Virus record (IMG/VR): IMGVR_UViG_3300021090_000099 | Coordinates: 1-25,927 of that record | Direction: 5' to 3' (one strand) | Length of the DNA: 25,927 nucleotides | Source: a virus | Program-made: the position numbers and the translations under genes | Shown here: piece after piece, positions 1 through 25,927 of the stretch | Position numbering within the stretch: the first letter of the stretch is position 1 | Layout of the letters: each line of letters begins with the position of its first letter | Notes under the pieces: generated by a model | Database searches by the model: none | What the model was told of the DNA's origin: nothing | Seen by the model: the letters and a program-made list of their open reading frames with translations, nothing else

Positions 1-282
1 CACCAGCACCAGATCTGATCCACTGGCAATTCGGAGATTCCGATCCTTAAACCCATTGATCCCCGCCCAGGTATGTTCATCTGGGGCATAAATCGTCGTT
101 GGAATGCTATAGATGGCTGCCTTTTCTTCCGCCCAAATATCCACGCCACCCATCGGTGAATGTCCAGACACGATATACGTGGGAGCGTACTGAACAATGG
201 CTTTAGTGATCTCAGTCTTCGCTAAAGCCTCAGTCCGCTTATCAAACTTCTCTGCGACATGGCCGATAATGCCCAGTCTCAA
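1..282 (-). CDS. SLOG/DUF2493-like nucleotide-binding protein (3' end outside window)
   Basis: The frame starts at a TTG at 282, preceded by AAGGAG with a 7-base spacer, and stays open for 94 codons to the window edge. The protein begins MRLGIIGHVAEKFDK and carries IVSGHSPMGGVDIWAEEKA, then APDEHTWAG. A beta strand ending in SGHSPMGGVD followed by an acidic Ala-rich helix is typical of the SLOG (YspA/DUF2493, LOG-like) Rossmann fold, which binds nucleotides or nucleotide-derived ligands. The phage role is unknown. It follows the 97-aa gene with no overlap and is the last gene of the leftward operon seen here. Family call is by motif only, and the C-terminus is missing. Confidence 0.7.
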   Translation of the reverse strand, partial: MRLGIIGHVAEKFDKRTEALAKTEITKAIVQYAPTYIVSGHSPMGGVDIWAEEKAAIYSIPTTIYAPDEHTWAGINGFKDRNLRIASGSDLVLV

Positions 283-286
283 TTGC

Positions 287-580
287 CTACTCCTTAGCGG
301 GTGTGTTATATTTATTTTCAAGATCCAACACTTCTTCTGCTTGATTGACTAGTTCATAATTTAAATGAATAAATTTCGTTGCCCCCATTCGTTCCAGCAC
401 TTCACTCATCGAACGGTGAAAGGTCAAGGCAATCGACGAGAGAATAGACGCCTGGAAGTCTCTCGACTGATCTTGAGGAAGGTGCTGGATCACTACTTCG
501 ATCAAAGCCTCATTCAATTGAGACACTTGTTTCTTGATCTCTGTGACCTTCCGGTAGAATTCAAGTTCATTTGTGCTCAT
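287..580 (-). CDS. hypothetical helical protein, 97 aa
   Basis: The start is the ATG at 580, which overlaps the stop of the HAD gene as ATGA and has GGAG five bases upstream. A longer in-frame start at 625 lies inside the upstream gene and is less likely. The protein (MSTNELEFYRKVTEIKKQ...) is acidic, lacks membrane segments and is predicted mostly helical, with heptad-like hydrophobic spacing. I do not recognise a family. Coupling to the HAD phosphatase suggests co-expression. Confidence 0.75.
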   Translation of the reverse strand: MSTNELEFYRKVTEIKKQVSQLNEALIEVVIQHLPQDQSRDFQASILSSIALTFHRSMSEVLERMGATKFIHLNYELVNQAEEVLDLENKYNTPAKE

Positions 581-1071
581 TTCTGCTCCACAGCAAAGGA
601 CTTGGGTGTGATCTCGCGAAGCCAATCAGGGATCTTTTTCGCATATCGACGGTCAAACTCATCGACGGCCCTTCTCCACTGGAATGATCCTTCCTGGCGT
701 TCCCACGCCCCTTCTGACGGTTCCACTGTGATCGCTCGATCATCGAAGAAGCAAATAATCGACGCAGGTTTCAAATAAGGCCACACATAATCAAGCGGAA
801 TATCATGCTCAACCCCCCAAGCATGGATGTTATTAACAATCTTATTCACATTTTGAAACTTTCCATCAAGCCCAGAAATATGAGTGCGGGTCGTAAAGAC
901 CATGATCTTGAGCCCTAGGCTCTTAAAGTACAGCATGGCATCACGAGCCCCAGGGCGAGGAAGGCCAAATCCAGGGTAGTGGTGATCTTCCATCAGCGTC
1001 CCGTCTAAATCAACTGCAATCCATGGCCAATCGGTCGTCTGGATCGTCACAGGTTTTTTTTCGTCAGACAT
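577..1071 (-). CDS. HAD-superfamily phosphatase, 164 aa
   Basis: This protein carries the haloacid-dehalogenase motifs. Motif I is VDLDGTL with nucleophile D21 and acid/base D23. Motif II is FTTRT around residues 59-63, the motif III lysine is about K101 (LKPAS), and motif IV is FFDDRA at 108-113. At 164 aa it fits small phage HAD phosphatases related to 5'(3')-nucleotidases or the phosphatase half of polynucleotide kinase; the substrate cannot be read from sequence. AAGGGGG precedes the ATG, and a separate promoter lies just upstream (1089-1117). It overlaps the membrane peptide gene by 8 bases. Neighbouring nucleotide and DNA genes suggest a nucleotide or DNA-end phosphatase, which is inference. 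Confidence 0.85.
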   Translation of the reverse strand: MSDEKKPVTIQTTDWPWIAVDLDGTLMEDHHYPGFGLPRPGARDAMLYFKSLGLKIMVFTTRTHISGLDGKFQNVNKIVNNIHAWGVEHDIPLDYVWPYLKPASIICFFDDRAITVEPSEGAWERQEGSFQWRRAVDEFDRRYAKKIPDWLREITPKSFAVEQK

Positions 1072-1213
1072 ATATCCCCCTTAGCAACATGATAACATTG
1101 CTGGCAGCAAAGGTCAAGTACAATCCTCCGTCAAATGGCCGGTATGACCACCCAAACTCATAGATGGCTGCCCCGATATACAACGGAATCGTCAAACAAA
1201 GGACCCAGTTCAT
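1064..1213 (-). CDS. small two-helix membrane protein, 49 aa
   Basis: This short ORF sits in what would otherwise be a 140-base gap. Its ATG overlaps the stop of the DUF5664 gene in a TAATG arrangement, the coupling seen repeatedly in this genome, and its stop lies 8 bases inside the HAD gene. The protein begins MNWVLCLTIPLYIGAAIYEF and has two hydrophobic stretches, residues 2-19 and about 31-44, separated by a short polar loop (GWSYRPFDG). It is probably a two-span inner-membrane peptide. Function is unknown; a holin-like role is possible but there is no positive evidence. Confidence 0.6.
   Translation of the reverse strand: MNWVLCLTIPLYIGAAIYEFGWSYRPFDGGLYLTFAASNVIMLLRGIYV
1089..1117 (-). 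promoter_or_regulatory. sigma-70 promoter, TTGACC-17-TATCAT
   Basis: On the minus strand TTGACC (1117-1112) is separated by 17 bases from TATCAT (1094-1089). The predicted start of transcription is near 1082, just upstream of AAGGGGG and the HAD ATG at 1071. It lies inside the 49-aa membrane gene, so it would drive the HAD gene and downstream genes independently. Confidence 0.6.
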
Positions 1214-1605
1214 TAGAAGGGTAAGCTCTCTTTCTTTGTTGGCGTTGACATTTCTACAATCAAACGACCAGCTACACCTGGCATATAGCGGTCATCATCA
1301 AGATTACCTGTGGCCTCAGCATCCAGCAAAATACCCATACATGCCGCAACATGGGCCGTATGGGGCTGCCCACTCTCAGGATCAAGAGTTTCCCCATCAA
1401 GATATGCCAAAATGTGCCGCATAGCGGCCTCAGCATAAATCGTAGCTAAGACTTTATTACCTCTCCAATTGTATGGCCCGTACTTCTTTGCGCCCAACTC
1501 CATGACCTTTGCCACATAGAGCATCAGTGGTGGTGGAACAAGGCTCAATCGTGGTTTAAAAAGGCCCAGAATGTCTTTTGGATTCACTCCCAGTTCTCCT
1601 TTCAT
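1213..1605 (-). CDS. DUF5664 (dATP/dGTP diphosphohydrolase N-terminal family) protein, 130 aa
   Basis: The sequence matches my memory of the DUF5664/PF18909 family: KPRLSLVPPPL (17-27), GAKKYGPYNWR (38-48), an acidic helix with AEAAMRH (58-64) and GETLDPESGQPH (71-82). The family is all-alpha, MazG-like and linked to dNTP pyrophosphohydrolysis. In phages it may adjust the dATP/dGTP pool, and related enzymes (MazZ) serve diaminopurine genomes. No PurZ is present in this window, so that pathway is not shown. The ATG overlaps the preceding stop as ATGA. The last codon runs into the membrane peptide gene through TAATG. Confidence 0.8.
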   Translation of the reverse strand: MKGELGVNPKDILGLFKPRLSLVPPPLMLYVAKVMELGAKKYGPYNWRGNKVLATIYAEAAMRHILAYLDGETLDPESGQPHTAHVAACMGILLDAEATGNLDDDRYMPGVAGRLIVEMSTPTKKESLPF

Positions 1606-1835
1606 TCTTGTTCTTTCTCAGCATTGACGGCATTTCCAACCCCGCTATCATGTTGATGGTCTGGTTCTCCGGGACAATCCACAAGGGGGCATGATGGCTC
1701 AGTTTCTTTCTGTTTAGTACCTGTAGAAAGCACTTGAACAAGTCGATAAAGAGATTGTTCAACAACCATAATCCGAAGTTCATGATTTTTTAAGACAGCC
1801 ATGATGTCTACACGTTGTTTCTTAATTTGTCTCAT
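1602..1835 (-). CDS. hypothetical protein, 77 aa
   Basis: The ATG at 1835 has AGGAG with a 6-base spacer, and the stop overlaps the DUF5664 start as ATGA. The N-terminal half (MRQIKKQRVDIMAVLKNHEL) looks like a basic amphipathic helix with hydrophobic heptads through residue 42. The C-terminal half is polar and probably disordered. A competing overlapping frame at 1556-1783 lacks a good ribosome site and enters the next gene, so this frame is preferred. No family recognised. Confidence 0.65.
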   Translation of the reverse strand: MRQIKKQRVDIMAVLKNHELRIMVVEQSLYRLVQVLSTGTKQKETEPSCPLVDCPGEPDHQHDSGVGNAVNAEKEQE

Positions 1836-1844
1836 TCTCTTCTC

Positions 1845-1991
1845 CTAATTACACCCTTTACAGGGTTCCCATAAATATTTTGAGGGCATGCAAGAACAAC
1901 ATCTATGCGGACATGCCTCTCCGCGAAGAACGTCTTCTTTAGGGATCTTTAATCCGCAGCAGCAACACCAATAATAATCTTTTAATTTCAT
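1845..1991 (-). CDS. Cys-rich mini-protein, 48 aa
   Basis: An ORF too short for usual gene callers starts at the ATG at 1991, with AAGGG upstream, and stops 9 bases before the next start. The protein begins MKLKDYYWCCCCGLK and holds ten cysteines: a run of four, one in ACPHR, CCSC, and a final CKGC. This implies a zinc-binding treble clef or knuckle. It fills the gap between the PD-(D/E)XK nuclease and the 77-aa gene. Function unknown. Confidence 0.6.
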   Translation of the reverse strand: MKLKDYYWCCCCGLKIPKEDVLRGEACPHRCCSCMPSKYLWEPCKGCN

Positions 1992-2000
1992 ATGTTGCCC

Positions 2001-2366
2001 TTAGACTGAGCCAGTAGGTAATTGTGGGCCATTTGCTCGAATCACAAACGTATTCCTTTGCTTCACCAATGAGATAAAATCACTCAGCCTCAATGTAATA
2101 TACGCATCTGTCCTATTCCGTTTGAATGCCAATGCCGGGATGAGATTCTTTTCTTTGGCATTATGCTCAGTTTGTTCGAGTGCTGCCCAGACGTTCAAAG
2201 CTTCAACTGCTTTGCATTCCACCCCCCACTCGCAATCATATCCACTGACATCGACTCCTGACTCTCCCATCAACGTCGCTCTCGTGTGGTATCCACATGA
2301 GTTTAATTCGTCTCTCACGAGGTTCTGGAGCTTGCGACCTTTCGCCTTGCTTGATTTGATATTCAT
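2001..2366 (-). CDS. PD-(D/E)XK nuclease, Holliday-junction-resolvase-like, 121 aa
   Basis: The N-terminal helix KAKGRKLQNLVRDEL ends in an acidic residue (E20). It is followed by GESGVDVSG with D39 and a strand with E50-C-K52. This E...GxD...ExK arrangement is the metal-binding core of archaeal-Hjc-like and phage PD-(D/E)XK endonucleases of 100-130 aa. It probably cuts branched or recombining phage DNA in the cytoplasm. The start overlaps the exonuclease stop as ATGA, and GCGGAAAA precedes it. Confidence 0.8.
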   Translation of the reverse strand: MNIKSSKAKGRKLQNLVRDELNSCGYHTRATLMGESGVDVSGYDCEWGVECKAVEALNVWAALEQTEHNAKEKNLIPALAFKRNRTDAYITLRLSDFISLVKQRNTFVIRANGPQLPTGSV

Positions 2367-3097
2367 ATTTTTTCCGCTTTCTGTGACCTAGACCACTGGC
2401 CGCACGAGGTACACTGGAGCCGACGATACTTATGTGCCAACGTATAAGAAAATCCTCGATGCTGGGTCTTCATACTCCCGCAATTCGGACAGGATTCTTT
2501 AGTCGTGAAGAGTCGCGTATTCACCTTTGCGGGCATAAAGGGGGCGAGTTTCATATACACCTTCCCCAAGATCACCACATCATGGCGATTGTACCGAACC
2601 ATCTTTTCCAGAGCTTTCTGATTGCCGGCCACACACGCTTTCCACAAGCCAAATTCCGTTTTAATCTTCTGGCCTATCCCGTAATACCTGGCGATATAGT
2701 CTAAACTATATGAATTCAATTTCAGTTTAGATTTCGCAATCTTTTTCGTGTCGATCTGAATGACGGGGGGTAACGGCGTCAACCCATGATAGACAATCCT
2801 CGCATTCACCCACCGGATATCAAAGTCATCGCCATTATGGGCCACAATCGCATCAGCTTGGCTAATCACCCCATGCAAAGTTTTCACAACCGCTTTATCG
2901 TCTTTTGGAGATTCTGGAGAAACACAGGACGAATAAATAACCGAATGACCCAACCACTTCCAGCTTCCGCAGATAATGGTCCGTTCTTCTTCAATGTTCT
3001 CCGCAGGGAGATATTTCCCTGGAATCTTGCAGTCCCAAAAATACCCTTTATTGGGGGTTGTTTCTAAGTCCCACAGAAGAATCTTTGGTTTTTCCAT
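2363..3097 (-). CDS. DEDD-family 3'-5' exonuclease with C-terminal zinc ribbon, 244 aa
   Basis: The RNase H-like exonuclease motifs are all present: ExoI LLWDLETTP (D10, E12), ExoII AHNGDDFDIRW (about 86-96) and ExoIII YNRHD (Y169, D173, YxxxD type). It resembles the YprB/RNase H-like exonuclease group more than DnaQ. A C-terminal zinc ribbon follows (C203-x2-C206 and C229-x2-C232). The ATG at 3097 has GGAGAG 7 bases upstream and overlaps the metallopeptidase stop as TAATG. The alternative ATG at 3112 has no proper ribosome site. It likely works with the nearby nucleases in DNA processing. The zinc-ribbon fusion suggests substrate recruitment, which is inference. Confidence 0.85.
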   Translation of the reverse strand: MEKPKILLWDLETTPNKGYFWDCKIPGKYLPAENIEEERTIICGSWKWLGHSVIYSSCVSPESPKDDKAVVKTLHGVISQADAIVAHNGDDFDIRWVNARIVYHGLTPLPPVIQIDTKKIAKSKLKLNSYSLDYIARYYGIGQKIKTEFGLWKACVAGNQKALEKMVRYNRHDVVILGKVYMKLAPFMPAKVNTRLFTTKESCPNCGSMKTQHRGFSYTLAHKYRRLQCTSCGQWSRSQKAEKI

Positions 3098-3459
3098 TAG
3101 CAATCTCTCCATACTCCATTATCAATCGCCCAGAGCAACAAATGCTGTTGCTCCCATTTTGTTAAGATCCCCCAGATATCCCTTTCAAGGGCATATACAC
3201 TCCGATGTGTCCATTCAGGTTCTAAGCAATGAATGGCCTCATGGATGAGTGTTTTAATTACTTCAACAAGGTTTCCACCACGTTTTCTTGGGTTAATGAA
3301 TACCCACAGTTCCTCCGTATCCGCTTCCCCGTGGTTGGTCGGAGTCGCCAACTGCTCCCGTGTAAACATCACCCGAATGCGGCTGTGCAAATAAGCGGCC
3401 ACAACCTGATCTCTCATTATATCTCGCCGTTGGCAACGTTCAGGAGAAAGTTTTTTCAT
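3097..3459 (-). CDS. putative zinc metallopeptidase, 120 aa
   Basis: A clear HExxH motif, LIHEAIHCLEP, is at residues 71-80 (H73, E74, H77), with possible further ligands H85 and E93 in the next helix. A preceding strand ELWVFINPRKRGG matches the usual layout of SprT-like and other small gluzincin proteases. The target is unknown. The start at 3459 overlaps the end of a five-codon minicistron. That minicistron begins as TAATG at the end of the nuclease gene and stops as ATGA on this ATG, which suggests termination-reinitiation. An internal ATG at 3417 is a possible alternative start. Confidence 0.7.
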   Translation of the reverse strand: MKKLSPERCQRRDIMRDQVVAAYLHSRIRVMFTREQLATPTNHGEADTEELWVFINPRKRGGNLVEVIKTLIHEAIHCLEPEWTHRSVYALERDIWGILTKWEQQHLLLWAIDNGVWRDC

Positions 3460-3472
3460 GATAAGCCGGCCA

Positions 3473-4306
3473 TTAGAGTGTCTTCTTGACGAAAGATTTC
3501 CCAGACTTCTTTACTTCTTCGGATTCAATTATCATATTAGTGATATCTTCGGCAATAACATCAAGTGCTTTACTGGCTTTCTTCTTCTTTTCCTCTACTG
3601 GTTTTAACAGTGTTTCAATAGGATATCGCCCCTCTGGTTGGCATTCTGTATAATACGGACAGATCCGCTGTACCTCATTCTTGTAGATTCCTACGCACAT
3701 CCAATCCGCGCACAATTGTAGCAATAGCGGATCTTTATTCACCAATGCCTTATTCAACCGAGCCGCATCTCGAAGAAGCCTGGTACGAATATCTTCTCGT
3801 TCTTGTTTCGAGAGTTCAATTCTCCATGCGACCATTTCAAGTGTCGAGGGCTTCGATCCATCCCACTTTCTTCCAGCGGTAAAGTAGATGACGAAGATAT
3901 AGCAGACTTCTCGATCATCCATTGCTGCGTAAGACGTGACCTGTTCCACATAATGCGGGTCAGGCTCACTCGGAATGGTCCACTTCCGAGACGTTTTAAT
4001 CTCGCATAGAAAGGTGCCGCAAAGATCCGCTGTCCCCACAATACCTGGGAGTTTCAGCTTATGTTCAGCAAACTCCTGCCCCACCGCATCCTGGACCACT
4101 CGATGAAAGGCTTCTCCAGTGATGAAGAACCCAATAGACTCATCCGTGATCCGCTCTCCGAGAGTCCGAGTCCAGTAGGCTTTCCGTGGATTCAGAATTT
4201 CTGAGATATGGATGTCACGTCCGAGATCCCTCTGTTTCGCCAACTGCAAGGCTCGGAGTTTTTGTTTAATCTCATCAGCGAACTGTTCATCACGACGGAT
4301 TTGCAT
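3473..4306 (-). CDS. RecB/Cas4-like PD-(D/E)XK exonuclease, 277 aa
   Basis: The RecB-nuclease motifs run in order: EILNPRKAYW (36-45), GEAFHRVVQ with H68, VGTADL with D94, LCEIKTSRK with E102 and K104, and the QxxxY helix EQVTSYA (Q122, Y126). The C-terminal part has C199, C204, C216 and C222 (ICPYYTEC), where Cas4 and AddB place iron-sulfur cysteines. The usual N-terminal cysteine of the CPRKxxL motif is asparagine here (N39). Likely role is end resection or phage recombination in the cytoplasm. A Lys/Glu-rich tail follows from about residue 237. The start is TAATG-coupled to the upstream gene. Confidence 0.8.
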   Translation of the reverse strand: MQIRRDEQFADEIKQKLRALQLAKQRDLGRDIHISEILNPRKAYWTRTLGERITDESIGFFITGEAFHRVVQDAVGQEFAEHKLKLPGIVGTADLCGTFLCEIKTSRKWTIPSEPDPHYVEQVTSYAAMDDREVCYIFVIYFTAGRKWDGSKPSTLEMVAWRIELSKQEREDIRTRLLRDAARLNKALVNKDPLLLQLCADWMCVGIYKNEVQRICPYYTECQPEGRYPIETLLKPVEEKKKKASKALDVIAEDITNMIIESEEVKKSGKSFVKKTL

Positions 4307-4611
4307 TACACACCGGCCAGTTTGAGGACCCGCAGCACATCTGCATGACGAATTTTTCTATCGTCGTTAAAATATGCAGTTTCCTCGTAACCTGGATAGA
4401 GAGACTTAATTGCGGATTTAATAATCGCATCAGCAGCCCTTTCTTTGCCTTCTTGCTGCCTGTAAACACAGGCAGTCGCCCCAAGTAAACAAAAAGCTGT
4501 CCCTTCACTTATCTCGCATTCCCGTCCACCATGTTTCGTTCTAGCCTGCACTCCACGAGCCCAATGCTTTGGATTTTTCAATAGAGTGTACACCGTTTTA
4601 TATTTATACAT
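4306..4611 (-). CDS. DUF6197-like protein, 101 aa
   Basis: The layout is an N-terminal helix, then ARGVQARTKHGGREC, a hydrophobic Cys-containing helix TAFCLLGATACVY, and FNDDRKIRHADVLRVLKLA at the end. This resembles DUF6197 proteins from phages and actinobacteria as I remember them; the call is by pattern. The ATG has GGGAGGG 7 bases upstream. It is TAATG-coupled to the RecB-like nuclease that follows. Function unknown. Confidence 0.6.
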   Translation of the reverse strand: MYKYKTVYTLLKNPKHWARGVQARTKHGGRECEISEGTAFCLLGATACVYRQQEGKERAADAIIKSAIKSLYPGYEETAYFNDDRKIRHADVLRVLKLAGV

Positions 4612-4634
4612 ATCAAATCCCTCCCTATTCCAGG

Positions 4635-5090
4635 TTATTCGGCCACGTAAAAGTCATAATTCTTCATCTTACCAAGGCGACCCCGATACACCACTTTCAC
4701 AACCTTTCCGAGTTCCACGCCATTAAAATACTGTTGAAGCTGGACGGTCAATCGAAAACTAGTGTCCTTCCCATCAACCCGCAAGAGGGCATTATTTGAT
4801 GTTTGACCCTCATACGTAGACTCAAAAAAGCGGATCAATTCCCCCTCAATTGAATCACCAATATTCTGAAACTTAAAGAACTTCCCACCTTGAGGGCGTT
4901 CCTTTTGGGTCCATCCGGCACTTGGTTCTTGTGTTTCCTCTTGACCAGATTCCTGCTCCGAAAGACTCGATGTAATCTCTTGTCTCTGTTCAGCTAACTC
5001 CAGTTCAAGGCGTGCAATCTTTTGTTCTGCTGTTTCAAACCCCGTAACCCCTGATTCAGCATAATTTCCCCGTCTGCTCGGTAATGCCAT
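4635..5090 (-). CDS. OB-fold / single-stranded DNA-binding candidate, 151 aa
   Basis: Residues about 20-60 form an acidic Gln/Glu-rich segment, with a short coiled coil (QKIARLELELAEQRQ). From residue 66 a beta-rich domain follows: GKFFKFQNIGDSIEGELI, then NALLRVDGKDTSFRLTV and GKVVKVVYRGRLGKMKNYDF. This strand order with basic and aromatic positions fits an OB fold, and position within the replication block fits an SSB. Unlike typical SSBs the acidic part is N-terminal rather than C-terminal. Start 5090 is preferred over 5096 because AGGGGGGA is then properly spaced. No clear family match. Confidence 0.5.
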   Translation of the reverse strand: MALPSRRGNYAESGVTGFETAEQKIARLELELAEQRQEITSSLSEQESGQEETQEPSAGWTQKERPQGGKFFKFQNIGDSIEGELIRFFESTYEGQTSNNALLRVDGKDTSFRLTVQLQQYFNGVELGKVVKVVYRGRLGKMKNYDFYVAE

Positions 5091-5102
5091 GTTCATTCCC
5101 CC

Positions 5103-5507
5103 CTATTTGCCATCTGTGTTAAAGAACAATAATGGACCAAGTTGTGCTACAAACTTGTCCTCTGCCGCCCACTTAGGGGGTTGAATCCCTTCTGCATAGA
5201 AGGAATCAGCCCCTTTAAGCACTCTCGGACTCTTTTTTGTCAGTACATCCTTTGCAATTTCCAAGCACCCTTTTAGGATAGCACCTGATGATGAAGGCCA
5301 GGATGTCAACTGCTTATCACCAGGGGCCGTCATTGTTGAATACTGATAGGGGGACGTAATAATGCCTTCTGGTGTCTCTCCCCACCATCCCGGATGATCT
5401 GCACGGTCCATCACTGTTTGAGCCACAGCTAACTGAATCTGCCGTGCCTCAAATGGGGCCTCTCGACAGACCATGACGGCCATTAGAATCAATGTATATA
5501 AGTCCAT
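5103..5507 (-). CDS. SleB-type cell-wall hydrolase, probable endolysin, 134 aa
   Basis: The sequence matches the Hydrolase_2 (SleB) catalytic domain: the first helix ends in VCREA with candidate catalytic E16, followed by ARQIQLAVAQTVMDRA, the SPYQYSTMT loop, a helix CLEIAKDVL, GADSFYAEGIQPPKW and LGPLLFF. These enzymes are lytic transglycosylases cutting the peptidoglycan glycan strand. The hydrophobic N-terminus is part of the fold and may not be a signal peptide. No holin is evident next to it, so how it leaves the cytoplasm is unclear. It lies in the replication arm, away from the structural genes. A promoter immediately upstream would give a nearly leaderless message. Confidence 0.75.
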   Translation of the reverse strand: MDLYTLILMAVMVCREAPFEARQIQLAVAQTVMDRADHPGWWGETPEGIITSPYQYSTMTAPGDKQLTSWPSSSGAILKGCLEIAKDVLTKKSPRVLKGADSFYAEGIQPPKWAAEDKFVAQLGPLLFFNTDGK

Positions 5508-5513
5508 GTCTTT

Positions 5514-5542
5514 ACCTTATCACAACTTAAACTTCGTGTCAA
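5514..5542 (-). promoter_or_regulatory. sigma-70-like promoter, TTGACA-17-TAAGGT
   Basis: A perfect -35 (5542-5537) sits just after the polymerase stop, with 17 bases to TAAGGT (5519-5514). The -10 overlaps the AAGG ribosome site, and the expected start of transcription coincides with the ATG at 5507. The -10 matches consensus at only three positions. Confidence 0.45.
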
Positions 5543-5545
5543 GAA

Positions 5546-7855
5546 TTATTTCCATTTTTCTAGCACTTTGCATTCCGCGAAGATGGGAACTGACAGATTA
5601 ACTCCAAAAGATTCAAGAATCAGCCGATGAAGATCTAGACCTACTTCTTCAACAATCTTTGCTCCCTGTTCCCACTGATCCGCAGGAGCGTCAAAGACAG
5701 GCTCATCATGCAGTTCAGCCACCAGGAGAATTCGATCAAGACCTGCTTGTTCAAAGCGATCCAAGAGTTCCAAAATAAAGATGATGAGAATATCATGTCC
5801 TGCCGATTGAATGGCCCAATTGATCGCCTCTCGTTCAATATCCTGCCCAATCATCCCCTCGAACTCTCGCACTCGGCCAAACATATTTTTTACTCGTTTC
5901 GTGTTATGCAAACGGCGAATAACCCCCTCTTTCCACACTTCAACGCGGGGGTATAGGCTCTTAATTTTCTTAAAGATTCTTTGGGAGTTTTCATCATCTA
6001 GCAAGCCGCTTGTTTCAAGAAACTTACCATATCCCCCACCGTAGACACCCATGTAGTTGACAGTTTTCCCATCACTCCGTCGGGCGAATGCATTTTCTAC
6101 TGAAAGGGTGTATACAGCCATTGCTGCGGCGATATGGATATCGTTGATATCTTTCTTTGTTGAGAACCCCGCCCGTTGAAACATCCCGCAGAGAGTCGGA
6201 TCTTGAGACGCATGGGCAATCAAACGATATTCTAATGACGCGAGATCGGGGTCCAGAAGTCGTCCACCGGGATATCGAGACACGAAACACTGCCGAACGG
6301 ATTCAGGTGGATTTTGCATATTCGGATTCCTACAATTAAGTCTTCCCCCCTCGGTACCTTGAACTCCGTACTGAGCATGTACTCCACCATCTCCGGCGTC
6401 ATAAGTCCCCCATTTCAAAAATGTATCCCAATAGGTCGATTTCTTCTTTACCAATTTCCGAAGTTTAGAAAGCTTCTCCAAAAGAGGATGACGATGAGCA
6501 TTTTGCTCTAACGTATCCGCATCAGTTGTATTCAGTCGGATACCAACCGAACCTAGCAGTTTCAGAATTTGTTGCGAGGATTGTGGATTAAACTCATTAA
6601 AGCCCATCGTCTTTGCAATGGTATCAATCTCTGTCCTAACGTGTTTTTGCCCCTCAACATTCTTCGCAATTTCTTCGATCACCACATCCACGTCCACATG
6701 GAAACCATGTAATTCCATATCTGTAATGGCTGGAAGATAATCCATTGAAAGCTGGAACGCATACGTCATCGGGTACTTCGCTTGATGCTGTGCAAGATCA
6801 TCCGTGTATATCAAATCTCCAGCGAGGTAATTTCTCATCTGTTCAAAGTCAATTTGGCTTGTGGGAATCTTCTGATCCCACTGACTGTGGATCACCGCCT
6901 CATACGCAGGGGCCTCAAAATGCCTCTTGGCTTGCCATTTCAGACCATTTCCCTCTGTAGACCATACCGTTTGGCTTTTGAGCCAAATCAATGTGTCCCA
7001 GAGACGCGCTTTCGGTGCTCGAATGCCATAATAACCAAGAAAGACCAGATCCCCTTTGACATTATGGCCGATAATAGTTCCTTTGTACTCAGCAAACCGG
7101 TGTTTTAATTCATCCATCAACAGCGAATTATACTGATCGTAGACGTTCCATGTGTAGGATTTTCCATTTGCTCGAAGGCCAATCCATGCAAGTTTCCCGC
7201 CAAGCCACGGATAAGTCAGATTCGATTGTTTCTTTGGTTTCTCTCCAGGTTCAAGGACAGGGAGGGGTGGATTCTCCGTCTCAACATCAAGAATGATTTC
7301 ATCAGATGAGAAAATCCAATCAAGACCTTCCTTCCAATCAGTAGTCATAGAATGGTAGATAAGATTATCTCTTACCGCACAAGCTGTTGTTACTTCAATA
7401 TGCTGAAAAACTGATTGCTGCCTAGTCCTAAGGTACACTTCTGGGTGGTGGGTAAAGAGCGCAAGGCGACCATCAATCATTTTGGCGTCATACAAAAGAT
7501 TCTGGAGTTTTCTATTGCCTCCGAGTAAGGATGACGCAGCAAGTGCCCCATATCCAACAACAGGCACCCCAGGGAATTGTGCTAAAATAGGACGCACATA
7601 CGCATCACGACAGGCTTTTATCTCTTCAATGTCAGGGTCCTTTTTACTATAGCAATTGACTGCTCCAAGGATCAATGGACGAATCCCGTATTTATCCCAT
7701 ATTCTTTGAAGGATCTTTGGGCGCTCTGGGGTTTCTAGCACCACGATGAGATTAGGATTCTCTGGGACTACTGGTGGAACAAAACACTGTTCCTTGTCCT
7801 GACCCCAGGGGCAAGCTGCACAGCCGAAGAGTTTGAGTTTCTTCTCTTTAGGCAT
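5546..7855 (-). CDS. family-A DNA polymerase with N-terminal UDG-like domain, 769 aa
   Basis: This is the phage replicative polymerase. Residues about 8-165 resemble a family-4/5 uracil-DNA glycosylase: CAACPW...C cysteines, LIVVLETP where GEAPG is usual, VVGYGALAASSLLG, and FTHHPEVYLR like the HPxxLL motif. Catalytic residues look degenerate, so it may be structural. The exonuclease follows with DVETE (D190, E192), GHNVKGD (D269) and YLAGD (Y343, D347). Polymerase motif A is DLASLEYR (D537, E542), motif B RSDGKTVNYMGVYG (K597, Tyr at 601) and motif C ELHDE (H716, D717). Tyr at the motif B sugar-sensing position is as in T7 polymerase. ATG 7855 is chosen; TTG 7861 is an alternative. It overlaps the DUF4326 gene by 8 bases. 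Confidence 0.92.
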   Translation of the reverse strand: MPKEKKLKLFGCAACPWGQDKEQCFVPPVVPENPNLIVVLETPERPKILQRIWDKYGIRPLILGAVNCYSKKDPDIEEIKACRDAYVRPILAQFPGVPVVGYGALAASSLLGGNRKLQNLLYDAKMIDGRLALFTHHPEVYLRTRQQSVFQHIEVTTACAVRDNLIYHSMTTDWKEGLDWIFSSDEIILDVETENPPLPVLEPGEKPKKQSNLTYPWLGGKLAWIGLRANGKSYTWNVYDQYNSLLMDELKHRFAEYKGTIIGHNVKGDLVFLGYYGIRAPKARLWDTLIWLKSQTVWSTEGNGLKWQAKRHFEAPAYEAVIHSQWDQKIPTSQIDFEQMRNYLAGDLIYTDDLAQHQAKYPMTYAFQLSMDYLPAITDMELHGFHVDVDVVIEEIAKNVEGQKHVRTEIDTIAKTMGFNEFNPQSSQQILKLLGSVGIRLNTTDADTLEQNAHRHPLLEKLSKLRKLVKKKSTYWDTFLKWGTYDAGDGGVHAQYGVQGTEGGRLNCRNPNMQNPPESVRQCFVSRYPGGRLLDPDLASLEYRLIAHASQDPTLCGMFQRAGFSTKKDINDIHIAAAMAVYTLSVENAFARRSDGKTVNYMGVYGGGYGKFLETSGLLDDENSQRIFKKIKSLYPRVEVWKEGVIRRLHNTKRVKNMFGRVREFEGMIGQDIEREAINWAIQSAGHDILIIFILELLDRFEQAGLDRILLVAELHDEPVFDAPADQWEQGAKIVEEVGLDLHRLILESFGVNLSVPIFAECKVLEKWK

Positions 7856-8135
7856 TAGCAATCTCTATAAGAGCCCGACCGTGGCAAGGTGACGGCGCAC
7901 ACCAGCACATCACTGATTTTCCCCTTAGAACTTCTCGGACTCGGGCCATTCGTACCGGATCTTTCAGCAATGCCTCCTTATGCTTGGCAATTACTTCCTC
8001 TCGTGTCCCATCTTTCCCGATCTCAAATTCGTTGCCAAACTCACCAGGACGACCTACATAGATCGCTTTATGGCAGCGGTCCTTGCAGTCGCACAATAAT
8101 TTATGCTTGCGACGATTAAGGACTTTTGGCTTCAT
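7848..8135 (-). CDS. DUF4326 protein, 95 aa
   Basis: The core IYVGRPGEFGNEFEIGKDGT, followed by a helix (REEVIAKHKEALL) and LRGKSVMCWCAPSPCHGRAL, is the DUF4326 (PF14216) signature, with its C-W-C-x4-C-H-G cluster. Two more cysteines lie in LLCDCKDRCH. Biochemical role unknown; the domain is common in phages and plasmids. ATG 8135 follows GGTGG. The longer frame to 8240 lies inside the upstream gene and its extension shows no family features. It overlaps the polymerase gene at the end and the 100-aa gene by 20 bases at the start. Confidence 0.8.
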   Translation of the reverse strand: MKPKVLNRRKHKLLCDCKDRCHKAIYVGRPGEFGNEFEIGKDGTREEVIAKHKEALLKDPVRMARVREVLRGKSVMCWCAPSPCHGRALIEIANA

Positions 8136-8418
8136 TCTTCCACCTAAAATCCGCAGGCGCGGCGAGAGCCTTTTGCGCACGGTGACCATGATCCATGAAC
8201 ACCTCGCTGCTTTCTGGTTCCTGCAAATTACCGACGCCAATATCTACCTCATTATTCTTCCATTCGTGCGGGTCAGCATAAAACCGCAACGCCTCCACCA
8301 GTGCATCCACCTGCACGTGTTTGGAGCAGAGCGTTACCGGATAATGCCTCCCGGACACCCATAGACCATCCGCTTCACGGCAATCCGAACACGTCGTACT
8401 TATTTGCGCTTTCATCAT
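8116..8418 (-). CDS. hypothetical protein, 100 aa, with N-terminal zinc-knuckle-like cysteines
   Basis: The ATG overlaps the primase stop as ATGA. CSDC at residues 10-13, C31 and H34 form a possible zinc site around a short beta hairpin (WVSGRHYPVTLC). The second half (VEALRFYADPHEWKNN..., FMDHGHRAQKALA) resembles a segment I remember from many short phage proteins of unknown function, some near Lar-type antirestriction annotations. Function is not assigned. Confidence 0.65.
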   Translation of the reverse strand: MMKAQISTTCSDCREADGLWVSGRHYPVTLCSKHVQVDALVEALRFYADPHEWKNNEVDIGVGNLQEPESSEVFMDHGHRAQKALAAPADFRWKNEAKSP

Positions 8419-9107
8419 TTCAAAAGACCTCCAATATCAGCCTCCAACCATTCAGTTGGGTCTTTTCCATCAATGATCTGTACGGATACTTGGCAGACCC
8501 CAGCGATCTTTGATGCCACCTGAACTCCGAGGCAATATCCTTGGAAATCCCCATCAAATGCCACAATCACTTTGCGCCCTTTGAGAAGGCCGTCCAACCG
8601 TCCATCATAGAACCCGCCAAGTAGCCCCACAGAAGACCCATAGTGTGACAGGGCTACAGCATCAGCCACTCCCTCACAGATAAAAATCGGGGAGCGTTCA
8701 AGTCTCTCATCTGATAACCAGTATTCTCTTTTAGCCCCCTGATGGTAATGATACTTCTTTAAAGCCTTCTTGTCAAGGGCTCGGGCTGAATAAAAAACTA
8801 CTTTGCCTCCACGAGTGATTGGCATCACCAAATATTCGAGCCCATGAATTTCCGCCACATACCAGTGATATTTCTTCGCCATATCTGGAGTGATATTAGA
8901 CCACCGCCCCAACCAATCCGTCGTCAGAAGCGGCCTGGACTCCACAGGAAGGACAAAGGGCTCTTCTGGGCGGTCTATGACCATGCTCCCAGATTCCAGA
9001 GCCCCTTGTCCTGTTGAAGGAAATGTCTGGTGGCACCCAAAACAGTAGGTCGCTTTGCCACCGGGCAATTCAGACCAGTAGCTATTATGCTGGCATTGGC
9101 ACATCAT
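8415..9107 (-). CDS. DNA primase, zinc-binding and TOPRIM domains, 230 aa
   Basis: The N-terminus has C3-x-C5-x-H7 and C22-x2-C25-H26, a zinc site as in phage primases. Residues about 55-135 match the primase RNA-polymerase-like region (DWLGRWSNITPDMAKKY, LVMPITRGGKVVFYSARALD). The TOPRIM part has FICEGVADAVAL with E145 and VIVAFDGDFQG with the DGD at 185-187. It makes RNA primers and should pair with the separate helicase at 9418-10305, unlike the fused T7 gp4. ATG 9107 is chosen; TTG 9128 is possible but has a weak ribosome site. A promoter lies about 200 bases upstream. Confidence 0.85.
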   Translation of the reverse strand: MMCQCQHNSYWSELPGGKATYCFGCHQTFPSTGQGALESGSMVIDRPEEPFVLPVESRPLLTTDWLGRWSNITPDMAKKYHWYVAEIHGLEYLVMPITRGGKVVFYSARALDKKALKKYHYHQGAKREYWLSDERLERSPIFICEGVADAVALSHYGSSVGLLGGFYDGRLDGLLKGRKVIVAFDGDFQGYCLGVQVASKIAGVCQVSVQIIDGKDPTEWLEADIGGLLK

Positions 9108-9133
9108 ATCATTTCCCGTGATAACCAAGCCAT

Positions 9134-9304
9134 TTTAGGGAATCCGGCAAACCCCACAGTAGTTTCCTTTTATTAAAAAATAGGGTGGCTATCTCTGCCC
9201 CAGAACCACTGGATATTTCAGACCCAGACAGCTTAGGTTAGCCCATATAATGCCCTTGCAAGGGGCGAGTAGTTAGCTCAGAGGGCTATTTCAGCACCCG
9301 CCTT
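9134..9304 (-). other. untranslated leader of the primase message
   Basis: About 170 bases between the promoter and the primase gene contain no convincing ORF on either strand. The stretch has a perfect 12-bp palindrome CCCTTGCAAGGG at 9253-9264. On the plus strand, 9264-9310 resembles the 5' half of a tRNA (GGGCGAG, TTAGCTCAG, then AGCACCCGCCTTATTC) but lacks a matching T-arm and acceptor strand. Confidence 0.4.
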
Positions 9305-9333
9305 ATTCTCCCACAAATTTTATTCCGTGTCAA
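9305..9333 (-). promoter_or_regulatory. sigma-70 promoter, TTGACA-17-GAGAAT
   Basis: On the minus strand a perfect -35 (9333-9328) is followed after 17 bases by GAGAAT (9310-9305), which matches four of six consensus bases. It lies at the end of the Cys-rich mini-gene and would drive the primase, DUF4326 and polymerase genes. Confidence 0.55.
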
Positions 9334-9412
9334 GGCATTCTTCTTCTGGAAGGGTTACACAATGATGACAAAACTCATAGCCGCATCTAGTACATTTTGT
9401 GCATTTTTTCAT
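9320..9412 (-). CDS. Cys-rich mini-protein, 30 aa
   Basis: The ATG at 9412 follows the helicase stop by 5 bases. The peptide begins MKKCTKCTRCGYEFCHHC and has six cysteines and a C-terminal acidic tail (PEEECLDTE). The CxxC-x2-C-x4-CxxC pattern implies a single zinc site. The ribosome site is weak, so expression may depend on coupling to the helicase. Its 3' end overlaps the -35 of the primase promoter. Confidence 0.5.
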   Translation of the reverse strand: MKKCTKCTRCGYEFCHHCVTLPEEECLDTE

Positions 9413-9417
9413 GGCAA

Positions 9418-10305
9418 CTATAACCACTCACCACGGATTTCCATTGAATTGAAGTCACAATACCAGAGCATGTGTTTATTCTTGATCCGCCGTCCTCGTG
9501 CTTTGGCTAATTCAATTTCAATTGAACCGCCGTCTGATCTCCCCAACATCAAGATGACATCGGCATGGGAGGCTTTTCCCACTTTCGCTCGAAAGAATCG
9601 GATCATCCCTGACTGTGGCCTTTCTTGTGATTCATCAATGAAATTCAACTGACTCCCGACAAGCATCATGAGGTTGTTCTTTTTCGCAATGAAACGAAGA
9701 CTTCTTGCAACCTCAGACACCGCCAGCCAGTCTGATGAATCGTGCCCGGCCTGCATAATATCCAGGTGGTCGATCACCACAATATCAGCGGGTGTCTTAC
9801 TCAGAGTCCGTTCAACAGTTGGAATATCAAATGCCGATTCAACCACATCCGCAAGATAGAGACGACGAAGCTGCTCTTCATCATTCAATGCGTTGTCATA
9901 AATTCCCATGATATCACTGAGCAAATCTTCACCATTAAAATGGAGCACCTTCAAATTTTTATGCATTTTCAGATAGGCTGCGGCGAGGAATGAGAGAATA
10001 TGAGTCTTACCCTGGTGGGGAGCCCCACCAACAATCACCATTTCCTGCCGCCGCAGCCCACCACCCAAGAATTCATCGAGCCACACTTCTCCAGTTTTAA
10101 TAAACAGGTCTTCTTGCGGGGGAAGAACAATCTGATCGGCCCGCTGAGCCAGCACATGTCCAGCGGGGCGTAATGCGCTGAGCACTGAAATCATCTTCTC
10201 GATGTACTTTTGATCCCCCGTATTAAACGCCTTCTGGAGATCCATCGCCACATCATTCAGAACCGTTGGATCAAACTTTGATTGAATGATATCTTGGCTA
10301 GTCAC
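9418..10305 (-). CDS. DnaB-like replicative helicase (RecA fold), 295 aa
   Basis: Walker A GGAPHQGKTH is at about 93-102 and Walker B DIVVIDHLDIM at 175-184. A sensor strand LMMLVGSQLN and a C-terminal KARGRR stretch, like the DnaB arginine finger region, follow. WLDEFLGGGLRRQEMVIVGG is the usual entry to the RecA core of DnaB/phage helicases. At 295 aa it has only a short N-terminal helical part and no primase domain. It would unwind the fork ahead of the polymerase at 5546-7855. GTG 10305 follows AGGGGAG by 10 bases; TTG 10314 is too close to that site. Confidence 0.85.
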   Translation of the reverse strand: MTSQDIIQSKFDPTVLNDVAMDLQKAFNTGDQKYIEKMISVLSALRPAGHVLAQRADQIVLPPQEDLFIKTGEVWLDEFLGGGLRRQEMVIVGGAPHQGKTHILSFLAAAYLKMHKNLKVLHFNGEDLLSDIMGIYDNALNDEEQLRRLYLADVVESAFDIPTVERTLSKTPADIVVIDHLDIMQAGHDSSDWLAVSEVARSLRFIAKKNNLMMLVGSQLNFIDESQERPQSGMIRFFRAKVGKASHADVILMLGRSDGGSIEIELAKARGRRIKNKHMLWYCDFNSMEIRGEWL

Positions 10306-10342
10306 TATCCGCAAACTCCCCTTTTTGATTGATTTTCTATAG

Positions 10343-10516
10343 TCATAGCGGGATAGAATACTTGGGCTTATCTTGAAGGACTACATAGTCTTTAATTAAT
10401 ATTAACGAAGGACAATTTGGTTCAAACGCCAAATCTAAAGCTTGAAGAATTTTTTTAATATCATCTAATGTTTGTACTTTATCCCAAGCTATTTTATAAT
10501 GATTAAGATAATACAT
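10343..10516 (-). CDS. hypothetical protein, 57 aa
   Basis: The ATG at 10516 follows AAAAGGAG at about 10 bases. The protein (MYYLNHYKIAWDKVQTLDDIKKILQAL...) appears to have one helix and a C-terminal beta strand pair (SLILIKDYVVL). Base composition here is more AT-rich than in neighbours, as in the HNH gene just upstream. No family recognised. A 73-aa version from a GTG at 10564 is less likely. Confidence 0.55.
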   Translation of the reverse strand: MYYLNHYKIAWDKVQTLDDIKKILQALDLAFEPNCPSLILIKDYVVLQDKPKYSIPL

Positions 10517-10567
10517 AAAGTCTTTTCTCCTTTTTCTCTTAAAAAGTTCCCTCTCCGCCACCAAATT

Positions 10568-10918
10568 TTATCTTTTATTATTGTTTTGAATTACTCTAAT
10601 AGCCCATCGGCAATTTTCTAGTTCATAATCTCCATAAGGATCTACTCGATCTATTGTACAACCAAGAGGGCGTTCTCCCATATCTTCTAAAAAATTTGTA
10701 AAAATTAACCACCGATCACAGATTTTTACTCCAAGAGCACCGTACCAACGGTATGCTCGTTTTTTATGATTAGTACAGCGTTCAATCATCGCCCTCCACG
10801 TCGTGTACGTCGGGGATGTATATGACCTTGTAGAATGCCCATGTTTTCTTGCATGCTGATTACCCGGTCTTGCATTGGGATGATTCAATTCATGCCCCTT
10901 TAATAAAGCGCCTACCAT
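10568..10918 (-). CDS. HNH-type (homing-endonuclease-like) phage protein, 116 aa
   Basis: The pattern SPTYTTWRAMIERCTNHKK, then WYGALGVKICDRWLIFTNFLEDMGERP, then CTIDRVDPYGDYELENCRWA is a very common phage module. It is usually annotated HNH endonuclease or AP2-associated DNA-binding protein. The DRxDPxGxYxxxNCRW end is its signature. It may be a mobile endonuclease or its DNA-binding remnant. The AT-rich composition of this gene and the next fits recent acquisition. A strong promoter lies about 100 bases upstream. Confidence 0.7.
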   Translation of the reverse strand: MVGALLKGHELNHPNARPGNQHARKHGHSTRSYTSPTYTTWRAMIERCTNHKKRAYRWYGALGVKICDRWLIFTNFLEDMGERPLGCTIDRVDPYGDYELENCRWAIRVIQNNNKR

Positions 10919-10951
10919 CCACCCGAGGATTTGGGCTCCTCTCGCCCCTCT

Positions 10952-11005
10952 TTATTTGAGATGACCAACCGCCAGGATCATGCCCAGCCGTTCTTGGTGG
11001 TGCAT
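10952..11005 (-). CDS. possible 17-codon leader peptide
   Basis: An ATG three bases after the predicted transcription start of the 11015 promoter opens 17 codons (MHHQERLGMILAVGHLK) ending 33 bases before the HNH gene. It would be near-leaderless, with AGACAGG as the only ribosome site. It may be chance or a leader peptide. Confidence 0.25.
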   Translation of the reverse strand: MHHQERLGMILAVGHLK

Positions 11006-11014
11006 CCTGTCTTG

Positions 11015-11044
11015 ACTATACCACCCCCGCACACCTATTGTCAA
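11015..11044 (-). promoter_or_regulatory. strong sigma-70 promoter, TTGACA-18-TATAGT
   Basis: On the minus strand a perfect -35 (11044-11039) and a five-of-six -10 TATAGT (11020-11015) are 18 bases apart. It overlaps the 3' end of the 49-aa gene. It should start near 11008 and drive the HNH, 57-aa and helicase genes. Confidence 0.7.
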
Positions 11045-11165
11045 GAAGATTATTTTTAATATCACGACAACGGTAGCATAAACAATAACCTTCAGTATCA
11101 TAACATTCATGATCTATGTCTGTATCTATAGTTCTATTACACGCATCACAACGATCCATACTCAT
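11016..11165 (-). CDS. zinc-ribbon mini-protein, 49 aa
   Basis: ATG 11165 follows AAAGGA by 7 bases. The peptide begins MSMDRCDACNRTIDTD and has CDAC, then CYDTEGYCLCYRC, giving two zinc knuckles in a known phage pattern of about 50 aa. The longer start at 11207 adds a Pro-rich stretch without ribosome site. Its final codons overlap the promoter at 11015-11044. Confidence 0.65.
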   Translation of the reverse strand: MSMDRCDACNRTIDTDIDHECYDTEGYCLCYRCRDIKNNLLDNRCAGVV

Positions 11166-11227
11166 ATTTTTTCCTTTCTTTAACCGGGGAGGGGGTGTAT
11201 CCACCACCTTGATGCGAACTGGGAAAT

Positions 11228-11326
11228 TTATAGCTGGGGTGCTATAGTATAAAGAGCTTCTCTATCATTAAATTGTGATTTAAGGATTACAAGACTGTAA
11301 GACAAAAATGTAATTAGTTTACTCAT
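11228..11326 (-). CDS. mini-protein, 32 aa
   Basis: The ATG overlaps the stop of the 37-aa ORF as ATGA, and AAAGGGTGG lies 5 bases upstream. The peptide (MSKLITFLSYSLVILKSQFN...) has a hydrophobic N-terminal half that could be one membrane-spanning helix (residues 4-15). Function unknown. Confidence 0.45.
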   Translation of the reverse strand: MSKLITFLSYSLVILKSQFNDREALYTIAPQL

Positions 11327-11436
11327 GGTTCCACCCTTTCTTGTTTATAGCACCGCACGCAGAAATACCCGACGAACCCTATCGTAGTCCATCGCCACCT
11401 ATGCTCAGAGCAAGGTGCAGACTCCCACAGCTTCAC
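11323..11436 (-). CDS. Cys-containing mini-protein, 37 aa
   Basis: A GTG overlaps the stop of the 64-aa gene as GTGA, and the stop overlaps the next ATG as ATGA, so both ends are coupled. The peptide (MKLWESAPCSEHRWRWTT..., FCVRCYKQE) has C9-H12 and C26-x2-C29, a plausible zinc site with Trp/Arg-rich strands, like small phage zinc-ribbon proteins. Confidence 0.5.
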   Translation of the reverse strand: MKLWESAPCSEHRWRWTTIGFVGYFCVRCYKQERVEP

Positions 11437-11627
11437 ACCTTCCCCTCTTTCTGCACTTTCCGAACTTCATCGTCATAGAAACACAGTACATTAGCAAGTG
11501 TGCTGTCTGCTTCGGCTCGGCAATTCTTAATGTCTTGCAGTTGTGCATTCAACACCTGAACACGATCCGTTAAGAAAGCAATCGTTCGCTTGTAGGCTGC
11601 CTCGTACACGTCATTCTCCTTACTCAC
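11433..11627 (-). CDS. hypothetical coiled-coil protein, 64 aa
   Basis: The GTG at 11627 overlaps the preceding stop as GTGA. The protein begins MSKENDVYEAAYKRT, has a heptad-like helix FLTDRVQVLNAQLQDIK, and is probably all helical. Four codons carry an internal SD-like TAAGGAG that leads only to a 14-codon frame. No family recognised. Confidence 0.6.
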   Translation of the reverse strand: MSKENDVYEAAYKRTIAFLTDRVQVLNAQLQDIKNCRAEADSTLANVLCFYDDEVRKVQKEGKV

Positions 11628-11869
11628 GATTTGGATCTCACTTCCGCGTCGAAGTTCCCGTCCAAGATAATCAACCCTTTCCGTGCTGAATTTGTCCCTC
11701 CATCCGAAGCAATCTCAAAGACATCTTCCCCCGTAACCTCATCGTAGCGGGCTTGGATGATCAACCCCCCATTCCATCCCCGCACAGTCACCTGTAAGCC
11801 CGTATCTTTGCTTCCAAGCCTCGAAGCCTCTCCCCTAAATCCCTTCATCGTGGCCCTAAAATGCGCCAT
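11624..11869 (-). CDS. conserved phage protein, 81 aa
   Basis: ATG 11869 follows AGGAGGG by 7 bases. The protein starts MAHFRATMKGFRGEASRLGS and continues with VRGWNGGLIIQARYDE and DVFEIASDGG. I remember this small beta-rich MAHF-x-RGEATRxGxK family from many phages; its function is unknown. The longer ORF to 11983 runs through the ribosome site and is rejected. Confidence 0.7.
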   Translation of the reverse strand: MAHFRATMKGFRGEASRLGSKDTGLQVTVRGWNGGLIIQARYDEVTGEDVFEIASDGGTNSARKGLIILDGNFDAEVRSKS

Positions 11870-11871
11870 GT

Positions 11872-12087
11872 CTATTTCCCTCCTGTTCTTTTGGAAAAGC
11901 AAAGTGGACACGCCCGATATGCTGGTTCGTAGTAGGCGGAATAATGAACCTCGAAGTACCCGTGACGGGTACAATACACCCATGTCGGTTCAAGAGTGGT
12001 CATCGTGAGTTTGGTTCCTTCTTCTTTTCTATGGTGGATTACTTTTCTGAACACAGTTTGAATCGGGTAGTTACTTAGTGATCCCAT
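11872..12087 (-). CDS. small zinc-finger-like protein, 71 aa
   Basis: ATG 12087 follows AGAGGAG by 8 bases. The C-terminal half has C39, H42, H48 and CPLC (C60, C63), giving a C-x2-H ... C-x2-C site in an aromatic context (VYCTRHGYFEVHYSAYY). An internal ATG at 12003 would give only the zinc part. The stop lies 2 bases before the next start. Confidence 0.55.
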   Translation of the reverse strand: MGSLSNYPIQTVFRKVIHHRKEEGTKLTMTTLEPTWVYCTRHGYFEVHYSAYYEPAYRACPLCFSKRTGGK

Positions 12088-12165
12088 GTTAGTTTCTCCT
12101 CTCGTAAAAAGCTAAGACCGCCGTGGATTCGTTCTAGGGGCTAGGCTATATGGGCCTCGCTTCTC

Positions 12166-12231
12166 CTATATGCCACCACGCGCCCACTTACTAAGGGTTA
12201 TCGCCCTTTGTTGGGGATTCTTCCCTTGCAT
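12166..12231 (-). CDS. possible mini-ORF, 21 aa
   Basis: The ATG directly follows the stop of the 18-aa ORF, with AAGGG 7 bases upstream. The peptide (MQGKNPQQRAITLSKWARGGI) is basic. Codons overlap an inverted repeat AAGGG-CGATAA-CCCTT, so an RNA element is an alternative. Confidence 0.3.
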   Translation of the reverse strand: MQGKNPQQRAITLSKWARGGI

Positions 12232-12288
12232 TCAGTGGCCCTTATTGCCTTCGGGGTCCGTTCCTACCGGACTGTCGGTCTTATTCAT
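12232..12288 (-). CDS. possible mini-ORF, 18 aa
   Basis: The ATG overlaps the stop of the preceding mini-ORF as ATGA. The peptide is polar (MNKTDSPVGTDPEGNKGH). Its codons also form the hairpin GTCCG-GTAGGAA-CGGAC. Confidence 0.3.
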   Translation of the reverse strand: MNKTDSPVGTDPEGNKGH

Positions 12289-12344
12289 CCTTCCCAACAT
12301 GCCAGAAAAACGATCAAAATCAAGTAACCTGCAACCCATGCCAT
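12285..12344 (-). CDS. possible membrane mini-peptide, 19 aa
   Basis: GGGGAGG sits 5 bases before the ATG, one of the best ribosome sites in the region. The peptide MAWVAGYLILIVFLACWEG is almost wholly hydrophobic, as in a single-span membrane peptide. It begins a run of three contiguous mini-ORFs. Confidence 0.45.
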   Translation of the reverse strand: MAWVAGYLILIVFLACWEG

Positions 12345-12585
12345 ATGATCCTCCCCAGCGACCTACCTTTCATATCAAAGAAACAAAGATACCCCAGGGG
12401 GATAGCATACGCTGCACCAGAGGGGCATCTTAATAGAGGATCGGTCTATTTACTTACAAGTACCCTCACGTTCGATCAAGCAAAGGTAAGACTCACAAAT
12501 ATCCTGTTTTGCAAGGTCCGATTCCCTATGGAGTTTTTCCCTTCGCGCTTGGTTCGCTTGTGAAGCCCTTCGGCCCCACACACTG
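12345..12585 (-). other. gap without a convincing gene
   Basis: About 240 bases follow the 59-aa zinc gene. The minus strand offers a 35-codon GTG frame and two 17-codon frames without ribosome sites. The plus-strand frame at 12170-12433 lacks any ribosome site. No strong promoter or terminator seen. Confidence 0.4.
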
Positions 12586-12765
12586 TTAGATCTTATGAAT
12601 ACCACGCCGTCCCTCCTTCCGTTCAATCAATTCGGGGTAGTCTCGGTACCCGCAGAATTGCATACAATACCAGTAGCCAGGTAGAATCTCTGACTCCCCA
12701 GGTTGAGTAATTGACATTTGCTGCCAGACGATGGCGTCAACCGCCTTACAGTGCGGGCAATTCAT
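12586..12765 (-). CDS. zinc-ribbon protein, 59 aa
   Basis: The ATG overlaps the upstream stop as ATGA. The protein begins MNCPHCKAVDAIVWQQ, with CPHC at 3-6 and C34 plus C38 in GYWYCMQFCGY. This is a four-cysteine zinc ribbon with the second pair spaced by three residues. A basic tail ends it. Function unknown; probably co-translated with the preceding Cys/His-rich gene. Confidence 0.65.
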   Translation of the reverse strand: MNCPHCKAVDAIVWQQMSITQPGESEILPGYWYCMQFCGYRDYPELIERKEGRRGIHKI

Positions 12766-13034
12766 CGTTTGGCTATCCCTCGCTTTGACGCCCTGATTGT
12801 GCTTCTCGTTGACTTATGGCGTCGTAGCATCAAGTGCTTTTGACTATAGACGTGGATACGCCCGTCATTCGCCACACCGAGCGCCAAGCCTTTCTTCTCC
12901 GCCTCATCCCCTTCTCGCACAAAAGGACGATGAGATCGACAACCAGGGCATGAGAATGGAAAAGAAATATCTTTGCCGCATTCATCATGTAGTGCAAACC
13001 GATGCCCGCATTTATAATTTGATTGTAACACCAT
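12762..13034 (-). CDS. zinc-binding hypothetical protein, 90 aa
   Basis: ATG 13034 follows a perfect AAGGAGG by 4 bases. Residues 8-33 hold YKCGHRFALHDECGKD and SCPGC, enough for one or two zinc sites. The remainder is basic and Arg-rich at the end (MLRRHKSTRSTIRASKRG), as in nucleic-acid-binding tails. A longer start at 13052 crosses the ribosome site. Oddly, a promoter-like element overlaps this start; see the findings. Confidence 0.65.
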   Translation of the reverse strand: MVLQSNYKCGHRFALHDECGKDISFPFSCPGCRSHRPFVREGDEAEKKGLALGVANDGRIHVYSQKHLMLRRHKSTRSTIRASKRGIAKR

Positions 13035-13052
13035 TCGTCCTCCTTGTGTCAA

Positions 13053-13110
13053 GAAAAAATTGCGTTGGCTGCCCAGCCGCCTATTGAGGAAACTGGTACA
13101 GCCAACGCAA
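13053..13110 (-). terminator. rho-independent terminator
   Basis: A perfect 12-bp inverted repeat (TTGCGTTGGCTG at 13060-13071, CAGCCAACGCAA at 13099-13110) with a 27-base loop is followed on the minus strand by six Ts and CTT. It begins 17 bases after the stop of the 13127 gene. The loop can pair further (CCAG with CTGG). Confidence 0.85.
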
Positions 13111-13126
13111 CATGGCTTGGAACCTG

Positions 13127-13696
13127 TTACCGTCGAATCAATTCATCGACTGTAACATCGGGGATAAATATAGACACCCCGCCATCACTAACAGCCACGA
13201 AACCATTGATCCACTTTAAGCGCAGACCACCCAAGTCTGAAACCGCTAATCCAGGAAATACCGTCGGTTCAGGAGCTTGTGCAACATCCTCCGATGCCGA
13301 TAGGGTCTCTGTGACGGTATCCTGTACCGAAGCTAGTAACGTGGAGTCCTTGGGATCGCATGAGGCTTCTTCTGCGAATCCATACGAGCGGTTTCCACTA
13401 TCTCCTGTACCCTCGATTTGAACATTCACAATCCCCAGCCCACGGCTTCTCAATTGAACAGCCGCATACAACCTTCCGGTGTCTGCGAGAGAAGGTTGCG
13501 CCGCGTTTTGTGAGACGAACGCCGCGCACGCCTTAGAAACACGAGCACGAAACGCCATCCCATACGGTCGATTCCCCCCCACAATTCCAGGAACCTGCAC
13601 GTTGAGTACAGCCAGATTGCTCTGCACGACCCGCGCTTGGGCCACAATGTAGTCTTTTCCGGTCCCCGCCAGTGATACGTTATGTTTTTCCATCAT
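13127..13696 (-). CDS. internally duplicated hypothetical protein, 189 aa
   Basis: Residues 8-50 and 69-110 are repeats: SLAGTGKDY against SLADTGRLY, VLNVQVPGI against IVNVQIEGT, and GNRPYGMAF against GNRSYGFAE. Each unit looks like a small beta-rich domain ending in G-N-R-x-Y-G. A third, unrelated C-terminal part (FPGLAVSDLGGLRLKWINGFVAV) is also beta-rich. No signal peptide. The G-rich AAAGGGGGG directly abuts ATG 13696; ATG 13693 is equally possible. It lies downstream of the phosphatase gene, separated by an inverted repeat, and ends at a terminator. Function unknown. Confidence 0.65.
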   Translation of the reverse strand: MMEKHNVSLAGTGKDYIVAQARVVQSNLAVLNVQVPGIVGGNRPYGMAFRARVSKACAAFVSQNAAQPSLADTGRLYAAVQLRSRGLGIVNVQIEGTGDSGNRSYGFAEEASCDPKDSTLLASVQDTVTETLSASEDVAQAPEPTVFPGLAVSDLGGLRLKWINGFVAVSDGGVSIFIPDVTVDELIRR

Positions 13697-13710
13697 CCCC
13701 CCTTTATTCC

Positions 13711-13730
13711 GTCATACTTTATTGTATGAC
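13711..13730. repeat. perfect inverted repeat, possible operator or RNA hairpin
   Basis: GTCATAC, a 6-base loop TTTATT, and GTATGAC form a 7-bp dyad overlapping the phosphatase stop codon and lying 14 bases upstream of the next start. There is no T-tract after it on either strand, so it is not an intrinsic terminator. Confidence 0.55.
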
Positions 13731-14390
13731 AGGTCTTGTCGAATCTTCGACGTATTGCTCTTGTCTTTTCGTTTCCACAGCCTCTTGACAATAATTCTTT
13801 CGAATCCACGTTACGGGGTTCTGCCCCGGTGGAATCACACTGCTCCAGTAGGCCATGATTGCTAGTGCGGTTCCCGTTCGACCATGCCCACCTATACAAG
13901 CTACGAGCACATCGAGAGGCTTTTTCTGCTTCTGCGCCTCTGTCTCTAAGTCGCTAAGTAGCCCTTTCCACGCCTCGATGGACCACGAGATAATATCCCC
14001 ATCTGTCCAGTGAACATCAACGGAACGAGTCTTGATGTGTGATAAGAGTGCCTGGCAGTCAAACCCCGTCACGGTTACTAGACCATTCCCCACCATTCCC
14101 CCCGCTAAGTCAAGAACAATTCCGCCTGGAATGAGATATGCGCCACGTGACGAACCACCACCGTAAACCCGCACGTTTTTTGTCTGAAAGACGAGCACAT
14201 TTCCTTTATGAGCGCACAAAGAAACATACGATTTTTGAGGCACCCCCTTCCAATAGTCTATCGTCCCGTCTTTCCTCATGTAGGTCTTGCCGCTAAAATC
14301 TTGCAAGGCTTTTTCTTCTGTCACACATCGCAAGTCTCTTTCTTCCTTTGCTTTCAATTGTCGGGCATCCCAATCCTCCCAAAATCCCAT
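13719..14390 (-). CDS. protein tyrosine/dual-specificity phosphatase-like protein, 223 aa
   Basis: The phosphatase loop VACIGGHGRTGTAL fits C-x5-R-T with nucleophile C165 and R171. The usual histidine before the cysteine is alanine. Upstream, VHWTDGD has W-T-D at 128-130, positioned like the WPD loop with general acid D130. The N-terminal part (YVSLCAHKGNVLVF and GGIVLDLAGG) is beta-rich. It would remove phosphate from a protein or small-molecule substrate in the host cytoplasm, possibly as a takeover factor (inference). ATG 14390 overlaps the upstream stop as TAATG with GGAAAGGA; 14423 is an alternative. Confidence 0.75.
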   Translation of the reverse strand: MGFWEDWDARQLKAKEERDLRCVTEEKALQDFSGKTYMRKDGTIDYWKGVPQKSYVSLCAHKGNVLVFQTKNVRVYGGGSSRGAYLIPGGIVLDLAGGMVGNGLVTVTGFDCQALLSHIKTRSVDVHWTDGDIISWSIEAWKGLLSDLETEAQKQKKPLDVLVACIGGHGRTGTALAIMAYWSSVIPPGQNPVTWIRKNYCQEAVETKRQEQYVEDSTRPVIQ

Positions 14391-15379
14391 TATTCTTTTT
14401 CCTTTCCGATGTTTACGAGACATCCTTCATTCTCCTTTTCTTCGACTTCCCCGTAGGCGCTTTCTAGACGCTTGGACCCCCATTGAATTGGTTGAAAATC
14501 TGACTCGTGTTTCGTTTGAATCACCAGACCTGGTGTAGGCAGTAAAATCCCTAGTGCCAGCCCTCGTTGTGCAAGGCGATACACCTCATAAGAGACAAAC
14601 AATGACATGTTATGATCTTTCTTTTCTACATACCACAAAGCCCCGCTGGCTTTCCGTTTAATAGCTACACTGGGGCTATTCGCCCGGTCGTAAAAAGTTG
14701 TATCTGTGCCGGCGTCATTATAAAACACGCAGGGCTTGCTAAATAAATGGTCTGAATGATGGCGAAGGTCAATAACCGTGTCGATAAATTGGGTATCTGA
14801 GACTTGCTGATATGTCAAGGCATATTCACACGCCCTTTTCCACGGCCGGCCACCAACGGAACCGGCAAAGGCATCTGATAGACCGAAGTACCTCGACAAG
14901 CCCCTTAATAAAGCAATTACGTTGTATTGGGGGGCTTTTCCATAACAGCCCTCTCTCGTCCCACAAGATTGAATCGTTATCCTGATCGCCGCACCACTAT
15001 CTTTGGCTAAGTCCTGCCCATAGCGCGCCTCACCAAAACAAGCTAACGCTATATAGTCCCGGAGTGCGTGAGCGAATTGCTGTGCTTGCTCATCTTGAAT
15101 GCGGTCTAAGTCTTCTTTCCATCGAAGATGTGACGGAAGGGACCACGAATAACCTCGTAACTCCGCCTGCCACTCTTGCATAATATAAAACCCGTAGACT
15201 TCTGCCGTGAAGTTTACCTTACCGCGTCTTGTTTTCTTTATCAATGAGGGTACAGGCTTAATTGATGAATATAACTGCGCTTGTTTTTTACTATCGCACT
15301 TTACAGCGATAGTCCATAATGCCTTATCGAGTAACGCTTGTTTCTTTTTTGACAATGGTTTTGCGGCTTTCGTGATCAT
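14390..15379 (-). CDS. hypothetical protein, 329 aa
   Basis: I do not recognise this protein. It starts with a basic helix (MITKAAKPLSKKKQALLDKAL), then a mixed region with conserved-looking aromatic/charged motifs: GYSWSLPSHLRWKEDL, SVGGRPWKRACEYAL, DTVIDLRHHSDHLF, CVFYNDAGTDTTFYD and VAIKRKASGALWYV. The HH-x2-H pattern in LRHHSDH could bind metal. No membrane segments. Eight Gs and TAA precede the ATG. It is TAATG-coupled to the phosphatase, so the two may share a pathway. Confidence 0.7.
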   Translation of the reverse strand: MITKAAKPLSKKKQALLDKALWTIAVKCDSKKQAQLYSSIKPVPSLIKKTRRGKVNFTAEVYGFYIMQEWQAELRGYSWSLPSHLRWKEDLDRIQDEQAQQFAHALRDYIALACFGEARYGQDLAKDSGAAIRITIQSCGTREGCYGKAPQYNVIALLRGLSRYFGLSDAFAGSVGGRPWKRACEYALTYQQVSDTQFIDTVIDLRHHSDHLFSKPCVFYNDAGTDTTFYDRANSPSVAIKRKASGALWYVEKKDHNMSLFVSYEVYRLAQRGLALGILLPTPGLVIQTKHESDFQPIQWGSKRLESAYGEVEEKENEGCLVNIGKEKE

Positions 15380-15389
15380 TTACCCCCCC

Positions 15390-15602
15390 CTAATGTTGAA
15401 TGCACTTCGGGCACCCAGATCTACGCTCTTTTTTTGTCGTCGGTATGGGCACACGCAATTCTCGGAGTTTTGTCAAACCTTGCATAATCCCGTGTATTGA
15501 GCATCCGACGATTGACCATCGCCTACGACGACCCGCAGTTTTTCCTTGTTTTAATTCCCTTTTGCGCTTAATTCCAGTAGGTATGATAAGGTGCTTAGCC
15601 AT
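15390..15602 (-). CDS. basic hypothetical protein, 70 aa
   Basis: ATG 15602 follows GGGGGAAAAAATAA. The protein is strongly basic (KRKRELKQGKTAGRRRRW) and ends in GCPKCIQH, so it could bind nucleic acid and perhaps zinc. Its stop codon shares a G with the 8-G tract of the next gene's ribosome site. Confidence 0.6.
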   Translation of the reverse strand: MAKHLIIPTGIKRKRELKQGKTAGRRRRWSIVGCSIHGIMQGLTKLRELRVPIPTTKKERRSGCPKCIQH

Positions 15603-15620
15603 TTATTTTTTCCCCCATGA

Positions 15621-15881
15621 TCATGAGACCCCCCGCCGTTCGTCTTTATTCCGTCGTTCTTCTGCTTCCCGCCGAATCACCCGACGACGGTCACGCTCGC
15701 ACCTTGCTGCTTTGGCGAGCCGTTGTCGGGCGCATTCCCTGAGGCGCAGGGGCATGTGTCGTTCACAGCATGGGTCCCCCTCAATCCGAATTCTTGTCAT
15801 CATTAGGGCCGTCGCACCAGACCATTTGCAGACAATGCAGGCTTCGGCTTGACTCATGGGGACAAAATTAAAGATGTTCAT
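15621..15881 (-). CDS. Cys-rich basic hypothetical protein, 86 aa
   Basis: ATG 15881 follows GGAGG by 7 bases and overlaps the stop of a 22-aa ORF as ATGA. Residues 15-43 hold C15-x2-C18 and C38, C39 near H42, a possible zinc site. The rest (RLRECARQRLAKAARCERDRR...) is one long Arg/Glu-rich helix, probably coiled coil or RNA/DNA binding. The longer 144-aa frame crosses two other ribosome sites and is rejected. Confidence 0.6.
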   Translation of the reverse strand: MNIFNFVPMSQAEACIVCKWSGATALMMTRIRIEGDPCCERHMPLRLRECARQRLAKAARCERDRRRVIRREAEERRNKDERRGVS

Positions 15882-15946
15882 GACACATCCTCCGTGTGGG
15901 TGGTATAGGTCGCGCTGACAGCACTCGGAGCCATCAATCGGCTCAC
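15878..15946 (-). CDS. possible mini-ORF, 22 aa
   Basis: A GTG overlaps the upstream stop as GTGA, and the stop overlaps the next ATG as ATGA. It exactly bridges the two genes. The peptide (MSRLMAPSAVSATYTTHTEDVS) has no features. It may serve only to carry ribosomes across. Confidence 0.35.
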   Translation of the reverse strand: MSRLMAPSAVSATYTTHTEDVS

Positions 15947-16104
15947 ACACCCGTGAGCAATGCAAGAGCGTGCTTGTAAGCGTAGAGCTTTCCGTCAAGG
16001 TAGTCTCTTGTATCAAGCTCGCCCGCCTTTTCGCGTTCAATCCATTCATGGACACAGTCGGCTATACTCTCCTGGAGTCTGTTTAATACTTGTTTGTTTG
16101 TCAT
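15943..16104 (-). CDS. small helical protein, 53 aa
   Basis: ATG 16104 has GGGGCGAG upstream and a promoter at 16127-16155. The protein (MTNKQVLNRLQESIADCVHEW...) is predicted as two amphipathic helices joined by GELDTRDYLDG. No family recognised. The longer 94-aa frame runs through the promoter and is rejected. Confidence 0.6.
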   Translation of the reverse strand: MTNKQVLNRLQESIADCVHEWIEREKAGELDTRDYLDGKLYAYKHALALLTGV

Positions 16105-16126
16105 TCTCGCCCCGCCTTCATCGTAG

Positions 16127-16155
16127 AGTATCACACACGGCCCACATTCTGTCAA
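16127..16155 (-). promoter_or_regulatory. sigma-70 promoter, TTGACA-17-GATACT
   Basis: On the minus strand a perfect -35 (16155-16150) and GATACT (16132-16127) are 17 bases apart. It overlaps the stop of the 37-aa gene and should drive the operon from 16104 leftward to the terminator near 13,053. Confidence 0.65.
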
Positions 16156-16265
16156 GCCCACCCCAACACCCGAAAGAGCACCGCACCCAGTACGTACCAC
16201 AGGACGTTTGGCAATCCGTGCGTCCATCCGACTTGTTCGGCTCTCAGCTCTGGCAGCTTATACAT
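16152..16265 (-). CDS. membrane mini-protein, 37 aa
   Basis: ATG 16265 follows AGGAG by about 9 bases. The peptide starts MYKLPELRAEQVGWTHG and ends in a hydrophobic helix (VLWYVLGAVLFRVLGWA) that could span or lie on the membrane. In-frame GTG and ATG codons occur upstream, so a longer form is possible. Confidence 0.5.
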   Translation of the reverse strand: MYKLPELRAEQVGWTHGLPNVLWYVLGAVLFRVLGWA

Positions 16266-16332
16266 GGGTTTCTTCTCCTGGTTTGTACACCTATTCATAC
16301 TCATTAGACTCTTCTCAATCACACTTTATTCC

Positions 16333-16401
16333 CTAATCAAACATCAGTTTATTAATTCCAATCCATACTGCGGCTGCAATGAGAATCCATATAATGAGCA
16401 T
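16333..16401 (-). CDS. membrane mini-peptide, 22 aa
   Basis: MLIIWILIAAAVWIGINKLMFD is almost entirely a transmembrane helix, with a Lys/Asp end. An 8-G tract and AAGG lie upstream. Such single-span peptides occur in phage early regions; function unknown. Confidence 0.45.
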   Translation of the reverse strand: MLIIWILIAAAVWIGINKLMFD

Positions 16402-16416
16402 GGCCTTGACCCCCCC

Positions 16417-16473
16417 CTATTCCGTGTTATCATCTATTCTAGAGTGCAGTATCCGTACCAAGCTATCTGCCAT
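16417..16473 (-). CDS. possible mini-ORF, 18 aa
   Basis: ATG 16473 has AGGA at 11 bases. The peptide (MADSLVRILHSRIDDNTE) is a possible amphipathic helix. The stop shares bases with the 8-G tract before the next mini-gene. Confidence 0.3.
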   Translation of the reverse strand: MADSLVRILHSRIDDNTE

Positions 16474-16497
16474 ATTTATGGCGTCCTACTAAGGTTT

Positions 16498-16516
16498 TTG
16501 AGGAAATTGTCCTCAA
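16498..16516. repeat. inverted repeat, candidate operator
   Basis: TTGAGGA, five bases AATTG, TCCTCAA: a perfect 7-bp dyad in the divergent control region. Five As follow on the minus strand, so it is not a terminator in that direction. Confidence 0.5.
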
Positions 16517-16564
16517 TTATGACATAAAGTGGTAAAATATTACTATATAATACCCTAAGTTGCG

Positions 16565-16615
16565 TCATAGATCGTTGTATGCAGCTTCTCTATGATAACC
16601 TATTGATTTCTATGA
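16565..16615. repeat. three TCTATGA heptamers, candidate binding sites
   Basis: TCATAGA at 16565-16571 is the inverse of TCTATGA at 16589-16595, which recurs at 16609-16615, exactly 20 bp further on. Next to them on the minus strand is a perfect TTGACA (16631-16626) lacking a good -10, as in promoters needing or blocked by a regulator. Confidence 0.4.
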
Positions 16616-16683
16616 AGTATTCTAGTGTCAAGGTTCTTGAGTATCACCGGGTCGTTACCATGGCTCTCCCAAACGCACAACAT

Positions 16684-16699
16684 TGCACAAACTTGTGCA
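16684..16699. repeat. inverted repeat, candidate operator
   Basis: TGCACAA, AC, TTGTGCA: a 16-bp near-palindrome 45 bp upstream of the -35 of the plus-strand promoter at 16745. Size and symmetry suit a helix-turn-helix repressor dimer. Confidence 0.5.
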
Positions 16700-16744
16700 T
16701 ATTTCTTCTACTCCCCCCTCAATAAAAATAAATGAAAATAACTC

Positions 16745-16773
16745 TTGACTTTTCTCTCGAAATATGCTAAACT
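16745..16773 (+). promoter_or_regulatory. sigma-70 promoter with extended -10, TTGACT-17-TAAACT
   Basis: TTGACT (16745-16750) and TAAACT (16768-16773) are 17 bases apart, with TG one base before the -10. The transcript would begin near 16780 and reach an AGGAGG ribosome site and ATG at 16804. Confidence 0.65.
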
Positions 16774-16803
16774 AAGACCAGGAAACGAGCAGGAGGAAAG
16801 AAG

Positions 16804-16902
16804 ATGTCGTCCCGAAGGGACATCAGGAACAGTTTCACAAACGGGCCAAGGTCTATTGTCATTGAGGCCCTTCGGGCCGTTAATCTAATTACATTAACAT
16901 AA
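16804..16902 (+). CDS. mini-protein, 32 aa, first gene of plus-strand mini-operon
   Basis: AGGAGG with a 7-base spacer precedes the ATG, and a good promoter lies 30 bases upstream. The peptide begins MSSRRDIRNSFTNGPRS and is basic with a short hydrophobic end. The coding bases contain two hairpins (GATG..CATC around 16803-16826 and GGCCC-TTC-GGGCC near 16866), so a structured RNA is also possible. An opposing 66-codon frame (16767-16967) has no ribosome site. Confidence 0.45.
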   Translation: MSSRRDIRNSFTNGPRSIVIEALRAVNLITLT

Positions 16903-16976
16903 TGATAAAGGAAGATAATATAACTCATAGTCTCAAGACTATTAAGTATGCTCTTATATTCCGTCATTCTTTTTAA
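16902..16976 (+). CDS. mini-protein, 24 aa
   Basis: The ATG overlaps the previous stop as TAATG. The peptide (MIKEDNITHSLKTIKYALIF...) is basic and could form one helix. Its codons include the inverted repeat ATAGTCT-CA-AGACTAT at 16927-16942. Confidence 0.4.
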   Translation: MIKEDNITHSLKTIKYALIFRHSF

Positions 16977-17165
16977 ACAATCGTCTGATCGCTGAGCACG
17001 ATTCTTGCATGATGTAGCAGAGCAGAGGCTCTATCGTAGCCTTGCATTGTAGCAAATGACTAGAGCATAGCATCATAGCAAGCAGGCGGGGGGAGCCAGG
17101 CTAGGGGGAGTATGTGCGTGATGGCACCTTCCTTTTTTATATATACTAGGAGGTACACGAAGAGT
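16977..17165. repeat. non-coding stretch with direct repeats
   Basis: No gene is convincing here. CTTGCAT-GA-TGTAGCA (17004-17019) recurs as CTTGCATTGTAGCA (17041-17054), and TAGCA appears again at 17068 and 17076. Downstream are G-rich tracts and AGGAGG at 17150 not followed by a start codon. It may be a regulatory or replication-related site. Confidence 0.35.
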
Positions 17166-17405
17166 TTACCCTGAAATAACGGGGGGTTCTGGAAGGAGAG
17201 CCCAATGGGTGATCTTTCGTTCATCAAAATCAAATTCCCATTCATATCCGCTAAACCCGTGTCCAGTAAAAGTGGGCCAATCAGCGTCCCCGAGCTTTAT
17301 GGGGAGCATCCCACAAAATTTAGCACAGGTAACGATTTGACCATTAGTCACAAGAATGCCAACATATTCAGGGGGATGTTGTTCAGTAAAAGAAATCCAA
17401 GTCAT
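17166..17405 (-). CDS. DUF551-like protein, 79 aa
   Basis: The protein begins MTWISFTEQHPPEYVGILV and ends ITHWALLPEPPVISG. W-I at the start, P-x-x-x-V-L-V and the final ITHWxxLPEPP are the DUF551 (PF04448) hallmarks, common in phages and of unknown function. AAAGGAG is 7 bases upstream of the ATG, with a strong promoter behind it. It is isolated from other leftward genes, so it probably has its own message. Confidence 0.8.
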   Translation of the reverse strand: MTWISFTEQHPPEYVGILVTNGQIVTCAKFCGMLPIKLGDADWPTFTGHGFSGYEWEFDFDERKITHWALLPEPPVISG

Positions 17406-17443
17406 AAGACACTCCTTTCTTGAAGGTTATCAATCACTTCGTA

Positions 17444-17472
17444 ACTATAACAGATTCCTTATCTCCTGTCAA
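17444..17472 (-). promoter_or_regulatory. strong sigma-70 promoter, TTGACA-17-TATAGT
   Basis: On the minus strand a perfect -35 (17472-17467) and TATAGT (17449-17444) are 17 bases apart, feeding the DUF551-like gene. Its -35 lies 32 bp from the -35 of the rightward promoter, giving a back-to-back pair. Confidence 0.8.
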
Positions 17473-17504
17473 GAAATAAATCGTACTTAAAGTGAAAATA
17501 ATGC

Positions 17505-17533
17505 TTGACATCCATCACAATCTGTGGTAAGAT
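17505..17533 (+). promoter_or_regulatory. strong sigma-70 promoter of the structural operon, TTGACA-17-TAAGAT
   Basis: TTGACA (17505-17510) and TAAGAT (17528-17533) are 17 bases apart. The predicted start near 17540 is about 12 bases before the tRNA-like gene, and no terminator separates that from the beta-helix gene. Confidence 0.8.
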
Positions 17534-17551
17534 CTAATTACGTCAATCATT

Positions 17552-17626
17552 GCCCTTTTAGCTTAACTGGTAAAGCCCCGGTCCTGTAAACCGGCGTTCG
17601 GCGTCCAAGTCGTCGAAAGGGCTCCA
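17552..17626 (+). tRNA. tRNA-Thr(TGT)-like gene with encoded CCA
   Basis: A complete 75-base cloverleaf can be drawn. The acceptor GCCCTTT pairs perfectly with AAAGGGC, followed by T and CCA. The D-arm is GCTT/AAGC with loop AACTGGTA, the anticodon stem CCGGT/ACCGG with loop CCTGTAA, and the T-arm CGGCG/CGTCG (one G-U) with loop TCCAAGT. The anticodon reads TGT (Thr, ACA). Odd points: base 33 is C instead of the almost universal U, and the T-loop starts TCC instead of TTC. It may be a functional divergent tRNA, a defective one, or a tRNA mimic at the head of the late mRNA. Confidence 0.75.
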
Positions 17627-17647
17627 CATCAAGGAGGGTATCCGAAC

Positions 17648-18622
17648 ATGTCGCTTCGTACACTGAACACCAGTATTTCAAACCCGGCGAACAAATATGG
17701 CTCGTACCTTGAGCGAGAATTGCTGGCACTCAAATCGAACCCGGCTGGAACGGCCCGGTATGTCAATGCCGATCCTGGTGGAACCGGAGACGATACCGCC
17801 GATGGGCTCTCTCCGTCAACCGCCTATCTGACAATGGCGAAGGCCCTCTCGGTCGTGAATACTCTGGATACCGTCTACTTCTGGGGTGATGTACGAGAAG
17901 AGGTTGTGGGGAACCATTTGGCCTTCGATGTAACCATTGTGGGCCTGGGGAGCCTCCATCACCCCGATTCCCCAGCCACAGGGTACAAAGTTGGGTCCTC
18001 GATGTGGCGTCCTCCGTCGTCTCCGACGACAGCCACCCCCCTTCTGAAACTTCGTGGTCGTGGATGGAACTTTGTGAACATGGCGTTTGACGCCCCGGTG
18101 GATGCAGCGGCGGTGAAGATGGAACGGAATGCTCTGTCTGGCACCTCCGAATATGACCCGAGCCATGCCAGCTTCTTAGGCTGTCGGTTCGTGGATGGCA
18201 AGTATGGGATTGAGGATAATGGTGGTTCCTATAACGTGACCCTCCATGAGTGCGAATTTAAGGCCATGACCACAGCGGCGATTGCTAATACCAGTACGTC
18301 GGTGGCGAATCCCCTCAACTGGAAGATCACGAGCAATCGCTTTCCGTCCAATGTGTCGAGTTTCGGGAATGCCACCCATATTGATTCCCCGCTGAACTGT
18401 GCGATTATCAAGGGGAATATCTTTGGGACGGTTACAGGCACCGGGCTGTACGTGGATCTGACGGGTGGGAACGGGAATGTCGTCACAGAGAACGTGATGG
18501 CTGGGCTCTATGACACCACAGATTACGTGGCGGGTACGGGAGACGTGTGGTATCAGAATTGGACGGTCGTGAAGGCGACGACTTCACCTGATGGCACGTC
18601 GATTCTTCCTCCGGCCGCTTAA
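17648..18622 (+). CDS. right-handed beta-helix (pectate-lyase-like) virion protein, 324 aa
   Basis: AAGGAGG is 9 bases before the ATG. After a helical N-terminus (about 1-35), ARYVNADPGGTGDDTADGLS and PSTAYLTMAKAL form the classic entry to parallel beta-helix proteins. Repeated strand-turn units follow, such as NFVNMAFDAP, SFLGCRFVDGKYGIEDNGG, NVTLHECEF, KITSNRF, AIIKGNIFG and NVVTENVMAG. In phages such folds form tail spikes, fibres or head decorations. Here it is the first gene of the head operon, far from any tail gene in view, so a head or portal-proximal fibre is possible. No catalytic residues identified. Confidence 0.75.
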   Translation: MSLRTLNTSISNPANKYGSYLERELLALKSNPAGTARYVNADPGGTGDDTADGLSPSTAYLTMAKALSVVNTLDTVYFWGDVREEVVGNHLAFDVTIVGLGSLHHPDSPATGYKVGSSMWRPPSSPTTATPLLKLRGRGWNFVNMAFDAPVDAAAVKMERNALSGTSEYDPSHASFLGCRFVDGKYGIEDNGGSYNVTLHECEFKAMTTAAIANTSTSVANPLNWKITSNRFPSNVSSFGNATHIDSPLNCAIIKGNIFGTVTGTGLYVDLTGGNGNVVTENVMAGLYDTTDYVAGTGDVWYQNWTVVKATTSPDGTSILPPAA

Positions 18623-18630
18623 TACAGACA

Positions 18631-18726
18631 ATGTGGGAACGCCTGTGTGCCTGGTGTAGACACCCACTCAAGAAGGCCCATCCACAGGAGGTGGTCTACT
18701 GCCCCTGTGGGTGGGAGTGGCGATGA
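18631..18726 (+). CDS. zinc-ribbon mini-protein, 31 aa
   Basis: The peptide begins MWERLCAWCRHPLKK and has CAWC (6-9) and CPC (24-26), enough for one zinc site, with Trp-rich ends. Its stop overlaps the terminase small-subunit start as ATGA. It is below usual length cut-offs and fills the gap exactly. No strong ribosome site. Confidence 0.5.
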   Translation: MWERLCAWCRHPLKKAHPQEVVYCPCGWEWR

Positions 18727-19520
18727 CGATTGGCCGGTCAGCACGACTGACGGCGCAGAGACACGCCAAGCAAGATCACGTCACCGAGCACGATGTTCCT
18801 CAACTCTTCCGTTGGATCGGGCAAGAAAAACCGGCAACCCAACAGCCGGCTTGGGATGAGTTTAAACAGTCGATTTCTCTGATTCTGAGAGACGGACCAC
18901 GCCGAATGCGGCAAGATACCAAACGATTGGTAAAGATCGAGGCGGTCACGAAGCAATTGGTCGAGGCTCTTGAGCTAGGGGCCTCTGTGGACACAGCAGC
19001 GGCCTACGCGGGTATCAAGCCCACGGAGTTTAGGGAATGGTTGTCCCTTGGCCACACACGGCCCAGATCCATCTACGCGGCTTTTTTGGGCATCATCCAA
19101 GCCGCCATCGCCAAGTGTGACATCCAAGACCTTCAAGTCATCTCGAAGGCGGCGTCTGAGGGCGAATGGAAAGCCTCAATTGAGCGGTTGAAGCTCCGGG
19201 GGTTTGGCAATCAGGCCCTCACCGAGAAGAAGCCGGTCCAAGTCAAGATCGTCAACTACAACTTTGCCGCCCCTCCGAAGAAAGTCATCACTCAGGTCCT
19301 TGATTTAGACACGCTGGAATATACGAAGGAAGAGCCTCATGCCATTGAGTTCAGGGAAGAGTCCGAAGAGCTTTCAGAAGAATGTGACGACACTGATGCA
19401 CGAGGGAAAATATCCTCAGAAGCAAGTCCTCGCCATCGCGTACTCGAAGCAGCGGGAGTCGAGGGAGGGGAAACCCCGTCGGAAACCGGCGAAAAAGAAA
19501 TAACAGTCTCCCATGACTGA
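18723..19520 (+). CDS. terminase small subunit candidate, 265 aa
   Basis: Residues about 75-105 (LELGASVDTAAAYAGIKPTEFREWLSLG) form a helix-turn-helix as in phage small terminases. A helical stretch (FLGIIQAAIAKCDIQDLQVISKA) and an acidic C-terminal tail follow. It would recognise the packaging site and hand DNA to the large subunit at 21346-22755. ATG 18723 has GGGAG upstream and an ATGA overlap; 18711 is an alternative. The unusually long acidic tail may bind the large subunit (inference). Confidence 0.7.
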   Translation: MTIGRSARLTAQRHAKQDHVTEHDVPQLFRWIGQEKPATQQPAWDEFKQSISLILRDGPRRMRQDTKRLVKIEAVTKQLVEALELGASVDTAAAYAGIKPTEFREWLSLGHTRPRSIYAAFLGIIQAAIAKCDIQDLQVISKAASEGEWKASIERLKLRGFGNQALTEKKPVQVKIVNYNFAAPPKKVITQVLDLDTLEYTKEEPHAIEFREESEELSEECDDTDARGKISSEASPRHRVLEAAGVEGGETPSETGEKEITVSHD

Positions 19521-19731
19521 TCTGACCAAAATGGCTTGTGACCGTTGTAAAAAGTCTTTTTATGGTTACATGTCTGGTGATTTTACCGCAGGATTCTATC
19601 TTCGCGGTCCTTCTGGAGAAGGTTGGGAAAAGTGGATGTTCCCCGAAGAGAAAATTGTGTGCGATGTGTGTATGCAGTCTGACCCCCGGTATCTGGCTGT
19701 CTATGGCCCCGTACCTAAGCGAGAGGAATAA
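19513..19731 (+). CDS. zinc-ribbon protein, 72 aa
   Basis: The start overlaps the terminase small-subunit gene by 8 bases. CDRC at 9-12 and CDVC at 50-53 bracket an aromatic beta-sheet segment (YLRGPSGEGWEKWMFP), the standard layout of a zinc ribbon. The role is unknown; being inside the packaging cluster suggests a virion or packaging function. Confidence 0.65.
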   Translation: MTDLTKMACDRCKKSFYGYMSGDFTAGFYLRGPSGEGWEKWMFPEEKIVCDVCMQSDPRYLAVYGPVPKREE

Positions 19732-19734
19732 GTG

Positions 19735-19947
19735 ATGGCATCAACAATGGAAAACTTGGCACGGAAAAGCCCCGCACTCTATGACGCGGATGCCGAGGCG
19801 AATGAGACGCCGTGGGCGAAAGCTCTTGGGCGCTATCGGGCCAAAGGGATGAGTGAGAAAGAAATCAGTAAATACCGAACCGCCTATCAGCAAGGGCAAA
19901 GTGTGACGAAGGTTCAATCTCTGGCATCGAACAGCAAGAAAAAATAA
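19735..19947 (+). CDS. small basic protein, 70 aa, paralogue of the 20695 gene
   Basis: ATG 19735 follows GAGAGGA. The segment TPWAKALGRYRAKGMSEKEIS parallels TWHKAFRRFVKKGYSEAELQ in the 61-aa protein at 20695, so the two derive from one ancestor. The C-terminus is Lys-rich (SLASNSKKK). Helical, no membrane segments. Position between the terminase subunits suggests a minor virion protein. Confidence 0.65.
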   Translation: MASTMENLARKSPALYDADAEANETPWAKALGRYRAKGMSEKEISKYRTAYQQGQSVTKVQSLASNSKKK

Positions 19948-19957
19948 GGAGTCCTGA

Positions 19958-20137
19958 ATGGCTCGAATACCCTACCGTGGAACTCGTGCCCTACCTGACG
20001 TGTCCGGTACCTCAGAAGATGTCCGACGGGAAGCCGTGCGAACATATGCAACACGAGCGAATGTGGCGGCAAAAGTTGATCCCCGCTTTCAAGGGATCGC
20101 GGTCCTCCAGCAGAATTCACGGAAGAAAAAGAGATAA
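19958..20137 (+). CDS. small basic protein, 59 aa
   Basis: AAGGAG is 6 bases before the ATG. The protein begins MARIPYRGTRALPDVSG, is basic throughout, and ends NSRKKKR. It fits exactly between its neighbours (10-base gap before, 3 after). Probably a DNA-associated or minor virion protein; no family recognised. Confidence 0.6.
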   Translation: MARIPYRGTRALPDVSGTSEDVRREAVRTYATRANVAAKVDPRFQGIAVLQQNSRKKKR

Positions 20138-20140
20138 GCG

Positions 20141-20677
20141 ATGAATAAAGAACAGGCGAGATACTACCTCACAATGGGCTTAGGACGTTTTACGGCCGCC
20201 ACAACGACTGGGGCCATTTTTGCCATGCGGAATGGCACCACCAAAGTCCTCCAGATTCATCGGGTGGTGGTTCAAGTGGGATTTAGCGGAACAGGGAATG
20301 CGCAGACCACACAGATTATCCAGTTGAAACGCTTTTCTGGTGCAACCCATTCTGGTGGGTCTTCTTTGCTGACGAGTGTGGTGAAAAACTCGACGCTCTT
20401 ACCAGCGTCATCGCTGCTTGATGCACGAGAGGCCACAATCTCAGGAACGTCTCCACTGACTGATACGAGTGTCGTCTATGAAGCTCCCTTCCGCAATACC
20501 ATGCTGCCTCGATCATTATCCGGCCTGGCGTCACTCATGTGGTCCTCAGACCTCCATCCCGAATTGTCGCTACAACCGAGTGAGGGTATTGCAGTGTTTA
20601 TCACACAAACAGCGGTTGCTGGTGATTCAATTGTGGGTCTCGTGTGCTGGGGTGAGGATATCTCTCCTTCGCATTAA
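20141..20677 (+). CDS. putative virion protein, jelly-roll-like, 178 aa
   Basis: The sequence is strand-rich with small residues: GAIFAMRNGTTKVLQIHRVVVQVG, then NAQTTQIIQLKRFSGA, SSLLDAREATISG, and finally EGIAVFITQTAVAGDSIVGLV. The regular strand pattern and the final G-D-S-I-x-G-x-V-x-W-x-E look like a beta-sandwich decoration or head protein I remember from phage structural operons. Enzymatic residues are not evident. Confidence 0.55.
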   Translation: MNKEQARYYLTMGLGRFTAATTTGAIFAMRNGTTKVLQIHRVVVQVGFSGTGNAQTTQIIQLKRFSGATHSGGSSLLTSVVKNSTLLPASSLLDAREATISGTSPLTDTSVVYEAPFRNTMLPRSLSGLASLMWSSDLHPELSLQPSEGIAVFITQTAVAGDSIVGLVCWGEDISPSH

Positions 20678-20694
20678 TCAGAAAGTCAACAGGA

Positions 20695-20880
20695 ATGCCA
20701 CACGAACAATCGACATGGAAAGAAGTGGTTGCAGATACGAAAACTGATCCCACCTGGCATAAAGCCTTCCGTCGGTTTGTCAAAAAAGGATACAGTGAAG
20801 CCGAACTTCAACAACAGCATCAAGCCTGGAAAATGAGGAATGGTGCCGTGAAAAGTGTCATGTCAAAGAGTGAAAAATGA
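20695..20880 (+). CDS. small basic protein, 61 aa, with C-terminal VMSKSEK
   Basis: This is a paralogue of the 70-aa protein at 19735. The core TWHKAFRRFVKKGYSEAELQ is followed by a helix and the C-terminus VKSVMSKSEK. The last seven residues are identical to those of the next protein. The stop overlaps the next ATG as ATGA. Likely a minor virion component; function unknown. Confidence 0.65.
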   Translation: MPHEQSTWKEVVADTKTDPTWHKAFRRFVKKGYSEAELQQQHQAWKMRNGAVKSVMSKSEK

Positions 20881-21101
20881 AAGGGCCAGAGGTTCCGATG
20901 TCCATGAGTGATTACGATAAACAAGAAAAGATGAAAGCTCGTGCTCGGAAGAAACATCCGAAGATTGGCCATCACGAGAAAATGGCTGAGGCATCTCACG
21001 CGAAAGCGGACATGAATCGAGCGATGGGTGATATGCACAGTGCTAAAGCCCGTGCGATGCTCTCCAAAGTGACTCAGGTGATGTCGAAATCGGAGAAATA
21101 A
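20877..21101 (+). CDS. Ala/Lys/Met-rich helical protein, 74 aa, with C-terminal VMSKSEK
   Basis: The ATG at 20877 overlaps the previous stop as ATGA; ATG 20898 has a better ribosome site (AGAGG, 5 bases) and is a serious alternative. The protein is one long, highly basic, His- and Met-rich helix (MAEASHAKADMNRAMGDMH...) ending TQVMSKSEK. Composition suits DNA condensation or an ejected internal protein (inference). Confidence 0.6.
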   Translation: MKGPEVPMSMSDYDKQEKMKARARKKHPKIGHHEKMAEASHAKADMNRAMGDMHSAKARAMLSKVTQVMSKSEK

Positions 21102-21346
21102 TGCTACAGCGCATTATCATTGGTACCATTCTTGGCCTTCTTCTCATAGGGTGTGGGGCCAGCCATAAATTGATGCTTGATGAAGTGGGGATGCTTCATG
21201 CCCAAAATGAGAACCTAAAAAAGCAAGCGGATACTTATGCCCAACTCATTGCCGAGAATCAACTGGCTCTTGGGAAATTAATTGAAGAGCATCACATCCT
21301 TGCAGACCAGATGCTCACTGAGACGTGTAAACCTCGTGTGTTTTAA
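21101..21346 (+). CDS. predicted lipoprotein with coiled coil, 81 aa
   Basis: The signal peptide MLQRIIIGTILGLLLIGC ends in a lipobox L-I-G-C with lipidated C18. Residue +2 is Gly, compatible with the outer membrane. Residues 25-70 form a coiled coil (LDEVGMLHAQNENLKKQADTY...). This resembles o-spanin or Rz1-like lipoproteins in layout, but there is no adjacent i-spanin. Superinfection exclusion is another option. TAATG overlaps link it to both neighbours, so it is made with the packaging proteins. Confidence 0.7.
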   Translation: MLQRIIIGTILGLLLIGCGASHKLMLDEVGMLHAQNENLKKQADTYAQLIAENQLALGKLIEEHHILADQMLTETCKPRVF

Positions 21347-22755
21347 TGGCGGCACCACGACGATCTACTTCCAGAGTTCAAAAGTTCGTAGAAGGGGACC
21401 TGACTCGAACCGCTGAGGTTCAAATCCCGTTTCGATTCGTTCCACGACCCTATCAGATGATCCCCTTTAATGATCTTCAACGAGGGATCAAGCGCATTGG
21501 GCTCTGTTGGCATCGTCGTTCAGGAAAAGATAAAACATGCTGGAACTTAACGATCTCAGAAGCCTGCCGTCAAGTGGGGACGTACTTTTATGTCTTCCCC
21601 CTTCTCAATCAGGCACGCAAAGCGATTTGGCAGGCGAGAGGGAAGGATGGGATCAAGTTTCTCGACCACATTCCCCCAGCCCTCATCAACGGGGAGCCCA
21701 AAGACACCGAAATGTTGGTGCCACTTTGGAATGGGTCGAATATTCAGTTATTGGGGTCTGATAATGCCGACGCCTACCGGGGAACCAATCCTATGGGGGT
21801 GGTATTCTCAGAATTTGCATTCACAGACCCCAAAGTCTGGAATATGTTCCGCCCTATTCTTGCAGAAAACGGTGGGTGGGCTGTCTTCAATTCAACTCCT
21901 TATGGAAAGAACCACTATTACGACCTCAAACAGAAAACAGAGGGCAATCCCCGATGGCATTGGACGACCTTGACCGTTGATGATACGTACAACGAAGAGG
22001 GTAATCCTGTCGTCACGCAGGAGATGATCGAGGAAGATCGCCTGTCGGGTATGGAGGAAGAATTCCTTCAACAAGAGTATTATTGTTCCTTTACTGGGAG
22101 CATGATTGGCAGCTATTATGGCCGGTTGGTGGAAGAAGCGGAACGTGAAGGTCGAATTGGACTCTCAACCCAATACGATCCCACTCTTCCGGTGTACACT
22201 TCGTGGGATATTGGGACACGAGATACGACTGCTATTTGGTTTTATCAAAAGAAAAATCGTTGTATCTATTTCATCGACTATTTTGAGGATTCTGGTGAAG
22301 GTGTCGAACATTACATCAAGCACCTCTACCAACAGAAATACACGTATGCAAAGAACTACACCCCCCACGATATCAAGAAGCGTGACTTCTCAACAGGAAA
22401 AAGCGCGATTGCGGTGGCGGAAACCCTGACCAGTAAAGCCGGGTTCTTTACCGTCGTTCCTGTGATGCCGATTGATGTGGGGATTCAGGCGGTTCGTTCG
22501 ATCTTTCCTCGGTGCTTCTTTAACTCAATTAAAGTTAAACGGGGTATTGACGCCCTGAAAGATTATCATAAAAAGTATGATGCAGAACGGAAACTGTTCT
22601 CCACTTCCCCGGACCATTCGTGGTCATCTCATGCCTCGGATGCGTTTCGGATCTTTGCAACAAGTTTTGAAGAACCTCTTGTGTCTTCTGGTGAAGTTCA
22701 CCGACGGCGACCTTCTCGTGGTGGATCGCCTGGATCTGATTGGATGAGACGTTGA
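21346..22755 (+). CDS. terminase large subunit, 469 aa
   Basis: The ATPase has Walker A WHRRSGKDKT (55-64), Walker B VVFSEFAF (152-159) and coupling motif FNSTPYG (181-187). The RNase H-like nuclease shows TSWDIGTRDTTAIW (D288, D293), YFIDYFEDSGEG and the final DHSWSSHASDAFR. It drives ATP-dependent DNA packaging and cuts the concatemer. Length is normal for P22/HK97-type terminases. The C-terminal tail is Arg-rich (HRRRPSRGG...). It is TAATG-coupled to the lipoprotein and overlaps the portal start. Confidence 0.93.
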   Translation: MAAPRRSTSRVQKFVEGDLTRTAEVQIPFRFVPRPYQMIPFNDLQRGIKRIGLCWHRRSGKDKTCWNLTISEACRQVGTYFYVFPLLNQARKAIWQARGKDGIKFLDHIPPALINGEPKDTEMLVPLWNGSNIQLLGSDNADAYRGTNPMGVVFSEFAFTDPKVWNMFRPILAENGGWAVFNSTPYGKNHYYDLKQKTEGNPRWHWTTLTVDDTYNEEGNPVVTQEMIEEDRLSGMEEEFLQQEYYCSFTGSMIGSYYGRLVEEAEREGRIGLSTQYDPTLPVYTSWDIGTRDTTAIWFYQKKNRCIYFIDYFEDSGEGVEHYIKHLYQQKYTYAKNYTPHDIKKRDFSTGKSAIAVAETLTSKAGFFTVVPVMPIDVGIQAVRSIFPRCFFNSIKVKRGIDALKDYHKKYDAERKLFSTSPDHSWSSHASDAFRIFATSFEEPLVSSGEVHRRRPSRGGSPGSDWMRR

Positions 22756-24728
22756 AAATAGCCGAAGATGTTGATGCCTCGATGTCCGGTCGGAGCAATC
22801 CTTTCCTCACGAAAGCCCTCAAGCGCCTGAAACGGGCGGCTGAAACTGACCACCACAATCGGGATGCTTACCAGCAAGATATGAAGTTCTTTCTTGGGAT
22901 GGACCAGTGGGACGCTGCCATAAAAACAGAACGGGACACGGATGGCCGGCCCTCATTAACATTGAATCAACTCCCTCGATTCGTGGACCAGGTGGTTGGA
23001 GATATCAGGCTCAATTGTCCACGCATTAAGACGCGGCCAGAATCGAAAGACGCCACAGTTGAGATGGCAAAGATTTATGATGGGATTATTAAGAATATCG
23101 AATATCGTTCCGAAGCAGAAACGATTTATGATACCGCCGCAGAGTCGATGGTTGCTGGGGGATTAGGCGCATGGCGAGTCACTACCAAATATTCTGATAC
23201 CGATACATTCGAGCAAGAGATTGCGATTGAATGGATTCCTAACCCCCTGAGCGTGTATTTTGATCCCCGCCCTTTTGATCTGGATAAAACATTCGCAGAT
23301 TGGTGTTTTGTCACTGAATGGCTCAGCCGGGAAGAATTCACCGAGCGTTATCCTGATATGGACCCATCTTCCCTCCCGGATGTTGGATCAGGGGACACTG
23401 AGGGCTGGTTTGAGAGGGATAAAGTCAAAATTGCTGAATACTGGATTCGGGAAGCGATTGCCAAAAAGATTGTTCAGTTATCAGACGGATCTGTACTGGA
23501 TGAGGATAAAGCGAAAGATCGCCTGGAGCAAGAAAAAGCCAAGCAGTCGGTGATCGCCTTAACGACTCCAGGTGCTCCGCTTCCTCCAGATATAGAAGTC
23601 GTTTCAGAACGCATGGTCAATTCCTATCGGATCAAGCGATATATTATCTGTGGATCAGGGATTTTAGAGGGTCCAGAAGAGTTTCCAGGAACAATCATCC
23701 CTATTGTACCTCTGTATGGGAAAATGATTATTGTTGAGGGGAAGCGATATATTCGCGGCATGGTGCGAAATGCTGCGGATGCTCAGCGGATGTACAACTA
23801 CTGGCGTTCAGCGGAAATTGAATTTGTGGCTCTTCAACCAAAGTCTCCGTGGCAAGGGACACCGAAGCAAATTGAAGGATTTGAGGCTGACTATAAAGAG
23901 GCCCATCGCCGCAATATCGCCGTTCTGAGATATAACCCAGATCCAGCCGCACCAGAAAAACCATCTCGGATGGCACCCCCGCAGGCGTCTCCTGGTATGT
24001 TCCAGGGCTCAACACAGTCATTAGAAGATCTCAAAGCTTCGATGGGAATGAGCGAAGCTTCATTGGGAATGTCTGGCAATGAGCGGACAGGAAAAGCGAT
24101 CCGTGCTCGTCAGACCGAAGGAGACGTGGGAAACTTCTCCTATGTGGATAACCTCTCCAGGGCGCTCAGATTGACTGGCAAGATTATTATTGGCCTGATT
24201 CCTAAAGTTCATGATACCAGCCAAATGCTTCGTCTTCGTGAGCATGATGATACGGAACAATTGGTGCCTGTCAATACACCCGACCGAGGGGAAAAAGGCG
24301 AACCTGTTATTCTCAATGATTTGACCATCGGGAAATATGGCATCATGGTTGATACAGGTCCCTCATTTACGACAATGAGGCAAGAAGCGGCTGAGGGGAT
24401 GATGAGCTTCGGCCAGATGTACCCAGAAGCCCGCCCCTATATTCAGGATCTTGTGGCGAAGTCTCAAGATTGGGAATATGCCAAGGAGATTTCTGACCGT
24501 TTGAAGAGGCTCTTGCCTCCCCAGGTTCGTGAAGATGTTGATCCGAAGACGATTCCTCCTGATCCGAAACAAGTGATTGCAGAATCGAAGGCTGAGATTT
24601 CAAAGATCAAGATTGACATTGAAAAGTTGAAAGTGATGAAAGCCTCATTGAACGTCCAGAAAGAGGGGACGAGTGTGCGGAAAGAAGTGATCGACATTCT
24701 TGAACAACTCTTTAGTGAGAGGGGGTGA
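22752..24728 (+). CDS. portal protein, P22-type, 658 aa
   Basis: The signature LEDLKASMGMSEASLGMSG, then NERTGKAIRARQTEGD, GNFSYVDNLSRALRLTGKII and LIPKVHDTSQMLRL matches P22-like portals. The N-terminal region NRDAYQQDMKFFLGMDQWDA and QLPRFVDQVVGDIR also fits. The dodecameric portal forms the DNA channel at one vertex. Length is near P22 gp1. The C-terminal helix (VIAESKAEISKIKIDIEKLK) is charged. The start is uncertain: TTG 22752 overlaps the terminase stop as TTGA, TTG 22740 and ATG 22782 are alternatives, and none has a strong ribosome site. Confidence 0.92.
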   Translation: MKIAEDVDASMSGRSNPFLTKALKRLKRAAETDHHNRDAYQQDMKFFLGMDQWDAAIKTERDTDGRPSLTLNQLPRFVDQVVGDIRLNCPRIKTRPESKDATVEMAKIYDGIIKNIEYRSEAETIYDTAAESMVAGGLGAWRVTTKYSDTDTFEQEIAIEWIPNPLSVYFDPRPFDLDKTFADWCFVTEWLSREEFTERYPDMDPSSLPDVGSGDTEGWFERDKVKIAEYWIREAIAKKIVQLSDGSVLDEDKAKDRLEQEKAKQSVIALTTPGAPLPPDIEVVSERMVNSYRIKRYIICGSGILEGPEEFPGTIIPIVPLYGKMIIVEGKRYIRGMVRNAADAQRMYNYWRSAEIEFVALQPKSPWQGTPKQIEGFEADYKEAHRRNIAVLRYNPDPAAPEKPSRMAPPQASPGMFQGSTQSLEDLKASMGMSEASLGMSGNERTGKAIRARQTEGDVGNFSYVDNLSRALRLTGKIIIGLIPKVHDTSQMLRLREHDDTEQLVPVNTPDRGEKGEPVILNDLTIGKYGIMVDTGPSFTTMRQEAAEGMMSFGQMYPEARPYIQDLVAKSQDWEYAKEISDRLKRLLPPQVREDVDPKTIPPDPKQVIAESKAEISKIKIDIEKLKVMKASLNVQKEGTSVRKEVIDILEQLFSERG

Positions 24729-24735
24729 AGAAACG

Positions 24736-24900
24736 ATGAAGATTAAGACTGACGAGTCTCAACCCGGTAACGAACGGGAAGTCTCGAAGGCTCAGGTCAG
24801 ACCGAAAGGTGCTGGTGCGGATCGACAGCCGGAACCGTCGATAAAGGTTGAGAATACCGAAGGCAGTTTCAGCAAACGCAAAGGTTCGCCACGGAGCTAA
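24736..24900 (+). CDS. small hydrophilic protein, 54 aa
   Basis: ATG 24736 follows GAGGGGG. The protein begins MKIKTDESQPGNEREVSK, is charged, Pro/Gly-rich and probably disordered, and ends SKRKGSPRS. Located between portal and scaffold. No family recognised. A longer frame from 24700 overlaps the portal gene without a ribosome site. Confidence 0.55.
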   Translation: MKIKTDESQPGNEREVSKAQVRPKGAGADRQPEPSIKVENTEGSFSKRKGSPRS

Positions 24901-24919
24901 GACCAAACTATTCACAGCA

Positions 24920-24934
24920 CTCGACTGTATCGAG
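24920..24934 (+). other. small hairpin before the scaffold gene
   Basis: CTCGA, CTGTA, TCGAG forms a 5-bp stem in the 52-base gap before the scaffold-like gene. No T-tract follows, so it is not a terminator; it might modulate processing. Confidence 0.3.
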
Positions 24935-24952
24935 GCATAAAGGGGAATACTC

Positions 24953-25816
24953 GTGAGTCAGACCCAGACCACTAACACCGTTGAGAAGACGGGCGCGGAG
25001 GCCGTACAAGTTCTTGGAAGCCAGGCCACTTCCACAGAGGAAGCACCACAGCAAGCGGAACAGGTTGTTGCAGCACCGATTCAAGAGACAGTTGTACAGG
25101 AGCCAAAAGAAGGAACACCTGAATGGGCAACCAAGCGGTTTTCTGAACTGACCGCACAGCGAGAAGAGCAAAAACGCCTCGCTGATGACAACGCAAGGGA
25201 ACGCGATTTTTACAAGAAGATCGCATTGGAGAAGGCGGGCCAGCCATCGTCTGACCAGCCAGTCGTCACAACTCCAAATCCTCTTGATGTTGAGCCCAAA
25301 GTTGATGACTTTACAGACTATGGGGATTTTGTCAAAGCCTCGGTAGACCATCAAGTCAGGCAAGCCGTTCGCACGATGCAGTCCCAAGCGGCGCAGATTC
25401 AAACTGTGCAAGAACGGACCAAGAAGTTCTTTTCTTCGGCTGAGGCGTTTAAGAAAGAAACACCGGACTTTGACTCTCTGATTACCAGTCCGTCGTTTGT
25501 GCAGTCTGAACCTGTGGTCGAAGCGATTCTGCATTCGACGAAAGGCCCACAGATTGCTTATTTCTTAGCGAAGAATCCTGAGATCTCGTCTCGATTGAAT
25601 CAATTGTCCCCGTTTGAAGTGGCGCTTGAAATCGGGAGAATGGAGGAACGATTGACCCCTCCGACTCCAAAAGTCATTACACAAGCTCCTAGGCCCCTCC
25701 AGACTGTCTTAGCCGGTAACGAAGTAGTGAATAAAGAGCCTGAGAAGATGAACATGGAGGAATATGCAAAAGAGAATGAACACCGCTTTGCTTGGCCAAG
25801 GAAAACCAAACGATAA
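24953..25816 (+). CDS. scaffold-like protein, 287 aa
   Basis: A GTG start follows AAAGGGG by 8 bases. Residues 1-60 are Thr/Gln/Glu-rich and disordered. A charged helical core follows (WATKRFSELTAQREEQKRL..., VDHQVRQAVRTMQSQAAQ, SRLNQLSPFEVALEIGRMEERL), and the end is basic (FAWPRKTKR), as in scaffold proteins whose basic C-terminus binds coat. Position between portal and coat protein matches P22 gene order. It would nucleate procapsid assembly and then leave. Confidence 0.8.
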   Translation: MSQTQTTNTVEKTGAEAVQVLGSQATSTEEAPQQAEQVVAAPIQETVVQEPKEGTPEWATKRFSELTAQREEQKRLADDNARERDFYKKIALEKAGQPSSDQPVVTTPNPLDVEPKVDDFTDYGDFVKASVDHQVRQAVRTMQSQAAQIQTVQERTKKFFSSAEAFKKETPDFDSLITSPSFVQSEPVVEAILHSTKGPQIAYFLAKNPEISSRLNQLSPFEVALEIGRMEERLTPPTPKVITQAPRPLQTVLAGNEVVNKEPEKMNMEEYAKENEHRFAWPRKTKR

Positions 25817-25827
25817 AGGGATAAGAA

Positions 25828-25927
25828 ATGGCTAATACAATTATCACCCCTGCAATTATCGCCAAAGAAGCCGCGCTCCAGTTAGTGAATAACCTGGTGT
25901 TCGCTCGGTTGGCGAATAAGCAGTTCA
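25828..25927 (+). CDS. major coat protein, P22 gp5-like (5' part only)
   Basis: ATG 25828 follows AAAGGG. The 33 residues visible (MANTIITPAIIAKEAALQL then VNNLVFARLANKQF) match the N-terminus of P22 coat-like proteins, in which a helix of this kind precedes the HK97 fold. Gene order after the scaffold supports it. The window ends here. Confidence 0.8.
   Translation, partial: MANTIITPAIIAKEAALQLVNNLVFARLANKQF

Follow-up and report, generated by a model that had tools for sequence, protein, structure and literature searches.

We propose that the tRNA-like element lying between the promoter and the first protein gene of this phage structural operon is, in all likelihood, a functioning tRNA with minor peculiarities and not a novel RNA cap or decoy. 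With good confidence it is predicted to be a phage tRNA-Thr(UGU) gene, the first of a rightward structural unit, which would be co-transcribed with that unit, excised and used in translation. Its two departures from the tRNA consensus, C33 in the anticodon loop and C55 in the T-loop, are variants compatible with tRNA function, and the locus is best read as an ordinary, fast-evolving phage tRNA cassette.

The tRNA gene and its operon

The DNA analysed, referred to here as the window, is the 25,927-base viral record IMGVR_UViG_3300021090_000099 (positions 1 to 25,927). Profile searches identify phage genes for a P22-like portal, terminase, a scaffold protein and a family A DNA polymerase; a phosphoheptose isomerase-like gene is also carried (577-1071, minus strand, phrog_1238). 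Among annotated phages, nothing matched the window at the DNA level and no relative informative for its tRNA was recovered, and since the portal and polymerase reach at best about 38% and 26% identity or lower with those phages, no host was assigned. A scan of viral contigs with the DNA polymerase gave no matches. The features of the leader and of the structural operon, two of which were compared with the related contigs G002 and G004 described below, are as follows.

17444-17472, minus strand: divergent sigma-70-type promoter TTGACA-17-TATAGT for the leftward genes (sequence; same arrangement in G002 and G004)
17505-17533, plus strand: sigma-70-type promoter TTGACA-17-TAAGAT with TG before the -10 box, predicted start about 17540 (sequence; conserved in G002 and G004)
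17552-17626, plus strand: tRNA-Thr(UGU), 75 nt, CCA encoded (ARAGORN, Rfam, read from sequence)
17583-17589, plus strand: anticodon loop CCTGTAA, with C33 for U33 at 17584 and anticodon TGT at 17585-17587 (sequence)
17604-17610, plus strand: T-loop TCCAAGT, with C55 for U55 at 17605; C56 and A58 kept (sequence)
17623-17626, plus strand: 3' end, with discriminator U73 at 17623 and CCA at 17624-17626 (sequence)
17631-17637, plus strand: Shine-Dalgarno site AAGGAGG, with ATG at 17648 (sequence)
17648-18622, plus strand: beta-helix-like gene, 324 aa, first protein gene of the operon (PF13229, below gathering cut-off; close relatives 83-93% identical)
18711-19520, plus strand: terminase small subunit-like gene, structural operon (phrog_4102)
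21346-22755, plus strand: terminase large subunit, structural operon (phrog_2)
22740-24728, plus strand: P22-like portal protein, structural operon (PF16510)
24953-25816, plus strand: head scaffolding protein, structural operon (phrog_8865)

The first-pass annotation, made from the letters of the window, had described a strong promoter about 12 bases ahead of a complete cloverleaf with CCA, then AAGGAGG and the beta-helix gene with no terminator between, and this description holds. The promoter matches the consensus at 10/12 positions plus the TG, its predicted start lies 12 nt upstream of the tRNA, and no terminator-like site was found between the tRNA and the beta-helix gene. In the window, and equally in the three relatives with a complete leader, the predicted transcript of the structural operon has a tRNA at its 5' end. 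The -35 boxes of the two divergent promoters start 33 nt apart, a spacing identical in the window, G002 and G004, and the pair suggests a single predicted control region shared by the leftward and structural genes. Such back-to-back consensus promoters are seen in three phages (window 17444-17533; L108 443-532; L111 4187-4276).

The identification of the element as a tRNA was confirmed by profile. ARAGORN calls tRNA-Thr(tgt) at 17552-17626, and the one Rfam family with a match in the window is RF00005, at 51.1 bits (E=2e-8; gathering score 29). The stems of 7, 4, 5 and 5 bp are all fully paired, as had been claimed, with one G-U pair in the T-stem, and the two variant loops read exactly as first reported. 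The usual U33 of the U-turn is replaced by C33; in the elbow, U54, C56, A58, G18 and G19 are retained and only U55 is changed. The identity determinants of threonyl-tRNA synthetase are G1-C72, C2-G71, G35 and U36, and all four can be read in the window tRNA. Reading the anticodon loop in a shifted register, as GUA (Tyr), would disrupt the 5-bp anticodon stem and was rejected on that ground. Thermodynamic folding does not single out the element (z=-0.13) and gives no support either way; the evidence for a predicted tRNA is the profile score together with what the relatives show, not the folding energy.

From this anatomy a simple pathway would be expected. RNA polymerase would start about 12 nt upstream of the tRNA, RNase P would cut away the upstream leader and 3' maturation at the encoded CCA would release a normal L-shaped tRNA, leaving a structural mRNA with a short leader before the Shine-Dalgarno site. 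The tRNA, which carries the threonine identity features, would be charged with threonine and would supplement translation during infection. The structural genes make frequent use of threonine codons (ACA 44 and ACG 45 of 174).

An exchangeable tRNA in the leader

A scan of viral contigs with the beta-helix protein recovered four close relatives (83-93% identical). In two of these (L002/G001 and L003/G002), a tRNA-Ala(UGC) occupies the corresponding position downstream of the shared promoter. A third, G003, begins inside a tRNA-Thr with C33 and the T-loop TTTGAGT. The leader of the fourth, the 40-kb contig G004, holds a tRNA-Ala with C33 and the T-loop ATCGTAC and then a tRNA-Thr that is canonical in both respects (U33, TTCGAGT). 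The anticodon loop of the relatives' tRNA-Ala is CCTGCAA, and the spacing from tRNA to ATG ranges from 21 to 38 nt across the window and its relatives. The leader therefore carries a changeable tRNA cassette, and this cassette is evolutionarily labile, with Ala, Thr or Ala plus Thr found behind one promoter. Such swapping and stacking is more easily reconciled with interchangeable tRNA genes than with a single conserved structure acting in cis. More distant beta-helix relatives (61-71%, L006-L013) belong to other phages and have no tRNA there.

C33 recurs in 4 of the 5 distinct tRNAs at the leader position, the identical tRNA-Ala of G001 and G002 being counted once; the G004 tRNA-Thr keeps U33 and TTCGAGT. 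This tRNA-Thr is a homologue with a normal U33 and TTC loop, which the first-pass annotation had named as the mark of an ordinary tRNA. Together with the C33 tRNA of Pumilibacter discussed below, it disfavours the earlier suggestion that the altered invariant bases denote a role other than decoding.

Compensatory stem changes, which the earlier reader had proposed to look for in homologous phages, occur in both the tRNA-Thr and the tRNA-Ala sets. All 65 of 65 scored cells of the three tRNA-Thr are paired (100%), with both-sided changes in two anticodon-stem pairs and in the elbow pair 19-56 (G-C to A-U). Between the two distinct tRNA-Ala, five pairs are changed on both sides, in the acceptor, anticodon and T stems and at 54-58 (U-A to A-U). 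The G002 copy has a mismatched acceptor pair 6-67 and a non-standard 18-55 contact. G3-U70 and A73 are the alanine determinants, and both are retained in all tRNA-Ala. These tests draw on few sequences and the shuffle results are modest (11-15 of 500), yet the apparent paired changes in stems and elbow argue against decay.

Some further observations concern the G004 contig. At both ends of its 40,143 bases (L108 and L109) the tRNA-Thr 3' end and the beta-helix start recur in copies that differ slightly, so that two strain variants of a genome of roughly 40 kb have probably been joined in this contig. Upstream of the G004 promoter, at about 760-700 of L108 (minus strand as read), lies a reversed GGGTTCGATTCCC-like stretch that is possibly a tRNA remnant and has no ARAGORN or Rfam call. 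No plasmid match to the G004 tRNA-Thr was found. In L108 and L111, matches to miRNA families come from AT-rich hairpins, do not reach the gathering scores and were discarded.

Position 33 and the elbow beyond the clade

C33 is widely distributed. A tRNA-Ala(UGC) pattern with C33 identified 49 stretches in viral contigs, nearly all complete cloverleafs, and 65 in genome contigs, mostly of Clostridia, where nearly all of those read were likewise complete. The corresponding Thr(UGU) pattern matched at least 120 viral stretches, of which most of those read are complete tRNAs and a minority chance matches; a U33 pattern, run on viral contigs as the denominator, likewise gave at least 120. Many of the loci L161-L225, including L183 and L208, come from a Clostridia group with C33 in tRNA-Ala(UGC). 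In Acidithiobacillus sulfurivorans (L193, contig C101 of G020), C33 is present in Ala, Thr, Gln and Ser tRNAs of a dense tRNA array that resembles phage or mobile-element arrays.

The most informative cellular case is Pumilibacter. In G017 and G018 the C33 tRNA-Ala(UGC) is the only match to a pattern with bases 32 and 33 left open; since that pattern fixes the D-arm and 29 distinct tRNAs were read of the 46 Rfam matches in the genome, a second Ala(UGC) copy may still exist. In G017 (L509) the gene adjoins tRNA-Ile. A looser TGC pattern gave mostly chance matches in Pumilibacter and was set aside. A tRNA with the anticodon UGC is needed for GCA codons, and because the lone copy found has C33, this base very probably allows decoding. 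U33 is thus usual in tRNA and not strictly defining.

The frequencies of C33 come from loci fetched by tRNA patterns and are not an unbiased census: at loci selected for a U33 tRNA-Ala, 11 of 855 other phage tRNAs have C33 (1.3%), and at C33-selected loci 27 of 332 and 49 of 597 do (8.1-8.2%; p below 1e-7 against the U33-selected loci). C33 therefore clusters in the same phages. It is also enriched in tRNAs with G at anticodon base 35 (38/334 vs 49/1450, p=4e-8), as would be expected if strong pairing tolerates a weaker U-turn.

The T-loop was surveyed in the tRNAs of the fetched viral loci L113-L160 and L226-L464. Here 191 of 1,991 distinct phage tRNAs (about 10%) depart from TTC..A, compared with 1 of 130 tRNAs in the bacterial control, which is small and comes from five genomes picked because they carry C33. 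The departures are ordered. C55 occurs with a D-loop GG in 33 of 33 cases and G55 with AG in 52 of 56. Among the 362 tRNAs with clear D-loops, the 18-55 pair is G-U in 331, A-G in 18 and G-C in 13 with no others, and the 19-56 pair is G-C in 353, A-U in 6 and C-G in 1 with 2 exceptions; both co-variations exceed all 2,000 shuffles. The 54-58 pair is A-U in 46 phage tRNAs, and A54 occurs with A58 in 21; according to a GtRNAdb survey (PMC7566577), bacterial tRNAs lack unusual A54/A58 pairs. The matched elbow sets seen in phage tRNAs are A18 with G55, G18 with C55, A19-U56, C19-G56 and A54-U58. The C55 and G18-G19 of the window belong to this wider set and would not by themselves indicate lost function. 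A link between C33 and T-loop changes was tested and rejected (22/208 with C33 vs 168/1778 with U33, p=0.62).

This re-pairing of the elbow across phages is of more interest than the locus itself. Bases nearly invariant in cells are altered in the departing tenth of the sampled phage tRNAs, in matched D-loop and T-loop combinations. Phage tRNAs thereby offer a mutational experiment done by nature on the elbow, and the swaps give a testable lead on the host enzymes (modification, processing, defence) that phages avoid. No paper on a phage-wide elbow pattern was found in the literature searched, an absence that is no proof of novelty.

Alternative readings and known systems

Some observations count against a plain working tRNA: C33 in 4 of the 5 clade tRNAs, against the baseline of about 1.3% in the phage tRNA sample, is more than neutral drift would readily give, and the G002 tRNA-Ala combines its acceptor mismatch with the non-standard elbow contact. 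A tentative and rather unlikely refinement, not exclusive of the preferred reading, is that the tRNA decodes and that C33, perhaps with the T-loop change, was selected for preventing recognition by an anticodon nuclease of the host or by another defence that targets tRNAs. There is precedent in phage tRNAs whose altered anticodon loops are predicted to confer insensitivity to nucleases, VapC among them (PMC10264068), and in phage tRNAs that counter retron and PrrC defence (PMC11555353). C33 is, moreover, common to the clade's tRNA-Ala and tRNA-Thr and clusters in the same phages, although common descent, the taxa of the hosts or a loosening of constraint may account for part of that difference (8.1-8.2% vs 1.3%, p below 1e-7). 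The G35 enrichment also fits a loosened constraint in anticodons that pair strongly. One clade member keeps U33 in its tRNA-Thr, C33 is also found in the chromosomal tRNA-Ala of Clostridia, no defence gene was found near the locus beyond one weak PADLOC match, and no mention of U33 or position 33 was found for the published examples in the searched text of PMC10264068. That the C33 class as a whole (concentrated in the G35 anticodons of Thr, Ala, Ser and Pro and clustering in the same phages) decodes yet would escape a U33-dependent host tRNA nuclease is a wider claim that we hold to be rather doubtful. If true, C33 and the swapped elbow pairs would form a general phage strategy in which tRNA shape is kept and the sequence read by host enzymes is changed.

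The remaining explanations deny the element a function in decoding or make it incidental. The conserved first position behind the promoter, the intact fold and the lack of a terminator before the gene would suit a cis-acting 5' element that mainly protects or processes the structural mRNA (an RNase P/RNase Z signal or 5' cap); we consider this unlikely, as either tRNA alone or the tandem serves at the same place, the ATG lies anywhere from 21 to 38 nt away, and aminoacylation determinants and CCA, needless for a structural cap, are retained. A decaying pseudogene, suggested by the two altered conserved bases of the window copy and the acceptor-stem mismatch in the G002 tRNA-Ala, is very improbable given the compensatory changes in stems and elbow, the retained CCA and the complete pairing of the tRNA-Thr set. 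Least credible of all is a charged tRNA acting outside translation, as a decoy or as an aminoacyl donor comparable to the staphylococcal cell-wall tRNA-Gly. It would account for the alteration of both U33 and a T-loop base with aminoacylation determinants intact, but the single Ala(UGC) copy found in free-living Pumilibacter has C33, C33 and T-loop changes are unassociated (22/208 vs 168/1778, p=0.62), and T-loop changes accompany matching D-loop changes that keep the elbow. The loss of elbow contacts that would make EF-Tu binding fail in the cell-wall type is not seen, the 19-56 pair being apparently kept by compensatory change in the relatives and the elbow bases co-varying in phage tRNAs.

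A working tRNA in this position has several counterparts. In the E. coli operons metY-nusA-infB and thrU-tyrU-glyT-thrT-tufB a tRNA at the 5' end of a protein-gene transcript is cut out; the window tRNA likewise heads a transcript with protein genes, from which it would be excised, whereas the E. coli operons are cellular and have canonical loops. Stx phages carry the ileZ-argN-argO tRNA genes near the 5' end of the late operon, much as the window tRNA lies near the 5' end of a predicted phage structural transcript; they are unrelated phages and their loops are not known to depart from the canonical form. The phage-encoded tRNAs with anticodon-loop mutations of van den Berg et al. 2023 (eLife 12:e85183, PMC10264068) share with the window a phage genome, an intact fold and an altered anticodon loop; they differ in that the window change is at base 33, of which no mention was found in the searched text of that paper, and in that one or two tRNAs are present here rather than a large array. 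The tRNA-Tyr that counters retron-Eco7 (PMC11555353) is expressed from a strong promoter, and the window tRNA also stands directly behind one; it differs from that tRNA-Tyr in heading a structural operon and in having at most a conjectural tie to defence. The chromosomal C33 tRNA-Ala(UGC) of Clostridia (Pumilibacter G017 and G018; L183, L208) has the same CCTGCAA loop as the relatives' tRNA-Ala but is cellular, lies beside tRNA-Ile and has a TTC T-loop. What the locus contributes to this set is a phage-encoded tRNA cassette that follows a conserved divergent promoter and opens a structural operon.
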